Assembly: GCF_002355735.1 (NCBI RefSeq)
Contig: NZ_AP014879.1
Span: 1,426,001-1,490,000 of the forward strand
DNA length: 64,000 nucleotides
Direction: 5' to 3'
DNA from: Sulfuricaulis limicola
GTDB taxonomy: Bacteria; Pseudomonadota; Gammaproteobacteria; Acidiferrobacterales; Sulfurifustaceae
The notes under the pieces are model-generated. The model saw only the letters and a list, made by a program, of their open reading frames with translations. It was not told the DNA's origin and made no database searches. Position numbers and translations under genes: made by a program. How positions within the stretch are numbered: the stretch's first letter is position 1; every line of letters begins with the position of its first letter. Shown in pieces: positions 1-64,000 of the stretch.

Positions 1-47
1 TTTACTGAATAGCCGATAGACGCAGGGCACGTATCACGCACCGTGCA

Positions 48-581
48 TCATTTCATCTTCGACGGCAGCGTGATGGTCCGGCCGTCCACCACGAAACGGC
101 CCCTGCCGAGGTGGTGCAGCATGCGCGGGTGTTTGCGCGCCGGGTCGATCCAGGCCTGGAGCACCTCGAGCACGAAAAAATTGTACTTGCGCGCCAGGTG
201 CGCATCGGTCACGCGGCATTCGAGGCTGGCATAACACTCCTCGATCAGCGGCGGCGCCACCCGCTTGGCCGGCCGCGGGGTGAGGCCGAAGGCGGCGAAC
301 TTGTCGAGGCGCCGGCCGGAGCTGTTGCCCACGGCGACGACCTTCTTGCCCAGCTCCACGGTGGGAATGTTGATGACGCACTGTTTCGTCGCCTTGAGCG
401 CCGCAAAGCTGTAATTGCGATCGCTCAGCACCATGCCGATGAGCGGCGGCTCGAAGTCCATCATGGTGAGCCATGACAGGGTCATGACGTTGGCCCGGCC
501 CTTCTGCGCCGTGGTCACCAGCACCACCGGGCCGGGCTCGAGCAGGCCGTAAACCTTGGGCAAGGGATAGGGCTTTTTCAT
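48..581 (-). CDS. Flavin reductase-like (flavoredoxin family) protein
   Basis: A 177-residue protein of the flavin reductase/flavoredoxin fold, expected to bind FMN in the cytoplasm and either reduce flavin or act as a flavin-dependent electron carrier. Family hallmarks seen are the N-terminal GPVVLVTT strand, the ANVMTLSWLTMMDFEPPLIGMV segment that lines the flavin pocket, and INIPTVELGKKVVAVG. A TTG codon lies 11 codons further upstream, but the ATG at 581 has an AAAGG ribosome site at good spacing and gives the usual family length. It stands alone on the minus strand, separated by a REP-like hairpin from the PhnA gene. The physiological substrate cannot be told from sequence. Confidence 0.82.
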   Translation of the reverse strand: MKKPYPLPKVYGLLEPGPVVLVTTAQKGRANVMTLSWLTMMDFEPPLIGMVLSDRNYSFAALKATKQCVINIPTVELGKKVVAVGNSSGRRLDKFAAFGLTPRPAKRVAPPLIEECYASLECRVTDAHLARKYNFFVLEVLQAWIDPARKHPRMLHHLGRGRFVVDGRTITLPSKMK

Positions 582-617
582 GGTCAGGCCTTTCGTTTTC
601 CCTCCTTTGATCAATTG

Positions 618-648
618 TCGTCACCCCGGCGAAAGCCGGGGTCCAGGA
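618..648. repeat. REP-like hairpin (GTCACCCCGGCGAAAGCCGGGG type)
   Basis: A perfect hairpin with 7-bp arms CCCCGGC/GCCGGGG around a GAAA loop, preceded by GTCA and followed by TCCAG. The same unit recurs many times in spacers of this window (24.9, 28.3, 32.3, 33.2, 35.3 and 38.6 kb), often as two inverted copies like a bacterial interspersed mosaic element. Confidence 0.9.
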
Positions 649-692
649 TTTGCATATCATCCCCGCGCAGCAGGGATTCATTGATTACCGTT

Positions 693-1034
693 TTACGCCT
701 TCTTCACAAACTCCGACTTGAGCTTCATCGGCCCGATGCCGTCGATCTTGCAGTCGATGTTGTGATCGCCTTCGACCAGCCGGATGTTTTTCACCTTGGT
801 GCCGACCTTGACCACCGAGGAGGAACCCTTGACCTTGAGATCCTTGATGACGGTGACGCTGTCGCCGTCCTGCAGCAGGCTGCCGTGGGCGTCCTTGACC
901 ACCAGGCCCTCATCGGCGGCTTCGGCAATGCCCTCTTTCGACCATTCGTGTGCGCATTCTGGGCAGACGAACATGCCTCGATCTTCATAGGTGTAGGCGG
1001 AGCCACACTTCGGGCATTTGGGTAAATCGCTCAT
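693..1034 (-). CDS. yjdM: PhnA/YjdM-family zinc ribbon protein
   Basis: A 113-residue protein matching the PhnA (YjdM) family over its full length. Residues 7-27 form a zinc ribbon with CPKC and CPEC knuckles, followed by the family core [21 protein letters not shown] and the C-terminal domain with [16 protein letters not shown] and [24 protein letters not shown]. The name comes from an early link to phosphonate use in E. coli that did not hold up, so the biochemical role is unknown. No phosphonate genes are nearby. The ATG at 1034 gives the standard family start [10 protein letters not shown]. Confidence 0.93.
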
Positions 1035-1301
1035 AGGCCTGTCCTGCGTTGGGTTGGTTGAATCATGCGGAGCGCTGCAAACGGCCCATTGTAATCCACC
1101 CCGGCTTTCCTGGCTTGTGGAGCGGAAAAAAGGGCCGGCCGCCCTGCCCTGGCGGCTTGATGTGAGTCAATGAGCAAACGCCCGGGGTGATGTTTGATGC
1201 TTCAAACGGCAGCCACATCGCGACAGCAATTTGTACTGATTTCGGCGTCGTGGATGTGACTGCAGGGTGCATGTAGCACAATCGAGAGCAACGGAGGGTT
1301 C

Positions 1302-1418
1302 ATGATTCTTCTCGGGTACGGACTCGCGTGGTTCATTACCGGTACAACGACCGCCTGGGTGTTCGGGCGCATGGTTCAGGCAGGCAATCTGGAAGATGGG
1401 GGTTTGCTGCTCAACTGA
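1302..1418 (+). CDS. Possible 38-residue single-pass membrane peptide
   Basis: A short frame starting ATG at 1302, with a GGAGGG ribosome site 5 bases upstream, coding for 38 residues. It begins MILLGYGLAWFITGTTTAWV, which would be one membrane helix of about 20 residues, and ends in a short charged tail (GRMVQAGNLEDGG). The strong ribosome site and the clean helix followed by a basic residue argue that it is translated. It lies 130 bases upstream of the next plus-strand gene and may share its transcript. No homologue is recognised; only the reading frame and the hydrophobic profile support it. Confidence 0.45.
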   Translation: MILLGYGLAWFITGTTTAWVFGRMVQAGNLEDGGLLLN

Positions 1419-1548
1419 AGGAAACGGTCATCCTCGCGCAAAGCCAGCCATCGAATGCAGTAGTCGGGGGTGGGGATGCGGGATTTCAGCAGCTCGCGGC
1501 TCCGCGGATGTGAGCGCAGAATGCAATGCAGTGCAAAGGAGAGGAATC

Positions 1549-1833
1549 GTGGAACTCGCTCTCAAGATAGTCAACGGCCGGGTCGAGGTGTACGAGGACG
1601 GCGCCCATCGCCACTCTTACGGATCGCACATCGAAGATGCCGCCACCGATGGCAAGATCGTTGCCGTCGTCACCCGGGATGGCCGGATCGAGGAATACCG
1701 GGACGGCATGTGCCAGCGTTCCTACGGTTCGAACGCCAGGAAGATCCGGATTTCGGGAAACACCTTGGCTGTAACGCTCAGGGACGGGCGGATCGCCGAA
1801 TTCGAGAACGGCATGTGCCGGCGCATGTATTAG
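1549..1833 (+). CDS. Small protein of three tandem repeats (GRxEEYxDGxxxRSYGS)
   Basis: A 94-residue protein made almost entirely of three imperfect units of about 28-30 residues, each containing a strand-turn-strand of the type NGRVEVYEDGAHRHSYGS, DGRIEEYRDGMCQRSYGS and DGRIAEFENGMCRRMY. The spacing suggests small beta-hairpin blades similar to beta-propeller or YD-like repeats, though three units are too few for a closed propeller. The GTG at 1549 is chosen because AAAGGAGAGG lies 4 bases upstream; a frame extending to an ATG at 1396 has no ribosome site and non-repeat sequence. Function unknown. A long inverted repeat follows the stop codon. Confidence 0.65.
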   Translation: MELALKIVNGRVEVYEDGAHRHSYGSHIEDAATDGKIVAVVTRDGRIEEYRDGMCQRSYGSNARKIRISGNTLAVTLRDGRIAEFENGMCRRMY

Positions 1834-1852
1834 GAAAAAGGGGCCTATTAGG

Positions 1853-1937
1853 AAAAAGGGGCCAGGCTCAATTTTTGATCTTGTTTGCATCACGTCGGAC
1901 GCACAGAATTGAAAAAATTGAGCCTGGTCCCTTTTTT
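1853..1937. repeat. Long inverted repeat after the small repeat protein
   Basis: Arms of about 24 bases, AAAAAGGGGCCAGGCTCAA... at 1853-1876 and its near-complement ...TTGAGCCTGGTCCCTTTTTT at 1912-1937, with about 35 bases between. A shorter direct copy of AAAAAGGGGCC precedes it at 1835. The T-run at the end would allow it to act as a terminator for the upstream plus-strand gene; a similar GAGCCTGG stretch occurs at about 6862, so it may also be a mobile palindromic element. Confidence 0.6.
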
Positions 1938-2016
1938 ATACGGACAGCTCCCCTCCCCCAAAAACCGGTTCCAGTCTTTTCAAACAGCAACCCCGCCGCT
2001 TAAGCGCGGTGTCGCG

Positions 2017-2796
2017 TTATCTCTTTCCTGCCATGCCGGCCTGTGCCGCCGCGCGGAAGCGCTCGATGCTCTTCAGGTGATCCTGGTACTCTTCCCTCCC
2101 CTTCGCCATCTCGGCATCGTAGGCGGCCAGGAAGGCCTTGTAAGCCCGGGCGGCGCCGTCTTTTTTGCCGGCGCGCTCGGCGATCTGGTGCTCCAGCATG
2201 AAACCCAGCAAATGATTCGGCGCGGACTGCCGCAGCATTTCAATTTGCACTTGGGCGCCTTTGATGTCTTCCGTCGTCAGATGCAGCAAGGCCACGTGAT
2301 AGCGGGCGTCGTTGTCCAGCGACCCCAGGCCGTCGTAGGCTTGCAGCGCCATTGGCGCGAACCGTAACGCCTCCGCGACATCCCCCTTCTCGCTCGCCGC
2401 CATGACCCGGTTGTACAGGCGGTCTGCCGCTTCCCGTGGCGACATGCTGGCCAGATCCACCATCTGGCCCGGCGCGGGAACCGCCGGGGACATGGATTGC
2501 GCAAACGGCGCCGGTGCCGGGGCGCCGCCGCTCTGACCGAACAAGGCCGACAGTGCCACGCCGAGGGCGAGCATGGCGATGAGGATGGCGGCCCACGGTG
2601 CGATGGTTTGCGCGTTCCACTGTTTAGGCATTGCGGGCAGGAGCGAAGCGCCGCATTCCTGGCAGGCGCGCGACCCGGGCTTGACCTCGGCCTCGCACTC
2701 CGGGCAACTCGTTACGATGGGCGTTCCGCAGTGGCCGCAGAAATTGCCCGCGGCGGGCTTGCCGCAGCCGGGACATTTGACAGTTTTGGCGTTCAT
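2017..2796 (-). CDS. Membrane-anchored double zinc ribbon protein with TPR-like tail
   Basis: A 259-residue protein. Residues 8-25 (CPGCGKPAAGNFCGHCG) and 31-49 (CPECEAEV...CQECG) form two zinc ribbons. A transmembrane helix follows at about 68-88 (IAPWAAILIAMLALGVALSAL), then a Pro/Ala-rich linker and a helical region (about 120-250) that resembles tetratricopeptide repeats (YNRVMAASEKGDVAEALRFA, YHVALLHLTTEDIKGAQ, RAYKAFLAAYDAEM). The likely topology is cytoplasmic ribbons and a periplasmic helical domain. Such double-ribbon proteins are common and uncharacterised. The gene is monocistronic. Confidence 0.75.
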   Translation of the reverse strand: MNAKTVKCPGCGKPAAGNFCGHCGTPIVTSCPECEAEVKPGSRACQECGASLLPAMPKQWNAQTIAPWAAILIAMLALGVALSALFGQSGGAPAPAPFAQSMSPAVPAPGQMVDLASMSPREAADRLYNRVMAASEKGDVAEALRFAPMALQAYDGLGSLDNDARYHVALLHLTTEDIKGAQVQIEMLRQSAPNHLLGFMLEHQIAERAGKKDGAARAYKAFLAAYDAEMAKGREEYQDHLKSIERFRAAAQAGMAGKR

Positions 2797-2910
2797 GGCC
2801 GCACCTTACCACGGGACAATGAGGCGTGACGAGATGTCTGAGCATGGGAAACAAACCGCCAGACCGGTCTTAAGGGAGCGCGAGCTTGTCGTAACCTATC
2901 TCAAAATCAT

Positions 2911-3098
2911 TCCCCCCTCCCCTCGCGGGGTGAGGCGGAGTTTTGCAAAAGATCCAGTGGACCTTTTGCCCGCCGAACGGGCGCACACGATTCTCGTGCG
3001 CCCCGGGCGGGAATACAGGTTAGGGGGAGGGGGATATCAGAAACGGAATACGACATTGGTTTGCATGGTATCGCACGCTGTGCGTGCGATCACATAAA
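2911..3098. repeat. Spacer with C-rich/G-rich inverted repeat and TGGTATCGC palindrome
   Basis: The 370-base spacer 2797-3166 holds no gene I can support. It contains CCCCCCTCCCC...GGGGTGAGG at 2911-2934 and its inverted partner TTAGGGGGAGGGGG near 3020-3034, the same CCCTCTCCC-type family seen at 8.5, 23.8, 26.8 and 40.5 kb, and a second palindrome TGGTATCGCACGCTGTGCG at 3065-3090 that recurs at 33220 with the same trailing ATTACATAAA-like end. Confidence 0.65.
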
Positions 3099-3166
3099 TT
3101 CAAGGGTCGAACCTGAGGCAGGATGGCGCATTCGTACGGTGAATTTTCGATGCTAAGCTGAGGTGG

Positions 3167-3502
3167 ATGGAAATTAAACACTTAACCGGCAATCGCCGCA
3201 TGCTTCCCGGATACTGCCATCTGATCGCGCTGACTGTACTCGCCACGCTGGCTGCCTGCGGCAAGGACACGGAAACGGAACCGTACAAGAAGACCGAACA
3301 CCGTCGCGACTTCACGCCCGAGGAGTTCGGCATCGGTCGCCAGCACACCCGGGATCTCGCCTGCAACCGCGAGATCGACCAAATGCTCGATGCGGTGCGC
3401 ATCTGTTACAACACTCGTACCGAAGCGGAATGCGTGGCATTGCAGGAACAGCAGTCCGGCCACATCGCCCGGCTCAAGAACTCCGTGCGTTGCCGGCGGT
3501 GA
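3167..3502 (+). CDS. Putative small lipoprotein
   Basis: A 111-residue protein with an N-terminal signal (basic start, hydrophobic HLIALTVLATLAAC) and a lipobox LAAC-G, so Cys31 should be lipidated and the protein anchored to the inner or outer membrane. The mature part is hydrophilic, has four more cysteines (for example DLACNREIDQ, VRICYNTRTEAECVALQ, NSVRCRR) that could form two disulfides in the periplasm, and ends with an Arg-rich tail. The ATG at 3167 has GAGG 4 bases upstream; an internal ATG 11 codons later would give a more standard signal but lacks a ribosome site. Family not recognised. Confidence 0.62.
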   Translation: MEIKHLTGNRRMLPGYCHLIALTVLATLAACGKDTETEPYKKTEHRRDFTPEEFGIGRQHTRDLACNREIDQMLDAVRICYNTRTEAECVALQEQQSGHIARLKNSVRCRR

Positions 3503-3864
3503 GAATCAGGCGGGAGAGGGTTAAGCGTGGGTGGGGCTGAGTACCTCGAAGCCTTGCTACCTGACTAAGAGCACACCACAGCAACCTGCTACAGCTTTCT
3601 GCGGCTTCACTCATCAGCCCACCCACTTGAAATGGCGCGCCTCTCACAGGCGAGAGGTACTTATTAGAATTACGCTCCATTATCCTCATGCTTCGAGGAC
3701 AGCTTGAGGGTACTCCCCTGCCACGAAAATTCAACGCAGCGAAATGGTAATTTATCAATTCAGTCAGCAATCCGATTTCGCCAATGCGACGGCGGTGTTC
3801 TGGCGTGTTTTTCCGTGTTTTCTCCCGGTTGAAGCCGATCCAGCCCCTGCGCTATCGTCCACCC
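3503..3864. other. Spacer with nothing recognisable
   Basis: I see no supported gene, RNA or repeat of the window's families in these 362 bases. Open frames on the minus strand here are low in coding character. Confidence 0.5.
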
Positions 3865-4113
3865 ATGAAAATTGATCTGTTAAGCGCCATCGACGCCGCG
3901 CTCGCCGGCGACTGGGACCGCGCGCACAAGACCGTGCAGCAGGACGAAGACGACCCGCTCGCCTGCTGGATTCACGCCGTGCTGCACAAGATCGAAGGCG
4001 ATGCGGGCAACAGCCGCTATTGGTATTCGCGCTCGGCGCATTCGTATGGTGAGTTTGCCGACGCCAGCCAGGAGCTGGCGGCAATCAAGCGCGAGTTGGA
4101 GAGCGGGCGCTGA
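3865..4113 (+). CDS. Small uncharacterised protein
   Basis: An 82-residue acidic helical protein beginning MKIDLLSAIDAALAGDWDRAHKTVQQDEDDPLA. Internal features are CWIHAVLHKIEGDAGNSRYWYSRS, which resembles a short TPR-like helix pair, and a C-terminal helix ASQELAAIKRELE. I recall this shape (CWIHAVLH..GD..N..YWY.RA) from conserved gammaproteobacterial hypotheticals of about 80-90 residues; no function is known. The ATG at 3865 is used; the frame extends upstream but that part is Arg/Phe-rich and unlikely to be protein. Confidence 0.65.
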   Translation: MKIDLLSAIDAALAGDWDRAHKTVQQDEDDPLACWIHAVLHKIEGDAGNSRYWYSRSAHSYGEFADASQELAAIKRELESGR

Positions 4114-4149
4114 GTCCACGCGAGCGGTTGTAACTATGGAAGAATCTTT

Positions 4150-4229
4150 TGTAGGGTGTGCTGAGCGTCAGCGAAGCGCACCAATATACGTCGAACGGTG
4201 CGCAACGCTGCGCTTTTGCGCACCCTACA
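4150..4229. repeat. TGTAGGGTGTG...GCACCCTACA palindromic repeat
   Basis: An 80-base imperfect palindrome: TGTAGGGTGTGCTGAGCG at the left end and CGCTTTTGCGCACCCTACA at the right, with internal GCGAAGCGCACC/GGTGCGCAACGC. It fills the spacer between two convergent genes. Confidence 0.8.
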
Positions 4230-4262
4230 TAAAGGCCGTGAATTTCATTTCGTTATACGCTC

Positions 4263-4667
4263 TTATTCAGTTCTCGACTTCTTGAATCGAATAATCTGAC
4301 GCCGCTCTTTCTTGCTGGGGCGCCCGTTGGTATGGATGGCATGCTGCCGCTCAGCGGCCAAACGGGTCGCGAGGGCCTTGCGCGCCGTCTGGCTCGATTC
4401 GCTTTCTTCGTAAAGCAGCGCGGCTTGCGTCGCCGGGCCGCGCTTGGCGGACAAGACCAGCACGCGTACGACGTATTCATACGGGCCGATATGGATGTTC
4501 AAGGCATCGCCAAGGCGGATGGCCTTGGCCGCCTTCACCCGCTCGCCATTCAGCTTGACCTTGCCGCCCGCCGCTGCCTCCGCGGCCAGGGTCCGGGTCT
4601 TGAAGAATCTCGCCGCCCAAAGCCATTTGTCGAGGCGTATGGCGCTGTCTGGTGATGCGGTATCCAT
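4263..4667 (-). CDS. hslR: Ribosome-associated heat shock protein Hsp15 (S4 domain)
   Basis: A 134-residue S4 RNA-binding protein of the Hsp15 family, which in E. coli binds free 50S subunits carrying a nascent chain and helps rescue stalled ribosomes. The S4 domain spans about residues 9-65 with the conserved IRLDKWLWAARFFKTRTLA and GGKVKLNGERVKAAKAIRLGD; the basic tail NGRPSKKERRQIIRFKKSR is typical of the family. The ATG at 4667 is preferred to a TTG two codons upstream. It follows the fic gene by 12 bases on the same strand and may be co-transcribed with it. Confidence 0.92.
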   Translation of the reverse strand: MDTASPDSAIRLDKWLWAARFFKTRTLAAEAAAGGKVKLNGERVKAAKAIRLGDALNIHIGPYEYVVRVLVLSAKRGPATQAALLYEESESSQTARKALATRLAAERQHAIHTNGRPSKKERRQIIRFKKSRTE

Positions 4668-4679
4668 GAACAATGAGGA

Positions 4680-5828
4680 TTACTCTCCGGCTTTCTCGAT
4701 TACCCTCATGATCGGCCCCGCCAGATAAAGCTGGCCCCACTTACGGCCCGATATTTCCTTGAGCATGCCAGTGCGTTCCAGGAGCGATACCGTCTGCCGG
4801 GCGGTCGGATTGGAGACCTCGAGAATTTTCGCCGCACGCGCGACGGTGATATAGGGATTCAAGAACAACTCATCCAGCAAGGTAATGGCCTTGGGCTTGT
4901 CCTTCAGGCGTCCGCGGAATTTCTCCCGCAATGCCATCAGGTCGTCGGCGCGTTGTATGGCATCACGCGCCGTCTCCGTGACGCCCGTGAGGAAGAAAAG
5001 CAGCCATCGCGTCCAGTCGCAATGAGTCCGCACCCGCTGCAACAGGTCGTAATAATCCTGGCGATGCGCTTCGATGTAAGCGGACAGGTACAGCAGAGGT
5101 TGCGACAGCCTCCCGCGTTCGATCAAAAACAACGTAATCAGCAGGCGTCCGACGCGTCCATTTCCGTCCAAAAACGGATGAATGGCCTCGAAGTGCTCGT
5201 GCATCAGGGCGCACTGGATGAGGTCCGGATGCTTGTCGCGTTCGTGCAGAAAGCGTTCCCAGCGAGCAAGCGATTGTTGCATCGGCGCGGGCGGCGGTGG
5301 AACGTAAGACGCGGTAACGGGCGTGCTGCCACGGGGACCGATCCAGTTCTGGGAGCGCCGGAATTCACCCGGTGTGGCGCGATCTCCGCGCACGCCTTTC
5401 ATGAGCCGGGCATGCAGTTCGCGCACGAGCCGCAACGACAGCGGCAGCGTCCGCAGGCGTTTGACGCCGTGTTCCAGCGCCGCGACGTAATTGCGCACCT
5501 CGCGCACGTCAGCCTCGTCGCCATCCGGGACTTCCGCCTCCATTTCATCAAGCAGGATATCGGACAGACTGGCGCGCGTGCCTTCGATGCGCGAGGACAA
5601 CACCGCCTCACGGCGAATATAGGGGGCGATCAGCAGGTGCGGATTGGGCAGCAGACGGCCGAGTCCTGAAAGTTCGCTCAACGCCGCGTCCGCGCGTGAC
5701 AAGGCCAGGGCCAATTCCGCATCATAGGGGATCGCCGGCGGCAGTGGCGCCGGAATGAAGGCATGGTATTTCTCGGGGGTACGGATCACTCGACCCGCCT
5801 CGGGACACCGGAAGTCCTTGGGGTTCAC
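4680..5828 (-). CDS. Fic family protein (class II-like AMPylator)
   Basis: A 382-residue Fic protein, expected to transfer AMP or another nucleotide-derived group to a protein target. The catalytic motif HPFLDGNGRVGR lies at residues 217-228. An N-terminal inhibitory-type motif SSRIEG (78-83) fits the (S/T)xxxE(G/N) rule of autoinhibited class II Fic proteins. The N-terminal Fic_N-like region ends near 130, and the C-terminal 90 residues (TLLDELFLNPYITVARAAKILEVSNPTARQTVSLLERTGML) form a winged helix that could bind DNA, so autorepression is plausible. A perfect palindrome lies 31 bases upstream of the start. No separate antitoxin is needed in class II. Confidence 0.9.
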   Translation of the reverse strand: MNPKDFRCPEAGRVIRTPEKYHAFIPAPLPPAIPYDAELALALSRADAALSELSGLGRLLPNPHLLIAPYIRREAVLSSRIEGTRASLSDILLDEMEAEVPDGDEADVREVRNYVAALEHGVKRLRTLPLSLRLVRELHARLMKGVRGDRATPGEFRRSQNWIGPRGSTPVTASYVPPPPAPMQQSLARWERFLHERDKHPDLIQCALMHEHFEAIHPFLDGNGRVGRLLITLFLIERGRLSQPLLYLSAYIEAHRQDYYDLLQRVRTHCDWTRWLLFFLTGVTETARDAIQRADDLMALREKFRGRLKDKPKAITLLDELFLNPYITVARAAKILEVSNPTARQTVSLLERTGMLKEISGRKWGQLYLAGPIMRVIEKAGE

Positions 5829-5858
5829 GCCGCGCTCTCTGTTGTTTGCAAGGCCATT

Positions 5859-5881
5859 TTCAAAGCATAATTCGCTTTGAA
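5859..5881. promoter_or_regulatory. Palindromic operator candidate upstream of fic
   Basis: Perfect inverted repeat TTCAAAGC - 7 bases - GCTTTGAA in an AT-rich stretch, 31-53 bases upstream of the fic start. Since the Fic protein ends in a winged-helix domain, this may be its own binding site. Inference from position and symmetry only. Confidence 0.45.
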
Positions 5882-5930
5882 AGAATTATCCATATAATTT
5901 TAAATGCCTTGAAGGGCCCGAAAACCTGCT

Positions 5931-6182
5931 TTAAAGCTGTCCAGGCTGGTTTCGCCACGACTTGGGCCGAGCGGGTCGTCGATTCTGCGCCAATCGTTTC
6001 AGCCAGAGATGAACGTCTTCAGCACGGTATATCGCGGCACCCTTCTCAATCGCGGCATCTGCGGCAAGCGCCTCGTGCACGAACTCTTGCGTCAGTTCTT
6101 CCTTGCTGCGTCTCATAGCCAGTTTTTCAGCCTGAATCGTTTTCTGTGCGCTCACCTTGTCTTCTCTCTGCCTTGCGCCCAC
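5931..6182 (-). CDS. Putative antitoxin-like small protein
   Basis: Up to 83 residues; the likelier start is a GTG about 10 codons in (VSAQKTIQAEKLAMRRSKEELTQ region). The sequence has a helical N-terminus and a C-terminal tail AIYRAEDVHLWLKRLAQNRRPARPKSWR that resembles the tails of many type II antitoxins (aromatic-EDVH-x-W/Y-L, then Pro/Lys/Arg-rich, ending KxWR). No toxin gene is adjacent, so it would be an orphan. It sits about 100 bases upstream of fic on the same strand. Its last 27 bases recur at 8460-8486 as a fragment. Assignment is tentative. Confidence 0.4.
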   Translation of the reverse strand: MGARQREDKVSAQKTIQAEKLAMRRSKEELTQEFVHEALAADAAIEKGAAIYRAEDVHLWLKRLAQNRRPARPKSWRNQPGQL

Positions 6183-6221
6183 ATGGCTTTTCCAATTATA
6201 TCGTTGTGAATGTTATGGTCA

Positions 6222-6287
6222 GCCCTAGATATAAGGGTTGGAGATGAGACGAGATAATGGAAAGGCGTGAAGCCTTACAGCCCTGAA
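6222..6287. repeat. GCCCTAGATATAAGGGTTGG direct repeat, copy 1
   Basis: A 66-base element closely similar to 8270-8337 in the same orientation (shared GCCCTAGAT.TAAGGGTTGGA.A.GAGAC, GGCGTG.AG, CAG/CGCCCTGAAA). A shorter piece starting GGCCCTAGATATA occurs at 26188. The two full copies bracket the toxin-antitoxin cluster. Confidence 0.75.
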
Positions 6288-6420
6288 ATCATCCTCGCCT
6301 TCTGACGCTTGTTTGTGCACGAACTGATATTTTCCCCGAATCCCGCCCCACCCCGGTATTGCGCGTATAGTGAGAGTGCATACACACGAATCCGCACGCG
6401 CCAAACCGAGGAACCGCATT

Positions 6421-6819
6421 ATGGAAGGCATCAGCGACATCAGAATCGCGGGCATCGACGAAAGGCGCCCGCCGCGGATCCGCCGGGAACCGTACATCGA
6501 TCTCTGCTTCCGGCTCACGCACAAGGCGCCGGTCGACTGGTGCCAGGATTTCACCGATCACATGGCCAAAGAGGGCTTCCCGACAACGATCGATGCCAAG
6601 GAGTGCCTGTACATCGAAACCTGGGTCCGCTTGCCCGACGAGATCGTCGGGCGCCTGCAAATCCTCAAGAAAGCCGTGGCGGACTGCAACGCGCGCTACA
6701 TTGCAAAAATCGAGGCCAGCGAGCGCGACAAGGACGGTGCAATTGATGATCTGGCCAAGGAAGCCGGCCCGCAGGGGCAGCTGAACCGCATCATCGCCGG
6801 GCTGGATTTCGGCGACTGA
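6421..6819 (+). CDS. Conserved hypothetical protein
   Basis: A 132-residue soluble protein beginning MEGISDIRIAGIDERRPPRIRR, followed by a predicted alpha/beta section (YIDLCFRLTHKAPVDWCQDFTDHM, TIDAKECLYIETWVRLPDEIVGRLQILKKAVADCNARYI) and an acidic C-terminus. No signal peptide or membrane segment. The ATG at 6421 is selected because GAGGAA lies just upstream. The family is not recognised. It is transcribed towards the strong hairpin at 6935. Confidence 0.62.
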   Translation: MEGISDIRIAGIDERRPPRIRREPYIDLCFRLTHKAPVDWCQDFTDHMAKEGFPTTIDAKECLYIETWVRLPDEIVGRLQILKKAVADCNARYIAKIEASERDKDGAIDDLAKEAGPQGQLNRIIAGLDFGD

Positions 6820-6934
6820 GGGAAAGGACTTTTTCATGGTCTTGGCTCTCGTGGAAAATCGAGCCTGGCTTCTTTATTTGCTCCGAGCATAGTCGCGGAA
6901 ACGCTGGTCCGGTTTATCCTTGGATAAGCAAAAA

Positions 6935-6964
6935 AACAAAGCCCGCTTGTAGCGGGCTTTGTTT
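6935..6964. terminator. Bidirectional intrinsic terminator
   Basis: A hairpin with stem AACAAAGCCCGC/GCGGGCTTTGTT and loop TTGTA-like, flanked by an A-run on the left and by A's after GTTTC on the right, so it can stop transcription from the plus-strand gene ending at 6819 and from the minus-strand operon ending at 7007. Confidence 0.9.
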
Positions 6965-7006
6965 CAAAAAACTGCGACTTTGTCAGTCGACACGTTTACC
7001 GACCCA

Positions 7007-7168
7007 TCATTCCTCCACGATTTTGCCATCGCGATATACCACGACATAGCCCGTGGAGCGCCGTGCCTGTTCGCGCGCGCGCTTTGCCGCACGGCGCAGT
7101 GCGGTTTCGGAACTCACCAAATCCGGGCCACGCGCAGGCACACGGGTTTTCTTGTTCTCGTTACTCAC
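7007..7168 (-). CDS. Small basic protein, last gene of the TA operon
   Basis: A 53-residue frame from GTG at 7168 with GAGGGA about 8 bases upstream, ending TGA at 7007. The protein is basic (TALRRAAKRAREQARRS) and ends GYVVVYRDGKIVEE, a strand-turn-strand. It lies 65 bases after the XRE regulator and directly before the bidirectional terminator, which supports its being the last gene of the toxin-antitoxin operon. I recall short proteins with a similar VYRDGKIV end but no function. Confidence 0.5.
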   Translation of the reverse strand: MSNENKKTRVPARGPDLVSSETALRRAAKRAREQARRSTGYVVVYRDGKIVEE

Positions 7169-7233
7169 GATTTGTATCCCTCAGCAACTAACACCGCACT
7201 TGGCTGGCATTCGGGCCAGCCACCACGATGGCG

Positions 7234-7548
7234 CTATGCGGCGAGCACCTGAAGCCCCTTGGACTCAACCAGACTCAGCAGCTTCAGGGAAGGCCCATTG
7301 GGCTTTTTCTCGCCACGCTCCCACTTCTGAACGGTCGAAACGCTGGTATTGAGATACGCGGCGAACACGGCCTGGCTAGCCTTGTTGCGTTCGCGAATGC
7401 GCTTGATCTGCGCGGCAGAGTATTCCTTGACCCGAGGCAGGCACAGCACATCAAACTCACGCATCGTTTTAGTTTCCATTAAACCGGCATCGTGCAGACC
7501 GCGGGCGGTCTCGTGCACAGCATTCAGAATCGTCTTGCGTTTTGTCAC
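7234..7548 (-). CDS. XRE-family regulator, NadS/HigA-like antitoxin
   Basis: A 104-residue DNA-binding protein of the XRE type usually found as the antitoxin of a RelE-like toxin. The helix-turn-helix is at about 45-90: IKRIRERNKASQAVFAAYLNTSVSTVQKWERGEKKPNGPSLKLLSLVESKGL, including the family's typical NTSVSTVQKWERGEKKPNGP. GTG start at 7548, two bases after the preceding gene's stop, so it is translationally linked. Its own cognate toxin is missing; it follows a complete killer/antidote pair instead. Confidence 0.85.
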   Translation of the reverse strand: MTKRKTILNAVHETARGLHDAGLMETKTMREFDVLCLPRVKEYSAAQIKRIRERNKASQAVFAAYLNTSVSTVQKWERGEKKPNGPSLKLLSLVESKGLQVLAA

Positions 7549-7550
7549 TA

Positions 7551-7841
7551 TTACGCCGCCTTACGCTGATCGATGCTCAGTTTAAGCCCCATGGCCCGCA
7601 GCAGAGCCATCACGGTGTCGATCTTCGGATTACCCCGGCGCGAAAGCGTGCGGTAGAGGCTCTCTCGGCTCACGCCCGCCGTCTTCGCCAGTGCTGCGAT
7701 TCCACCTTTGGCCTGCGCCACGTTGCGGAGCGCCTCCAGCAGCACCGCCGGTTCGCCATCTTCAAGCGCAGCATTGAGATACGCCACGATGTCCTTGCGT
7801 GTCTTGAGATGATCCGAGGTCTTGAAAGGGACGCTTTTCAT
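7551..7841 (-). CDS. Addiction module antidote protein (HigA-like)
   Basis: A 96-residue helix-turn-helix antitoxin, expected to bind and neutralise the toxin encoded just upstream and to repress the operon. Family features are the N-terminal FKTSDHLKTRKDIVAYLNAALEDGEPAVLLEALRNVAQAKGG and the HTH GGIAALAKTAGVSRESLYRTLSRRGNPKIDTVMALLRAMGLKL. The ATG at 7841 overlaps the toxin stop codon by four bases (ATGA), the classic arrangement; an upstream in-frame start would lie inside the toxin gene. Confidence 0.92.
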   Translation of the reverse strand: MKSVPFKTSDHLKTRKDIVAYLNAALEDGEPAVLLEALRNVAQAKGGIAALAKTAGVSRESLYRTLSRRGNPKIDTVMALLRAMGLKLSIDQRKAA

Positions 7842-8158
7842 GTCTGCTTCCTGTACTCCCGCCAATACGACTTGGCCAGTTCGATATCCCGGTCTTGCGT
7901 GGATTTATCGCCGCCGCAAAGCAGGACCACTACTGTTTTGCCATCGTGCGCGAAAAAGACGCGATAGCCCATGCCCACGAATATCCGCAGCTCGCACACT
8001 CCTTCCCCCACCGGTTTCCAGTCACCGGGCAGACCGAGCGCCAGGCGGTTAAGTTGTACGAGAATCCGAGCCTTGGCGCGTGGATCGCGCAGTTTCGCAA
8101 TCCAACGATCAAACGGAACAATGCCGTCGGGTCGGCGGTATTTGCGGATTTCAGGCAC
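7838..8158 (-). CDS. Addiction module killer protein (RelE/HigB-type toxin)
   Basis: A 106-residue toxin of the RelE/ParE superfamily, in the group annotated as addiction module killer protein, which cleaves mRNA in translating ribosomes or is presumed to. Matching blocks are FDRWIAKLRDPRAKARILVQLNRLALGLPGDWKPVGEGVCELRIFVGMGYRVFFAHDGKTVVVLLCGGDKSTQDRDIELAKSYWREY; split here, the conserved core is ELRI, GYRVFF and LLCGGDKSTQ. GTG start at 8158. It is first in an operon with its antidote, an extra XRE gene and a small basic protein. Confidence 0.93.
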   Translation of the reverse strand: MPEIRKYRRPDGIVPFDRWIAKLRDPRAKARILVQLNRLALGLPGDWKPVGEGVCELRIFVGMGYRVFFAHDGKTVVVLLCGGDKSTQDRDIELAKSYWREYRKQT

Positions 8159-8165
8159 TGAAGAT

Positions 8166-8250
8166 TGTAGCCTTCAGGCTACATGTCGTCAAATATGATA
8201 CGTTATGCATACGTTGGATGTAGTCGATAATGAGATATGATCGACTATAC
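8166..8250 (-). promoter_or_regulatory. Promoter/operator region of the toxin-antitoxin operon
   Basis: Two inverted repeats lie upstream of the toxin start: GTAGCC-TTCA-GGCTAC at 8168-8183 (perfect, 10-25 bases upstream) and TAGTCGAT at 8221-8228 with ATCGACTA at 8240-8247. The stretch between is AT-rich. These are likely binding sites for the antidote and/or the XRE protein. No clear -35/-10 pair was identified. Confidence 0.5.
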
Positions 8251-8269
8251 CGTCACGCAGGTGAAAATT

Positions 8270-8603
8270 GGCCCTAGATGTAAGGGTTGGACACGAGACC
8301 GGACAACGGAACGGCGTGGAGTTTTACCGCCCTGAAACTGTTTCAGCAGCACGTAGGGCGCAATAGCGCAGCGTATTGCGCCGAATGCGAACCGCGTGCT
8401 GACACCGCATCCGGCGGGTTACGTCGCTGCGCGACTAACCCGCCCTACGAGATGTCAGCCCAGGCTGGTTTCGCCACGGCTTGGGTGAGGGGGTGGATTA
8501 TTTGCGGCGAGAGGGAATTACCGTCTACCCACTCCCCTCTCCCCCTTTCAGGGGGAGAGGGTTAGGGAGAGGGGGCGCTGTCCTTCGACACTGATTCAGA
8601 GCT
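8270..8603. repeat. Repeat-filled spacer between TA operon and selO
   Basis: No gene is supported here. In order: copy 2 of the GCCCTAGAT element (8270-8337); GTAGGGCGCAATAGCGCAGCG palindrome (8352-8383); CGGCGGGTTACG...TAACCCGCCCTACG palindrome (8412-8449); a 27-base piece CAGGCTGGTTTCGCCACG matching the 3' end of the gene at 5931; and a CCCTCTCCCCCTTTCAGGGGGAGAGGG hairpin-type unit (8532-8575). Confidence 0.75.
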
Positions 8604-10091
8604 TCAAGTCCCGCAAAAGGTTTTAGACACCACCTCTTCCGGTTCCGGCGGCAGGCGATAACGCTCTTTCCCGGCCTGTTCCGCATACGGGTTCTGCAAT
8701 ACGGCGTGCAGCGCGTGAAACACCGAAAAATCCCCGCGGTCTTCCGCGGCGCGGATGGCCGCCTCGATCTGATGATTGCGCGGGATATACACCGGGTTCA
8801 CCGCCTGCATGCCGGCTTGCCGCGCCGCCTCACCCTGCGGCTCGCGCTGGAGGCGCTCGCGCCACTGCGCGGCCCAGTGATCAAACGCCGCGGGCCGGCC
8901 AAACAAGCCGCGAATGGCATGATCCTGCGCGGGTGAGCCGGCGCCGAGGCGCGACAGGTGATAAAACGTCAGCGTAAAGTCCGCCTCGTTGGCGTCCATC
9001 GCGTCGAGCAAGGCATCGATCAGTGCCTTGTCCTGTGCGTCGGAGTCCACACCCGCCGTGAGGCCCAGCTTCGCGCGCATGCCTGCCAGCCACGCCGCTT
9101 CGTACTGGCCCTGGTAGGTTTCGAGATGTGTCTGCGCGATCTTCACCGCGTCTTCCGTCGATTCCGCCAATAACGGCACCAGCGTTTCGGCCAGGCGCAC
9201 CAGGTTCCACAGGCCGATGCCCGGCTGGCTGTTGTAGGCGTAGCGCCCGTGGCGATCGATTGAGCTGAATACGCGCTGGTGACGATACCCGTCCATGAAG
9301 GCACACGGGCCGTAATCGATGGTCTCGCCGGCGATGGACATGTTGTCGGTATTCATCACCCCGTGAATAAACCCGAGCTGCATCCAGCGCGCGATCAATC
9401 GTGCCTGGCGCGCGATCACCGCCGCGAGCAAGGCCACGTAGGGCTGTTGCGCCGCGGCCAGCTCCGGGTAGTTGCGTGCGATGACATAGTCCGCGAGATT
9501 TTTCACGGCCGCGACATCCCCGCGCGCGGCGAAATACTCGAACGTCCCCACCCGTACAAAGCTCGCGGCCACGCGCGTAATCACCCCGCCCGGCAAGTCG
9601 CGTTCGCGCGCCACCGATTCGCCTGTGGCGACCGCGGCCAGCGCCCGCGTGGTCGGCACACCGAGCCGATGCATCGCCTCGCTCACCAGGTATTCGCGCA
9701 GCACCGGCCCCAGCGCCGCGCGGCCGTCGCCGCCACGGGAATAAGCCGTGCGCCCGCTGCCCTTCAATTGCAGATCAAAGCGGGCACCGTTCGCCGTGCG
9801 GATTTCGCCGAGCCAGATCGCGCGCCCATCGCCAAGCTGCGGAACAAAGCTGCCGAATTGATGGCCCGCATACGCCATCGCCACCGGCATGGCCCCGGGC
9901 GGCAGCGCATTACCGGAGAAGAGCTGCGCCAGTTCCGCCTCGCTGACATCCTCCACCGACATGCCCAGCTCCCGGGCCAGCGCGTGATTGAACTGGATCA
10001 GCGCCGGCTGTTTCACCGGCGCGGGGTGCGCCTTGGCAAAGAAAGGCTCACCCAGCTGGAGGAATCGATTGTCAAAGGGAATGTGGATCAC
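8604..10091 (-). CDS. selO: Protein adenylyltransferase SelO (YdiU family)
   Basis: A 495-residue protein of the SelO/YdiU/UPF0061 pseudokinase family, whose members transfer AMP from ATP to Ser, Thr or Tyr of target proteins and have been linked to redox homeostasis. Signature blocks: PGAMPVAMAYAGHQFGSF, QLGDGRAIWLGEI, DLQLKGSGRTAYSRGGDGRA, LREYLVSEAMHRLGVPTTRAL and the metal-binding FIHGVMNTDNMSIAGETIDYGP. The C-terminus ends KTFCGT, keeping the conserved near-terminal Cys that is selenocysteine in the eukaryotic homologue. The length is as expected. It is monocistronic and marks the left border of the defence island. Confidence 0.96.
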   Translation of the reverse strand: MIHIPFDNRFLQLGEPFFAKAHPAPVKQPALIQFNHALARELGMSVEDVSEAELAQLFSGNALPPGAMPVAMAYAGHQFGSFVPQLGDGRAIWLGEIRTANGARFDLQLKGSGRTAYSRGGDGRAALGPVLREYLVSEAMHRLGVPTTRALAAVATGESVARERDLPGGVITRVAASFVRVGTFEYFAARGDVAAVKNLADYVIARNYPELAAAQQPYVALLAAVIARQARLIARWMQLGFIHGVMNTDNMSIAGETIDYGPCAFMDGYRHQRVFSSIDRHGRYAYNSQPGIGLWNLVRLAETLVPLLAESTEDAVKIAQTHLETYQGQYEAAWLAGMRAKLGLTAGVDSDAQDKALIDALLDAMDANEADFTLTFYHLSRLGAGSPAQDHAIRGLFGRPAAFDHWAAQWRERLQREPQGEAARQAGMQAVNPVYIPRNHQIEAAIRAAEDRGDFSVFHALHAVLQNPYAEQAGKERYRLPPEPEEVVSKTFCGT

Positions 10092-10277
10092 GTTTTATGT
10101 ACCGGCAGCACCAGAGCGGGTGACAGTGTAACCGAGTGGACGTTCGTTAAAGACTGGTTAATGTCAGGGATATTAAGATGGGATCTGGTCTTGCCGTGCA
10201 ACCCCCGCCTGGTGTGACACAGCACGAAAACGGTGATCTGAATTACCCCCTATTTACTTCCCTCCGTCCCCTTAAAT

Positions 10278-10811
10278 TCATAACGTATGTGTGAGCTCGG
10301 CTATTTTTTCCATGAAATTCTTTCCGGTTTTACGGAATTCTTCTTGAGTTTGAATAAAATCTTCTGCGCCAGTTCCAGGAGGAAGGGCCTTCGAGCAAAA
10401 TTGCCAAACATTTTCTCTGGCATCTAGCACCTCATTAAAAGAATCTTTGAGTTCTGGAAAATAGAGGTTAACCATCATAAGTATTTTCTGGAGGCAGTCT
10501 TTTTCAGATAATTGGTTTTTACTCGCACTTACCAATGCGTCTTCTTCTTGAGCTTCTCCAGTCATCACGGAAAGATAAAAATAACTCAATGACATCAAGT
10601 CTGCATCCCATTTCGAAAATAAAAGATAGAGTTCTTCCAGTTTCTCCCTTTTAAAAACGGTATGCTCAGCTTCTTTATTCCTTTCAAATTTGGCTTCTTC
10701 GGTCTTACGTTGATTTAGGTTTGTTAGAAAAACACTAGCGAGTGTAACTGCAGCAGTTAACAAGGCAGTCACTAGAGCGACTAAGACTTGAGGGGATACA
10801 CTATTTAGCAT
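10278..10811 (-). CDS. Uncharacterised AT-rich membrane-anchored protein
   Basis: A 177-residue protein with one N-terminal transmembrane helix (VLVALVTALLTAAVTLASVFLTN, about residues 9-31), then a basic coiled region (NLNQRKTEEAKFERNKEAEH) and a helical cytoplasmic domain. Base composition is clearly AT-richer than the surrounding genes, a sign of transfer. It follows the putAbiC-like gene by 92 bases on the same strand. One helix plus a helical domain is common among accessory defence proteins, but no family is recognised. Confidence 0.6.
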   Translation of the reverse strand: MLNSVSPQVLVALVTALLTAAVTLASVFLTNLNQRKTEEAKFERNKEAEHTVFKREKLEELYLLFSKWDADLMSLSYFYLSVMTGEAQEEDALVSASKNQLSEKDCLQKILMMVNLYFPELKDSFNEVLDARENVWQFCSKALPPGTGAEDFIQTQEEFRKTGKNFMEKIAELTHTL

Positions 10812-10903
10812 TGATCGTAGTTACCAAGTGGTTGGAATGATTTGGAAAGTTGAGGCTAGCACCTTTAATTCTTGAAATGATCCACCAAGGTGTTGTATTG
10901 ACG

Positions 10904-11701
10904 TCAATAGTACAAACTTGCATGGTCAGATTTTAATAATTGATCGGTTTGAAGATGCTTCAGAATATTAAATTCAACTGTAAGTGGCCTAAACTTCTCA
11001 TTACCCATTTTGCTTAGGCAATTATAAAAAATTAATAACAGCTCATTGCTAGATAATTGCGCCCTAACTAAATTTGTATAGAGTCTTTTATCAGGCACTT
11101 CACTGTTTTTTATAAATTTTACGATGTTATAGAGGCTTCGAAAGTAGTGCCCGAGCTCGGCTTCATGCTCTTTATAGAACGCCAGATACACCTCATTCAG
11201 AAAATGCTGTACTGCAATTCCTCCCCTTTCGAATTCTTCTTGCTTCTCTGCATATTTTTCCCGTAAACGCTTGTAGAAGACGCTGAAACAGTCGCGGCCC
11301 TTGGTGATGCGACCGCCTTCTCCGGTTTTTACCAAATCAATTGCGTTTACTATGTCATTGTGTAGCCGAAGAAGTTGAAAAAAAGTATCTTCAAAGTTTT
11401 GTTTTCGCAGTGTTCGGTTCTGGGCTTCCATCTGCGCCCGTTGCCCGGCCAGTTCTGCTCGTGTTGCTTCGAGTTCACGACGCTGTAATCGCAATTCAAT
11501 GCGCTGTAACCAGATCGCATAGATCAATCCTGCGAATGCGAGGCCGGAGAATAATGCATTCACAGACCCGAACATGTCTCCGAATTCACCAGGCTCAGGT
11601 CGGCTTGAGGCGTAAAACCCCAACCCTAGCCAACACAGGACAACGAAAGCAATTAAGCCAATCGCTTGCCAGTTTCCTGGCTCTTTCGGCATTTTTTCCA
11701 T
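10904..11701 (-). CDS. putAbiC-like phage abortive infection protein
   Basis: A 265-residue protein with two N-terminal membrane helices (IGLIAFVVLCWLGLGFY, about 13-30, and MFGSVNALFSGLAFAGLIYAIWL, about 43-65), a coiled coil (RIELRLQRRELEATRAELAGQRAQMEAQN, about 67-96, split by charge repeats) and a C-terminal helical domain. The segment QNFEDTFFQLLRLHNDIVNAI and the later HYFRSLYNIVKFI and LYTNLVRAQLSSNELLLIFYNCLS match the putative phage abortive infection family (putAbiC). Expected to trigger membrane damage or growth arrest after infection. AT-rich and 158 bases downstream of the ATPase gene of the defence operon. Confidence 0.8.
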   Translation of the reverse strand: MEKMPKEPGNWQAIGLIAFVVLCWLGLGFYASSRPEPGEFGDMFGSVNALFSGLAFAGLIYAIWLQRIELRLQRRELEATRAELAGQRAQMEAQNRTLRKQNFEDTFFQLLRLHNDIVNAIDLVKTGEGGRITKGRDCFSVFYKRLREKYAEKQEEFERGGIAVQHFLNEVYLAFYKEHEAELGHYFRSLYNIVKFIKNSEVPDKRLYTNLVRAQLSSNELLLIFYNCLSKMGNEKFRPLTVEFNILKHLQTDQLLKSDHASLYY

Positions 11702-11859
11702 TAATTCATCCCATGAAGCTTCTAGCGACGCAAATTCGAAAGTGGCGACCAGTTCTTTGCGCCATGTTTGGCAGCTTTTAGTATGTCAACAAAGCCAGGC
11801 AATGCCACTATGAGTTCATAGTTTACTGGTTGAATTCAGCATGCTTTATGCTCTTTTGG

Positions 11860-14800
11860 TTATTCTTTCTCGAACCCCTGATTCGAGAATTTCAGCGTAC
11901 GGGCATTCTCGGTGACGGTACGCACAACATTATCGGGTGTACCACCAGGAATTTGAGCTTCGATTTCTAGTGTCACCTTCACGTTGGAACCGATGAGACC
12001 CGATAGATGTGCGATCACCTCCTCGGCGATGCGGCTGGCATCCCGTCCTACGCGGGCAGGATCGAGCTCCACACTCCCGTGGAAGCGTTTTGGCTTTGGT
12101 GGCTCAGTCGGCGCAGGTGGTGTTGGAGCCGTGCCCGGCATAGGGCTTGTTGGAGTTTCACCGGCACCGCCCCCCGGAATAGCGGGACGTGCGCCACCGT
12201 CGGGCGCTTTTGCCTCCGCATTGAGCTGTGCGCGTGCAACGCTGGGCTTTACTAATAGCCCGGCGGAACTGGCATCGGAGATGGCTACCTGCTGCCCCCC
12301 GCGCAGACCGCGATAGCGCCCACCTGCTTCGTCATAACCGTCGGCATAGGCGAACCCATCCTGTTCCCAGGTGGGCAACGCAATGCCATTCCGGATTGCT
12401 TCGAGAAGCACGTTCGAATCGGCCAGCCTCGGCAGATAGAGGTAGCGCGCAAAATCATCCGCCAATTGCTTGACCGAGACATTGTCCCCGCGCCACAGCG
12501 GCACGCGGTCCAGCTCCATACGCAGACGCGAGGCCGCAAAGCTCGTAATGAACAGCTCGTCGCTCTTGAGCTTCTTACTCGCGCGAACAGCCAGCGCGTC
12601 CTGGCCGGAAAGCCGTGCGGCTTCCCAAATCACGGCAGCTTGTGGGCCGTTCTGCGTTGGGAACAGCAGCCATTGATATGCCTCGGGCAGTCGCGCCGAT
12701 ACGGCGCCATTGGCAGCGGATTTCTGCGTCTCCGCCTGTTTTACCTGATGCGGCGAAAGGTTCAGCGTATCCTTTTCGTCGAGGACAGATTCCCAGGCAA
12801 GATAACGCCGCACCGCCTCGTCCAGGTCCTGTAGTCGTGATTTGTCTACGGCAAGGAAGACCAGCGTATTGCGGTAGAGGCGCGGGGTGTTACCCCGGGT
12901 TTCGAGAATCGCCTTGGCGGCCATCTCAGCCGGATTTCCCGCCTCCTTGCTGTAAGGGTGATCAACCCCCAGCACCACCAGTCGAGCATCAAGGTCATCC
13001 GGCACGTCCTGCCCGGAATGTGGCAGCGCGTGCACTCGGCTGAAACCCCCGGCCTTACCTAGGTCGGCGCGCAGCCGTTTTTCGAGTTCATGGACCACCT
13101 TGTCCGGATCTCGCTTGAGCTGCTCGGCGCGGTCATCTGCTAACTTGGTAACGGTAGGTTGAGTCGAATACCAGTAGTGCGGACCATCCTGATAGAGGTA
13201 GGTGGCCGCCCCCGCAAGCCGCCGCAGCGCATCGCCGAACACCGGCGGTGACTCTCCCGGCATAGCACAGCCCAGTTTCACGCGCCGCTCCTCTATGCCT
13301 TTATGCGCGGCGGCCGTGGTTGGTGCCGAGCCCATGTAAATAGCGCGCGCCACACGCCGGCACGCTGAGAACTTGCCCAAATTTGGCAATTCACTATCCA
13401 GCTTCAGTGGCAAGGAGTTAGGCCCGTCCACGTCTTTCTCGATCACCGGCACCCAGTTGTCCGAGAGATAGCGCGTCAACTCGAACTGCACGCGCGGGTC
13501 ATCAATTGAGATATTCGCCGGCAGGATGAGTGGGTTCCGGTCGCCCTTCTCCCACAGACTGTGGATGACCGCCGCCATCAGCCGCAGCACGCCGCGGGTG
13601 CGCTGGAACTTCACCAGCGTGGACCAGTCGGTATAAAGCCGGTCGAAGATTTCGGGGTGAATCGGATACGCCGCTTTCAACCGCTTCTCATAATCACTCT
13701 CGCTAGATTCGGGCGGGAACTCCGCCTTCTGCGAGCGATAAAAGTCCGCGAACGCCCGCGCCACCACATCGCGGTCCTTGAACTGGGCCGGATCGGAGAG
13801 CGGCTCGAACAACCTCCGCCGCACTATCTCGAAGCCTTCTTCCGCGCTGGCCGGCCGCCATGACGACTCCACGCGTCCCACTACGTTGCGCAACCGGTCG
13901 AGCGCCTCACGCCCCCGCTGGCCGCCCACTTCCACATCGTCGGCCTGGGCATGCGGCGAACCCGAAGTGTCCGAAGCTGGAAGACTGATTACCAGCAGAC
14001 AGTTCTTTGCCAGCTTTGCCGACTCGGTCAGCACCTGGGCGAAGGTGAACTGCGTCTCGAAACCGCCCGCCGGCAGATCGCCCTGGTCGTGGAGCTGGCG
14101 CGCGTAGGCTACCCACTCGTCAATCAGAATCAGGCATGGCCCATACTCAACAAACAACTCGCGCAGCACATCACCGGGGCTGGTCGCTTTCTCATCGTCG
14201 GCTTTGATGCGCGCAAACGCCTTCTTGCCGCCAAGCTGCCAGGCAAGCTCACCCCACAGCGTGCGCACCACCGTGCCATCGGTTTTGGTCGAAGGATTCC
14301 CGGGTGAAATCTTGTTGCCCACCAGCACCACGCGCCGCGCAGTCGGCAGCTTCGTTGCCCCGGCTTCCTGCATCACGGCATCAATCCCGACCAGCTCGCT
14401 CGGTGTACTGCCCGAGAACAGATGGTAAAGCGCCAGCATCGAGTGCGTCTTGCCACCGCCGAAGTTGGTCTGTAACTGCACCACCGGGTCACCACCTTCA
14501 CCAGCGAGGCGTCGCACCGCCCCAACCAGCATCCCTTTAAGGCTTTCGGTGAGATAAGTGCGGCGGAAGAACTCCACCGGGTTCTTGTATTCGTCGGTCC
14601 CTTGGCCGAGATGCACCTGCCACAGGTCGGCGGCAAACTCCGCCTGCTGGTAACGGCCGCTGGCCACGTCTTTGTGCGGCGTCACCACCTCGCGCCAGGG
14701 TTTGAGATTGCCCGCTGCCGCACTCTCAATGGCAGTGCCAGCGCTCTTGCGCTTTTCGCCGCGCGCCTGCTCGTCAAAGCGTACACGCAGAAGCTCCATC

Positions 14801-15201
14801 TTCATCTTCTCGACTTCTTCGGCCTGCGATGCGGACAGGGCGGTCAGCAACCGCCCGGTCGAATCAAGCGCGCGATAGGTGTCGTCGCTGGAGAAGGTTT
14901 CCTGATGCGCCCAGCGGTTGCGCACCGCCAACAATTCGTTCACCAGGCTACGTTCGGTTTTGCCGAGAATCTGGCGAAATACATCACTCCACTTGCGGTC
15001 CATGACCACTAGCAACGCGGCGACATCATTGAGTGATTCGCCCTTGCCAGCGCCCAGGCGCGTGTCAGATAAAACGTCGCGCACGTTGGTTGCCCAGTTA
15101 TCGCCATACTTCGCCTTGAACTCGCGCTCAACAAAAGGTGACACCCCTGCTTTGAGCAGTTCCAAGGCCTTACCGACGCGCTCGTGATTGGTGATTGCCA
15201 T
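11860..15201 (-). CDS. DUF499 AAA-type ATPase with N-terminal Swt1-like HEPN domain
   Basis: A 1113-residue protein. Residues 1-130 resemble the Swt1-family HEPN domain (NHERVGKALELLKAGVSPFVERE, ERSLVNELLAVRNRWAHQE) and hold an R94-x4-H99 pair of the HEPN ribonuclease type. The DUF499 ATPase follows, with Walker A NFGGGKTHS at 246-254 and Walker B LILIDEW at 357-363. A Pro-rich linker near 1000-1035 leads to a small C-terminal domain. It is the fourth gene of the defence operon, six bases after the methyltransferase. In comparable loci this ATPase accompanies a DUF1156 methylase and a large helicase; the role is inferred to be defence against foreign DNA. Confidence 0.9.
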   Translation of the reverse strand: MAITNHERVGKALELLKAGVSPFVEREFKAKYGDNWATNVRDVLSDTRLGAGKGESLNDVAALLVVMDRKWSDVFRQILGKTERSLVNELLAVRNRWAHQETFSSDDTYRALDSTGRLLTALSASQAEEVEKMKMELLRVRFDEQARGEKRKSAGTAIESAAAGNLKPWREVVTPHKDVASGRYQQAEFAADLWQVHLGQGTDEYKNPVEFFRRTYLTESLKGMLVGAVRRLAGEGGDPVVQLQTNFGGGKTHSMLALYHLFSGSTPSELVGIDAVMQEAGATKLPTARRVVLVGNKISPGNPSTKTDGTVVRTLWGELAWQLGGKKAFARIKADDEKATSPGDVLRELFVEYGPCLILIDEWVAYARQLHDQGDLPAGGFETQFTFAQVLTESAKLAKNCLLVISLPASDTSGSPHAQADDVEVGGQRGREALDRLRNVVGRVESSWRPASAEEGFEIVRRRLFEPLSDPAQFKDRDVVARAFADFYRSQKAEFPPESSESDYEKRLKAAYPIHPEIFDRLYTDWSTLVKFQRTRGVLRLMAAVIHSLWEKGDRNPLILPANISIDDPRVQFELTRYLSDNWVPVIEKDVDGPNSLPLKLDSELPNLGKFSACRRVARAIYMGSAPTTAAAHKGIEERRVKLGCAMPGESPPVFGDALRRLAGAATYLYQDGPHYWYSTQPTVTKLADDRAEQLKRDPDKVVHELEKRLRADLGKAGGFSRVHALPHSGQDVPDDLDARLVVLGVDHPYSKEAGNPAEMAAKAILETRGNTPRLYRNTLVFLAVDKSRLQDLDEAVRRYLAWESVLDEKDTLNLSPHQVKQAETQKSAANGAVSARLPEAYQWLLFPTQNGPQAAVIWEAARLSGQDALAVRASKKLKSDELFITSFAASRLRMELDRVPLWRGDNVSVKQLADDFARYLYLPRLADSNVLLEAIRNGIALPTWEQDGFAYADGYDEAGGRYRGLRGGQQVAISDASSAGLLVKPSVARAQLNAEAKAPDGGARPAIPGGGAGETPTSPMPGTAPTPPAPTEPPKPKRFHGSVELDPARVGRDASRIAEEVIAHLSGLIGSNVKVTLEIEAQIPGGTPDNVVRTVTENARTLKFSNQGFEKE

Positions 15202-15207
15202 GGTTGC

Positions 15208-18200
15208 TTATTCCAGTTTGAACATATCTTCGGTGTCTGCCATTACAGTCCGTGACGCTTCCCGAGCCAGCCGCGTGATCTCCGGCCAGCTTTGTACCAG
15301 GGCGTTGTAGGCCATGGCCTCGTTTGCGCGCTTTTTGCGCTCGCACAGGGTATACAGGCGGTAGCAAAGTTCACGGGCGGTTTCGGCTTTCGCGCCGAGC
15401 TTCGCCACGATCTGCGCCGCTGCGCCTTCGCCGCCGGCTTCGAGCATGCGCACCAGGTGATGCACCATTTCCCAGACGTTGAGACGCTTGTCCGTAGTCG
15501 GGTCCCAGTCATCAGGCAGTTCGGCGGGTTTCAGCAGCCGCACCTTGCCAGCCTTGGACAGCAGAATGCCGGCATCACTCAGGCCAGAGACGCTCGTGTT
15601 CTTGGATTTGGAAAGCTGTTCGGCTACGCCGTAATCACCCTCGGCAAAACCGGTCTGCTCGAACCAGGTGAGTGCCCAGCGGGTGTCGGCATCGAAATCG
15701 CCTTCCTGCTCGGCCAGGGCTTCGTCGAGAGTCAGGTTGATCAGTGCCAGCGCGGCGCGCACCGAAAGTGGCTGGCCTTCGGCATCGAGCACCTTGGCGT
15801 AACGGGTATAGACCGCCATGCCGGGGCCGATGGCGGCCTGCGCCAGGTCCACCGGCGCGATGTTGCCTGCTTGCAGATGCGCCAATGCCTGCGGTAATTC
15901 GGCCTTTAGCGCGGCGACGAACTCGCGGCGGGTGGCTGTGGGTGCATTTATCGCACGCGGTCGACAGACGAGTACGATGCTGGAGGCGAGCGCGTTAGTG
16001 TCCATGCCGATCAATCTCGTCTGGTTCTCCGTGCGCATCGGCCAAGTCCCGCTGATCGCGAAGCCGGCCTCGATGACCGCAGCCAAGAAGGTGTCCCAAC
16101 CTGTATTCGTCGTGCCGTCATTGCCGTCGTTTTCGGACTGCTTGAAGGCGTAGTAGATGGTGACCGGGAAGGCCGGGTGCGAGTGCTCAGCCAACCTGTG
16201 CATAGCCTGCGTCATGCCATTGAGAAAGAATATCTCTGCCTTCTCCTTACTACCATGGCGGTAAGCCGTGGCCACCAACTCTTCGGCCTTGGGCACAGTG
16301 AGAGTGGCGAAGAGGTCGGGGAACACGGGCCTCAGCGACCGGCGAAGCCAGACGTAGAAGAAGTCAGATAAGTCGGCATAACCGATGTTGTCGTAGTAGG
16401 GAGGGTCGGTGGAAACGATCCGATCGGTAGAAATTTTCTGTGTCGCCGCATCCGCTTGATCCGCAGTTCCTCGCACTGGAGGCGGACAATTCCGTAACGT
16501 CTTCTCTGCGCCTTCAACAATTCCGAGAAAGTCTCCGCCAGCACCGGCGAAAGGATTGAGTTCAGCAAAATCCCACACCATCGGCAACGCTTGCCTTCCA
16601 AATGCGGGGGCTGACTTCCCTTCACCAGCTCTCCATCGAGCCTGCGTTACAAGGAAGACTGTCTGTTTGCTTACAACAAGGCCCAGATACAGTCCTACCG
16701 CATCGGCATAAGCTGTAGCACCGGATCCGCCAGTGACTAGACACATACCATCATCAGGCGAGCCGGCCACGATGGCGTCGCGCTTCACCTGTTCGCGCGC
16801 TTCCTGAACCAAACCGGATAAAGTCGTTAGTGCCGAGAGTTGACGGGGTGTAAATATCTCATGCCAGTGCGTAATTCCATATCCTCGACCGCTAACTAGG
16901 TTACTGGTCTCTTGGTTCATCTCTTGCTCTGGGCGCCAGTCTGGTTGTGCGCTGCGAGCGATAGAATCCTGCTCTGGTGTCGGTGTCATGTAGACCCGCT
17001 CGCGCTCGCCCTCAGCAACAATTGCCATTAGGCTCACACCGTTACGCTTCGCCTGAAATTCTCCCCGAACGTAGTCGTGTGACATTGGTATGTCGGACAT
17101 CAAGCAGCGGAAGTTCGCCCCACGCGCAAGCTTGGTGCCATTCTTCGCTGCTTCTGCATCCTTGGGCTTGCCCACTTTAACCGTAAATCGATAGTTGTTT
17201 CCCGCGATTACCGGCTCCACATACACCTCCTTACCCGCTTTGGTGGAGAGCATAAAAGTAGTGGCAAGCGGAACATCAACGTTGGCAAAGGCCGGGTTGG
17301 GACTTTTCACCGTGCGCGCCCACAGCCAGGCGATGACGGTGAGCTTCTGACCGAGGTATTTCTTCAGGTCCGGTCGCTCCTTGGCCATGGCCGCCGTCAC
17401 CTCAATCTTGGGGTAGAGGTGACCGATGCGTTTCTCGGCCTCGTCGCGCATCCACTGGCCGTAGTAACGCACGTCCTCAGCGAGGCCCTGCGCGCCGCGC
17501 CAGACTGTCATGGCCTTCTCGTCGTCCCGCTTCTTTTGCCATGCCGGATTCACGGGCGGCTTACCGGCGAACTTCGGCGGAATCTCAATCATCGCCTTGT
17601 TGATCAGCACCGCCACCGGATTGAGATCGCTGGCGTAACTCTCCAGCCCCAGCCGCTGCGCTTCCAGCGGCAATGCACCGCCGCCCGCGAAGGGATCGTG
17701 GAAAGCGGGCAGCTTGTTGCGGTCGAACAGCTCCTTCGCGCGCGGATGGCCGGCGTTCTCGGCGCAGGCCCGCCGCCAGCTCTGCCAGATTTCGTCGCGC
17801 GCCGCCTGCAGCACCGCCTCGTTAGTGGTGTTCTCCCACAGCACCAGATCCTCGACGATGCGGAACAGCCGCTGGCGTTCCAGGTCGGCCAGCATGTCGT
17901 CGAGGGTCGGCGCCGGACCCGGCTCCGGGACTGAAAGATTGGTCCCTTTGGCCCTCTCGGCGAGGGCCCGCGCCTCCTCCCACAGCTTGAGACGCGCCTT
18001 GAGCGCGGACTCCGCCTTGCGGCGCAGCTTCGGATCCGCCCGGAGCACATCCACGTAGGCCGATGGATCATCCACCATCTGCGCAAAAATCACCGCCCGC
18101 GCCGCCGCCAGCGGCCGCCGCGCCCACCACAAGTGCAGCGTGCTCGGATGCCCGTGGCGGATGGACTTCTCCCGCGCGCTGGCAATGTTGATCGCCTCTA

Positions 18201-18240
18201 GCGGCAGGGCGACTTCGATGAGCTTCATTTTATACGTCAT
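15208..18240 (-). CDS. DUF1156-domain DNA methyltransferase
   Basis: A 1010-residue adenine-type DNA methyltransferase. The N-terminal DUF1156 block is [20 protein letters not shown] and [19 protein letters not shown]. The SAM-binding motif [14 protein letters not shown] is at 181-194 and the catalytic DPPY at 612-615 ([20 protein letters not shown]). It probably marks host DNA so that the helicase/ATPase partners act only on unmodified DNA; the target site is unknown. The ATG at 18240 is used because the frame further upstream lies inside the preceding gene; an ATG four codons later is also possible. Gaps are 11 bases to the gene before and 6 to the gene after. Confidence 0.92.
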
Positions 18241-18251
18241 GTATTGGATCG

Positions 18252-19904
18252 TCAGGTTGCGCGTGTGGACAAATGTGACGGGAATGAACCGACCACGACT
18301 TGCTGACTGTCGTCGTCCCAAAAGAAATAGAGCCGGAAACCAAACCGTTCCTCGCGAGAACTGCTGCCTTTAATGTGGCGGTCCAGCTGTCTCGTTCGAC
18401 CATAATACTGAACTACGTATTCGTCCCCCTGCTCACCGGCTCGGCCCCCGGCGAAACTGGGTTGTTCTTCCAGCCCAAGTTCGGCTAAGGCCTGTTCATA
18501 GGCCCTTTTCTTATCCAACCCACCTTCCTGCTTCATTGGCACGAATTGGTCGCGAAGAATGACCAATGTCTTGTAGGCCAGCGCCGGGTTCTCAAATGAG
18601 GATTTCGTGGCATGTCGAATCGCTCTTGGCATGACGTGGACGCTGCCGGAGAGATAGCTTTTGCACCATTCCTCAAGGTCGTCAAAAGAATCCGGTATGG
18701 AAGTTTCTTCCTGCTTCCCCGCCGTGTGGAGCGCGGCCTCTAGGTGGGCTAGCCGTGCCTGTAGTGAGCGATAATCAACTCGTGTCTGGTCTCGCTCACT
18801 CTCGATGAGTTTGCGATCCACTTCCGCGGACTGCAGGAGACCATCATAAGTTTCTTTCTCCTCTTTCAGCTTTCGGTTCAAGCTGTCGTTTTCCTCCATT
18901 GCGAGGGCCAGCAACTCTTTATCCGATGCGCCCTGTTTGCTGGCTTTGTTGCGCCTTTGCTTAATCGCCTGCGCGTGTATATCCGCAAACGACGGTAGCT
19001 GACTATAAATATCGACCCCCACAACTGTGTCACGGAGAGCACGCTCAACAAGGAAACGCTTGAATGCTTCCGCACCACCTTCTGGCCACTCTTCAATGCT
19101 TCCAGACATGGCAATCGGATGCTCGTTGGGAGCATCTTCGTTGATGTCCAGCCCGGGGCGATAGGTGCGCACGGCCTTGTTAAATACTGAAAACTCCTTG
19201 CCAAGCTGGTCGGTCAATGAATATGAGGCCTCGCCTGTCAACGTGACAACATGAGCGGCACCAATTGTTAGCCGGGCCAAGCCATCAACATCGAACACCG
19301 CCGGTCCATCATTACCATGTTTGTCGCCAAGGGACACAACAATTACTGGCCGTGTACGAGCGGAATCTAGCAATAAGTCCACCAGCTGACGGACTGAATC
19401 ATCTGTATCCACATGCCAAGCCTTGGTAGAAATTCGCCGACTATCCAAATACGCAGCATGATGGCTGACGACTTGCGCGACAACTCCGGGTATCGTTGCA
19501 TCAAACTCGGGGGAGTCTCCGAGAGCGACGGCTTGGAGACGACAACCAAAAAGGATATTTTTCTCGTCGAGTAAAATGCCAGTTTCGGTGGTCCAATTGC
19601 GCCTTGCTACCCCTTTATCGGCGTCGCTGATCCGAAAGCACCAATAATTGGGATCTTCCAGCGCAAGCGCCGATACCGGCTGGGCTCCCACTTCCAACAT
19701 ATCGAATGATTCACCTTCCCAGGCATGCTTCGGGAGAAGCCGCCCCGCTCGTCTGGCTAGCCATTGAAGGGCTTCATTGCGGATTTCTCCGAATGTTTTT
19801 TTAGGATCGTCGGATTGAAACGTCAGGAGCACCTGGCTAACAGATCGCACGCGCGAGAATGGCGCCCGCCCGGCAAAGGTTGGTTTCTGTGGGCTGTTTG
19901 TCAT
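18252..19904 (-). CDS. Uncharacterised coiled-coil defence protein
   Basis: A 550-residue protein with no family I can name. The N-terminal half (to about 310) looks alpha/beta with a [16 protein letters not shown] strand-loop. Residues about 335-400 form a coiled coil ([45 protein letters not shown]). The C-terminal 60 residues ([45 protein letters not shown]) have the pattern of a RelE-like small toxin fold, which is only a guess. It starts with a four-base ATGA overlap with the helicase and precedes the methylase, so it is an integral operon member. Confidence 0.72.
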
Positions 19905-22900
19905 GAGGGACGCCCGCCCTTGGCAATCAATTCAGCGAAATCATAATTGACGCTCGTCACACCGAAATCCGGTTCGCGCTGGAACGGCTGGCGCACGTAG
20001 TGGACGCGGTGCGTAATATCGCCGGTAAACTCAACAATCGCCAAGAGGAAATCCTCAGGTTTGTTCAGCGAGTAGAGAATCTCGTTGCGCGTGACGGTGA
20101 TCGTCTGTGCGCCAGTGACCCGACCTTTAACCTCGATGAAACGCAGCTTGCCAGTGCCAGGCACACGGCTCTCGATGTCGTAGCCGAGCTTCTCAAGTTC
20201 GCGGTCTGTTGGCTCGAAACCGAGTTTGCGTTCGATCTCCATGACAATGGCGCGGGCGCGGTCGGCACTGACCAAGGTATCCACAGGCGTTGTTGGTGTT
20301 GCCGCTGCCTTCCCTGTCATGGATGCGAGCAGCCCCATCGGCACCACCAAGATGCCGCCGAGAACGACGGGTGGTAGCGGCGAAATATGGGCTTCTTGTT
20401 TCAGTTCTTCCAGCCGCTTCTGCAACCGACCCTGGAGTAGATCGGCTCGCTTGCGGGCCTCGCCCGAATTGAGCCTGGCGTTAGGTCTGCCGGCCTGCTC
20501 CTGGAGCTTGAGCTGCTCGGCGCGGTGATCCCAGTAGGTGATCTCCTTGGTGAGTCGCTCCTTCACTGCCGCTTCGGTCTTGGCGATAAGCGCGAGCTTG
20601 CCGTCTCGAACCTCGGCAAGGTGCTCCGGCACGACATGAGCCACGGCGTAGCCTTGCGCCTTCTGTTCCAACTCGCGGTTGAGCTTTGCGCACTCAGGCC
20701 GATCGAGGATCTCCTGTACATTTGGCTCGCCCTCGGCCAGTGGTCGGTAGTCGAGATAGGGCGCGTAATGCATATGGCGTGTGTTACCGTCGGCATCGAG
20801 TTCCACGTAGAGCATGCGCTTGGAGACGATACGGCGCTCGCCCGAGCGCGTGAGACTCGCGTCCTGGATCGCATGTTCGAGATAGAAGAGCACGCGTGGC
20901 TGTGTGCCGCTGTCGTGCTCGTCCACCAGTACGGCACCGCGCTTGAGCAGGTCGCGGTGGCGCTCAAGCGTGATGTCGATGACCGAGTCGAGAAGTGGAT
21001 GGCCCGGGCATACGAAGGCGGCCAACGGCTGACCCTGCGGCGCGACCAGCGATTTGTCGAAGGCAATGCGTTCATAGCGTGGGAGCACCGGCTCGCCGAT
21101 ACCAATCAGGCGGTCGCGATGGCGCACCGGGGCCGGAACGTGGGTGATTTCGTAGCGGCGCGGCTCGCGCTGCTTGACTGCACCACCAAGACGCTGGAAA
21201 GCCTCGTGAAAAAAAGACTCAATGTAGTGCGGCTGCAGACGACGTGCATCGGCGCGTTCCATGTCTTCGCGGATGCGATGAACACGACTTGCGTCCATGG
21301 CATCGTGGGCGAGCGCGCGTTCATCAAGAAGATCCTGAAGATGACCACGATCGAGCGCCTTATCTAGAACGGTGGTCAGGTAGGCTTTAATCTCGGGTAG
21401 TTCACCATACCGGATGGCCTGAATTAAGAGATCGCGCAGGGATTTGCCCTCAAACTGGAGTTTGCCGAGCACGTCGAAAACCTGACCGCCGAGGGCCTGT
21501 CGGGCCTGCTCCAACTTCTCCAGCAGCTTGCGATAAACGTCGCCTTCACGGGTCTCTTCGGCCACCAGGTTCCACAGGTGGCACGCCTCGGTTTGCCCAA
21601 TGCGGTGGATGCGGCCGAAGCGCTGCTCCAGACGGTTGGGGTTCCACGGCAAATCGTAGTTCACCATTAGGTGCGCACGCTGGAGGTTGATGCCCTCGCC
21701 TGCAGCGTCGGTGGCCAGCAGCACCTGCACCTCAGGATCAAACTTGAATGCCTCCTGTACTTTCAGGCGCTCCTCTCGTCCCATGCCACCATGGATCACG
21801 ACCACTGCCTGCTGACCAAGTGGTGTAGTGATGCGGCTCTGGAGGTAGTTCAGCGTATCGCGGTGTTCCGTGAAAATAATGAGTTTCTGATGCGGCGAGG
21901 ATGTAGGCCGCGGTATCTCTCCGGCACCGTAGGGTGCATCCGGTTCGGCCACGCGATTGGCACTGCCGGCGGTGGTGAAAATTTCGTCGAGCAAGCTCGA
22001 CAGCTCGCGCCACTTGGTATCCGCGCCGCTGCGGCGAACTCCGAGAGCAAGTGACTCCAGCCCTTTAAGGGTCGCGATCTCAGCCTTCAACTCAACGATG
22101 GAACGCGCCGCAGTCGCCTGGTCAAGGACTTCCTCCTCTGCGGCCTCGACTTCGTTGTCCGGCGCGTCTTCGAGGTCTTCGACATCCTCGACATCGAATG
22201 TCGGCGTGGCGGGCGCTAGCACGGGCGCGGCTTGGCCACCGCGTTGGAGGACTTCCAGTTCGCGTAACCGGCTTTCCAACCGCTCACGGCGACGGCGCAG
22301 GGATTGGTAAATCGCCTCGGGTGATGAAGCCAGTCGCCGTTGAAGGATGGTGAGCGCGAATCCGACGGTTCCTGCGCGCTTGTCATTTTCAAGCTTCTCG
22401 GCACGATTGAACTCATCGCGCACGTAGTCAGTGACCGCCTTATAGAGATGGGCTTCAGCGTCCGAGAGCTTGTAGGGCACGGTATAAGCAATGCGCGGAG
22501 GAAACAACCGCGTGCCGTCGAACTTGAGCAGGCTCTCCTTTACCATGCGGCGCATCAGGTCCGAAACGTCGGCGACGTGGACCCCATCGCGGAACCGCCC
22601 CTCGAAACGGTCACCATCGAGCAGCGCCATGAAGAGCTGGAAGTCCTCTTCTTTGCCATTGTGCGGTGTCGCTGTCATTAACAGGAAGTGCCTTGTGAGA
22701 GTCGAGAGCAGCTGTCCAAGGCGGTAGCGCTTGGTGTACTTGATCTCGCCGCCGAAGACGGTGGCCGACATTTTGTGCGCTTCGTCGCAAACCACGAGAT
22801 CCCAGCGGCCATCCGGCGCCTGGAGCTTTTGCTGCACGTCCTCGTTGCGTGAGAGCTTATCGAGTCGGGCGATGACGAGATTGGTTTCCAGAAACCAGTT

Positions 22901-23479
22901 GCCAGTACGTGCAGCTTCGAGCTTGTCATTGGTAAGAATCTTGAAAGGCAGATGGAAGCGGCGGTAGAGCTCGTCCTGCCATTGTTCGGCGAGACTGCCC
23001 GGGCAAACAATGAGGCAACGTTGTAGATCGCCGCGGGCAATCAGCTCCTTGATGAGCAGGCCCGCCATGATGGTCTTTCCGGCGCCGGGATCGTCGGCAA
23101 GCAGGAAGCGCAACGGCTGGCGCGGCAACATGGATTCGTATACCGCCGTGATCTGGTGCGGTAACGGATCGACGACGGAGGTATGGACCGCCAGTACCGG
23201 ATCGAACAAGTGTGCAAGACGAATGCGCTGTGCTTCGGAGACTAGGCGGAAGAGCGCCCCATCTCCATCGAAACTCCAGGGCCGGCCTTGTTCGACAATC
23301 TCGATGCGTGGCTCATCGTGACGGTAGAGGAGCTCGTTCGCGACCTTGCCCGCCGGGGTCTTGTATGTAAGCTCCAGCGCCTCCGATCCATACCACTGGA
23401 CGTTCACGACTGTGACCAGCGCATCCGGTAGGATGCCCCGGATCGCGGCGTTGGGTTGGAGGTCTTCGAGCTTACTCAT
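19901..23479 (-). CDS. SNF2-family helicase with C-terminal DUF3883-like domain (DrmD-like)
   Basis: A 1192-residue superfamily 2 ATPase. Motif I DDPGAGKT at 129-136, motif II DEAH at 232-235, motif III TATPHNG, and the C-terminal helicase lobe with FTEHRDTLNYL, ATDAAGEGINLQ and NRLEQRFGRIHRIGQ. The last about 120 residues contain an IERKLGFEPTDRELEKLGYD-I-ESR and FIEVKGR nuclease-like DUF3883 domain. This architecture resembles DrmD of class 1 DISARM. First gene of the defence operon. The ATG at 23479 (MSKLEDLQPN) is preferred over an upstream in-frame ATG at 23566 whose added residues look non-coding. Confidence 0.92.
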   Translation of the reverse strand: MSKLEDLQPNAAIRGILPDALVTVVNVQWYGSEALELTYKTPAGKVANELLYRHDEPRIEIVEQGRPWSFDGDGALFRLVSEAQRIRLAHLFDPVLAVHTSVVDPLPHQITAVYESMLPRQPLRFLLADDPGAGKTIMAGLLIKELIARGDLQRCLIVCPGSLAEQWQDELYRRFHLPFKILTNDKLEAARTGNWFLETNLVIARLDKLSRNEDVQQKLQAPDGRWDLVVCDEAHKMSATVFGGEIKYTKRYRLGQLLSTLTRHFLLMTATPHNGKEEDFQLFMALLDGDRFEGRFRDGVHVADVSDLMRRMVKESLLKFDGTRLFPPRIAYTVPYKLSDAEAHLYKAVTDYVRDEFNRAEKLENDKRAGTVGFALTILQRRLASSPEAIYQSLRRRRERLESRLRELEVLQRGGQAAPVLAPATPTFDVEDVEDLEDAPDNEVEAAEEEVLDQATAARSIVELKAEIATLKGLESLALGVRRSGADTKWRELSSLLDEIFTTAGSANRVAEPDAPYGAGEIPRPTSSPHQKLIIFTEHRDTLNYLQSRITTPLGQQAVVVIHGGMGREERLKVQEAFKFDPEVQVLLATDAAGEGINLQRAHLMVNYDLPWNPNRLEQRFGRIHRIGQTEACHLWNLVAEETREGDVYRKLLEKLEQARQALGGQVFDVLGKLQFEGKSLRDLLIQAIRYGELPEIKAYLTTVLDKALDRGHLQDLLDERALAHDAMDASRVHRIREDMERADARRLQPHYIESFFHEAFQRLGGAVKQREPRRYEITHVPAPVRHRDRLIGIGEPVLPRYERIAFDKSLVAPQGQPLAAFVCPGHPLLDSVIDITLERHRDLLKRGAVLVDEHDSGTQPRVLFYLEHAIQDASLTRSGERRIVSKRMLYVELDADGNTRHMHYAPYLDYRPLAEGEPNVQEILDRPECAKLNRELEQKAQGYAVAHVVPEHLAEVRDGKLALIAKTEAAVKERLTKEITYWDHRAEQLKLQEQAGRPNARLNSGEARKRADLLQGRLQKRLEELKQEAHISPLPPVVLGGILVVPMGLLASMTGKAAATPTTPVDTLVSADRARAIVMEIERKLGFEPTDRELEKLGYDIESRVPGTGKLRFIEVKGRVTGAQTITVTRNEILYSLNKPEDFLLAIVEFTGDITHRVHYVRQPFQREPDFGVTSVNYDFAELIAKGGRPS

Positions 23480-23890
23480 GTTTGCAGAGGTCGCTGGAGA
23501 GATTCCCCATTGTGCGACGTGACAACTCTTGGGCTGAATCGCCAACCACCCAGCCAGCTTGCACAATAAGCAGCTTGTTTATCAACCCCTTGGCTTCTTT
23601 TTCTGGTTCTGGGACCAACGCTCCCCCTCCTCCAATCCCTTTTATTTATGCTGGAATCCTAACATAAGACTCCCGATATGACGGAGTTGGTGGGAATTGC
23701 GGAAATCTGCGGGAAATTCTGGGCGCCGGCTGATGCAGTGGGAAAGGCGTCTTTTAGAAGTCCTGGGCCGCCGCCTCCAACATGCGGGGTGACGGTGTTC
23801 CCCCTCTCCCCCGCCCTCTCCCGCGAAGGGGAGAGGGAGTTAATTTTTGGGGACAGGTTTCGCGCGGGGGAACAAAAGCCCTCGGGTTAA
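23480..23890. other. Spacer upstream of the defence operon
   Basis: No gene is supported in these 411 bases. It should carry the promoter of the minus-strand defence operon; I could not pick out a convincing -35/-10 pair. A CCCCTCTCCCCCGCCCTCTCCC...GGGGAGAGGG hairpin-type repeat occupies 23799-23840, beside the end of the metallopeptidase gene. Confidence 0.5.
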
Positions 23891-24745
23891 CTAGAGCCGG
23901 GTGACGGCAAACGTGTCGCAATCGCGAAGATCGCCACTCGTGAGGCCGCGCTTGAACCAGCTTACGCGCTGCGCGGAACTGCCGTGGGTGAATGAATCCG
24001 GGCTGACATAACCGCCGCGTGCCTGTCGCATCAGGCGGTCGTCGCCGATCGCGCTGGCGGCGTTGAGCCCCTCTTCCACGTCGCCGGCTTCGAGGATTTG
24101 TTTCGTCCGTTGCGTGTGGTTGGCCCACACGCCGGCATAGCAATCGGCCTGCAGCTCCAGCCGCACCGACAGGGCGTTGGCCTGGCCCGCGTTCGCGCGT
24201 TGCGCCTCCTGCACCTTGCCCGCGATGCCGAGAAGATTTTGCACGTGATGCCCGACTTCATGCGCGATGACGTACGCCTGCGCGAAATCCCCCGGCGCCT
24301 GAAAGCGCTCGCGCAGCTCGCGATAAAACGCCAGATCGATGTAAAGCTTCTGGTCGCCCGGGCAATAAAACGGGCCGGCCGCCGCCTGGCCCATGCCGCA
24401 GGCCGACTGCACGACGCCGGTGAACAACACCAGCGTGGGTTCGCGGTAGCTCAGGTTCATCTGGCGGAACAGGGCATGCCAGGCATCCTCGGTATCGGCG
24501 AGCACCACGGAAACGAATTGGCCCAGCTCGCGATCTTCTTCCGAAAGCTCGACGGGTTCGGTGGTTGAGCCCGTCGGGACGTTCAGCGTCGTCACCTCTT
24601 GCAGCACCGTGCCCGGATCGACGCCGAAGAGCAGCGCCACCAGCGCCAGCACCACGACACCGCCCACGCCCAGGCCGACCCCGCCCACCCTCATGCCGCG
24701 GCGATCTTCAACGTTCTGGCTCTGCCTCTGACCTTTCCACAACAT
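23891..24745 (-). CDS. ypfJ: Neutral zinc metallopeptidase, YpfJ family
   Basis: A 284-residue membrane-anchored peptidase. One transmembrane helix (GVGLGVGGVVVLALVALLFG, about 22-41) is followed by an extracytoplasmic domain with the zinc motif HEVGHH at 162-167 and the third-ligand region ELQADCYAGVWA near 197. The segments SACGMGQAAAGPFYCPGD and KLYIDLAFY are typical of the family. The start MLWKGQRQSQNVEDRRG is the standard one (MxWxGxRxSxNVEDRRG). Substrate unknown. Monocistronic. Confidence 0.95.
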   Translation of the reverse strand: MLWKGQRQSQNVEDRRGMRVGGVGLGVGGVVVLALVALLFGVDPGTVLQEVTTLNVPTGSTTEPVELSEEDRELGQFVSVVLADTEDAWHALFRQMNLSYREPTLVLFTGVVQSACGMGQAAAGPFYCPGDQKLYIDLAFYRELRERFQAPGDFAQAYVIAHEVGHHVQNLLGIAGKVQEAQRANAGQANALSVRLELQADCYAGVWANHTQRTKQILEAGDVEEGLNAASAIGDDRLMRQARGGYVSPDSFTHGSSAQRVSWFKRGLTSGDLRDCDTFAVTRL

Positions 24746-24871
24746 GGCTGAAGCCTCCTGTGCGCCGTTTGCCGGAAACGGGCTTGATCCGTAGGCGGGT
24801 ATATTAATCCCGATGAGGGGGGGAATGGCAGAAGGAATTCCTGATTGCGCGGGAATGACAACCGCTCCACC

Positions 24872-25143
24872 GTCATGCCCGCGAAAGCGGGCATCCAGGT
24901 TTTAAATGACATCCCGCGACAGCGGGATACTTCATCGGTTCGGCGGGTTACGGCGAAATAGGCCTAACCCGCCCTACATTAATATTGTAGGGCGTACCCT
25001 AGGGAGAAAGGTTGTCATTCCCGCGAAGCTTGTCCCCGCATGTAGTAAGCGGGGAGCGGGAATCCAGTCTTATGGCGCGTGGGTTGTGCCTTACGTGCCC
25101 GATGCGTTTTTGTGTTGGGGTTCGCTGCGCTCACCCCGACCTA
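24872..25143. repeat. Cluster of palindromic repeats
   Basis: A run of elements with little else between: GTCATGCCCGCGAAAGCGGGCATCC (24872-24897), a related ATCCCGCGACAGCGGGAT (24911-24928), CGGCGGGTTACGG...CCTAACCCGCCCTACA (24941-24978), half of a TGTAGGGCG unit (24985-24998), a split GTCATTCCCGCG...GGGAATCCAG unit with an inner CCCCGC/GCGGGG stem (25014-25067), and TTGGGGTTCGCTGCGCTC-ACCCCGACCTACG (25116-25143). Confidence 0.8.
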
Positions 25144-25163
25144 CGCCCTGGGTAAACAGCCGA

Positions 25164-25508
25164 TCAAGCCGCTGTGCGCACGACGAATTCCGTCCGGATC
25201 TCGTCGAACGGAACGCGAATACGGCGGCCCGCTTTTTCGATCAGCCCAATCTCAACCAGCACCTGAATATCGGTGTGCACATTCTTGACGTCGCGGCCGA
25301 GCTCGCGCGCCAGGGCGCGGATCGACATCGGTTCCCGTCCCTGCAAAGCGCGCAACAACTCCCAGCGCTTGCCGGTAAGGGTCTTGAGGAGCGTATCGAG
25401 GTTTTCGAAACTGACGAATTCGCCCTGCGCAGCGCGTGTTTTCACCGCTCGCCGAAACCGGCCGAGTGATTTTTTAACACTTGAGACTTCAATCGTTACC
25501 GTGCGCAT
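25164..25508 (-). CDS. HTH regulator of the HVO_A0114/TumA antitoxin type
   Basis: A 114-residue winged-helix protein. Blocks MRTVTIEVSSVKKSL, FVSFENLDTLLKTLTGKRWELLRALQGREPMSIRALAREL and GRDVKNVHTDIQVLVEIGLIE match the family annotated as HVO_A0114 putative DNA-binding protein, which often is the antitoxin of a DUF6516 (TumE) toxin. Here no such toxin is adjacent, so it is an orphan. ATG at 25508 gives the family-typical start; an in-frame upstream ATG overlaps the preceding gene. It follows the ORF6N gene by 14 bases. Confidence 0.82.
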   Translation of the reverse strand: MRTVTIEVSSVKKSLGRFRRAVKTRAAQGEFVSFENLDTLLKTLTGKRWELLRALQGREPMSIRALARELGRDVKNVHTDIQVLVEIGLIEKAGRRIRVPFDEIRTEFVVRTAA

Positions 25509-25522
25509 GGCTAACCTGCGAC

Positions 25523-26068
25523 TTATTTCTCCTCCCATGGCGCAAAACCGATGGAGCGTTTCTTCTTCGGATTGGGCGGGGTCATGAGTTCACGGATGGC
25601 GGTGATCAGGCTGGCTATTGCCTGATCGTGCCCGGTCACCTTGCGCTCCAGTTGGTCAAGCTTGCGCCCGATTTCCCTGTGGATAACGGAAAGCTCCCGG
25701 AGCTTCACGAATGCACGGACCACGAACACGCTGACTTCGACCGCACGAGGTGAGTTCAGCACGGCGGCAGCCATAATGGCACCATGTTCGGTAAAGGCGG
25801 TGGGCAATACTGGTGAAAATTTAAGGCGCGCAAGGTGGTCGCAATTTGCGACCACCTTGGTCTTCTCTGCCTCGGTCAGCTGAAACATGAAATCTGCCGG
25901 AAAACGTTCCAGATTACGTTTTACCTGCTCATTCAGGCGTTTCGTGGTGACACCGTATAGCTCAGCCAGGTCTGCATCGAGCATCACCTTATGCTCACGG
26001 ATTAACAGGATTGACCGTGCGACGCGTTCGACAGGGACAACGGGCTTGGTTCTCCTCGATTTATCCAT
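25523..26068 (-). CDS. ORF6N domain DNA-binding protein
   Basis: A 181-residue protein. The N-terminal 90 residues are an ORF6N domain, a module first noted in phage and large DNA viruses: RSILLIREHKVMLDADLAELYGVTTKRLNEQVKRNLERFPADFMFQLT and the later LPTAFTEHGAIMAAAVLNS. The C-terminal part is a helix that likely forms a coiled coil (REIGRKLDQLERKVTGHDQ) and a basic end. Such genes are common near prophage and toxin-antitoxin loci, where they act as regulators. It is probably co-transcribed with the antitoxin-like gene downstream. Confidence 0.92.
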   Translation of the reverse strand: MDKSRRTKPVVPVERVARSILLIREHKVMLDADLAELYGVTTKRLNEQVKRNLERFPADFMFQLTEAEKTKVVANCDHLARLKFSPVLPTAFTEHGAIMAAAVLNSPRAVEVSVFVVRAFVKLRELSVIHREIGRKLDQLERKVTGHDQAIASLITAIRELMTPPNPKKKRSIGFAPWEEK

Positions 26069-26187
26069 AACCTGACTCCTTCAGGTTTTTCCAAATCCGT
26101 TCAGTTTTCTTTTGATGTCGCATTTTGCGACATCAAGTTGGTTTTTTGTAAATCGGGAAAGATTATAGAGCCCCTTTCCAGATTATT

Positions 26188-26465
26188 GGCCCTAGATATA
26201 GGGGGAGCGAAAGAAGTGAATGCAGGTCGCGTCATGCGCGCCGATCAGCCGGTTCGCGCGTGGTACGCGCCCTACGTGAGTATTAATGTAGGTTGGGGTG
26301 AGGCGTTTTGTGCCGAACCCCAACGTTACTCAGGCGTGTTGGGGTTCGCTGCGCTCACCCCAACCTACGTGAGCTGTTTGATCTCAAATGAACATTCGGC
26401 GGGTTACGGCGAAAATCGCCTAACCCGCCCTACATTAAAATGTAGGGCGCGCATTGCGCGCCGAT
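26188..26465. repeat. Cluster of palindromic repeats
   Basis: The 423-base spacer 26069-26491 holds no supported gene. It contains a short GGCCCTAGATATA piece (26188), GCGCCGATC...GGTACGCGCCCTACG (26236-26276), a full TGTAGGTTGGGGTGAGGCG...CACCCCAACCTACG unit (26287-26369), CGGCGGGTTACGG...CTAACCCGCCCTACA (26397-26434) and a TGTAGGGCGCGCATTGCGCGCC half-unit (26441-26462). Confidence 0.8.
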
Positions 26466-26491
26466 CGACTGGTTGGAATGTGGCAGGCGCC

Positions 26492-26713
26492 CTACTTCTT
26501 GCCGACGCCGAATCCGGTGACTTCGTAAAGGATGCAATAGGCGAAGAACGCCGAGACCAGCGCCAGGGTGCCGACGATGCCGAACAGGATGTTCGACAGT
26601 TTGTCGGGGGTGATGGCCTGGGTTACCGGGCCGATGGTGATCAGAGTCAGGCCGACGGCCGTGCGGATGGCGCGGTCGAGGGTGCCCATGTTGCGTTTGA
26701 AGGTGATTTTCAT
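26492..26713 (-). CDS. DUF2892 (YgaP-type) small membrane protein
   Basis: A 73-residue protein with two membrane helices (about 14-34, AIRTAVGLTLITIGPVTQAI, and 39-62, LSNILFGIVGTLALVSAFFAYC) and the family N-terminus MKITFKRNMGTLDRAIRTAVG. It matches DUF2892, the membrane part of E. coli YgaP without the rhodanese domain. Its role is unknown. Monocistronic between repeats. Confidence 0.9.
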   Translation of the reverse strand: MKITFKRNMGTLDRAIRTAVGLTLITIGPVTQAITPDKLSNILFGIVGTLALVSAFFAYCILYEVTGFGVGKK

Positions 26714-26739
26714 TTCGTTTCATCCCCTAAGATCAAATG

Positions 26740-26847
26740 TTGGGGTTCGGCGCTGCGCGCCTCACCCCAACCTACATGAACTAGTTCGTTCACCCTTTAC
26801 CGGCCCCTACCCTCTCCCTGGCCCTCTCCCTTTCAGGGAGAGGGGAC
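26740..26847. repeat. GGTTGGGG palindrome and CCCTCTCCC element
   Basis: TTGGGGTTCGGCGCTGCGCGCCTCACCCCAACCTACA at 26740-26775 is a compact form of the TGTAGGTTGGGG family; CCCTCTCCCTGGCCCTCTCCC...GGGAGAGGGG at 26810-26845 belongs to the C-rich hairpin family. Confidence 0.75.
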
Positions 26848-26883
26848 TGAGTAGTGAGGTGAGGGAATAATTTTTGAGGGCAT

Positions 26884-28062
26884 TTAATTTGTATAGGCGC
26901 TCGCGCCGCCGCCTGCGCGGGCGATGGAGGCGCTGGCGTCCTTGCTCTGGCCGGCGGCGCCGGGTTCGAACACGCTGATGCCCCCGCCTTTGGCCTTGGC
27001 GGCGTACATCGCCAGGTCGGCATTGAATAACAGCGTGTCGGCATCCTTTCCATGCACGGGAAAGATCGCCACGCCAATGCTGGCGCTCACCGTCACTTGC
27101 GTGTCCGATAGTATGTACGGTGCGTTCAGTGCGGCCTGGATGCGGTCCAGCACCGTCAGGCACGTGGCCCAGTCGGCCGGGCTCAACAGCACGGTAAATT
27201 CATCGCCACCAAAACGCGCCGCGGTATCGGCGGCGCGCAAGGCGCCCTCGATGCGTTTCGCCGCCTGGCGCAACAGTTCGTCGCCGTAAAAATGGCCATG
27301 CGTGTCATTGACCTTCTTGAATCCGTTCAGGTCGATCACGCCGAAGGCGAACTGTTGCCCGTCGCGGCGGCTCGCCAGGATCAGCTTCGACAAGCGGTCC
27401 TGCATCAGCTTGCGGTTAGGCAGGCCGGTCAGCGCGTCGTGCAAGGCCATCTGCTGCAACTGGTCCTTCTGGGCATGCAGCTCGCGCAGCAGGTGATTGA
27501 GAATGAGCGAGACCCACACCGTCAGCCACAGGTAAAAGGCCACCGGGATGATCATGCGCTGTTGGTAAACATGCGCCAGCGCGCCGGCCCCGGCGCTGCT
27601 GAAGCGGTGCACGACCAGCAGGGTTCTGGTGTTGTCCCGGTTGGGAAACTTGACCCAGGTGCGAATGGCGCCGTCGGCCTCGAAGTACCCTCCGCGCTCG
27701 TTGACGCGCGTGGACTCGAGATCGATGGATTCCAGCAGGCGCAGGTCGGCGGCGGATCCGGATTGCAACGGGCGCAGGCCGCCGTCGGAAATGACGAAGA
27801 ACCGGTAGGCCGGGTCGCCGGGGAGCCTGGCTTCGCCTGGCGCCAACGGGTGCTCGCCGCGCGCGATCCGGGTGAGCGCCGGCTCGCCGAGCATGGCGGG
27901 AATGAGGCGGTGCATGTTGTCCACCTCGTGGACCACTTCCAGCTCCAGCGAAGCGCGATAGACGGAAAAGGAAATCAGCAGCACGCCGATCAACGACGTG
28001 ACCAAAAAGATGCCCAGGAACCTGGGCTTCTTGTGGGAGATCGGGGTATCGGTGGTGCTCAA
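26884..28062 (-). CDS. Membrane diguanylate cyclase (GGDEF)
   Basis: A 392-residue enzyme expected to make cyclic di-GMP from two GTP. Two membrane helices (about 15-35 and 171-192) flank a periplasmic sensor domain of about 135 residues. The GGDEF domain starts at about 205 (ALHDALTGLPNRKLM) with active site FGGDEF at 284-289 and a product-inhibition I-site RAAD at 276-279, five residues before it. The C-terminus is a low-complexity Ala/Gly tail. The sensor family is not recognised. It stands alone, between two repeat clusters. Confidence 0.95.
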   Translation of the reverse strand: MSTTDTPISHKKPRFLGIFLVTSLIGVLLISFSVYRASLELEVVHEVDNMHRLIPAMLGEPALTRIARGEHPLAPGEARLPGDPAYRFFVISDGGLRPLQSGSAADLRLLESIDLESTRVNERGGYFEADGAIRTWVKFPNRDNTRTLLVVHRFSSAGAGALAHVYQQRMIIPVAFYLWLTVWVSLILNHLLRELHAQKDQLQQMALHDALTGLPNRKLMQDRLSKLILASRRDGQQFAFGVIDLNGFKKVNDTHGHFYGDELLRQAAKRIEGALRAADTAARFGGDEFTVLLSPADWATCLTVLDRIQAALNAPYILSDTQVTVSASIGVAIFPVHGKDADTLLFNADLAMYAAKAKGGGISVFEPGAAGQSKDASASIARAGGGASAYTN

Positions 28063-28126
28063 GGCTTTATCGGGCGATCAGGCGGATGTGCCCATTTGTC
28101 TTATTCTAGGCGAGGAATTCGAATAA

Positions 28127-28361
28127 TGTAGGGCGCGCCATGCGCGCCGATCGATTGGTTGGCGCGTGGTACGCGCCCTACGGGGAGATTCGATGTAGGT
28201 TGGGGTGAGGCGTGTTTCGCCGAACCCCAACAAAATGTGGTTCGGCGGGTTACGGCAAAAACCGCCTAACCCGCCCTACATTAATTATCTGGACCCCGGC
28301 TTTCGCCGGGGTGACGATATTTTCCAATTTCCGAACGCCCGCTTGCACGGGCATGACGCTG
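28127..28361. repeat. Cluster of palindromic repeats
   Basis: The spacer 28063-28384 holds, in order, TGTAGGGCGCGCCATGCGCGCC...GGTACGCGCCCTACG (28127-28181), a half TGTAGGTTGGGGTGAGGCG unit (28193-28231), CGGCGGGTTACGGC...CTAACCCGCCCTACA (28243-28280), GGACCCCGGCTTTCGCCGGGGTGAC (28291-28315) and a weaker CGCCCGCTTGCACGGGCATGAC (28338-28360). Confidence 0.8.
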
Positions 28362-28384
28362 CGTTTGCTTCAACGGATCGACCA

Positions 28385-31300
28385 TCAGTAAAACGCATAC
28401 CCGTCATAACCCGGCGTCTGGCCGGTGCCGCCCTGGAACGAGACCGCGCCGGTCTGGCTCAACACCTGGTCCACGTTGAACCACAGTATGCCGCCGTTGC
28501 CGCCGACCGATCCGCCCACGCCGGGATCGGCGTTGCCGCCGTTGGCGGTGAAGTTGCCGCTGTTCGTGGCCTGTACCGGCACCGGCCCGTAGAACATGGC
28601 CGTGCCGGCATTGCCGCCGCGCCGCAGGCCATCGCCGCCGTTCACCGCGAGGGCGCCCGAGTTGCTCAGGAGGCCGGAGGTATTTTGCAGATAGATGTAA
28701 CCGGCCAGTCCGCCGATGTTCTGGCTGGCGCCGAGCGCCGCGCGGTCGTGGCCGCCGCTGGCGTCGATGCTGGCGCTGTTGCTGACTCCAGCGTAGCCGT
28801 TCAGCTCCACGCGGCCGCCGCGGCTGCCCTGCCCCAGGCCGCCGGTGGCGCCTTCGAGGACACCACCGCCGCGCGCGAGGATGGCGCTGGAATTGCTCAA
28901 CGATCCGGCCGGCGGATAACCGCCGTTGATCACGTCGTAGGTCGTTTTGTTTTCGAGCGTCACTTTACCGGCCTCGTTGCTGAGCGCGCCGCTGCCGCCG
29001 TTGCTGCGGATGCGCGCCAGGCCCGTGTAGTGCAGTTGCTGCGCGCGCGGATGCCAGATGGTGTTGAGATCCACGATCACGGTTCCGCCCATGCCACCGC
29101 TGCCGCTGCCCGCGCGCGGGCTGGCGCCGCCGGAGGCCAGGATCGAGCCCGACCAGTAAATGTCGCCGGCCGGGACGTCGTCGCCGAGCGTGTTGGTCGA
29201 GTTGTCGCCGCCGTCGTAGAACTGGCTAACGATCTGCGACAAGCCGCCGTTACCTCCGTTGCCCGTGCTACCCAGGGTGTGGCCGCCGCGGGCATCGATG
29301 TTGCCGGCGAAGCGGATGGTGCTGCCGAAACCGAGGACGGCAAAGCCGCCGCCGTCGCCGCCGGTGCCTTCGATGGCGCTGCCGCCGCGGCAATCCACCG
29401 AGCCGGTAAAGCGCACTTCCGCGGGTCGCGCGCTCTGCACGACAAAGGGGGTGCCGCGTCCGCCGGCGGTGACGCCGTCGCCGCCCGAGGTGTCGTGGTC
29501 GGCGGCGTTGCGCACGTGACTGAAACCGTCGAGGCGGAAACCGCCGCCGTTGCCGCCGGCGGCGCTGAAGGAACTGCCGCCGCGGGTGAGGAAGCGGCCG
29601 GTGTTCTCGATCACGCCGCCGGCCTTGAACCACACGTCGCCGCCCTGGCCGCCGTTCTCCACGCGGCTGTCGCCGCCGTAGGTGCGCATCTCGCCGCTGT
29701 TGTAGATCGAGCCGGTCGCGTAGACGCGCGCGAAACCGGCGTGCTGCCCTTCGCGCACGCCGCTGGTGTCGATCACGCCGGTGCCGACATAGTTGCCAAC
29801 GTTAAGCTCCAGGCCGCTGCGCCGCCAGCTCGGCGAATCGACGGGCACAGTGATGGTGCCGTGGTTGACGAGGTCGTTCGACAGGAAGATCTGCGCCTGA
29901 TAGCCGGCATAATCGTGGCCGAGCCGCAGGGTCGCGCCGGGGTTGACCTGGATTCCGGTGACGCGTGTATCGTCATCGTTGATTTGGCCGTCGCCGTCCG
30001 AGACGTGGACGGCGTCGTCGTAGGAATATATGTACACGGTGCCCGCCGGCGGCTCGCCGCCGTATTCGAGCAAGGGGATGTAGGTGTCCTGCGTGATCAC
30101 GAGCGGACGCACGCCGAGGTCGGGCGTGTAGGCCGTGGGCGTGAAGCCGGCGTCGACGCTGCCGTCATGTCGCACTTCGAGCGGGCCGGTGCCGCCCTGC
30201 TTGGTGATGGTGACGTCAGCGCCGCGGCCACCGCTTCCGCCCTGGCTGCCGCCGTCGCCGCCGGCGCTGTCGATGACGTTGCCGGCGGGGCCGTCGGCGT
30301 CGGCGAGCGCGAGCATGGCGCGGCCGCTGCCGGTGAGCGTGGCGCCACCGCTCGGGTTGGACAGCACCAGCGCCACGGTCTCGAGCCCCTCTTCCACGCC
30401 GTCGGCGGTCACAGGCACCGTGAAGCTCTTGGGCGCGGCGTCGCCGTCGGCCCAGACCAGTGCGCCGGAACTGTATTGATAATCGCTGCCGGCATTCGCC
30501 GTGCCGTCGGCCGTGGCGTAGGCGACCGAGATCATGCCATCGGCGCCGAAGCGGCGCTCGACCGTGACAAGCGCCTCGCCGTCGCTTTCGCTGGCGCGAT
30601 AAACAATCCGCGAAAATTGCAGGATGCCGGCCTGATCATCATTGGCGATGGTCAGCACCGCATCAACGGGCGTGCCGAGCGTGGCGCCGCCGTAGGCGTA
30701 GGTCAGCTTCAGGTTCACGGTCTCGTCGGGCTCGGCGATGTTGTCGTTGAGCAGCGGCACCGTGATTGTCTTCGGGGCGCTGTCGCCGTTGGCCCAGACC
30801 AGATCGCCCGAGACCGCCTGATAATCCTGGCCGGCGCGAGCCGTGCCGTCGCTGCTGACGTAATGCACCGAGATATCGCCGGCCTTGCCGTTGACACGAT
30901 TGACCGTGATCACCGCCTGGCCGCCGCCTTCGGCGGCGCTGTAGGCGGCGGCGCTGAACTGCAACTGGCCGTACTGGTCGTCGCTCTGGATCTCGACCAC
31001 GGCCTGGCTCGGCGCGCCGAGCGTGGCGCGCGAGGGATTGGACAAGCTGACGTTGATGGTCTCGATGCCTTCGACAGTCGAGTCGTCGAGAATGGGGATG
31101 ACGAAGGTCTTGGGACTGGCGTCGTTGCTGCCCCAGTACAGGGTGCCGGAGACCGGCGTGTAATCGTAGGGGCTGGAGGCGCTGCCGTTGCTGGTGGCGT
31201 AGCTCACGCTGGCCTGCCCGGAGGTGCTGCCGGTGCGCGTCACGGAAACCGTCACGCTGCCGCCGGTCTCGCTCACGCTGTAGCTGGCGGCGCTGAACTG

Positions 31301-31405
31301 GAGGCTGCTGCCCCCGCCACCTGCAGGCTTCGCGGCGAGCGCGAGGTTGGTGGCGGTGAGAAAAATGCAGGTGAGCAGGAATCTGGATGACAGGCTGGGC
31401 AACAT
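28385..31405 (-). CDS. Secreted Calx-beta and glycine-rich repeat protein
   Basis: A 1006-residue exported protein. A signal peptide (FLLTCIFLTATNLALA, cleavage near 24) is followed by three Calx-beta domains (about 34-140, 148-255, 262-368), each with the motif VxxxRxxG...YATxxGxAxxxxDYxxxSGxLxW and the end strand ETVxLxLSNPSGGATLG. The remaining about 640 residues are a Gly/Asn/Ser-rich beta-helix-like region with many GGxGG and short imperfect repeats. Likely a cell-surface or adhesin-like protein binding Ca2+ through Calx-beta. No sortase or anchor motif is seen and it ends with GYDGYAFY. Very high third-position GC gives a long antisense frame. Confidence 0.85.
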   Translation of the reverse strand: MLPSLSSRFLLTCIFLTATNLALAAKPAGGGGSSLQFSAASYSVSETGGSVTVSVTRTGSTSGQASVSYATSNGSASSPYDYTPVSGTLYWGSNDASPKTFVIPILDDSTVEGIETINVSLSNPSRATLGAPSQAVVEIQSDDQYGQLQFSAAAYSAAEGGGQAVITVNRVNGKAGDISVHYVSSDGTARAGQDYQAVSGDLVWANGDSAPKTITVPLLNDNIAEPDETVNLKLTYAYGGATLGTPVDAVLTIANDDQAGILQFSRIVYRASESDGEALVTVERRFGADGMISVAYATADGTANAGSDYQYSSGALVWADGDAAPKSFTVPVTADGVEEGLETVALVLSNPSGGATLTGSGRAMLALADADGPAGNVIDSAGGDGGSQGGSGGRGADVTITKQGGTGPLEVRHDGSVDAGFTPTAYTPDLGVRPLVITQDTYIPLLEYGGEPPAGTVYIYSYDDAVHVSDGDGQINDDDTRVTGIQVNPGATLRLGHDYAGYQAQIFLSNDLVNHGTITVPVDSPSWRRSGLELNVGNYVGTGVIDTSGVREGQHAGFARVYATGSIYNSGEMRTYGGDSRVENGGQGGDVWFKAGGVIENTGRFLTRGGSSFSAAGGNGGGFRLDGFSHVRNAADHDTSGGDGVTAGGRGTPFVVQSARPAEVRFTGSVDCRGGSAIEGTGGDGGGFAVLGFGSTIRFAGNIDARGGHTLGSTGNGGNGGLSQIVSQFYDGGDNSTNTLGDDVPAGDIYWSGSILASGGASPRAGSGSGGMGGTVIVDLNTIWHPRAQQLHYTGLARIRSNGGSGALSNEAGKVTLENKTTYDVINGGYPPAGSLSNSSAILARGGGVLEGATGGLGQGSRGGRVELNGYAGVSNSASIDASGGHDRAALGASQNIGGLAGYIYLQNTSGLLSNSGALAVNGGDGLRRGGNAGTAMFYGPVPVQATNSGNFTANGGNADPGVGGSVGGNGGILWFNVDQVLSQTGAVSFQGGTGQTPGYDGYAFY

Positions 31406-31606
31406 GGCTTCTCCCTCTTTGGCTGTTCTTGAGTACGCGGCGGCCTTGGATTCCTTGTCGCCGCGAATTCATCCCCGAGCCGCCGGCGTATCTGTGGAAG
31501 CATAGCCTACGACCCGGGCGCCAAGGCAGCGCCTGAATTGATTTTAAAATTACAGAGGATTAGCAGGAATCAGAATTATCTTGATGATAATTCATGGAAA
31601 ACAATA

Positions 31607-31690
31607 TGGTGCCCGGGGCCGGACTCGAACCGGCACGGTGTTGCCACCAAGGGATTTTCATACCCACTACGGCTTTCGCCGCCGCGCCGG
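31607..31690 (-). pseudogene. Degenerate tRNA-Leu-like copy
   Basis: The 3' half of a class II tRNA: a T-arm GCCGGTTCGAGTCCGGC, a long variable arm, an acceptor strand CCCGGGC and an encoded ACCA, nearly the same as in the intact tRNA-Leu 250 bases away. The anticodon stem is mispaired (loop ATGAAAA) and the 5' acceptor strand is missing; only GGCGAAAGCCGTAG resembles a D-arm. It is a fragment or decayed gene, not a working tRNA. Confidence 0.7.
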
Positions 31691-31748
31691 AGCGCCTTTG
31701 GGGTCTGGACTTTACCTTTGCCGTGGCGCCGGGAGGCGCGGTAGTTCT

Positions 31749-31835
31749 GTAGGTTGGGGTGAATGAAATGAACCCCAACTTTCCGGATCAAGCTAGGCCA
31801 AGCCGTTGGGGTTCGCTGCGCTCACCCCAACCTAC
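31749..31835. repeat. TGTAGGTTGGGG palindrome
   Basis: TGTAGGTTGGGGTGAATG at the left end and CTGCGCTCACCCCAACCTACG at the right, with a GAACCCCAAC/GTTGGGGTTC inner pair. It occupies the space between the tRNA-Leu-like fragment and the intact tRNA-Leu gene. Confidence 0.8.
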
Positions 31836-31853
31836 GAAAACCAGCCGTGTTGG

Positions 31854-31942
31854 TGGTGCCCAGGGCCGGAATCGAACCGGCACGGAGGTTGCCCTCCAAC
31901 GGATTTTAAGTCCGTTGCGTCTACCAATTCCGCCACCCGGGC
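31854..31942 (-). tRNA. tRNA-Leu (anticodon TAA)
   Basis: On the minus strand: acceptor GCCCGGG pairing with CCTGGGC, D-arm GGCGGAATTGGTAGACGC, anticodon stem and loop ACGGACTTAAAATCCGT with anticodon TAA, long variable arm GGAGGGCAACCTCC-like, T-arm GCCGGTTCGATTCCGGC and encoded CCA. All class II features are present. Confidence 0.97.
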
Positions 31943-31996
31943 TTCGAGGGTGAGTGTATACGGCCGAGAGGTGTGGAGGAAGAAAAGCAGGGAAAA

Positions 31997-32070
31997 TGGA
32001 GGCTGGGGCCGGAATTGAACCGGCGTACGCGGCTTTGCAGGCCGCTGCATAACCACTCTGCTACCCAGCC
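31997..32070 (-). tRNA. tRNA-Cys (anticodon GCA)
   Basis: Minus strand, 74 bases with CCA: acceptor GGCTGGG, D-arm AGCAGAGTGGTTATGC, anticodon loop CTGCAAA with anticodon GCA, T-arm GCCGGTTCAATTCCGGC, discriminator U. It lies 54 bases upstream of tRNA-Leu on the same strand, so the two are probably processed from one transcript. Confidence 0.97.
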
Positions 32071-32125
32071 GAAACTCTTGAACAAAAAAGGGAGGACCCG
32101 GCAAATGGGTACCTCCCCGAGTGTC

Positions 32126-32201
32126 TGGAGCGGGAAACGAGGTTCGAACTCGCGACCTTAACCTTGGCAAGGTTACGCTCTACCAACTGAGCTATTCCCG
32201 C
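32126..32201 (-). tRNA. tRNA-Gly (anticodon GCC)
   Basis: Minus strand, 76 bases with CCA: acceptor GCGGGAA, D-arm GCTCAGTTGGTAGAGC, anticodon loop TTGCCAA with anticodon GCC, T-arm CGAGTTCGAACCTCG. First of the Gly-Cys-Leu cluster, a gene order seen in many gammaproteobacteria downstream of pgsA, as here. Confidence 0.97.
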
Positions 32202-32303
32202 AGGAGTTGTGCATTGTAAGGAAGGCGGACATTCTGTCAAGCAAGGAAGCAGGTAAGGCCTTGTTTTATAGTCAGTTGCACTACCCTGACACAGAAAAAT
32301 CTG

Positions 32304-32447
32304 TTGTCATGCCGGCGAAAGCCGACATCCAGTTTATTAACTGGACCCCGGCTTTCGCCGGGGTGACGAATCTGGAAACGTAGGGCGCGTATCACGCGCC
32401 GAACCATTGCTTAAATGCTAGAAATGGCGCGTGGTACGCGCCCTACG
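32304..32447. repeat. Paired REP hairpins and GTAGGGCGCG palindrome
   Basis: Two inverted REP units form a larger palindrome at 32304-32370 (GTCATGCCGGCGAAAGCCGA...GGACCCCGGCTTTCGCCGGGGTGAC), followed by GTAGGGCGCGTATCACGCGCC...GGCGCGTGGTACGCGCCCTACG at 32379-32447. They lie between pgsA and the tRNA cluster. Confidence 0.85.
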
Positions 32448-32471
32448 TGAGTAGATTTATTCAGGAAAGTT

Positions 32472-33059
32472 TTACGGCGCGCGCGGGGCAATGAGATTGG
32501 GCCAAGCGGCCTTGAGGTAGATGAGCATGGACCACAGCGTCAGTGCGGCAGCGAGGTAGAGGAGGATTTCGCCGATGCGGAAGATCGGCAGGTCCCAGAA
32601 TGACCGCTGCCACAGCAGGAACGGGATGGCGACCATCTGGGACACGGTCTTGATCTTGCCCACGTAGGACACCTTCACGTGCGAGCGCTTGCCCACCTCC
32701 GACATCCATTCGCGCAGCGCCGAGACGGTGATTTCGCGCCCGACGATGACCAGCACCACCACGGCGAACAGGCGGATATCCAAAACATGCGCCTGCACCC
32801 GCGGGTCGGCCACCAGCATGACCAGCGCCGCCGCGACCATGAGCTTGTCGGCCACCGGGTCGAGGAAGGCGCCGAAGGGCGAGGTCTGCTCCCACTTGCG
32901 CGCCAGGTAGCCGTCGAGCCAGTCGGTGAGCGCGGCCAGGACGAACAGCCCGGTGGCGAGCATGTGCGACCACGGGGAGGCCCAGTAGTACGCCACGATG
33001 AACGCCGGGATCAGCGCGATGCGCAGGAGCGTGAGGATATTGGGAGTGTTCAGGAGCAT
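32472..33059 (-). CDS. pgsA: CDP-diacylglycerol-glycerol-3-phosphate 3-phosphatidyltransferase
   Basis: A 195-residue integral membrane enzyme making phosphatidylglycerol phosphate, the first committed step to phosphatidylglycerol and cardiolipin. The CDP-alcohol phosphotransferase signature D-x2-D-G-x2-A-R-x8-G-x3-D-x3-D is complete at 46-71 (DWLDGYLAR...GAFLDPVAD). Four to six membrane helices are visible. The start MLLNTPNILTLLRI is typical. In many relatives it follows uvrC, as here (uvrC stop at 33312), although a 250-base repeat-laden spacer separates them. Confidence 0.97.
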   Translation of the reverse strand: MLLNTPNILTLLRIALIPAFIVAYYWASPWSHMLATGLFVLAALTDWLDGYLARKWEQTSPFGAFLDPVADKLMVAAALVMLVADPRVQAHVLDIRLFAVVVLVIVGREITVSALREWMSEVGKRSHVKVSYVGKIKTVSQMVAIPFLLWQRSFWDLPIFRIGEILLYLAAALTLWSMLIYLKAAWPNLIAPRAP

Positions 33060-33100
33060 ATTTTTCTAGTTTGAACCGCCAAGACGCCAACAATATTACA

Positions 33101-33285
33101 TGTAGGGCGCGTTTTACGCGCCGATCGAGTTGGCGCGTGGTACGCGCCCAACGTCTGCTCGAACACAAAAAAGTATCTCTGAGTTGTCATTCCCGCGAAA
33201 GCGGGAATCCAAGCCTTGAATGGTATCGCGCGTAGTGCGCGCGATTACATAAACAGAACTGGATTTCCGCCTACGCGGAAATGAC
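33101..33285. repeat. Palindromic repeats between uvrC and pgsA
   Basis: TGTAGGGCGCGTTTTACGCGCC...GGCGCGTGGTACGCGCCCA at 33101-33150; GTCATTCCCGCGAAAGCGGGAATCC at 33186-33210; the TGGTATCGCGCGTAGTGCGCGCGATTACATAAA unit at 33220-33252; and an inverted GGATTTCCGCCTACGCGGAAATGAC at 33260-33284 that pairs with the REP unit. Confidence 0.8.
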
Positions 33286-33311
33286 AGCATTTTAAAATAA
33301 CTTTTCCCTTT

Positions 33312-35243
33312 CTATTCCTCACCATGGAACGCATCATAAATCTTTTGCGCGAGCTGCGGGCTGATGCCGGGCACGCGTGCCAAGTCCTCGACACCGGCAC
33401 GGGCGACCTCGCGCAGGCCGCCGAAATTCTTGAGCAGCGCCTGACGGCGCTTGCCGCCGATGCCGGGTATGCGCTCGATCGGCGAACTGGTGCGCGCCTT
33501 GCCGCGCCGCGCCCGGTGCCCGGCGATGGCGAACCGGTGGGCCTCGTCGCGGATCTGCTGGATCAGGTGCAGTCCGGCGGAGGTCGGGGGCAGTATAGTG
33601 GGCCGGCCTGTAGCGGACAAGAAAAGCTGTTCCAGGCCCGGTTTGCGCTCGCGCCCCTTGGCCACGCCCACGAGTTTGACGTCCGCCAACTGCAACTCCT
33701 GCATCACGCCTTCGGCGACGCCGAGCTGGCCCTTACCGCCGTCGATGAGAATCAAGTCTGGAACTTTCGCTGCCAGGCGTCCCTGCCGCGACTCTGATGA
33801 CTCCGTTAAACCCCGGCCTGGACTTCCCTGTCCAGGCGCTCGCCGGCCGGAACGTCCACTGGACGTTCCGGAAATCTCCGGCTCGCCCTCTTTTACTTTG
33901 CGGTATCGGCGAGTAAGCGCCTGGGTCATGGCGCCGTAGTCGTCGCCCGGCTCGATGCCTTCGATGTTGAAGCGGCGGTAGTCCGACTTCACCGGGCCAT
34001 TGATGTCGAACACCACGCACGAGGCCGTCGTGGCCTCGCCCATGGTGTGGCTGATGTCGAAGCATTCGATGCGCTCGGGGGTGGATTCGAGCTGGAGCGC
34101 GTCGCGCAGTGCCTCGAAGCGCCCCTGCATGTCGACCTTGCCGGCAAGGTGACGGCGCAGCGCGTCGGTGGCGTTGAACTTGGCCATTTGTATCCAGCGG
34201 CGCGGGGCGCCGCGCGGTTTGACAGTCAGGGTGATTTTTTTACCGGCCTGCTCGCTGAAGGCGCGCTCGAGCAGTTTGCGCTCGACGATGGCCTCGCTCA
34301 GGTAGATGCGCGCCGGGATGGTGCGGCCGGACAGATAGTATTGCGCCAGGAACGCGTCCAGCATTTCCCAGGGCGTGGATTCCGCGCCCATGCGCGGGAA
34401 GAAGGTCTTGCTGCCGAGGTTCTGCCCGCCACGGATCCAGGTGACGACGATGCAGGCCGCCTCTGGCGTGGCGTCGATGGCCATGACGTCGGCGTCGCCG
34501 CCCTCCCCCGTAATGTACTGCTTTTCCTGGATGCGCTTGAGCATGGCGATGCGGTCGCGCAGCAGCGCCGCGGTTTCGTAGTCCTGTTTGTCCGAGGCTT
34601 GTTCCATCTGCTTGATACTGTCGCGCACCAGGGTCTGGCTCTTGCCTTCCATGAACATCACCGCCTGTTGCACGTCGGCAGCGTAGCGCTCGGGCGTGAC
34701 CAGGCCGACGCAGGGACCGGAGCAGCGCTTGATCTGGTATTGCAGGCAGGGGCGCGAGCGGTTGCGGAAGAAACTGTCCTGGCACTGGCGCACGCGGAAG
34801 ATTTTCTGCAGCAGGTTGAGCGTCTCGCGCACGCCATAGGACGACGGATACGGGCCGAAGTAACGCCCTTTCTCGCGCCTGGCGCCGCGATGGAAACCGA
34901 TGCGCGGGTATTCCTGCCCTTCCGAGACGTAGATCCAGGGGTAGCTCTTGTCATCGCGCAGCAGGATGTTGAAACGTGGATGCAGCGTCTTGATGAGGTT
35001 GTTTTCAAGCAGCAGCGCTTCGGTTTCGGTGTGGGTGACGGTGATCTCGATGTTCTGCGCCTGCTGCATCAGCAGCATCACCCGCGCCGCCAGGCCGCTG
35101 GCGCGGAAATAACTCTGCACGCGCTTGCGCAGGTTGTGCGCCTTGCCGACGTACAGCACCTCGCCCTTCGCGTCCAGCATGCGATAGATGCCGGGCTTGG
35201 GCGGCAGCGACATGATCAGGGCTTTGGGGTGTTCGATGGTCAT
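33312..35243 (-). CDS. uvrC: UvrABC system protein C
   Basis: A 643-residue excinuclease subunit that makes both incisions during nucleotide excision repair. The GIY-YIG domain is at the N-terminus (KPGIYRMLDAKGEVLYVGKAHNLRKRV), then the UvrB-binding UVR region (SDKQDYETAALLRDRIAML), the RNase H-like nuclease (ECFDISHTMGEATTASCVVFDINGPVKSDYRRFNIEGIEPGDDYGAM and PDLILIDGGKGQLGVA) and the C-terminal (HhH)2 (SPIERIPGIGGKRRQALLKNFGG, ARVPGISPQLAQKIYD). About 40 extra Arg/Gly/Ser-rich residues (about 447-487) sit between the two nuclease blocks, encoded by a hairpin element. Otherwise normal length and active-site residues. Confidence 0.97.
   Translation of the reverse strand: MTIEHPKALIMSLPPKPGIYRMLDAKGEVLYVGKAHNLRKRVQSYFRASGLAARVMLLMQQAQNIEITVTHTETEALLLENNLIKTLHPRFNILLRDDKSYPWIYVSEGQEYPRIGFHRGARREKGRYFGPYPSSYGVRETLNLLQKIFRVRQCQDSFFRNRSRPCLQYQIKRCSGPCVGLVTPERYAADVQQAVMFMEGKSQTLVRDSIKQMEQASDKQDYETAALLRDRIAMLKRIQEKQYITGEGGDADVMAIDATPEAACIVVTWIRGGQNLGSKTFFPRMGAESTPWEMLDAFLAQYYLSGRTIPARIYLSEAIVERKLLERAFSEQAGKKITLTVKPRGAPRRWIQMAKFNATDALRRHLAGKVDMQGRFEALRDALQLESTPERIECFDISHTMGEATTASCVVFDINGPVKSDYRRFNIEGIEPGDDYGAMTQALTRRYRKVKEGEPEISGTSSGRSGRRAPGQGSPGRGLTESSESRQGRLAAKVPDLILIDGGKGQLGVAEGVMQELQLADVKLVGVAKGRERKPGLEQLFLSATGRPTILPPTSAGLHLIQQIRDEAHRFAIAGHRARRGKARTSSPIERIPGIGGKRRQALLKNFGGLREVARAGVEDLARVPGISPQLAQKIYDAFHGEE
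33780..33895. repeat. In-frame hairpin element inside uvrC
   Basis: Two strong palindromes lie side by side: CCTGGAC-TTCCCT-GTCCAGG at 33817-33836, and a 25-base one at 33847-33871 with arms CCGGAACGTCC and GGACGTTCCGG around ACT. They code for the low-complexity stretch SGTSSGRSGRRAPGQGSPGRGLTESSE that other UvrC proteins lack. The length is a multiple of three, so the frame is kept. Confidence 0.8.
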
Positions 35244-35301
35244 GGGTTAATCAACTCTAACAGGACCATGCAAATCTTAAAAATTACCCCAAACTTTTGC
35301 C

Positions 35302-35642
35302 GTCATTCCGGCGGAAGCCGGAATCCAGTTTATTATTGCTTTCAATTTTTCCTAATAACTGGACCCCGGCTTTCGCCGGGGTGACGAAAACTTTGTTTTA
35401 TCAAGGAAGTTTACGGGCTTGATGCAGTAGTTGTAGGTTGGGGTGAACGCAGCGACAAAATCGCCGGGAGCGATTTTGAGCCAGCCGCAGGCTGGCCCGC
35501 AGGGCGGAGTCCAGGGATGGACTCCGCAAGCCCAACACGCGATGAACAACGTTGGGGTTCGGCGTTACACGCCTCACCCCAACCTACATAAACTGTTCCA
35601 CGGTTTATACCAAACTCATGGCGCGTGATACGCGCCCTACGG
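35302..35642. repeat. Repeat-filled spacer upstream of uvrC
   Basis: No gene is supported in 35244-35648. A pair of inverted REP hairpins (35302-35386), a long TGTAGGTTGGGGTGAACGC...CTCACCCCAACCTACA unit (35432-35588) with an inner stretch AAATCGCCGGGAGCGATTTT and GGCTGGCCCGCAGG..., and the half-unit TGGCGCGTGATACGCGCCCTACG (35618-35641). Confidence 0.8.
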
Positions 35643-35648
35643 ATGCCG

Positions 35649-36281
35649 TCAGCCAGCCAACAAACCCTTCGCCTTGTGGAGAATTTTGTCGAACATCTCC
35701 GCCGTCAGGCGCTTGGTCTGGGTGTTATAACGGCTGCAATGATATGAGTCGAGCAGGTGCAGGCCGTTGGGCAGCTTGTGCAGCGCGGCGTGGGCGAATT
35801 TGTAATCTTTCTTTTTTAGCTTGAAGGCTTTCAACGCGGCCTCGTGCGCCACCGTGCCGAGCGCGAGCAACACGCTGCCCGGCGCGAGCTTCGTCAGTTC
35901 GGTCTGGAGATAAAGATTGCAGGTGGCGATTTCCGCCGGCAGCGGCTTGTTCGCCGGCGGCAGGCATTTGACGGCGTTGGTGATGCGGCAGTTCTTGAGC
36001 TTGAGTCCGTCACGCGGGTGCTTCGATTCACGCCGATCGGAGAAGCCATGCCTATACAAGGTTTCATACAAAAGAATGCCGGCGTGATCGCCGGTGAACG
36101 GCCGCCCGCTGCGATTGGCGCCGTGCATGCCGGGCGCGAGCCCGATGACGATCAGACGCGCCTTGACGTCGCCGAACGGCGGCACCGGCCGCGCGTAATA
36201 CGTCGGGTACATGTCGCGGACGTTGGACAAATGGCTCGCCAGCCGCGGGCAGGCGACGCAATGGGGATCGAATTCGGGCAT
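35649..36281 (-). CDS. Uracil-DNA glycosylase family protein (family 5, UDGb-like)
   Basis: A 210-residue glycosylase that removes uracil and possibly other deaminated bases from DNA. The first motif GLAPGMHGANRSGRPFTGD (47-65) is characteristic of family 5 UDGb rather than family 4; it has no acidic catalytic residue at the usual place. Four Cys for an iron-sulfur cluster are present: C8 and C11 (HCVACPRL) and two more in the NAVKCLPPANKPLPAEIATC block. The second motif HCSRYNTQTKRLT is seen near 185. ATG at 36281 (MPEFDPHCVACPRL) is used; the frame upstream is not protein-like. Confidence 0.9.
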   Translation of the reverse strand: MPEFDPHCVACPRLASHLSNVRDMYPTYYARPVPPFGDVKARLIVIGLAPGMHGANRSGRPFTGDHAGILLYETLYRHGFSDRRESKHPRDGLKLKNCRITNAVKCLPPANKPLPAEIATCNLYLQTELTKLAPGSVLLALGTVAHEAALKAFKLKKKDYKFAHAALHKLPNGLHLLDSYHCSRYNTQTKRLTAEMFDKILHKAKGLLAG

Positions 36282-36366
36282 TGGACGCACAAGGAAAAAG
36301 TACGTCGTGATCGTAGCAGTTATATGGGGCACGCAAAAGCACGGCAACGCGCGCCAACTACCTTAA

Positions 36367-36546
36367 TGTAGGGCGCAATAGCGAAGCGTATTGCGCCGTA
36401 TGAATGCGCCACATTATTAATGTGCGGCTCTGGGGCGGGGCATCCCGAATTCAAATCACGCGGTCGCAGACTGCTCGACTTTGCGTGCGAATTACAGCGA
36501 AGCCATTCGGCGGGTTACGGCAAAAAACGCCTAACCCGCCCTACAT
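36367..36546. repeat. Palindromic repeats upstream of the UDG gene
   Basis: TGTAGGGCGCAATAGCGAAGCGTATTGCGCCGTA at 36367-36400 and CGGCGGGTTACGGC...CTAACCCGCCCTACA at 36508-36545; nothing else recognised in 36282-36582. Confidence 0.75.
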
Positions 36547-36582
36547 GTACTATCTGGATTCCGGAATGACGACGAGAAAAAA

Positions 36583-37467
36583 CTAGCTCATCCGCACCAT
36601 GTTGGTGCCGTAGAAAATCTCCGCCATTTCGTGCTTCAGGCGCTGGGTGACGACCTTGTTGTCCTGTGGCGAGAGATCCGCCTCTTTCACGCCGAACAGA
36701 TAGTTATCGAGCTTGGAGTCCTTCAGCATCATCTTGGTGTGGAAAAGATTTTCCTGGTACACGTTCACGTCCATGGCCTGATAGCGCGTGAGCGTGTTTT
36801 TGTCGACGAAGTTCTGGATCGAGTTGATCTTGTGGTCGATGTAATGCTTGGTGCCCTTCACGTCACGGGTGAAGCCGCGCACGCGGTAGTCGATGATCAC
36901 GATATCCGACTCGAAGCTGTGGATCAGGTAGTTCAAGGCGCGCAGCGGCGAAATCTTGCCGCAGGTGGATACGTCGATGTCGGCGCGGAACGTGGCGATG
37001 CCGTTGTCCGGGTGCGATTCCGGATAGGTGTGTACGGTGATATGGCTCTTGTCGAGATGCGCCACCACGGATTCCTTGGCGGCGCGGCCGTTCTCGAGCG
37101 CCAGACTGGTCTGCGCGGTGCGGCTCTGGCGGTTGTGCGCCTCGTCCGGCAGCGGTCCGGGCGCTTCGGGATTGAGCGGCTCTTCCTGGATCGGCAATTC
37201 GGAAATGAGCATGGTGACGCTCGCGCCCTGCGGATCGTAGTCCTGGTGCGCGATGTTGAGGATATTGGCGCCGATGATGTTGGCCACCTCGCTCAGGATG
37301 GCGGTCAGGCGCTCGGCGTTATACGCCTCGTCGATGTACGCCAGGTATTCTTTTTGCGCCTGTTCGCTGGGCGCATAGCAGATGTCATAGATGTTGAAAC
37401 TCAACGTCTTGGTGAGGTTGTTGAAGCTTTCCAGCCTCAGCTTTTTGAGCGACTTCAGCAGATCCAA
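36583..37467 (-). CDS. speD: S-adenosylmethionine decarboxylase proenzyme
   Basis: A 294-residue proenzyme of the E. coli class. It cleaves itself between Lys140 and Ser141 in [14 protein letters not shown], producing the pyruvoyl cofactor; the enzyme then decarboxylates AdoMet to supply aminopropyl groups for spermidine. Other matches are [54 protein letters not shown] and the C-terminal [14 protein letters not shown]. It is about 30 residues longer than the E. coli enzyme because of an extra Pro/Glu/Asn-rich loop at about 93-132. No speE is adjacent. Confidence 0.96.
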
Positions 37468-37550
37468 TTTCGTAATGCTCCTGGCACAAAACCGTGTTGA
37501 CTAACGCTAATTATCGGACATCCGGCGCGTGAATCAAATAATTTTTGGGC

Positions 37551-38570
37551 TCAGGCGATGCCGGTGACGGCGCGCACCGCGTCACGGTACGACTGATCCT
37601 GCGCGAGCTGCGTGCGCGTCGGATTTTCGCGCCCGTGCATGCGCACCAGGCGCAGGTGCGACACCGGATCGTCGTGGGTGCCCAATCCCGTCAGTACCTG
37701 GTCGGCGGCGGCGGTGTCGTTGCACACCAGCACCATGTCGCAGCCGGCGGAAAGCGCCATTTTGGCGCGGGCCACGACGTCGCCGGCGACCTTGGCGCCC
37801 TCCATGGACAGGTCGTCGCTGAAAATGACGCCCTGAAAACCAAGCTGCTCGCGCAGGATTTTGCGCAGCCAGGTACCGGAAAACCCGGCCGGGAGGCTGT
37901 CCACCCGGGAGAAGACCACGTGCGCCGGCATGATGCCTTCGAGGCCGTAGTGGATCATGCGTTCGAACGGCACCATGTCCTCGGCCTGGATGTCCACCAG
38001 TTTGCGCCCGTCCACCGGCAGCGCCAGGTGCGAGTCGGCCTCGACCGCCCCGTGGCCGGGGAAATGCTTGCCGACAGCGGCCATGCCGGCCTGGTGCATG
38101 CCGACCATGTAGGCATGGGCCAGATCGGCCACGGTCTCGGGATGGGAATGGAAGGCGCGGTCACCGATGACCCGGCTGACGCCGCGGTCGAGGTCGAGCA
38201 CTGGCGCGAAGCTGAAATCGACTCCGATGGCGCGCAATTCGGTCGCCATCAGCCAGCCGCTGGTCTCCGCCAGGCGGCGGGCGCGCTTGGGGTTCTCGTC
38301 GTGGATGCGCCCGAGCTCGCGGATCGGCGGCAGCGCGGTGAACCCGTCGCGGAAGCGCTGCACCCGCCCGCCTTCGTGGTCCACCGCCACCAGCAGTTGC
38401 GGCTCGCGCTGAGCGTGGATGTCGCGCACCAGCGCCTCGACCTGCTCGGGGAACTGGTAGTTGCGCGAAAACAGGATGACGCCGCCGACCAGCGGGTGCC
38501 TGAGCCGTTCGCGCTCCTCCGGAAGCAGCTCCAGTCCTTGCACGTCGAGCATGACCGGGCCGAGCGACAT
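37551..38570 (-). CDS. nagZ: Beta-N-acetylglucosaminidase NagZ
   Basis: A 339-residue cytoplasmic glycoside hydrolase family 3 enzyme that removes GlcNAc from GlcNAc-anhydroMurNAc-peptides in cell wall recycling. Matching blocks are VGGVILFSRNYQFPEQVEALVRDI, VAVDHEGGRVQRFRDGFT, the catalytic loop KHFPGHGAVEADSH and the nucleophile Asp in VIFSDDLSMEGA. The ATG at 38570 (MSLGPVMLDVQGLELLPEE) is the family start; the frame extends 14 codons upstream but into a REP hairpin region. Confidence 0.97.
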   Translation of the reverse strand: MSLGPVMLDVQGLELLPEERERLRHPLVGGVILFSRNYQFPEQVEALVRDIHAQREPQLLVAVDHEGGRVQRFRDGFTALPPIRELGRIHDENPKRARRLAETSGWLMATELRAIGVDFSFAPVLDLDRGVSRVIGDRAFHSHPETVADLAHAYMVGMHQAGMAAVGKHFPGHGAVEADSHLALPVDGRKLVDIQAEDMVPFERMIHYGLEGIMPAHVVFSRVDSLPAGFSGTWLRKILREQLGFQGVIFSDDLSMEGAKVAGDVVARAKMALSAGCDMVLVCNDTAAADQVLTGLGTHDDPVSHLRLVRMHGRENPTRTQLAQDQSYRDAVRAVTGIA

Positions 38571-38597
38571 GGCTAGGAGGAAGTCGCAATACACACC

Positions 38598-38673
38598 GTC
38601 ATTCCGGCGCAAGCCGGAATCCAGTGTATTAATGCCTTTATTAAACTGGACACCGGCTTTCGCCGGTGTGACG
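38598..38673. repeat. Paired REP-like hairpins
   Basis: GTCATTCCGGCGCAAGCCGGAATCCAG followed after 30 bases by its inverse CTGGACACCGGCTTTCGCCGGTGTGAC, forming one larger palindrome just upstream of nagZ. Confidence 0.85.
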
Positions 38674-38692
38674 AATCTTTTTTGAACATTCC

Positions 38693-39187
38693 CTATCCCT
38701 TTATCACTACCCGCGTGCCGGCGGCGACGCGGTCGAAGAGTTCGATGATTTCGCTGTTACGCATTTTGACGCAGCCGCGCGACCCGGGGACGCCCATGGG
38801 GTCCTCGTCCGGGCAGCCGTGGATGTAGACGTAGCGGCGCATGGTATCGACGTTTCCGAGGCGGTTTTTACCCGGTTCCCGCCCGCACAGCCAGAGGATG
38901 CGCGTGAGAATCCAGTCGCGGTTGGGGAAGGCGGCGCGCAGCGACGGCGAATATATCTCGCCCGTGGGGCGGCGCGACACCAGCACGCTGGCCGGCGGCA
39001 GGCCGGCGCCGATCTTGGCGCGGATGTAATGCTCCCCGCGCGGGGTTTTTTCGCTGCCCATCTGCTCCCCCGCGCCGTTGCGGGCGGTCGATATGCGCGT
39101 GTGCATGAGCGTTTTGCCCTGCGCATCCTTGAGGGTCAGGGTCTGGGCCGGGATGTCGACTTCTATAGTATGTAGCGATGCGGCCAT
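38693..39187 (-). CDS. L,D-transpeptidase (YkuD domain)
   Basis: A 164-residue YkuD-domain protein. The catalytic signature is complete: H123 in YVYIHGCPDEDPMGVPGSRGC and Cys139 in GSRGCVKMRN. The N-terminal part (HTIEVDIPAQTLTLKDAQGK, SEKTPRGEHYIRAKIG) is also typical. These enzymes crosslink peptidoglycan or attach proteins to it. No signal peptide is visible from the ATG at 39187, unlike most exported members; the frame upstream is inside rlmD. It starts only 4 bases after rlmD ends, so the two are co-transcribed. Confidence 0.9.
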   Translation of the reverse strand: MAASLHTIEVDIPAQTLTLKDAQGKTLMHTRISTARNGAGEQMGSEKTPRGEHYIRAKIGAGLPPASVLVSRRPTGEIYSPSLRAAFPNRDWILTRILWLCGREPGKNRLGNVDTMRRYVYIHGCPDEDPMGVPGSRGCVKMRNSEIIELFDRVAAGTRVVIKG

Positions 39188-39191
39188 GCGT

Positions 39192-40643
39192 TCAGGGTCT
39201 GACGAAGAGAGCCATGGTTTCAACATGGCTGGTCTGGGGGAACATGTCCATGACACCGGCGGCGGCGAAACGATAACCGAGCGCGTGCACCAGATACTCG
39301 CTGTCGCGCGCCAGCGTCGCCGGGTAGCAGGACACGTAAACGATTCTTGACGGAAGTGGCTCGGCCAGCATCTTGATGGCCTCGATAGCGCCGCCGCGCG
39401 GCGGGTCGAGCAGGAGCTTGTCCGGTTTGAAATCGCCCCAAGACGGACCAGAACTTTCCTTATACAAATCAGCGCTAATAAATTCAACGTTCGAAATCTG
39501 GTTTAACTGCGCATTGGCCCGCGCGCGCCTGACCAACCCCGCCTCGCCTTCCACGCCCAGCACGCGCCCGGCACGGCGCGCCAGTGGCAGCGTGAAATTG
39601 CCGAGGCCGCAGAACAGGTCGAGCACCTTGTCGGTCGGCGCGAGTTCGAGGAGGTTTATGGCCTGCGCCACCGTGGCCGCGTTCACGGCGTCGTTGATTT
39701 GGATGAAATCGGCCGGCTCGAAGCGGATATCCACGTCGGAGGCCGGGATCCGGTAAGACAGCGGCTCCGGGGCAGCCGGCCACAGGGGCGCGATCGAATC
39801 CGGCCGCGAGGGCTGGAGGTAAACCCGGATGTCGTTGTGTTCGCCGAAGGCGGCGAGTCGTTCCCGGTCGTCCTCCGTCAGCGGGACCAAGTGCCGGAAC
39901 ACCAGCGCCGCGGCATCAGACCCGCACGCGACCTCGATCTGGGGGATGCGATTCGGACAGGACAGCTCGCCGATCAGGGTTCGCAGTGCCGGCAGCAGCG
40001 TGGAAACCTTGGGTTCGAGTACAAGACAAGTCTCAAGATTAGTCAGGAAACTCTTGTTTCTCTGGCGAAAACCTATGACCACCCCGCCCTCGCTGGGAAC
40101 CTGCCGCACGCCGAGGCGTGCGCGCCGGCGATAGCCCAGCACGGGGCCGATGACGGGCGCGAGCCAGGATTCGGGCGTCACTTTGCCGAGATGCTCCAGC
40201 TGCGCGGCCACAATCTCCTGCTTGGCCCGGAGCTGGGCCTCCGGGCGCAGGTGCTGGAGGTCACAGCCGCCGCAGGTCCCGTAGTGCGGGCATGGGGGCG
40301 TGACGCGGTCCGGGCTCGGTTCCAGGATTTCGGTCACTTCACCGGTGTCATAGCGCTTGCGCCGTTCCCGGTAGCGGAAACGCACGGTCTCCCCCGGCAG
40401 CGCACCCTCGATGAACACCGCCTTGCCGTCGATCCGCGCCACCCCGCGGCCGTCGTGGCTGAAGGCGGTCACGGTGGCGACAGGGGTTTCCGCGCCGGAC
40501 GGCGACTCATGGCGAGGTTTGGCTAAAACATCACTCCCTCTCCCCCGCTGTTGCGGGGGAGAGGGCTGGGGAGAGGGAACCCTTTCGTTGGGCTTCTTCA
40601 AGGATTTGTCTGCACGGGGATCATTTTTAACGAACGACGACAT
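39192..40643 (-). CDS. rlmD: 23S rRNA (uracil-1939-C5)-methyltransferase RlmD
   Basis: A 483-residue methyltransferase of the RlmD (RumA) type. A TRAM-like domain (VTAFSHDGRGVARIDGKAVFIEGALPGE) is followed by iron-sulfur cysteines in PCPHYGTCGGCDLQHL, the SAM motif VLDLFCGLGNFTLPLA, motif IV LLLDPPRGGA and the catalytic Cys in VYVSCYPATLARD. The first about 45 residues are a Pro/Arg-rich extension encoded by a CCCTCTCCC repeat element, not found in the family. The ATG at 40643 comes 10 bases after the preceding gene's stop; a GTG further in is a possible true start. The gene before is an exonuclease and the one after an L,D-transpeptidase. Confidence 0.93.
   Translation of the reverse strand: MSSFVKNDPRADKSLKKPNERVPSPQPSPPQQRGRGSDVLAKPRHESPSGAETPVATVTAFSHDGRGVARIDGKAVFIEGALPGETVRFRYRERRKRYDTGEVTEILEPSPDRVTPPCPHYGTCGGCDLQHLRPEAQLRAKQEIVAAQLEHLGKVTPESWLAPVIGPVLGYRRRARLGVRQVPSEGGVVIGFRQRNKSFLTNLETCLVLEPKVSTLLPALRTLIGELSCPNRIPQIEVACGSDAAALVFRHLVPLTEDDRERLAAFGEHNDIRVYLQPSRPDSIAPLWPAAPEPLSYRIPASDVDIRFEPADFIQINDAVNAATVAQAINLLELAPTDKVLDLFCGLGNFTLPLARRAGRVLGVEGEAGLVRRARANAQLNQISNVEFISADLYKESSGPSWGDFKPDKLLLDPPRGGAIEAIKMLAEPLPSRIVYVSCYPATLARDSEYLVHALGYRFAAAGVMDMFPQTSHVETMALFVRP
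40534..40581. repeat. CCCTCTCCCCC hairpin repeat within the 5' end of rlmD
   Basis: ACTCCCTCTCCCCCGCTG-TTGCGGGGGAGAGGG plus CTGGGGAGAGGG. Same family as at 2.9, 8.5, 23.8 and 26.8 kb, but here read as protein (about SPQPSPPQQRGRGS) if rlmD starts at 40643. Confidence 0.8.
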
Positions 40644-40653
40644 AAACCAGCAC

Positions 40654-41424
40654 TTATTTCCAAGCCTCAAGAAACTCATTGAAATGCGGCTTGTTGGCCT
40701 CGCGCAAGGTTTTGCGCACCAGCTCGGTCTCGCGCTTCCAGCCGGCCTCGTCGAGGTTGCCGCGTATGAGTTCGTAGCGCAGGTAGATGAGATAGGTATT
40801 GAGCGCGTCGGTCTCGCAGTAATCGCGGATCTCGCCGATCTTGCCGGCCAGATACTGGTCCCACACCTCGCTGCCGTGGCGGCCGAGCTTGCCGGGGAAG
40901 CCGAGCAGCTGCGCCATCTCATCGAGCGGCGCGGTGGCGCGCGGCTGGTAGCCGGAGAGCACGTCCATCAGGTCGGTGTGACGCTCGTGGAAACGGCTGA
41001 GATAGTTGTTCCAGCGGAAGCTCTGATCGTCGCTGCCATTTTCCCAGTAACGCGGCGCGGAGATGCCGTGATGCAGCATGCGGTAATGCAGCACCGGCAG
41101 ATCGAAGCCGCCGCCGTTCCAGCTGACCAGCGTCGGCGAGTATTTCTCAATGCCGTCGAAAAAGCGGCGGATCAGGTCGGCCTCGCTCGAATCCGGCTCG
41201 CCCAGCGACCACACGCGCAGGCTGTCCTCACGCCGCAGCACCGCCGAGATCGCCACCACGCGATGCATGTGATGACGCAGGAAATCCGATTCACCGGTCT
41301 GCTCGCGGCGCTTGGCAAACATGGCCTGGCCGGTTTCCTTGTCGCTCAGTCCGTCGAGGCCGTACAGCTTGCGGCCGGTGGCGACGTCGGGGATGGTTTC
41401 GATGTCGAATGCGAGAATGTTCAT
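40654..41424 (-). CDS. PolB-like 3'-5' exonuclease
   Basis: A 256-residue DnaQ-fold exonuclease of the family described as predicted 3'-5' exonuclease related to that of DNA polymerase B. Exo I is FDIETIPD at 5-12, Exo II is in LVSWNGGGFDLPVLHYRML, and Exo III in IRDYCETDALNTYLIYLRYEL, giving the acidic residues that bind two metal ions. ATG at 41424. It appears to head a unit with rlmD and the L,D-transpeptidase. Its role in repair or RNA processing is unknown. Confidence 0.9.
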   Translation of the reverse strand: MNILAFDIETIPDVATGRKLYGLDGLSDKETGQAMFAKRREQTGESDFLRHHMHRVVAISAVLRREDSLRVWSLGEPDSSEADLIRRFFDGIEKYSPTLVSWNGGGFDLPVLHYRMLHHGISAPRYWENGSDDQSFRWNNYLSRFHERHTDLMDVLSGYQPRATAPLDEMAQLLGFPGKLGRHGSEVWDQYLAGKIGEIRDYCETDALNTYLIYLRYELIRGNLDEAGWKRETELVRKTLREANKPHFNEFLEAWK

Positions 41425-41443
41425 AATGTTTTCGAATATTATC

Positions 41444-41511
41444 TGTAGGGCGCGTACCACGCGCCATTAGCTTCGGTTAAAAAATGAACGGCGCGTGATA
41501 CGCGCCCTACA
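41444..41511. repeat. TGTAGGGCGCG palindrome
   Basis: TGTAGGGCGCGTACCACGCGCC and its inverse GGCGCGTGATACGCGCCCTACA separated by about 24 bases. Complete example of this family; located between cysM and the exonuclease gene. Confidence 0.9.
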
Positions 41512-41516
41512 TCGTA

Positions 41517-42401
41517 TTATTCGGGAAAAACTCCCGTCGACAAATATCGATCGCCGCGGTCGCAAATAATGGTGACGATCACGGCATTCTTCACTTCCTG
41601 TGACAACCGCAGCGCCGCAAGCGTGGCGCCGCCGGAGGAGATGCCGCAGAAAATGCCCTCCTCGCGCGCGAGGCGGCGTGTCATTTCTTCCGCCTCCGCC
41701 TGCGTCACTTCCATGACGCGATCGACGCGCCTGGCGTCGTAAATCTTCGGCAGGTATTCCCTGGGCCAGGCGCGGATGCCGGGGATCTGCGAGCCTTCGG
41801 AAGGCTGCACGCCGACGATCTGGATTTTTGAACTCTTCTCTTTCAGGAACCGTGACACCCCCATGATGGTGCCGGTGGTGCCCATGGAACTGACGAAGTG
41901 CGTGATTTTGCCTTCGGTGTCGCGCCAGATCTCGGGGCCAGTGCCTTCGTAGTGCGCGCGCGGGTTATCCGGGTTGGAGAACTGGTTCAGCACCTTGCCC
42001 TTGCCTTCCCGTTCCATTTTATCCGCCAGGTCACGTGCGCCTTCCATGCCCTCTTTCTGCGTCACCAGTACCAGCTCAGCGCCGAAGGCCTTCATGACCG
42101 CGCGTCGCTCGAGGCTCAGGTGTTCCGGCATGACCAGCACCATGCGATACCCTTTCATGGTCGCGGCCATGGCCAGGGCGATGCCGGTATTGCCGCTGGT
42201 GGCCTCGATCAGCGTGTCGCCGGGCCTGATTTCACCGCGCGCCTCGGCGTGCTGGATCATGGACAGCGCCGGGCGGTCCTTGACCGAGCCGGCGGGATTG
42301 TTGCCTTCGAGCTTGGCCAGAATCACGTTCGTGGTCTTGCCCGGCAGGCGTTGCAGCCGCGCCAGTGGCGTGTTGCCGACGAAATTTTCCAGAAGCTTCA
42401 T
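41517..42401 (-). CDS. cysM: Cysteine synthase B
   Basis: A 294-residue PLP enzyme of fold type II that makes cysteine (or sulfocysteine from thiosulfate) from O-acetylserine. Lys41 in GNNPAGSVKDRPA holds the PLP; the substrate loop is EATSGNTGIALAMAA and the PLP phosphate loop MGTTGTIMGVSRFL. The QPSEGSQIPGIRAWPREYLPKIYD block fits CysM rather than CysK. ATG at 42401; the frame upstream is not conserved. A GTAGCCCGGAT palindrome separates it from recJ. Confidence 0.94.
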   Translation of the reverse strand: MKLLENFVGNTPLARLQRLPGKTTNVILAKLEGNNPAGSVKDRPALSMIQHAEARGEIRPGDTLIEATSGNTGIALAMAATMKGYRMVLVMPEHLSLERRAVMKAFGAELVLVTQKEGMEGARDLADKMEREGKGKVLNQFSNPDNPRAHYEGTGPEIWRDTEGKITHFVSSMGTTGTIMGVSRFLKEKSSKIQIVGVQPSEGSQIPGIRAWPREYLPKIYDARRVDRVMEVTQAEAEEMTRRLAREEGIFCGISSGGATLAALRLSQEVKNAVIVTIICDRGDRYLSTGVFPE

Positions 42402-42464
42402 GGGCGGAATATTAACCTTCGCGTAACGGTAAATCGACTTCTGTCTCCAGGCGGACAATCATCA

Positions 42465-42545
42465 TGTAGCCCGGATGGAGCGAAGCGGAATCCGGGTATC
42501 CTGATCCCCGGATTCCGGCGCCAAGGCGCCTTCATCCGGGCTACA
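42465..42545. repeat. TGTAGCCCGGATG palindrome
   Basis: TGTAGCCCGGATGGAGCG... and ...CGCCTTCATCCGGGCTACA at the ends, with inner GGAATCCGGG/CCCCGGATTCCG arms. A palindrome type frequent in proteobacterial spacers, here a single copy in this window. Confidence 0.85.
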
Positions 42546-42563
42546 AGACGTTTTTAAGTATGT

Positions 42564-44294
42564 TTACGCCTGCTCCAGGTGTTCGACGATCAACTGCAGC
42601 GAGCGATAGCCCTGGTATTCGTTCACGTCCAGCTTGAAGGCGGCGTGGATGCGCGCCCAAGCCAGCGGCTTGCCGTCACGCACGCTGTTGAAGGCGATGG
42701 CGTCCAGCGTTTTGGTGACGCCGGGCAGGCGCAGGCCGAGCTTCAGGTGTTTCTCGCCGACCACGCGCTGGCTCACGACCTCGAAGCAGCTGTCGAACAG
42801 CGGTTCCGGAAAGCCCTGCCCCCAAGGGCCGGCCTCGCGCAGCAATTCGGCGACCGGGAGCGACAAATCCTCGGGCGTCAGTTCGCCATCGCTGACGACC
42901 TTGCCTTGCAGGTCGTCGTCGGACAGGTGCAGGCTGACTTCCGTATCGAAGGCCTCGCGGAAGGCGTCGAAGTGTTGTCGTTGCAGCGTCAGGCCCGCGG
43001 CCATGGCGTGTCCGCCGAACTTGCTGAGCAGTTGCGGATGGCGCGCGGCGATGGCGTCGAGCGCGTCGCGGATATGCAGGCCCGGCACGGAACGCGCCGA
43101 GCCCTTCATCTCGGTGTCGCTGACCGGCGCGAAAGCGATCACCGGGCGGTGCACGCGCTCCTTGATGCGCGAGGCCACGATGCCGATCACACCCTGGTGC
43201 CAGGATTCATGAAACAGGCACAGACCGCGCGGCAGTGCGGTCATGTCGAGGCGCAGGCTCTCCACCTCCGCGACCGCCTGTTGCTGCATGGTCGCCTCGA
43301 TGGAACGGCGCTCGCGATTCAGGGCGTCGAGTTTTTCCGCCATGGCATGGGCCGTGGCGGGATCGTCCGTGAGCAGGCATTCGATGCCGAGCGACATGTC
43401 AGTCAGCCGGCCGGCGGCGTTGAGGCGCGGGCCGACGATGTAGCCGAGGTCCATGGCGGTCACGCGTTGCGGCTGGCGACCGGCGATGCGCAGCAAGGCC
43501 TCGATGCCGGCGCCGGCCTGACCCTGATTGATGCGTTTCAGACCCTGTGCCACCAGGATGCGGTTGTTGGCGTCGAGCGGCACCACGTCGGCGACGGTGC
43601 CGAGCGCGACCAGGTCGAGCAGCCGCGCCAGATTGGGTTCGGCGATGTTACGCTCGCTGAACCAGCCGCCGGCGCGCAGACGCGCGCGCAGCGCCAGCAT
43701 GACATAGAAGATCACACCGACACCGGCGAGATTCTTGCTCGGGAAGGAATCGCCCGGCTGGTTCGGATTCACGATGACCGTGGCCGCCGGCAATGACGCG
43801 CCGGGCAGGTGATGATCGGTCACCAGCACCTCGATGCCGCGGCTGCGTGCCGCTTGCACGCCCTCGATGCTGGAGATGCCGTTATCGACGGTGATGATCA
43901 GATCTGGTTTCTGTTCCGCCGCCAGCGCGACGATTTCCGGGGTCAGGCCATAGCCGAACTCGAAGCGGTTCGGCACGAGATAATGCACGTCGGCCGCGCC
44001 CATAGCGCGCAAGGCGCGTACGGCGAGCGCGCAACTGGTGGCGCCGTCGGCGTCGAAGTCGGCGACGATGAGTATGCGCCGCTGTCGCCGCAGCGCATCC
44101 GCGAGCAGGATCGAGGCTTCATCGATGCCCTTGAGCCGGGCCGGCGGAACCAGGCGCTCCAGGGATTTGTCCAGCTCCTGCCGCGAGGCCACCTGCCGCG
44201 CCCGGTAGATGCGCTGCAACACCGGGTGCAGGTCGGTCAGAAAACTTTCCGCCGTGGTTGCCGGACGGCGAATGATTTTGGCGCCGGTGATCAT
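42564..44294 (-). CDS. recJ: Single-stranded-DNA-specific exonuclease RecJ
   Basis: A 576-residue 5'-3' exonuclease acting in recombination and mismatch or base excision repair. The DHH phosphoesterase motifs are ADFDADGATS (78-87), LIITVDNGISS, VTDHHLPG (158-165) and LGTVADVVPLD; the DHHA1 domain has KFGGHAMAAGLTL. The C-terminal OB-type domain follows. ATG at 44294 overlaps the end of rpfE by four bases. In Xanthomonas recJ is also next to rpfE, so the pair is conserved here together with rpfF, rpfC and rpfG. Confidence 0.97.
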   Translation of the reverse strand: MITGAKIIRRPATTAESFLTDLHPVLQRIYRARQVASRQELDKSLERLVPPARLKGIDEASILLADALRRQRRILIVADFDADGATSCALAVRALRAMGAADVHYLVPNRFEFGYGLTPEIVALAAEQKPDLIITVDNGISSIEGVQAARSRGIEVLVTDHHLPGASLPAATVIVNPNQPGDSFPSKNLAGVGVIFYVMLALRARLRAGGWFSERNIAEPNLARLLDLVALGTVADVVPLDANNRILVAQGLKRINQGQAGAGIEALLRIAGRQPQRVTAMDLGYIVGPRLNAAGRLTDMSLGIECLLTDDPATAHAMAEKLDALNRERRSIEATMQQQAVAEVESLRLDMTALPRGLCLFHESWHQGVIGIVASRIKERVHRPVIAFAPVSDTEMKGSARSVPGLHIRDALDAIAARHPQLLSKFGGHAMAAGLTLQRQHFDAFREAFDTEVSLHLSDDDLQGKVVSDGELTPEDLSLPVAELLREAGPWGQGFPEPLFDSCFEVVSQRVVGEKHLKLGLRLPGVTKTLDAIAFNSVRDGKPLAWARIHAAFKLDVNEYQGYRSLQLIVEHLEQA

Positions 44295-45355
44295 GATCTG
44301 TCGTGGCCGCCGCGATACGACGCCAGTGGACGACGCCGGCGCCACCAGCGGCGCGCCTGCCCCGATCCGATCGTGAAGCCTTTGCCATCATCGGTAATCA
44401 AGGTCACACGACCAAGGGCGCCGGCTTTCAGGTCGCGCAACAACGGCTCCATCCAGCTTGTTTCCAGTTTCCCCAGCGCCTCCTGCCAGCGCGGAACATC
44501 GGCATAAAGCGTCGCATCGTGCGCTTCATCCAGCACCATCAGGTGCTCGCCGGCCGCCTCCGATTGCCGGCGCCAGTCGGCATAGTTTTCGGGCAGGCCG
44601 GCAGCCGGTGTGCCGGATAATTTCGCCAGCGACAGGCTCACAGGTTCGTTGCTCCATACGCCGGTCCAGGTCACCGGCGCGATGCGTGGCAGCCGGCCGT
44701 TGCCCCAGAACCACAGGCTGTTGACGGGGAGCTTGCCCTCTTTTTCGCGCTCGACATTTACCGTCGAGCCATGCAGCAGGATCTGGATTTCATTCATGAT
44801 GGTTTGCCACGGCTTCTCGTCGGGCCCGCGCGGCAGAAACCCGCGGATGTCGCGCCCAACCACCTGCGACAACGCTGAGGTGATCAGCTGCGGGGCGCGC
44901 TTCGGCTTGAGATACCAGCGCGCCGGGTGCGGCGCCTTGAGCAGCCAGCCGTCGGCGGTAAAGACTTCCATGATTTCCGCGACCAGGCGACTGGCCTGCT
45001 CCGGAGAGATTTCCAGTTTCTGTGCGTCGGCAAGAATCAGGCGGTCACGATCAAAGCTCAGGTGCACCGGGTCCGCGCGCAGCCACCAGTCGCTGTCGAT
45101 CACACCCATGTCGAACATGCGCGTGACGGCGGCCACCGGCAAATCGCTGTTTTCCTGCCGGACCAGATCAAACAGCGCAAACAGGCCTTCTTCATAGCCC
45201 TGCGGCAAGCCGCGGTCGACCGGTTCGGCGCGTGACAGGAGTGTTTCCAGCGCACGCAGACGAGCCCCGCCGGCGTGGCCGTTTTCCTGCATACTGAACA
45301 ATCCGGGGAGATAAAGGGTCAGGTGACTCGCGGGACGATCCGTGGCTTCAGTCAT
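44291..45355 (-). CDS. rpfE: RpfE-type regulatory protein
   Basis: A 354-residue protein of the RpfE type, sometimes annotated as cofactor-independent phosphoglycerate mutase-like. Segments seen: LTLYLPGLFSMQ, LETLLSRAEP, EEGLFALFDL, PVHLSFDRDRLILADAQKLEISPEQA, ADGWLLKAPHPARWYLK, EIQILLHGSTVNVEREKEGKLPVNSLWFWGNGRLP and LDEAHDATLYADV. Its function is unknown; in Xanthomonas it is part of the rpf region that governs pathogenicity factors. ATG at 45355. It reads directly into recJ and points away from the GTPase gene. Confidence 0.85.
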   Translation of the reverse strand: MTEATDRPASHLTLYLPGLFSMQENGHAGGARLRALETLLSRAEPVDRGLPQGYEEGLFALFDLVRQENSDLPVAAVTRMFDMGVIDSDWWLRADPVHLSFDRDRLILADAQKLEISPEQASRLVAEIMEVFTADGWLLKAPHPARWYLKPKRAPQLITSALSQVVGRDIRGFLPRGPDEKPWQTIMNEIQILLHGSTVNVEREKEGKLPVNSLWFWGNGRLPRIAPVTWTGVWSNEPVSLSLAKLSGTPAAGLPENYADWRRQSEAAGEHLMVLDEAHDATLYADVPRWQEALGKLETSWMEPLLRDLKAGALGRVTLITDDGKGFTIGSGQARRWWRRRRPLASYRGGHDRS

Positions 45356-45612
45356 TTTTATTGCCGGTCCCGGCCAGTGCGCATCATCGGCCGATTTTAT
45401 GTCATATCCCTCTCGCACAAAACGGAACTCCGGCCGCATCGGAAAACAGGCATGCCGGCCAGGAAGACGTCACGCCGGCCCGCCTTGGCGGGGCCAAAAT
45501 GCAGCAAGGTACGGGAACCCTGTCCACCCTCCTCCTCTGGGTGGCCTGTTCCCGCGAAAACGCCTGAAAAGTACATCAGAAAACCCTTATTTTCCGCTGA
45601 AATATCAGGTGC

Positions 45613-45628
45613 TGGCCTGACTTTTGCA
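45613..45628 (+). promoter_or_regulatory. Sigma-54-type promoter candidate for the dynamin-like gene
   Basis: TGGCCTGACTTTTGCA matches the -24/-12 consensus TGGCAYRN4TTGCW with one mismatch, and the invariant GG and GC are exactly 10 bases apart. The start codon lies about 42 bases downstream of the element. The 314-base spacer 45356-45669 has no other element I recognise. Confidence 0.45.
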
Positions 45629-45669
45629 CTATTTATGGTCATTGCAAGGAATTCACAGGCAGGGGCGCC

Positions 45670-47697
45670 TTGACCTCCAAAACCGGGGTATCGACAGCAC
45701 AGGACAAAACCATCGCCGACGACGGCAAGGTCGTGGTGATGGACGATTTCGTGCAATCGCGCAACGCCAAGGCCGCGCTCGACGGTTTTGCGCGCGGGCT
45801 GTCCCAGTTCAAGCGCTGGCGCGACGACCTCGCGCAGGCCATCGCCGATTACCAGTCCTGGGTCGAACAGCAGGGATTCTCCGACGGCGAACAGGATCTG
45901 CGCGTCTATGAGCTGATCGAGATGCTGCAGTCGGACAAACTCACGGTAGCGCTGGTCGCCGAGTTTTCGCGCGGCAAGACCGAACTTCTCAACGCGATTT
46001 TCTTCTCCGATTACAAGCAACGGCTGCTGCCCTCCGCGGCGGGTCGCACCACCATGTGCCCCACCGAACTGCGCTGGGACGAGAAGGACGGCCCCTGCGT
46101 CAAATTGCTGCCGATCGAAACGCGCAAGACCGCACTGACCATCTCCGAATACAAACGCACGCCGGTCCACTGGACCACGATGCATATCCTGAAAATCAGC
46201 TCGGCTGAGGAAGTGCGCGAAGCGCTTTCCGAAATCACCAAGACCAAGAAGGTCAACATGCGCGAGGCGCAGGAGCTGGGCCTGTACGATCCGAAGCAGC
46301 CCGCCGACAAAAACGCCCCGGTCGCCGACGGCATGGTGGAAGTCCCGGTGTGGCGGCATGCCATCGTCAACTTCCCGAACCCCCTGCTCAAGCAGGGGCT
46401 GGTGGTGCTCGACACGCCCGGCCTGAATGCCCTCGGCGTCGAGCCCGAATTGACGCTGAACACGCTTCCCAGCGCGCAGGCGATCCTGTTCCTGCTGGCC
46501 GCCGATGCCGGCGTGACCAAGACCGATCTCGATGTCTGGTCCAACCACGTGAGCACCGTGAAAGGCAATCCGCACCTGGTGATTCTGAACAAAATAGACA
46601 TCCTGTGGGACGAGCTGCACGACGATGCCGCCGTGGCCAAGACCATCGCGCGCCAGGTCGAAGAAACCGCGCGCACCCTGCATGTCGATCGCAAGGCCAT
46701 TTTCCCGGTGTCCGCGCAGAAAGGCCTGATCGCCAAGATCAAGGGCGATACCGCGCTGGCCGCGAAGAGCGGACTGTCGGTGCTGGAAGACAAGCTCACG
46801 CAGGACCTCATCCCGGCCCGGCAGATGCTGATCCGCAACCGCATCGTGCATGAGGTCAGCGGCCGCGTCGAAAGCAGCCGCGGGCTGATCGAATCCAAGC
46901 TCGCCGGTGTCAACAAACAGCTGGGCGAACTCAAGACACTGAGCGGCAAGAACCATGAAGTGATTCAGAAAATGATCCTGCGCATGCGCGCGGAAAAGCA
47001 GCAATATGACAAGGAAGTCGAAGGATTCCAGCTGACCAAGGCGGCGCTGTCGAAGCAGGCGCAGATACTGCTTGGCCACCTGAGCATGACCAGTCTGGAT
47101 GAATTGATCGCCAAGACACGCGTGGCCATGAACGAAACCTGGACCACGCGCGGCCTCAAGAACGGCATGGAAACGTTCTTTTCCGGCACCCGCGAACGCA
47201 TGGAAAAGGTCAGCTTCGAATCAGACGAAATCCGCAAGGTGGTGGAGGCGATTTACCTGCGCCTGCACACCGAATACGGGCTGGCCAAAATCGTCCCGCC
47301 GCGGCTGTCGCTGCTGCCGTTCGTGATGGAATTCAAGAAGCTCGAGGAACGCGCTGATGCGTTCCGCGACAGTCCGGTCACGATGATGACGGAGCAGCAC
47401 TTTGTCATCAAAAAATTCTTCATCACGATGGTGAGCCAGGCGCGCCAGCTGTTCACCGAATGCAATACCGCCTCGAAGAATTGGTTCCAGGCCGCCGTGT
47501 CGCCGGTTTTCGCGCAGATCCAGCAGCACAAGGCCACGATTGACCGCAGTTTCGAGGCACTGAAGAAGATCCACGAAAACATGGATAGCCTGGGCGAGCG
47601 CATCACCGAGCTGGAGCATGTCCGCCAGGAGCTGGAAAAACAGATGAAAACGACCGATGTCCTGCTGGAACGTATCCACCGCCCGCTTTCGGGCTGA
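45670..47697 (+). CDS. Dynamin-family GTPase
   Basis: A 675-residue large GTPase of the bacterial dynamin-like group. G1 is AEFSRGKTE at 97-105, a conserved Thr for G2 is likely in AGRTTMCPTELR, G3 is LDTPGLN near 248-254 and G4 NKID near 306-309. The rest is long helical segments typical of a dynamin stalk (about 390-480 and 610-660, ERITELEHVRQELEKQM). Bacterial dynamins act on membranes. The start is TTG at 45670; the next in-frame ATG is 23 codons later. It sits between rpfE and rpfG on the plus strand behind a candidate sigma-54 promoter; an rpf-related job is only suggested by place. Confidence 0.88.
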   Translation: MTSKTGVSTAQDKTIADDGKVVVMDDFVQSRNAKAALDGFARGLSQFKRWRDDLAQAIADYQSWVEQQGFSDGEQDLRVYELIEMLQSDKLTVALVAEFSRGKTELLNAIFFSDYKQRLLPSAAGRTTMCPTELRWDEKDGPCVKLLPIETRKTALTISEYKRTPVHWTTMHILKISSAEEVREALSEITKTKKVNMREAQELGLYDPKQPADKNAPVADGMVEVPVWRHAIVNFPNPLLKQGLVVLDTPGLNALGVEPELTLNTLPSAQAILFLLAADAGVTKTDLDVWSNHVSTVKGNPHLVILNKIDILWDELHDDAAVAKTIARQVEETARTLHVDRKAIFPVSAQKGLIAKIKGDTALAAKSGLSVLEDKLTQDLIPARQMLIRNRIVHEVSGRVESSRGLIESKLAGVNKQLGELKTLSGKNHEVIQKMILRMRAEKQQYDKEVEGFQLTKAALSKQAQILLGHLSMTSLDELIAKTRVAMNETWTTRGLKNGMETFFSGTRERMEKVSFESDEIRKVVEAIYLRLHTEYGLAKIVPPRLSLLPFVMEFKKLEERADAFRDSPVTMMTEQHFVIKKFFITMVSQARQLFTECNTASKNWFQAAVSPVFAQIQQHKATIDRSFEALKKIHENMDSLGERITELEHVRQELEKQMKTTDVLLERIHRPLSG

Positions 47698-47830
47698 CCG
47701 GCCGAGACAGGAAATGCCACTATTTCATCAGGTTATGAACACATCATCACAAGGTTCGTTATCTGTGGGTTTGTCTGGCCCGACTGACGGGTGCAGACTA
47801 AATTTAAGGGACACCCGGAAAGGGTGAGTT

Positions 47831-47929
47831 ATGCGCGCCTATACAAGAAAATCAGGTGCGGCATCAGAAGGAAACAGCGTCTCACCACGTGTCCGGAACG
47901 CACGGGCAAGTACGCCATCAGGGGTGTAA
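47831..47929 (+). CDS. Possible 32-residue leader-like ORF upstream of rpfG
   Basis: ATG at 47831, preceded by AGGGTGAG, runs to TAA at 47929, three bases before the rpfG ATG. The peptide is basic and Ser-rich (MRAYTRKSGAASEGNSVSPR). It may be a translated leader that couples to rpfG or chance. The 235-base spacer 47698-47932 has no other feature I recognise. Confidence 0.22.
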   Translation: MRAYTRKSGAASEGNSVSPRVRNARASTPSGV

Positions 47930-47932
47930 CCG

Positions 47933-48985
47933 ATGTCCTCCATATTGATCATTGACGATCAGTTCACGAGCCGGAAGATTCTGGAACAGCTCGTGTCCAC
48001 CCTCAGCGGACATATCGAGGCAAAATCGTTCGCCGACCCGGTACAGGGGCTGGAATGGGCCGGGACCCATCATCCCGATCTGGTGCTGACCGATTACAAG
48101 ATGCCGAACATGGACGGCATCGAATTCACCCGGAAGTTCCGCGAGATACATCCCGACACCCCGCTGGTCGTCGTCACCGCCCTTGAAGAAAAGGAAATAC
48201 GCTACCAGGCGCTGGAAGCCGGTGCCACGGATTTCCTGACCAAGCCGATCGATCACACCGAATGCCGCGCACGCTGCCGTAACCTCCTCCTGCTCAGTCA
48301 CCATCAGCGACTGATCAAGGACCGGGCGCACCTGCTGGAATTGAGAGTCAGCGAAGCCACGAAGGAAATCCGCATCCGCGAACAGGAAACCCTGCTGCGC
48401 CTGGCCAAAGCCGGCGAATATCGCGACGAGGAAACCGGCAACCACGTTTTGCGCATGGCCAAGTTCGCGCGCCTCATGGCCGAAAAACTGGGTTTACCGG
48501 AAAGCGATTGTCACGTCATCGAGATCGCCGCGCCCATGCACGACATCGGCAAGATCGGCATTCCCGACGGAATCCTGCTCAAACCAGGAAAGCTCGACGC
48601 GGAAGAACTGCAGATCATGCGCACGCATACGCGCATCGGTTATGAAATCCTGAAGGACAGTCCTTCAAAATATCTGCAGATGGGCGCGGTCATCGCCCTG
48701 GGGCATCACGAGCGCTACGACGGCACCGGTTATCCCAGCCGGCTGCGCGGATACGAGATACCGCTCGAGGCCCGTATCGTTGCCGTTTCCGACGTTTTTG
48801 ACGCGTTGACATCCGTCCGGCCGTACAAAAAGGCCTGGTCGATACAGGACGCGCTCAACTACCTGAATACCGAAAGAGGAAAGCACTTCGACCCTGTCTG
48901 CGTCGACGCCTTCCTGGCGCAATTCGAAAAAATCCTCAGCTTCCGCGAGAAATTCCTCGATCTGCCCGCCGCGGATAATGGCTAG
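47933..48985 (+). CDS. rpfG: Response regulator with HD-GYP domain (RpfG)
   Basis: A 350-residue cyclic di-GMP phosphodiesterase. The receiver domain has D54 in LVLTDYKMPNMDG as the phosphorylation site and a Thr/Lys pair in VVVTALEE and FLTKPID. The HD-GYP domain has HD at 203-204 (APMHDIGKIGIPDG), HHERYDGTGYP at 258-268, and the surrounding ligands. Phosphorylated by the RpfC sensor in response to DSF, it degrades c-di-GMP to GMP or pGpG. It is followed after 5 bases by the GGDEF gene and then rpfC, so synthesis and breakdown of c-di-GMP are encoded together. Confidence 0.95.
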   Translation: MSSILIIDDQFTSRKILEQLVSTLSGHIEAKSFADPVQGLEWAGTHHPDLVLTDYKMPNMDGIEFTRKFREIHPDTPLVVVTALEEKEIRYQALEAGATDFLTKPIDHTECRARCRNLLLLSHHQRLIKDRAHLLELRVSEATKEIRIREQETLLRLAKAGEYRDEETGNHVLRMAKFARLMAEKLGLPESDCHVIEIAAPMHDIGKIGIPDGILLKPGKLDAEELQIMRTHTRIGYEILKDSPSKYLQMGAVIALGHHERYDGTGYPSRLRGYEIPLEARIVAVSDVFDALTSVRPYKKAWSIQDALNYLNTERGKHFDPVCVDAFLAQFEKILSFREKFLDLPAADNG

Positions 48986-48990
48986 CCCGC

Positions 48991-50136
48991 ATGGACTCCG
49001 AAACCACAGTCACAGAAGTTCATCGCGGCTTGTTCGCTACTCTTCGCGAACGCCTGGCCAAGCGTTCCGACAGCGAGCATATACAGGCGCTGGTACGGAT
49101 CGCCATCGGCAGCATCGGAACAATGTATGTTTTTTTCATCTACGCCAGCGGGAAACTCAGCGTAAGCCAGCAGCACATACTTTTTATCGCGACTTGTTTT
49201 GTTCTGGCCGCCATCGGCATTTTTCTGCTGGTCATCATTCAACCGGAAGCATCGCCACCCAGGCGACTTGCAGGGATGGTGCTCGATTTCAGCGCCACAT
49301 CTTATTTCATGTACGTAATGGAGGACATGGGATTTGTCTTCTTCGCGGTTTACCTGTGGGTCACCATTGGCAATGGTTTACGTTATGGAGCCCGCTACCT
49401 CTTCATGGCCATGACCGCCAGCATCGCAAGTTTTTCGATTGTTCTAGCCAATAGTTCATACTGGAGGGAGCAATGGGGGTTCAGCGCAGGGTTGCTGGTC
49501 GGCTTGGTCGGCCTGCCGCTTTATTTATCCAGCCTCCTGAAACAACTCGGCAAACAACACGATGAGCTCAAGAAACTCTATGAGCAAATGGCCAGACATG
49601 CGACCCATGACTCGTTGACGAACCTGCCCAATCGCAAACACTTCCACGATCAGCTTGCGGTAACTATCGCATCAGCCAAGCAGGAAAAACAAACTTTCAC
49701 GGTTTTGTATCTTGACCTCGACGGGTTCAAGGCCATTAACGATGATTTGGGTCACGCAATCGGTGATCAGCTGATAGAGAAAACTGCACGCAGGCTGGAG
49801 CATTGCGTACGCAAAGGCGACATGGTTGCACGTGTGGGCGGCGACGAGTTCATTGTGTTATTGCAGGATGTGGTGTCGTCGGATGTCTCAAAAATAGCCG
49901 AAAAAATCATCGAAAACCTGTCCAAACCATTAATGCTCGCTGACAGGTCTCTTTCCATTACTACAAGCATCGGGGTCGCAACATACCCCCATGACGGAGT
50001 CGACATAAATGCGCTAATACACAGCGCCGACATTGCCATGTATGAAGCCAAGCGTAACGGCAAAAACGGTTATCGGATTTTCAGCCGCGGACAAGTCCAT
50101 TTCGCGCCGCTTAACGTCAAAGGCCTGTCAGGCTAG
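48991..50136 (+). CDS. Diguanylate cyclase with RpfC-like membrane sensor
   Basis: A 381-residue GGDEF protein. Residues 1-185 hold about five membrane helices and closely resemble the N-terminus of RpfC (LRERLAKRSDSEHIQALVRIAIG, RRLAGMVLDFSATSYFMYV, YLWVTIGNGLRYGARYL, GLLVGLVGLPLYLSSLLKQL). The cyclase domain begins at about 203 (ATHDSLTNLPNRKHF) with GGDEF at 283-287 and an I-site RKGD at 274-277. This suggests a DSF-responsive cyclase opposing RpfG. It lies between rpfG and rpfC with gaps of 5 and 6 bases, an operon of three. Confidence 0.93.
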   Translation: MDSETTVTEVHRGLFATLRERLAKRSDSEHIQALVRIAIGSIGTMYVFFIYASGKLSVSQQHILFIATCFVLAAIGIFLLVIIQPEASPPRRLAGMVLDFSATSYFMYVMEDMGFVFFAVYLWVTIGNGLRYGARYLFMAMTASIASFSIVLANSSYWREQWGFSAGLLVGLVGLPLYLSSLLKQLGKQHDELKKLYEQMARHATHDSLTNLPNRKHFHDQLAVTIASAKQEKQTFTVLYLDLDGFKAINDDLGHAIGDQLIEKTARRLEHCVRKGDMVARVGGDEFIVLLQDVVSSDVSKIAEKIIENLSKPLMLADRSLSITTSIGVATYPHDGVDINALIHSADIAMYEAKRNGKNGYRIFSRGQVHFAPLNVKGLSG

Positions 50137-50142
50137 AGCCTT

Positions 50143-52716
50143 ATGGACACAAATACTCACCCTGCATCGCCCAGGCGTTCAATCTTCGCGGGGCTGCGCG
50201 AAAAACTTGCCCAACGCCCTGACAGTGAACACGAACAAGCGCTGATACGCTTGGTCATAGCGGTAATTATTGTTGGCTACTTCTTTTTATCCGCCATTTT
50301 GGATGGGGAAATCACCCCGGACGAGCATCCGGCTTTATCGCTGTCTGTCCTGGTTTTATTGTTTTCAGTTGGGATTATTTCCTGGATTTTTATCAATCTG
50401 AAAAAGTCTGTTGCACGCCGCATAGTGGGGATGATGACCGACCTGTGCGCAACTGCATACTGCATGTACATAGGCGGTGAAGCCGGCACACCGGTTTTTG
50501 CCGTGTTGCTTTGGGTTACGTTTGGAAATGGTTTTCGCTTTGGCGAGAAATATCTCTACGGAGCCATGGTGATAAGCGTCATCGGTTTCCTGTCGGTATT
50601 GGTTACGAGCGACTATTGGGCCAACCATCGAACTTTGGGGGTAGGCCTGTTGATCGCATTGATAGTTCTTCCTCTGTATGTCGCAACTCTGGTGCGACAA
50701 CTCCATGCCGCGCTCGCGCGCGCCAAGGATGCCAGCCAGGCTAAAAGCCAATTCCTGGCCAACATGAGCCACGAGATACGAACACCGTTGAACGGCGTCA
50801 TTGGCATGAGTCATCTGCTGATGGGAACTCCCTTGCATCAGGAACAGAAGGACTACGCGCAGACCATCCATGCCTCGGCGCGTACGCTCCTGACCCTGAT
50901 CGAGGACATTCTGGATATTTCCAAGATCGAGGCCGGCAAGGTCACGCTGGAGACGACGGACTTCGACCTGCACGGACTCGTACACAGTATCGCCATGATG
51001 CTGGCGCCGCAGGCCCAGACCAAGGGCCTCAGCTTTTCCGTTCGTATCGACCCGGAAACGCCCTTTCTCCTGCGCGGCGACCCGGTACACATGCGCCAGG
51101 TGCTTATCAACCTCGTCGGCAACGCCATTAAATTTACCGAAAAAGGCGGAATCGAGATCAGCGTCAAGCTTGTCAGCGAGGAACCTGCCGACGCTACCAT
51201 CAAGTTTGAGGTTACCGATACCGGCATCGGCATCGCCCCGGAAGCGCAGGCACGGATTTTTGAAAGCTTCACCCAGGCCGATACTTCCACCACGCGCCGT
51301 TTCGGCGGCACGGGGCTCGGCACCACCATTGCCAAACAACTGGTGGAATTGATGAAAGGCCGGATCGGGCTGCAAAGCACGCCCGGTGTCGGCTCGACAT
51401 TCTGGTGCGAGATCAAGTTTGCAAAACAGGCGCTGGCAGCGCAGTTACTGGCCGACACGGAGAAGCTGGTCGATACCCGTGTGCTCATGATTTCTTCCGG
51501 CACCGGCAACCGCTCACTCGTGCTGGGATTCCTGAAAATCTGGGAAGTCGAACTGTCCATGGCGGAGAATGCCGCGCAGGCTTTCGCTTTGCTGGTAAAT
51601 GCCGCGCATAGCGGCCGCCCGTTCCATACCGTGCTGGTGGATCAGGAACATCTCGACATGTACCCCCTGCAATTCATCGTCGCCGCCCGTTCCGAGCCGA
51701 CCCTGTCCGATCTTTCCCTGGTTCTCATCCGCCAACAGAACGATAACAAAGTCTCGGACGAGTACTTGAAGGCGGGCTACTCCTATGTCCTGGAAAGCCC
51801 GGTGGAGAAAAGACTGTTGTTCAACGCCCTGCATGCCAGCACCACGGCGCAACAATCCGACCATGAAGACGTGGTCTGGCTGAATGACCGCTACAAGCGG
51901 CATGCGGGCATACGGCAGTCCGGCCTCAAGATACTGGTCGCCGAAGACAATGCCATCAACCAGAAGGTCATCAGCAAAATCCTCGAGAGTGCGGGCCACC
52001 GCCCTATTCTCGTGGCAAACGGCGAACAGGCTCTGGATGCGCTGTCGCGGGAATCGTTCGACCTGGTGATACTGGACATGCAGATGCCGGTCGTCAGCGG
52101 CCTGGAAGTGGTAAAAATCCACCGTTTCACCGGACCCAAGGACTCGACCGTGCGTTTCCTGATTCTCACGGCAAATGCCACGACCGAGGCCATGAACGAA
52201 TGCCGCGAGGCCGGCGCCGATGCCTTCCTGACGAAGCCGATCGAACCCGCGAAATTGCTCGATCAGATCGATCGTCTCGCGCCCAAGGGCGCGGTAGCCA
52301 AAAGTCGGGGCAAGATGGCTATGAATACTCCCGAGACGTCCGCCGTTTCCATTCCATCGGATCACGTGCTGAACGATGCCACACTCGCCAGTCTTGAAAT
52401 CATGGGAAAACGCTCTTCCTTCATACCCGAACTCATACATGGTTTTCTCCATGACACGGAAGGATTGCTGGAGAACATGGAAAAGGCCATACGGGCGAAA
52501 CGCTACGAGGACTTCAAGGACCTCGCGCACGCCATGAAGGGCAGCGCCGGCAGCGTGGGTGCACAGTCGCTCTACGACATCTGTTCAGGAATATCCGGCA
52601 TCTCGGACGAGACACTGGGCAAGAAATCCTCTGCGCTGATGCATGACCTGGTCACGCAGTACGAATCGGCGCGTTACGAGCTGCTGGCTTATCTCGAGCG
52701 ACGCGCGGCCGGTTAA
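50143..52716 (+). CDS. rpfC: Hybrid sensor histidine kinase RpfC (DSF sensor)
   Basis: An 857-residue hybrid kinase. Five membrane helices (about 35-185) with the RpfC pattern [39 protein letters not shown] and [18 protein letters not shown]; HisKA with H210 in [20 protein letters not shown]; HATPase ([48 protein letters not shown]); a receiver domain with the Asp near 646 ([15 protein letters not shown]); and a C-terminal HPt with H796 in [14 protein letters not shown]. It senses DSF, then relays phosphate to RpfG and in Xanthomonas also controls RpfF. It meets the convergent rpfF with a 9-base gap. Confidence 0.95.
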
Positions 52717-52725
52717 CCAACCGAC

Positions 52726-53619
52726 TCAGGCAAGCTGTTGTTCCTCGACGACAGGTCGCAGAATCGCCAGCTTCTCCTGGGTCCGAGCAATCCGTTCCAT
52801 CACCCGCAGATCCCGTTCGCCGAGCTGTAACGCCGAATCAACCCAGATGGTGACAATGCGCATCAGCTCATCGTAGCTGATGGGATGATAGGTCCGTCGG
52901 ACCTTGTGGACGGCTTCATGGCCAATATGCGCGCGGTTGTACTTTTTCATATAGGCATATACGGCCTCTTCCCCCTGATCGTTTTCGGCCAGCACGTCCA
53001 CCACACCCATCTCGTAGAGCTCCTCGGCGGAATACATACGTCCGCTCAGGATCATGCGCTCGGCACGCGCCGGGTCGAGTTTGCGCGCCAGCAGGCTGTA
53101 AGCACCCATCCCGGGGAAAAGATTGAAAAGAATTTCCGGCAGCCCCATCTGCGCCCGACGCTCGGCGATCAGAACCCGGCTGGTCAGCGCACCTTCAAAG
53201 CCGCCGCCAAATGCATCGCCCTGCACCAGTGAGATCGTGGTAATCGGCAGATGATAACCCACGTGCAGCAAGTCAATGCAGGCCTTGGCATAACGAAAAA
53301 GTCCTTCACGATCGCCAGCGCGGATCAGCGTCAGGAACAACGCCAGATCGCCGCCGAGACTGAAAACACCGGGTATACGTGAAGCTACTACCAAAAACCG
53401 CAGTCCACTGCGCTTGCCATGTTCGGTCTCATGTCTCACGCACTGCTCAATACTGCGGTGGAAATGTTCCAGCTCGGAAATGAGCTCAGGTGTGTAACAG
53501 GGACGAGAGGCTGGTCGCATATAGCACCAAGCCGCCCGCTGCTCGGCATCATAACGCGTGACCAGCTCGCGGTAATGTCCCTGCGGGAAACACCCCTGCG
53601 CTTGTTGCTTGCCGTCCAT
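52726..53619 (-). CDS. rpfF: DSF synthase RpfF (enoyl-CoA hydratase/thioesterase family)
   Basis: A 297-residue crotonase-fold enzyme that makes the cis-2-unsaturated fatty acid signal DSF from a 3-hydroxyacyl-ACP by dehydration and thioester cleavage. Glu142 (GDAFGGGFEGAL) and Glu162 (LPEILFNLFPGMGAYSLLARKL) correspond to the catalytic pair Glu141/Glu161 of Xanthomonas RpfF, and FPGMGAYS is the RpfF signature that ordinary enoyl-CoA hydratases lack. ATG at 53619 has a GGGGCGGTG-type site; an upstream ATG at 53667 has none. It is convergent with rpfC. A KS-ACP-radical SAM unit lies immediately upstream on the same strand. Confidence 0.95.
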   Translation of the reverse strand: MDGKQQAQGCFPQGHYRELVTRYDAEQRAAWCYMRPASRPCYTPELISELEHFHRSIEQCVRHETEHGKRSGLRFLVVASRIPGVFSLGGDLALFLTLIRAGDREGLFRYAKACIDLLHVGYHLPITTISLVQGDAFGGGFEGALTSRVLIAERRAQMGLPEILFNLFPGMGAYSLLARKLDPARAERMILSGRMYSAEELYEMGVVDVLAENDQGEEAVYAYMKKYNRAHIGHEAVHKVRRTYHPISYDELMRIVTIWVDSALQLGERDLRVMERIARTQEKLAILRPVVEEQQLA

Positions 53620-53836
53620 TTTCACCGCCCCTTTTCGGTTGCAAGCCTGCTTTTCAGTCAGATGCATGGCGACTGGTGCGACCTAGTATCACTGCCCCAA
53701 AACGAAAAAACAAGCGGCCCCGTTTTTGCATTGCGTAACAGCATTTGCTTCCGCGGCCTTCCGGCGGCGTACATAAACGTAATTCTTCCAGATATCTCTG
53801 GTCATGGCCGAAATGCCACAATCCAGACAAGAACCC

Positions 53837-55201
53837 TCAACTGAATCGCCGCATCGCCACGGCCGCGTTGTGACCGCCGAAGGCAAAGGATTGTGTTAAA
53901 CCCACCTGTGGATCGAAGCGTTCAACGCGGCGCACGAAGTTGAGATCGAGCAAGGGTGTGTCAAGGTTTTTGCAGATGTGCGTCTTGCCATCACGCAGGG
54001 TCAACGCCGTGACCAGCGCCTCGAATGCCCCGCTGGCGCCAATGGTATGCCCCAGGATCGACTTGGTTGAATTGACGCGCACCGATTTTCCGAACACGCG
54101 CTCGATGACGCCAGCCTCGATTTCGTCGTTGTTCCGGGTACCGGTACCGTGGGCATTCACGTAATCGACGACGTCGGGTGACACACCGGCATCCGACAGT
54201 GTGGAGCGAATCATGCGTTCGATTTGTTTTCCTCCGGGCGCAAGACTCATCATGGAATGGGCGTCAAAAGTCTCGGAGAAGCCGATTACTTCCGCCATGA
54301 TTGGCGCACCACGTCGTTGGGCGTGCTCCAGTTCTTCGAGCACCAGCGACGCCGCTCCGCCCTGGCTGAACAGGAACCCCGAACGTTTTTCGTCAAATGG
54401 CCGGTTTGCGGTTTGTGGATCGGCGAATTCGCGTACCAGGGTCCCCGAGACGTCGAAACTCCGGAAGATATGGCCATGTTCATCGGCGAAATATTCACAG
54501 CCTCCGCTGACAGCGACATCGACGCGACCGTCTCTTACCGCCCGGAAAGCATTGCCTACAGCCACGGTGCCCGAGGCGCAGGCGAGGCAACAGGTTTGAT
54601 TCGGTCCCGTCAGGCTGTATTTGATCCCGATCGCCGCGGCGGGCGCGTTCGGCATCACCATGGACACCTCGAAGGGATTGAAGCGCGTTCCGTGGGTCAT
54701 CTGCGCGATTACACCATCCAGTACAGTATGGTCCTCCATGCCTTTGTGTTCATCGGTATAGGCTGCTAAAGCAGCGCGTGACTTGCGGAACAGATGATGT
54801 GTGTGATTCTGCAGGAAGGTGATCGCCCCACCGAGCCCGGTGCCAAAAAAGACGCCGGTCCGTGCGCTGTCGGCTCCGGACAATACGAAATTGCGTGAAC
54901 GTTCGCCGGCCGGCACAAGGGAAAATCCGGCGCGTCCGATAGCCTCGCGTGCAGCACCGAGGGCGAGCATGGCTACCGGGTCGAGCTGTAACCGTTCGGC
55001 ACGTGCTACACCCAGGGACTCTGGATCAAGCTCAGGCAGCGGCGCCCAAATACGAGAATGCAGTTCGGAGTGATATGGCCAGCTTGCCGGAACAGGCACA
55101 ACCGCCGATGCTCCACTCAGGCACCGGGACCAGAACACGTCCACGTCACTGCCAAGGGAGCTGACGACGCCGGCCCCCGTGATCACTACCCGCCGGTTCA
55201 T
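53837..55201 (-). CDS. Beta-ketoacyl-ACP synthase (FabF-like)
   Basis: A 454-residue condensing enzyme of the KAS II type, about 40 residues longer than FabF. The active-site Cys is 208 (CLACASGTVAVGNAF) and the two His are in VDYVNAHGTGTRNNDE and SILGHTIGASGAFEAL; FGGHNAAVAMRRF closes the protein. It elongates an acyl-ACP with malonyl-ACP in the decarboxylative Claisen reaction. It overlaps the ACP gene by four bases. No other fatty acid synthase genes are nearby, so it is probably a specialised rather than housekeeping enzyme. The gene ends 218 bases from rpfF. Confidence 0.92.
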   Translation of the reverse strand: MNRRVVITGAGVVSSLGSDVDVFWSRCLSGASAVVPVPASWPYHSELHSRIWAPLPELDPESLGVARAERLQLDPVAMLALGAAREAIGRAGFSLVPAGERSRNFVLSGADSARTGVFFGTGLGGAITFLQNHTHHLFRKSRAALAAYTDEHKGMEDHTVLDGVIAQMTHGTRFNPFEVSMVMPNAPAAAIGIKYSLTGPNQTCCLACASGTVAVGNAFRAVRDGRVDVAVSGGCEYFADEHGHIFRSFDVSGTLVREFADPQTANRPFDEKRSGFLFSQGGAASLVLEELEHAQRRGAPIMAEVIGFSETFDAHSMMSLAPGGKQIERMIRSTLSDAGVSPDVVDYVNAHGTGTRNNDEIEAGVIERVFGKSVRVNSTKSILGHTIGASGAFEALVTALTLRDGKTHICKNLDTPLLDLNFVRRVERFDPQVGLTQSFAFGGHNAAVAMRRFS

Positions 55202-55452
55202 GCGGAAGCGGTTTCTTGGAGTTTCCTGTCTATGAAGGAGACGATGTCCTTGACGGTGACAAGCCCCGTCACCTCTTCCGGTGGCAGGCTGTGTTCAAAC
55301 TCGTCTTCCAGGGCAATGAACAACGTCATTTGCTGGAGGGAGTCCAGCTGTAGGTCGTCACGGAGCGATAATTCCGGCTGAATTTCGGTTTCTTTCCGAT
55401 TCAATACTTCAGAAAAAACCTTGAATACTCGCTGCTGCACATTGACGTTCAT
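55198..55452 (-). CDS. Acyl carrier protein
   Basis: An 84-residue ACP. Ser38 in DDLQLDSLQQMTLFIALEDEF is the 4'-phosphopantetheine site (DSL motif). Acidic helices II and III follow (LPPEEVTGLVTVKDIVSFIDRKLQE). It overlaps the ketoacyl synthase gene by four bases, so carrier and synthase are made in step. The sequence differs from the FabF-partner ACP (no GADSLDTVE), which supports a dedicated pathway. Confidence 0.93.
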   Translation of the reverse strand: MNVNVQQRVFKVFSEVLNRKETEIQPELSLRDDLQLDSLQQMTLFIALEDEFEHSLPPEEVTGLVTVKDIVSFIDRKLQETASA

Positions 55453-55526
55453 AGATATATCACCCGAGCGGTTTTAAAATGAATGAAAATCCTGATGCTC
55501 CAGCACCGTCCATGGTGTCCGTAATT

Positions 55527-57053
55527 TTAAATTGTGGCCGGCGCACTATGCACCTTGATGCGCCAATCCGCCCGGCGGTTCAGCTCGTCGTCATGGACAG
55601 AAAGCCGGAGGCTTGCCGGCAGCGGCGCATAATCGATGTCGTAGGCTTGTTGGCGCAGGGCGGAATAATCAGTCATGCTGTCTATTTTCAGCCTGTCGTA
55701 GCCTCCGGCCATGGGGTGTCTGCGCAGGCCTGCCGTGTAGCGGCAGAACGTGGCGAAACGCAGGTCGTCGTCAGGCAGATTCTTGTCTTTCAGCAGGAAA
55801 CCGTAGTAGTTGACGTAGCTGTGGTACAACAGGTCTTCCAGCTGTTTGCGCGGCAGTTTCGGGTGTGACCACGTATAGCAACTTCCATCGAACCGGTCGA
55901 GGTTTTTTTCCGCGATCATGCCGGTCGCCAGGAAATCGTCGTATTGTTCGGTACCGGGAATGGGGGTGAGAATATAAAAGGACACAACTCTCGGGCGCAG
56001 TGTTTTCAGCACATCAACGTGATGCCGGATCTCCTCCTCGTCGTCTTCAGGAAATCCGATGATGTTGGAAAAATGCGGGCGGATGCCGGCTATGTTGCAC
56101 AGCCGGACGATTTCAGCATAACTTTTCGGATGGTTATGGTGTTTACCTGCCGCCTTGAGTGTTTTGCGGTTGAAGGACTCGACACCCACGAACATCTCGT
56201 AACAACGCGCGCGGCCGAGCAACTCCACCAGTTCCGGATCTTTTGCGATCTGGGTGTCACACTGGCAATAGAATGGCAGATCGATATTTTCTTCAATCAT
56301 GGCTCTCAACAATTCCCGTACCTGCGGGAATTTGTTGAAGTTGTCCGACACGAACTTGATGATCTTCACGCCGGCATGTTTTGCCCGCCGCAGGCTTTCG
56401 AGGGTGCTCTCGATGTCGGGATTTCGCACTTGCCTGCCCGAGATCTTGATGACAGAGCAGAAATTACAACGGTATGGACAACCCCGCACAGGATAAAGCC
56501 CCAATACCGGAGCTCCATACCTTGCCAGATCAGCCTGGCTCGGAGGATTGATCACGATGTTCGGCAGCTCGTCCGCCCAGCGTCGGCCAGCGCCATACAC
56601 GGGTTGCAATTCCCCCGCCACGGCATCTTCCAGAATTTCCTGCCAGATCAGCTCCGCCTCGGCCAAGGCAAAACTCACGCCGCGCCCCTGTAACGAAGTG
56701 GTATCACAGGTCATGGGATGCGGTCCGCCGATGACGCAATGACGCACGCCGTGGTGACGGGCGTAAGCCGCCAAGTCGAGTGCGCGGTGAAACTGGTGGG
56801 ACTGGACGCCGACCAGCGCCAGCAGGGTGATCACATCCGGGTCATGGTGCAGCCAGCGCAGGTAACTCAAATCCTGCCACACATACTCATCCACGGTGAT
56901 AACTTCGATCGCTGCCTTGCCGACGCGCCCGGGGGTCAGGCTGGCGATGTGCCACAAAGTGGCATTGGGCATGTAGCCCTTTTTGAAGCGCTCGACGGAT
57001 CCATCCACGCTGTACTTGCTGGGCTTGATCAACACCACTCGAAGCTGCGCCAT
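55527..57053 (-). CDS. B12-binding-type radical SAM enzyme
   Basis: A 508-residue radical SAM protein. The CxxxCxxC cluster is C192, C196, C199 (LYPVRGCPYRCNFCSV), with the GE-like, SAM-binding and beta-strand motifs KFVSDNFNKFP, FVGVESFNRKTLKAAGK and FSNIIGFPEDDEEEIRHHVD. The N-terminal about 140 residues (VITLLALVGVQSHQFHRALDLA, HCVIGGPHPM) look like the cobalamin-binding domain of this class. The substrate is unknown. It lies 74 bases before the ACP, suggesting an acyl chain bound to the ACP as substrate. ATG at 57053 with GGGAG upstream. Confidence 0.9.
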   Translation of the reverse strand: MAQLRVVLIKPSKYSVDGSVERFKKGYMPNATLWHIASLTPGRVGKAAIEVITVDEYVWQDLSYLRWLHHDPDVITLLALVGVQSHQFHRALDLAAYARHHGVRHCVIGGPHPMTCDTTSLQGRGVSFALAEAELIWQEILEDAVAGELQPVYGAGRRWADELPNIVINPPSQADLARYGAPVLGLYPVRGCPYRCNFCSVIKISGRQVRNPDIESTLESLRRAKHAGVKIIKFVSDNFNKFPQVRELLRAMIEENIDLPFYCQCDTQIAKDPELVELLGRARCYEMFVGVESFNRKTLKAAGKHHNHPKSYAEIVRLCNIAGIRPHFSNIIGFPEDDEEEIRHHVDVLKTLRPRVVSFYILTPIPGTEQYDDFLATGMIAEKNLDRFDGSCYTWSHPKLPRKQLEDLLYHSYVNYYGFLLKDKNLPDDDLRFATFCRYTAGLRRHPMAGGYDRLKIDSMTDYSALRQQAYDIDYAPLPASLRLSVHDDELNRRADWRIKVHSAPATI

Positions 57054-57419
57054 GGTACTCCCTGTTGTAAGTATCTGGTCCTGCCTCCCGGGCCTCCCCA
57101 AGCCCAGACGAACTCTAGCCATCCAATGGCGTTACAACTCTGATCCGTGTCAATTTTTTCGCTTCGAGTCCTCAGATAATGCTCGACTCTTCCTTGAGTT
57201 GCAAGAAAGAAAGCGCCGGAGCCATGAATCGGAGGCGCTGGCCGGAGCCCCGAGTTGCCTGGCCGACAAACCTTGGTAAATGAATGGAAATAAAAAATGC
57301 AAAAAAGATCGCTATTTCGGCTTGATAGCTTTCGTCCAGCCCTCCGCCGCGCAAAAGAAAGGGTTGTTGGAGACAGGTTCCAGCCGAGACTCAGTACCGG
57401 GAGATGTTCATCGGGTATT

Positions 57420-57605
57420 CTTGCCGGACCCAATCCATGATGCGGCAGGCGATGCGTATAAGAGGTGTAATTTCGCCCACCGCCACAAGTCGTACCGCCC
57501 TGCGCCGGGCATGCCGGACACGACGCCGCTTTTCATAATCCTGCGCGATGGAGTAAGCGCACGGCGGTTGACGGTTTCGGAAAGCGAGACAACGCGCCCC
57601 GACCG
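57420..57605 (-). pseudogene. Decayed copy of the cheB 3' end
   Basis: The spacer 57054-57637 holds a remnant of CheB in shifting frames. VVSLSETVNRRAL resembles VRVFEGEPVNRHRP; after a deletion AYSIAQDYEK matches GAYTIAQDEK; then, in a shifted frame, KSGVVSGMPGAG matches KSCVVFGMPEQA; then back in the first frame AVRLVAVGEITPLIRIACRIMDWVRQ lines up with AIRLGGACQVAPLERMADYITAWSQ. At least two frameshifts and one deletion. It is a partial tandem duplication of the neighbouring gene or a relic of a former cheB-like gene. Confidence 0.6.
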
Positions 57606-57637
57606 TTCGTCGCGGCAATTGCAAAACGAACCTGTAA

Positions 57638-58735
57638 TTACAGGGATTTGTCGCGGTGCGGGCTGGCGCCCGCCGTTTCTTCCGGTTGTGACCAGGCGGT
57701 GATGTAATCGGCCATGCGTTCGAGCGGCGCTACCTGGCAGGCGCCGCCGAGCCGTATGGCCTGTTCCGGCATGCCGAATACCACGCAACTTTTTTCATCC
57801 TGAGCGATGGTGTATGCGCCTGACATTTTCATGGCATGCAGGCCGCGGGCCCCGTCGCTGCCCATGCCCGTCAGGATGATGCCCAGGGCCTCGGGACCGG
57901 CGACACGCGCCGTGGAATCGAACAGGACGTCGACAGAAGGCCGGTGGCGGTTTACCGGCTCCCCCTCAAAAACCCGCACCGCATACCCGCCGCCGGCGCG
58001 CATGATCTCCATGTGAAATCCTCCCGGCGCCACCAGCGCCACGCCTGGCTTCAGCCGGTCGCCGCTTTTGGCCTCGCGCACCTCGATGTGGGAAAGCTGA
58101 TGCAGGCGTTCGGCAAATGAAGCCGTGAACCTGGGCGGCATGTGCTGCACGATCGCGATGCCCGGCGTCGAGCGCGGCAATTTGGCCATGATTTCCGAGA
58201 TAGCCTGGGTGCCGCCCGCGGAAGCGCCAATGACAATAATGCCATCGCGGCAATTGGACGATACGGTCTGAATTAACGGTACCCTGATCTTGACGACCGG
58301 CGTCGCCGGCGCGGGACGCACGTGGGCGCCGGCCGCTGCGCGCACCTTGGCGCGGATTTCCTCAACCAGCTCGTTGCTCAGGCCTTCACGCACGCCGCCC
58401 TGCGGCTTGGCGACAAAGTCCACCGCTCCCAGGTCGAGCGCCCGCAGGGTGGCGGCCGCGCCCCTTTCCGTGTGTGAGGACACCATGACCACCGGCAGGG
58501 GATGCAGGCGCATCAATTTTTCCAGGAAGGTAATGCCGTCCATGCCAGGCATCTCGACGTCGAGCGTCAGCACGTCGGGTTTCAGCGACTTGATCTTCTC
58601 GCGCGCGATCAGCGGGTTGGCCGCCGTGCCGACGACATTGATTTCCGGGTCCTGTTGCAGCACGGCGGTCAACACCTGACGCATCAACGCCGAGTCGTCG
58701 ATGATGAGCGCTTTTATTTTTTGCTTGTCTTGCAT
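57638..58735 (-). CDS. cheB: Chemotaxis methylesterase/glutamine deamidase CheB
   Basis: A 365-residue two-domain protein. The receiver domain has D59 (LTLDVEMPGMDG) and Asp pair IIDDS; the C-terminal methylesterase has the triad Ser172 (IGASAGGTQ), His198 (VQHMPP) and Asp294 (TGMGSDGARG). It removes methyl groups from receptors after phosphorylation by CheA, giving adaptation together with CheR. Last complete gene of the operon, 33 bases after cheD. Confidence 0.97.
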   Translation of the reverse strand: MQDKQKIKALIIDDSALMRQVLTAVLQQDPEINVVGTAANPLIAREKIKSLKPDVLTLDVEMPGMDGITFLEKLMRLHPLPVVMVSSHTERGAAATLRALDLGAVDFVAKPQGGVREGLSNELVEEIRAKVRAAAGAHVRPAPATPVVKIRVPLIQTVSSNCRDGIIVIGASAGGTQAISEIMAKLPRSTPGIAIVQHMPPRFTASFAERLHQLSHIEVREAKSGDRLKPGVALVAPGGFHMEIMRAGGGYAVRVFEGEPVNRHRPSVDVLFDSTARVAGPEALGIILTGMGSDGARGLHAMKMSGAYTIAQDEKSCVVFGMPEQAIRLGGACQVAPLERMADYITAWSQPEETAGASPHRDKSL

Positions 58736-58768
58736 GTCGGTTTCCGGTTCCGAACGGTTTAGCGCGTG

Positions 58769-59374
58769 TCAGAAAAGCGTGACGTCGCCATCGGTCTTCT
58801 GTTTCTTCAGGCTGATCAGGTACACCACTTCTTCCTCCGCCGTGCGTTCGGCCTCGGTCTTGCCCAGGTATTTGAGAAAAACCTTGCCGGTATGTGTCTG
58901 GAACAGGACACGGCGCGGCTGATAGCCGCCCAGATCCTCACGAACGATCGGAATTTGTTCCGTCTCCAGAAAGCGTCTGACGAAATCGATGTTGCGCTGC
59001 GGCACGCCGTCGAGGCTTTCGCGGATATTGAGCACGTGGCCGCCGCCGAAAACCTTGGCCTGGAAGCGGCGGCGGTCGGCGCCGAGCTTCATGAGGTCGC
59101 TGATCAGCAATTCCATGGCGTTCACACCATAACGCGTGCTCGTCGGATCGCCGGGATCGGAACCTTCCGGCAGCATGAAATGGTTCATGCCGCCCATGCC
59201 CAGCACCGGATCGTAGAGGCAGGCGGCGATACAGGAACCCAGCACCGTATCCAGCAACAACGGCTGACGGCTGGCGTGCAGTCCGCCGATGTGGATAGTC
59301 ATGCGCGTCAGGTCAGCGTCGATACTGGCCGGCAGGCGTGTTCCCGTGGCGCTCCTGGGCTGGATGGATTTCAT
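58769..59374 (-). CDS. cheD: Chemoreceptor glutamine deamidase CheD
   Basis: A 201-residue deamidase that converts receptor Gln to Glu before methylation. Catalytic Cys48 is in TVLGSCIAACLYDP and His65 in GGMNHFMLP; the conserved KVFGGGHVLN block is also there. It lies between cheR and cheB, the usual order, and starts one base after cheR ends. Confidence 0.96.
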   Translation of the reverse strand: MKSIQPRSATGTRLPASIDADLTRMTIHIGGLHASRQPLLLDTVLGSCIAACLYDPVLGMGGMNHFMLPEGSDPGDPTSTRYGVNAMELLISDLMKLGADRRRFQAKVFGGGHVLNIRESLDGVPQRNIDFVRRFLETEQIPIVREDLGGYQPRRVLFQTHTGKVFLKYLGKTEAERTAEEEVVYLISLKKQKTDGDVTLF

Positions 59375-59375
59375 G

Positions 59376-60257
59376 CTATTTCTTCTGGTAGATGCTGTGG
59401 CCGACGGGTTTGAAGAGATCGTTCAGGCCATGCATGGCCTCCGAATGCCCGAGCATCAGGTAGGCGTCTTTCTTGAGCACGCCGGCCATGCGCCGGAACA
59501 GCTTCTGCTGCGTGGGCTTGTCGAAATAGATCAGCACATTGCGGCAGAAAATGACGTCGAACTTTTCATGCATCGGCCAGGGCTCTTCCTGCAAATTGAG
59601 CCAGTGAAAATGGACCAGCGACTTGAGCACGGGTTTGGCCATCACCTCGCCCTGGTGCGCGCCCTGCCCTTTCAGGAAATAGCGGCGCAGCAAGGCTTCG
59701 GGTATATGCGACGCCTGCGTCTGCGTGTAAACGCCGCTGGCGGCGCGGGCCAGCACGTCGGTGTCTATATCCGTCGCGAGAATACGGATGTCCTGTTCAT
59801 TGAAGGATGGCATGGCCTCGAGGGCGGTCATGGCGAGCGAATACGCCTCTTCGCCGGTCGAGGAAGCCGCGCTCCACAGGCGCAACGGCCGTTCGCGACC
59901 GGGGTTCTGCCTGTAGGCCGGAAATACGTGCTCGGAGAGAAAGCGGAAATGATGTGGCTCGCGAAAGAAATCCGTCTTGTTGGTAGTGATGGCATTGATC
60001 ATGGCCATCAATTCCGCGCCCTCGGGATCGTTTTCGACCAGCAGCACGTAATAGTCGGAATAGTGGCGCAGGCCATGATGGCGCAGGCGCTTGGACAGTC
60101 GCGAGCACACCAGCGCCTTTTTGTGCTCGGAAAGCGCGATGCCGGTGTGCGCGTGGATGAATTCACGCAACTGGCGGAACTCCGCGTCCGAAATAGTCAG
60201 CCGGCTGTCATCCAGTATCGAACTGAGCTTTCCGGTAACCGTGTGGCTGGGCGCCAT
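59376..60257 (-). CDS. cheR: Chemotaxis protein methyltransferase CheR
   Basis: A 293-residue SAM-dependent methyltransferase acting on receptor glutamates. The helical N-terminal domain (FRQLREFIHAHTGIALSEHKKALVCSRLSKRLR) is followed by the SAM motif LRLWSAASSTGEEAYSLAM, ILATDIDTDVL and DVIFCRNVLIYFDK, all typical. The chemoreceptor next door ends DWTEF, a likely docking tether for this enzyme. Confidence 0.97.
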   Translation of the reverse strand: MAPSHTVTGKLSSILDDSRLTISDAEFRQLREFIHAHTGIALSEHKKALVCSRLSKRLRHHGLRHYSDYYVLLVENDPEGAELMAMINAITTNKTDFFREPHHFRFLSEHVFPAYRQNPGRERPLRLWSAASSTGEEAYSLAMTALEAMPSFNEQDIRILATDIDTDVLARAASGVYTQTQASHIPEALLRRYFLKGQGAHQGEVMAKPVLKSLVHFHWLNLQEEPWPMHEKFDVIFCRNVLIYFDKPTQQKLFRRMAGVLKKDAYLMLGHSEAMHGLNDLFKPVGHSIYQKK

Positions 60258-60335
60258 GTAGATTCCCTGGTTGTTGGTATTGCGGCGCGTGGCAGATGTT
60301 CCTCACGCGCCGGACTGCTGCACGGAACGGTTCCT

Positions 60336-61736
60336 TCAGAACTCGGTCCAGTCGCCTCCCGCGGCACTGGCCTTCTGCGACACGACGCGCGGCTTGAGGT
60401 ATTGCACGTTCCGGGAATTGCCGGATTTTTCCGGGTGTTCCGTTTCCGTGACGGAGGCCGGATCATTCGCCTTCACGGCCTGAGCGGCGGGCTTCGACGT
60501 TTCGACACCGCTGACGCGTTTCATCGCCTCGGGCCGGAAGGTGAAATGCGAAACCAGCGCCCGCAGCTGTTCCGCCTGCGAGGCCAGTGACTGGCTGGTG
60601 CCGGAAAGCTCCTCGACCTGGGCGGCGTTGGATTGCGTGACGCCGTCCATCTGCATGATGGCGCGATTCACCTGTTCGATGCCGGAAGCCTGCTCCTGGC
60701 TGGAAGCACTGATCTCGGCGATGATCTCGGCTGTGTTCTTGACGTTTTCCACGATGCCCTCCAGCGTCTTGCTGGAGGTGTTGACGAGCTGCGCACCGTC
60801 CTGGACCTTATCCACGCTGTCCTTGATCAGCGACTTGATTTCCTTGGCCGCGGAAGCACTGCGCTGTGCCAGATTGCGCACTTCGGACGCCACCACCGCA
60901 AAACCGCGCCCCTGTTCGCCGGCGCGCGCCGCTTCAACCGCCGCGTTCAACGCCAGCAGATTGGTCTGAAACGCGATCTCGTCGATGACGCTGATGATAT
61001 CGGCGATCTTGGTGCTGCTGGTATTGATCGCCTCCATCGAGCGCCGCACCGAAGACGACATGACCACGCCCTCGTTGGCCGATTCGCGCGCTTCCAGCGC
61101 CACCTTGTCGGCGCGCAGCGCGTTGTCGGCGTTCTGTTTCACCGTGCTGGTCATTTCCTCCATCGAGGCGGCGGTCTCTTCCAGCGAGCTGGCCTGCTCC
61201 TGCGCCGACGAGGACAGCTGCTCTGCCGCTGAACTCAGCTCCATGGAACCGCTGGCCACCGATTCGGCCGCCTGCGAAACCTGCAGCATGCTTTCGTGGA
61301 ACTCGTCCACCAGCACGTTGAGCGCGCCAATGGCCTGGCCCACCTCGTCGCGGCGATCGGTATACAGGGTGGCGGTGAGGTCACCCTCGGCCACACGTTG
61401 CATGGTGCCCACCAGGCGGTTCAGCGGGTTGGAAACGGTGCGCACGAAATAGATCGCGATGGCGATCGGGACGATGATCGCCGCCAGGATGCCGCCGATG
61501 GTGATCATCTGGTATTGCCGGTACACCATCTGCGTTTTCTCATGGTGCGCCTGCAACGTCTTGCCCAGCGCCGTGTTGTCCTTGACGATGGCCTGTGTCT
61601 CCTGAATGGCGTCCATCACCTGGGACAGGCTTCTCAGCCCCAGCCCGCCGACGACGACCAGCATGATGGTCATGATCAGCGCGGCGCCGATCATCTTGAC
61701 ACGGAGATTGAGACCCTTTGCATAGTACATTTCCAT
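60336..61736 (-). CDS. Methyl-accepting chemotaxis protein
   Basis: A 466-residue receptor. Two membrane helices (about 14-34 and 76-97) bound a very short external loop of about 40 residues ([21 protein letters not shown]), so a normal ligand domain is missing. HAMP follows ([20 protein letters not shown]), then the signalling helix with the invariant tip [33 protein letters not shown] split by hydrophobic turns. The C-terminus ends GGDWTEF, an xWxxF pentapeptide that binds CheR. ATG at 61736 has AGGAGCG-like site; the upstream frame lies in cheW. It may sense via cytoplasmic or membrane inputs. Confidence 0.93.
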
Positions 61737-61767
61737 GGTACGCTCCTGTTGCGCTGAATTCGTTCTG

Positions 61768-62277
61768 TTACCTTGCCGCCGCGACGGGTGCCGCGGATGC
61801 TGATTTGTCCAGCGAGTCCGGATTGACCAGGCGATCGACGTCCAGCAGCACCAGCAGCTTGCCGTCGACCTGCGCCAGACCCTTGATGAACTCACGATTC
61901 TCCTGGCCCTCATACTCGGGCGCCTCGCACAAATGCGCGGCGCCGACATTGATCACGTCGCTCACGGCATCCACGACGATGCCCGCCAGGCGTCCGTTGA
62001 CATTGGCCACGATGATGACCGTGAAGATGTCGCGCTCGGCCTCCGGCAGACCGAAGCGCAGGCGCAGATCGATCACCGGCACGATCACGCCGCGCAGGTT
62101 GAGCACGCCCTTGACGTAGGCCGGACTGTTCGGGATCGGCGTAACCTTGTCCCAGCCCTTGATCTCCTGGATCTTGAGAATGCCGATGCCGTAATCCTGC
62201 CCGTGCAAACGGAAGGTCAGGAACTGTTCCTCGCCGGATGTCGTCTCTTTTTGCTCCATTGCGCGCGCCGCTTGCAT
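61768..62277 (-). CDS. cheW: Chemotaxis adaptor CheW
   Basis: A 169-residue CheW, the link between receptor and CheA. Family segments: [60 protein letters not shown] and [11 protein letters not shown]. It lies 10 bases after cheA and before the receptor gene. Confidence 0.97.
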
Positions 62278-62287
62278 GTCCTTTCCC

Positions 62288-64000
62288 TCAGTTGAGTATT
62301 CGCGTGACGGCCGGTGTAAACGCAGCGCCGGCCGGAACCGGTTCGCGAGCGGCGCCGGCGTGCGCCAGGCGGATCAGCCCGGTCACATCCAGGATCATGG
62401 CCACGGTGCCGTCGCCCAGGATGGTGGCCGCGGAGATACCCTCGACCTTGCGGTAGTGCGTCGCCAGGCTCTTGATCACGACCTGCTGCTGGCCGAGAAG
62501 GTCGTCCACGTACAGGCCGGCCTTCTTGCCGTCGGCCTCCACGATCACGAGCAGGCCCTGGGCCAGATCGGTCGAACGCGGCGCGACGTGAAACAGCTCG
62601 TAGAGACGCAGCAGTGGCATGTATTCCTTGCGCAGCCCGTACAGTTCGGCGCCGCCGGCGGGGCGGCTGACCTGTTCCGGATTGATGCGCACCGACTCGA
62701 CAATGCTGACCAGCGGCAGGATGTAGGTATGCGCGCCCACCTGCACGCTCAGGCCATCCAGAATGGCCAGCGTCAGGGGCAGACGCACGGTGAAGCAGGT
62801 ACCACGGCCCGGTTGCGAGGCAACCTCGATGGTGCCGCCAAGGCTGCGGATATTGTTGCGCACCACGTCCATGCCCACGCCACGGCCGGAAACGTCGCTG
62901 ACGGCTTCCGCCGTGGAGAACCCCGGCCTGAAAATTATCTCGGCGATTTCCTCGGGTGCGGGATTGGCCGACGCCGGAAACAGGCCGCGTTCGACGGCCT
63001 TGCTGAATATGCGGTCATACGCCAGGCCGCGTCCGTCATCGCGGACCTCGATCACGACATTGCCGCCCTTCTGGTAGGCCTTGAGTTCGATGCGCCCGGT
63101 TTCGGGTTTGCCCGCGGCGAGGCGTGCCGCCGGAGGTTCGATGCCGTGGTCCAGGCTGTTGCGCACCAGGTGCAATAGCGGATCGATGAGGCGGTCGATC
63201 ACGGTCTTGTCGATTTCCGTCTGCTCGCCGTGAATGGTCAGCTCGACCTTCTTCTCCAGCTTCTGGCTCATGTCGTGCACCAGACGCGGCAACCGGTTGA
63301 ACGCGAAGCTGAGCGGCAGCATGCGGATATGCATGACGCTCTCCTGCAGCTCGCGGGTATTGCGTTCCAGCTGGGCGATGCCGGCGAACAGCCGGGAAAG
63401 GCTGTCGAAGGAAAAATTGGTCGCGAGCTGGCTCAGCATGGTTTGCGTGATCACCAGCTCGCCCACGGTATTGATCAGCGCGTCGACCTTGGGCACGCTC
63501 ACGCGCAGCGTGTCCGCGTGCGAATCCATGGAGGCCACTGCCTCGGCGATGGAGCGCGGCGCCAGAGACTGCACCGGATGTGCGGTGACTTCCAGCGTGC
63601 AATCGTCCATGACCCAGCTGAACACGTCGGCGATGGTCTCGCGCGTGACCGGACCGATCAACTCGAGGCTCCACGCCAGATAGCAGGCTTCCGGATCCAG
63701 CTGTTCCCACGCCGGCAAGGCGGCGAGATCGGCCAGCACCTTGAGCTCGCCGAGGTCGCTTAATTCACGCAATATCCGCAGCGGGTCGTTGCCGTTATGG
63801 AACAGGCGCCGGTGCGGACGGAACACGATATCCCAATGCGCCATGCCCGATGCCTGCGCCGGTGTCGCTGATACGGTCGCGGCAGCGGATGCGACGTTTT
63901 CGCTCGCCAGATTTTCCAGCTGGGCGCGCACGCCATCGATGGCGTCCTTGTCCACGTCCTTGCCGGTGCGGGCGGCGATGATCAGGCTGCGCAGACAATC
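62288..64000 (-). CDS. cheA: Chemotaxis histidine kinase CheA (5' part outside window)
   Basis: 570 residues of CheA; the reading frame is open to the right edge, so the N-terminus with the phosphorylated HPt domain lies beyond it. Seen are the end of P1 or P2-type sequence, the dimerisation domain (VDALINTVGELVITQTMLSQLATNF), the kinase domain with N-box LLHLVRNSLDHGIE, G1 VRDDGRGL and G2 GRGVGMDVVRNNI, and the C-terminal CheW-like P5 domain ending with VMILDVTGLIRLA-like residues. It phosphorylates CheY and CheB. Head of the che operon in this window. Confidence 0.95.
   Translation of the reverse strand, partial: DCLRSLIIAARTGKDVDKDAIDGVRAQLENLASENVASAAATVSATPAQASGMAHWDIVFRPHRRLFHNGNDPLRILRELSDLGELKVLADLAALPAWEQLDPEACYLAWSLELIGPVTRETIADVFSWVMDDCTLEVTAHPVQSLAPRSIAEAVASMDSHADTLRVSVPKVDALINTVGELVITQTMLSQLATNFSFDSLSRLFAGIAQLERNTRELQESVMHIRMLPLSFAFNRLPRLVHDMSQKLEKKVELTIHGEQTEIDKTVIDRLIDPLLHLVRNSLDHGIEPPAARLAAGKPETGRIELKAYQKGGNVVIEVRDDGRGLAYDRIFSKAVERGLFPASANPAPEEIAEIIFRPGFSTAEAVSDVSGRGVGMDVVRNNIRSLGGTIEVASQPGRGTCFTVRLPLTLAILDGLSVQVGAHTYILPLVSIVESVRINPEQVSRPAGGAELYGLRKEYMPLLRLYELFHVAPRSTDLAQGLLVIVEADGKKAGLYVDDLLGQQQVVIKSLATHYRKVEGISAATILGDGTVAMILDVTGLIRLAHAGAAREPVPAGAAFTPAVTRILN

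Follow-up and report, generated by a model that had tools for sequence, protein, structure and literature searches.

Upstream of a DSF synthase gene of the rpfF type in Sulfuricaulis limicola, a sulfur-oxidizing bacterium, lie genes for a radical SAM enzyme (rSAM), an acyl carrier protein (ACP), and a ketosynthase (KS), which raises the question of whether this trio works for the DSF signaling system or is a neighbor by chance. The window analyzed here is a stretch of 64,000 nucleotides of contig NZ_AP014879.1. All four genes were found on the minus strand where the initial annotation had placed them, and the 4-base overlap of the ACP and KS genes was confirmed (Table 1). Open reading frame (ORF) and Pfam annotation of the window revealed rpfG, a GGDEF gene, and rpfC on the plus strand, convergent with rpfF; these neighbors were absent from the initial annotation. 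The window thus contains a full rpf locus, sensor genes included, in which RpfF is linked to an RpfC/RpfG sensor pair and rpfF, rpfC, and rpfG are arranged as in the Xanthomonas-type locus. The N terminus of the GGDEF protein is about 40% identical to the RpfC input region (tblastn).

Table 1. Features of the rpf locus and the adjoining trio in the window
Feature	Coordinates	Strand	Evidence
RpfG-like response regulator (REC and HD-GYP-type HD domain)	47933..48985	+	Pfam Response_reg, 97 bits; HD_5, 131 bits
Diguanylate cyclase (RpfH-like input and GGDEF)	48991..50136	+	GGDEF, 171 bits; N-terminal matches to RpfC input region
RpfC-like hybrid histidine kinase (hydrophobic input region, HisKA, HATPase, REC, Hpt)	50143..52716	+	Pfam, translation
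RpfF-type DSF synthase	52726..53619 (longer ORF to 53667)	-	ECH_1, 84.8 bits; NCBIfam NF006452
Divergent FabF-like ketosynthase (KS)	53837..55201	-	Pfam ketoacyl-synt N and C, 106/97 bits
Dedicated acyl carrier protein (ACP)	55198..55452	-	Pfam PP-binding, 42.3 bits; DSL serine
Radical SAM enzyme (rSAM)	55527..57053	-	Pfam Radical_SAM, 73.5 bits; CxxxCxxC

The window RpfF passes the broader PRK08788 family model NF006452 of NCBIfam (361 bits; cutoff, 177) and scores 223 bits, below the cutoff of 550, against the RpfF equivalog; by these scores it is filed as an RpfF-type protein and not as the Xanthomonas equivalog. Alignment with 3m6m and a motif check showed that it has counterparts of Xanthomonas RpfF residues G86, G138, E141, and E161 (PMC9040811). 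The ORF from 52726 to 53667 that had been annotated as rpfF is present, but translation more probably begins at the ATG at 53619; this codon has a Shine-Dalgarno-like sequence and is kept in two relatives, whereas the upstream ATG is not conserved. With that start, the gap between KS and rpfF is about 217 bp. It contains a conserved block with a possible promoter, and cotranscription of KS and rpfF is therefore a possibility only. RpfF is known to act on 3-hydroxyacyl-ACP and to be a thioesterase as well (PMC4542539), which makes an ACP-KS pair next door a plausible supplier of its substrate.

The KS belongs to the same overall family as FabF (β-ketoacyl-ACP synthase II) and retains the catalytic Cys-His-His and Lys residues in the motifs ACAS, NAHGTGT, and STKSILGH. 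Unlike FabF, it scores 317 bits against the fabF equivalog (cutoff, 494), is about 37% identical over the matched part to the genome's own FabF, and, in alignment with that protein, has some 30 extra residues inserted near where its second third begins. Its predicted structure has a mean pLDDT of 35.4. The ACP has the serine for phosphopantetheine attachment, and the Ser-Leu pair is kept in homologues.

The CxxxCxxC motif of the rSAM (C192/C196/C199) is kept in all homologues. Its predicted structure (mean pLDDT, 61.7) begins with an N-terminal α/β domain of five alternating strands and helices, putatively of the cobalamin-binding type. Over residues 1 to 450, the model matches AprD4 (Z score, 21.5), TsrM (19.0), MgmA (18.4), CysS (17.7), and OxsB (16.9). 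AprD4, the closest single match, is titled a diol dehydratase. The model matches the cobalamin-type class end to end, in both domains, an overall shape that AprD4, MiaB, and RimO share too. The label "B12-type" given to this enzyme earlier is a matter of architecture, and in Pfam the B12-binding domain scores 16.7 bits against a cutoff of 32.1. Class 1 cobalamin-dependent radical SAM enzymes (TsrM, OxsB, and TokK) and CysS have an N-terminal Rossmann-type domain followed by a radical SAM barrel, an order of domains that the model suggests for the window rSAM. The structures of CysS and TokK hold pantetheine-linked substrates, and CysS methylates a pantetheine-bound substrate (PMC12846815). In contrast to these enzymes, to which it is 10 to 18% identical, the window rSAM scores below every NCBIfam cutoff, and both its acyl-chain substrate and its cobalamin binding are putative. 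It may use cobalamin and may methylate its substrate.

The initial annotation had held that a trio commonly found without rpfF would count against its reading, and a neighborhood survey came out in favor of that reading. Among about 85,000 species searched plus the window, the rSAM occurs in only nine genomes, eight named ones and the window itself; distant hits from the phylum, which scored at most 185 bits, were not counted as orthologues, and the plasmids searched by tblastn gave only distant matches, all under 60% identity. Every rSAM locus with sufficient flank has rpfF, rpfC or rpfG, or a gene for an RpfC-like kinase. The KS subfamily is rare as well: 5 genomes carry it among the 57 of the order and a single one among the 398 of the phylum. 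RpfF is encoded in all five KS-bearing relatives versus 19 of 60 overall. Only labeled genes were interpreted as neighbors in the survey; the greedy ORF caller in places preferred an antisense ORF, as it did at the genome's own FabF. Since most RpfF loci in the order do not have the trio, the trio is dispensable for DSF synthesis in general.

The same neighborhoods bear on whether the trio makes a lipid or metabolite that plays no part in signaling, such as a membrane or outer-membrane component, and travels with rpf because it is DSF regulated. Both components of the trio, the ACP-KS pair and the radical SAM enzyme, are of kinds typical of lipid tailoring, and HpnJ and a ladderane-type family are among the best NCBIfam matches of the rSAM. 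However, the genes that accompany the trio include no transferase, glycosyltransferase, transporter, or export gene, and those that do so constantly are the synthase and sensor genes, so that we regard such a product as quite unlikely.

The arrangements differ between genomes. The trio and the full rpf locus occur in conserved order in G007 and G001, in which RpfG is 85 to 88% identical to that of the window (50% in L089), and in G003 the two ends of the block fall on two contig edges. In L089, rSAM-ACP-KS-rpfG-rpfC is convergent with rpfF; L093 has rSAM-ACP-KS-rpfG at a contig end. One Sulfuricaulis genome (G005) lacks the entire trio and rpf block; there, a dynamin-like gene adjoins cheB, without any of the seven genes. 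If the trio and rpf were chance neighbors, as the gap and possible promoter ahead of rpfF might suggest, neither this loss as a block nor the at least three different rpf arrangements in unrelated genomes would be expected; this explanation is disfavored, and we give it almost no weight. The initial proposal that the trio serves the DSF system is well supported by the rarity of the rSAM and the KS subfamily and by their placement with rpf genes in several unrelated arrangements.

Other loci have parts of the trio. In G025, rpfC-KS-ACP is divergent from rpfF with no rSAM orthologue, and in G024 and G033 a different KS-ACP subfamily adjoins rpfC, again without rSAM. These loci would fit a division of labor in which only KS and ACP serve RpfF, by setting chain length, and the rSAM has a separate job; against this, the position of the rSAM gene, immediately upstream of the ACP gene, is the same in three lineages and the identities of the trio proteins match each other, which leaves such a division highly improbable. 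The ACP-KS pair of G018 does not adjoin rpfF on the readable side. In G461, a gene for an RpfF-dioxygenase fusion is divergent from ACP-KS, and the rSAM gene lies elsewhere, beside genes for an RpfC-like kinase and a fatty acid desaturase. In L091, rpfF is divergent from ACP-KS-rpfC-rSAM. That the rSAM gene follows rpfC, not rpfF, in L091, and that the OFTM106 rSAM gene is located beside RpfC-like kinase and fatty acid desaturase genes, away from the rpfF/ACP-KS locus, would suit a trio that bypasses RpfF and makes a separate lipid, sensed by RpfC or an RpfC-like kinase alongside DSF. We consider this unlikely: five of the eight rSAM genomes, like the window, have RpfF, and in the other three the locus is cut by contig ends. 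Moreover, no thioesterase belongs to the trio, a role that RpfF could fill.

Between the window and L089, which is labeled Betaproteobacteria, the trio proteins are 75% (rSAM), 71% (KS), and 63% (ACP) identical, whereas RpfF, RpfC, and RpfG are only 43%, 40%, and 50% identical. This difference suggests that unrelated rpf loci acquired the trio in separate events. A topological conflict between the RpfF tree and the trio was looked for and none was demonstrated; the tree neither supports nor rejects a grouping of the window RpfF with that of L089 (AU P = 0.405), so that separate recruitment rests on the identity levels.

We therefore return to the trio as a signal-customizing module of the DSF system, a reading to which we give slightly better than even chances. 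The KS would elongate an acyl chain carried by the dedicated ACP and kept out of the synthesis of membrane fatty acids, and the rSAM would make a difficult C-H modification on the ACP-bound chain. Our best guess is C-methylation giving a branch; alternatively, the enzyme might form a ring or desaturate the chain. Housekeeping FabG would reduce the 3-keto group, after which RpfF would dehydrate the 3-hydroxyacyl-ACP to the cis-2-enoyl form and hydrolyze it. The freed, modified DSF-family acid would then be sensed by the coencoded RpfC and relayed to RpfG (c-di-GMP). What the analysis establishes is the presence of the genes and their motifs, how rare they are, and that they recur beside rpf genes; the substrate flow, the chain modification, and what RpfC senses are inferred. 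Counted against the model are that the trio comes without genes for a ketoreductase, dehydratase, or enoyl reductase, that rpfF may have its own promoter downstream of KS, that the G018 pair is placed as described above, and that cobalamin binding is putative.

Because the trio stays with signal genes in unrelated bacteria, our analysis suggests that the signal is the known DSF in a tailor-made, chemically modified form. More tentatively, the trio may be a transferable module that yields a chemically novel member of the DSF family, bearing a branch or ring introduced by radical chemistry, and that has been plugged into unrelated rpf loci for a private dialect. DSF structure is usually explained by what general fatty acid synthesis offers RpfF; a dedicated, mobile supply-and-modify module, if real, would place signal structure under separate genetic control. 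In the library searched, no paper joins rpfF with ACP, ketoacyl, and radical SAM, and the papers on radical SAM and DSF were off topic by title and abstract. We know of no DSF-type quorum signal whose synthesis includes a radical SAM step, and the present one would be the first. S. limicola HA5 is a cultured type strain, so the model is open to test.

The Xanthomonas rpf/DSF system shares with the window the catalytic residues of RpfF, the domain makeup of RpfC and RpfG, the convergence of rpfF and rpfC, and an RpfH-like input protein. In Xanthomonas, rpfB-rpfF is convergent with rpfC-rpfH-rpfG (PMC8357829); in contrast, the window has no rpfB beside rpfF, its RpfH-like input forms one protein with a GGDEF domain, and ACP, KS, and rSAM genes lie upstream of rpfF. 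General fatty acid synthesis supplies the Xanthomonas DSF precursor, and leucine, valine, or isoleucine its branch (PMC4542539). A parallel is Xanthomonas FabG2, a long-chain 3-oxoacyl-ACP reductase for DSF precursors (PMC5941067), by which one step of fatty acid synthesis serves in part to supply DSF. Unlike the KS-ACP pair of the window, FabG2 is a reductase encoded by a lone gene far from other fatty acid genes.

The four minus-strand genes reported in the initial annotation, for an RpfF-type synthase, a divergent FabF-like ketosynthase (KS), an ACP, and a radical SAM enzyme (rSAM), were confirmed in position. The first is a crotonase-family protein (ECH_1, 84.8 bits), has the RpfF-type proteins 7zq7 and 3m6m as its nearest solved structures, and retains, by alignment and motif check, the equivalents of G86, G138, E141, and E161 of Xanthomonas RpfF (PMC9040811). 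It scores above the cutoff of the broad NCBIfam family PRK08788 (361 versus 177) and below that of the strict RpfF equivalog (223 versus 550). The rpfF ATG at 53619, preceded by GGGGCGGTGAAA, is kept in the genomes G007 and G001, in which the ATG at 53667 is not. Starting at 53619 leaves a conserved block, CAGTNATACTAG, in the KS-rpfF gap, which may be a promoter, so that rpfF may be transcribed apart from the trio.

Coordinates and gene arrangements in the window and at compared loci
Locus	Position	Strand	Feature
Window	52726-53619 or -53667	minus	rpfF
Window	53837-55201	minus	KS
Window	55198-55452	minus	ACP
Window	55527-57053	minus	rSAM
Window	47933-48985	plus	rpfG
Window	48991-50136	plus	RpfH-like domain fused to diguanylate cyclase (RpfC-like input, GGDEF); missing at the G001 locus
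Window	50143-52716	plus	rpfC
Window	47698-57637		Dynamin-like gene-cheB stretch
L144	4430-4513		Dynamin-like gene-cheB stretch
L088 (G007), L090 (G001)			rSAM-ACP-KS-rpfF convergent with rpfC-rpfG
L089			rSAM-ACP-KS-rpfG-rpfC convergent with rpfF
L093			rSAM-ACP-KS-rpfG, at contig end
L091			rpfF divergent from ACP-KS-rpfC-rSAM
L092 (gammaproteobacterial MAG)	11720-16240		Genes for an RpfC-like kinase, a LuxR-type regulator, and a fatty acid desaturase, adjoining and following rSAM
L094 (G003), L095			Cut where contig ends inside rSAM
L127 (G461:C60; another contig of the L092 genome)	7870-9828		RpfF-type domain joined at its C-terminal side to a TauD-type 2-oxoglutarate dioxygenase domain; ACP-KS divergent from it; Rieske oxygenase gene nearby
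G025			rpfC-KS-ACP divergent from rpfF, without rSAM
G018			ACP-KS on 8.4-kb contig, no rpf genes on readable side; rpfF elsewhere in genome
L074	12216-13711		Other-subfamily ACP-KS adjoining rpfC
L075	7988-9483		Other-subfamily ACP-KS adjoining rpfC
L067	7009-9834		Other-subfamily ACP-KS adjoining rpfC
L073 (G023)	9056-10333		KS beside rpfF, lacking active-site Cys and first His; chain-length-factor-like

The catalytic motifs of the KS are intact, its score lies well below the fabF equivalog (317 versus 494 bits), and an insertion of ~30 residues, absent from the genome's own FabF, is common to its subfamily in the alignment. The ACP carries the phosphopantetheine serine. RpfF dehydrates 3-hydroxyacyl-ACP to cis-2-enoyl-ACP, which is then hydrolyzed (PMC4542539; PMC5941067); the ACP-KS pair, with housekeeping FabG, would supply the 3-hydroxyacyl substrate on a private carrier.

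The rSAM has CxxxCxxC at 192-199, and its model (mean pLDDT, 61.7) places five alternating strands and helices as an N-terminal domain ahead of the barrel, a layout that resembles that of class 1 cobalamin-type radical SAM enzymes (PMC13331322). Fold matches over residues 1-450 were AprD4 (Z, 21.5), TsrM (19.0), MgmA (18.4), CysS (17.7), and OxsB (16.9). From this model cobalamin use is likely, the Pfam B12-binding score (16.7 bits) falling under the 32.1 cutoff. One protein in the whole genome exceeds that cutoff, a reading frame of 1,243 residues that we infer from its size to be cobalamin-dependent methionine synthase. CysS, a cobalamin-type radical SAM enzyme, methylates an unactivated carbon of a pantetheine-bound substrate (PMC12846815). 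Given this precedent, the chemistry of RpfF, and the proposed ACP-KS-FabG supply, we lean toward a modified DSF-family acid made via RpfF as the trio's product. Since the strongest individual fold match, AprD4, bears the title of a diol dehydratase, the modification may instead be dehydration, desaturation, or ring formation. Ranked next, and improbable, is a separate RpfC ligand made by the trio.

An RpfF-type protein is encoded in 19 of 60 relatives, among which the rSAM orthologue is limited to the window's genus. Members of the KS subfamily are encoded in 5 of 57 genomes from the order and in 1 of 398 from across the phylum; all five of the former encode RpfF (hypergeometric probability, 0.002, for genomes that are not independent). 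Scanning 84,980 species yielded eight rSAM loci. One of these, L092, is a possible second lipid-sensing locus, and the RpfF-dioxygenase fusion in the same genome is another sign of chemically decorated DSF-type signals. The KSs of the other-subfamily pairs beside rpfC in other Acidiferrobacterales are 38 to 40% identical to that of the window, suggesting that rpf loci recruited ACP-KS more than once. In the open-licence literature, no paper was found on rpfF, ACP, ketoacyl, and radical SAM together, and none combining radical SAM with DSF concerned the trio-rpf subject by title or abstract; because only open-licence papers were covered, this falls short of proving novelty.

Between the window and L089, from a Betaproteobacteria-labelled genome, identity is 75% for rSAM, 71% for KS, and 63% for ACP, versus 43% for RpfF, 40% for RpfC, and 50% for RpfG. 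Within the genus (G001) the values lie closer together (73, 75, and 64% versus 69, 70, and 85%), so that faster RpfF evolution alone does not account for the gap. The simplest reading of these sequences is that the trio moved, settling at rpf loci on more than one occasion; it rests on identity levels, since a grouping of the two RpfFs is neither favored nor rejected by the RpfF tree (AU P = 0.405).

The dynamin-like gene-cheB stretch varies within the genus: it may hold the rpf-trio block, be empty, or contain other genes, which encode a GGDEF protein and two proteins named by reading the sequence, one SelD-like and one permease-like. The dynamin-like gene directly adjoins cheB in G005, where the entire seven-gene block is absent; other genes lie between cheB and the dynamin-like side in G002, G004, and G006. 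The apparent lack of rpfF and KS in G003 arises because the two ends of the block fall on two contig edges. Convergent with rpfF, the plus strand of the window encodes an RpfG-like protein, a GGDEF protein whose input region resembles that of RpfC, and a hybrid kinase of the RpfC-like type, a convergent layout shared with the rpf locus of Xanthomonas (PMC8357829).
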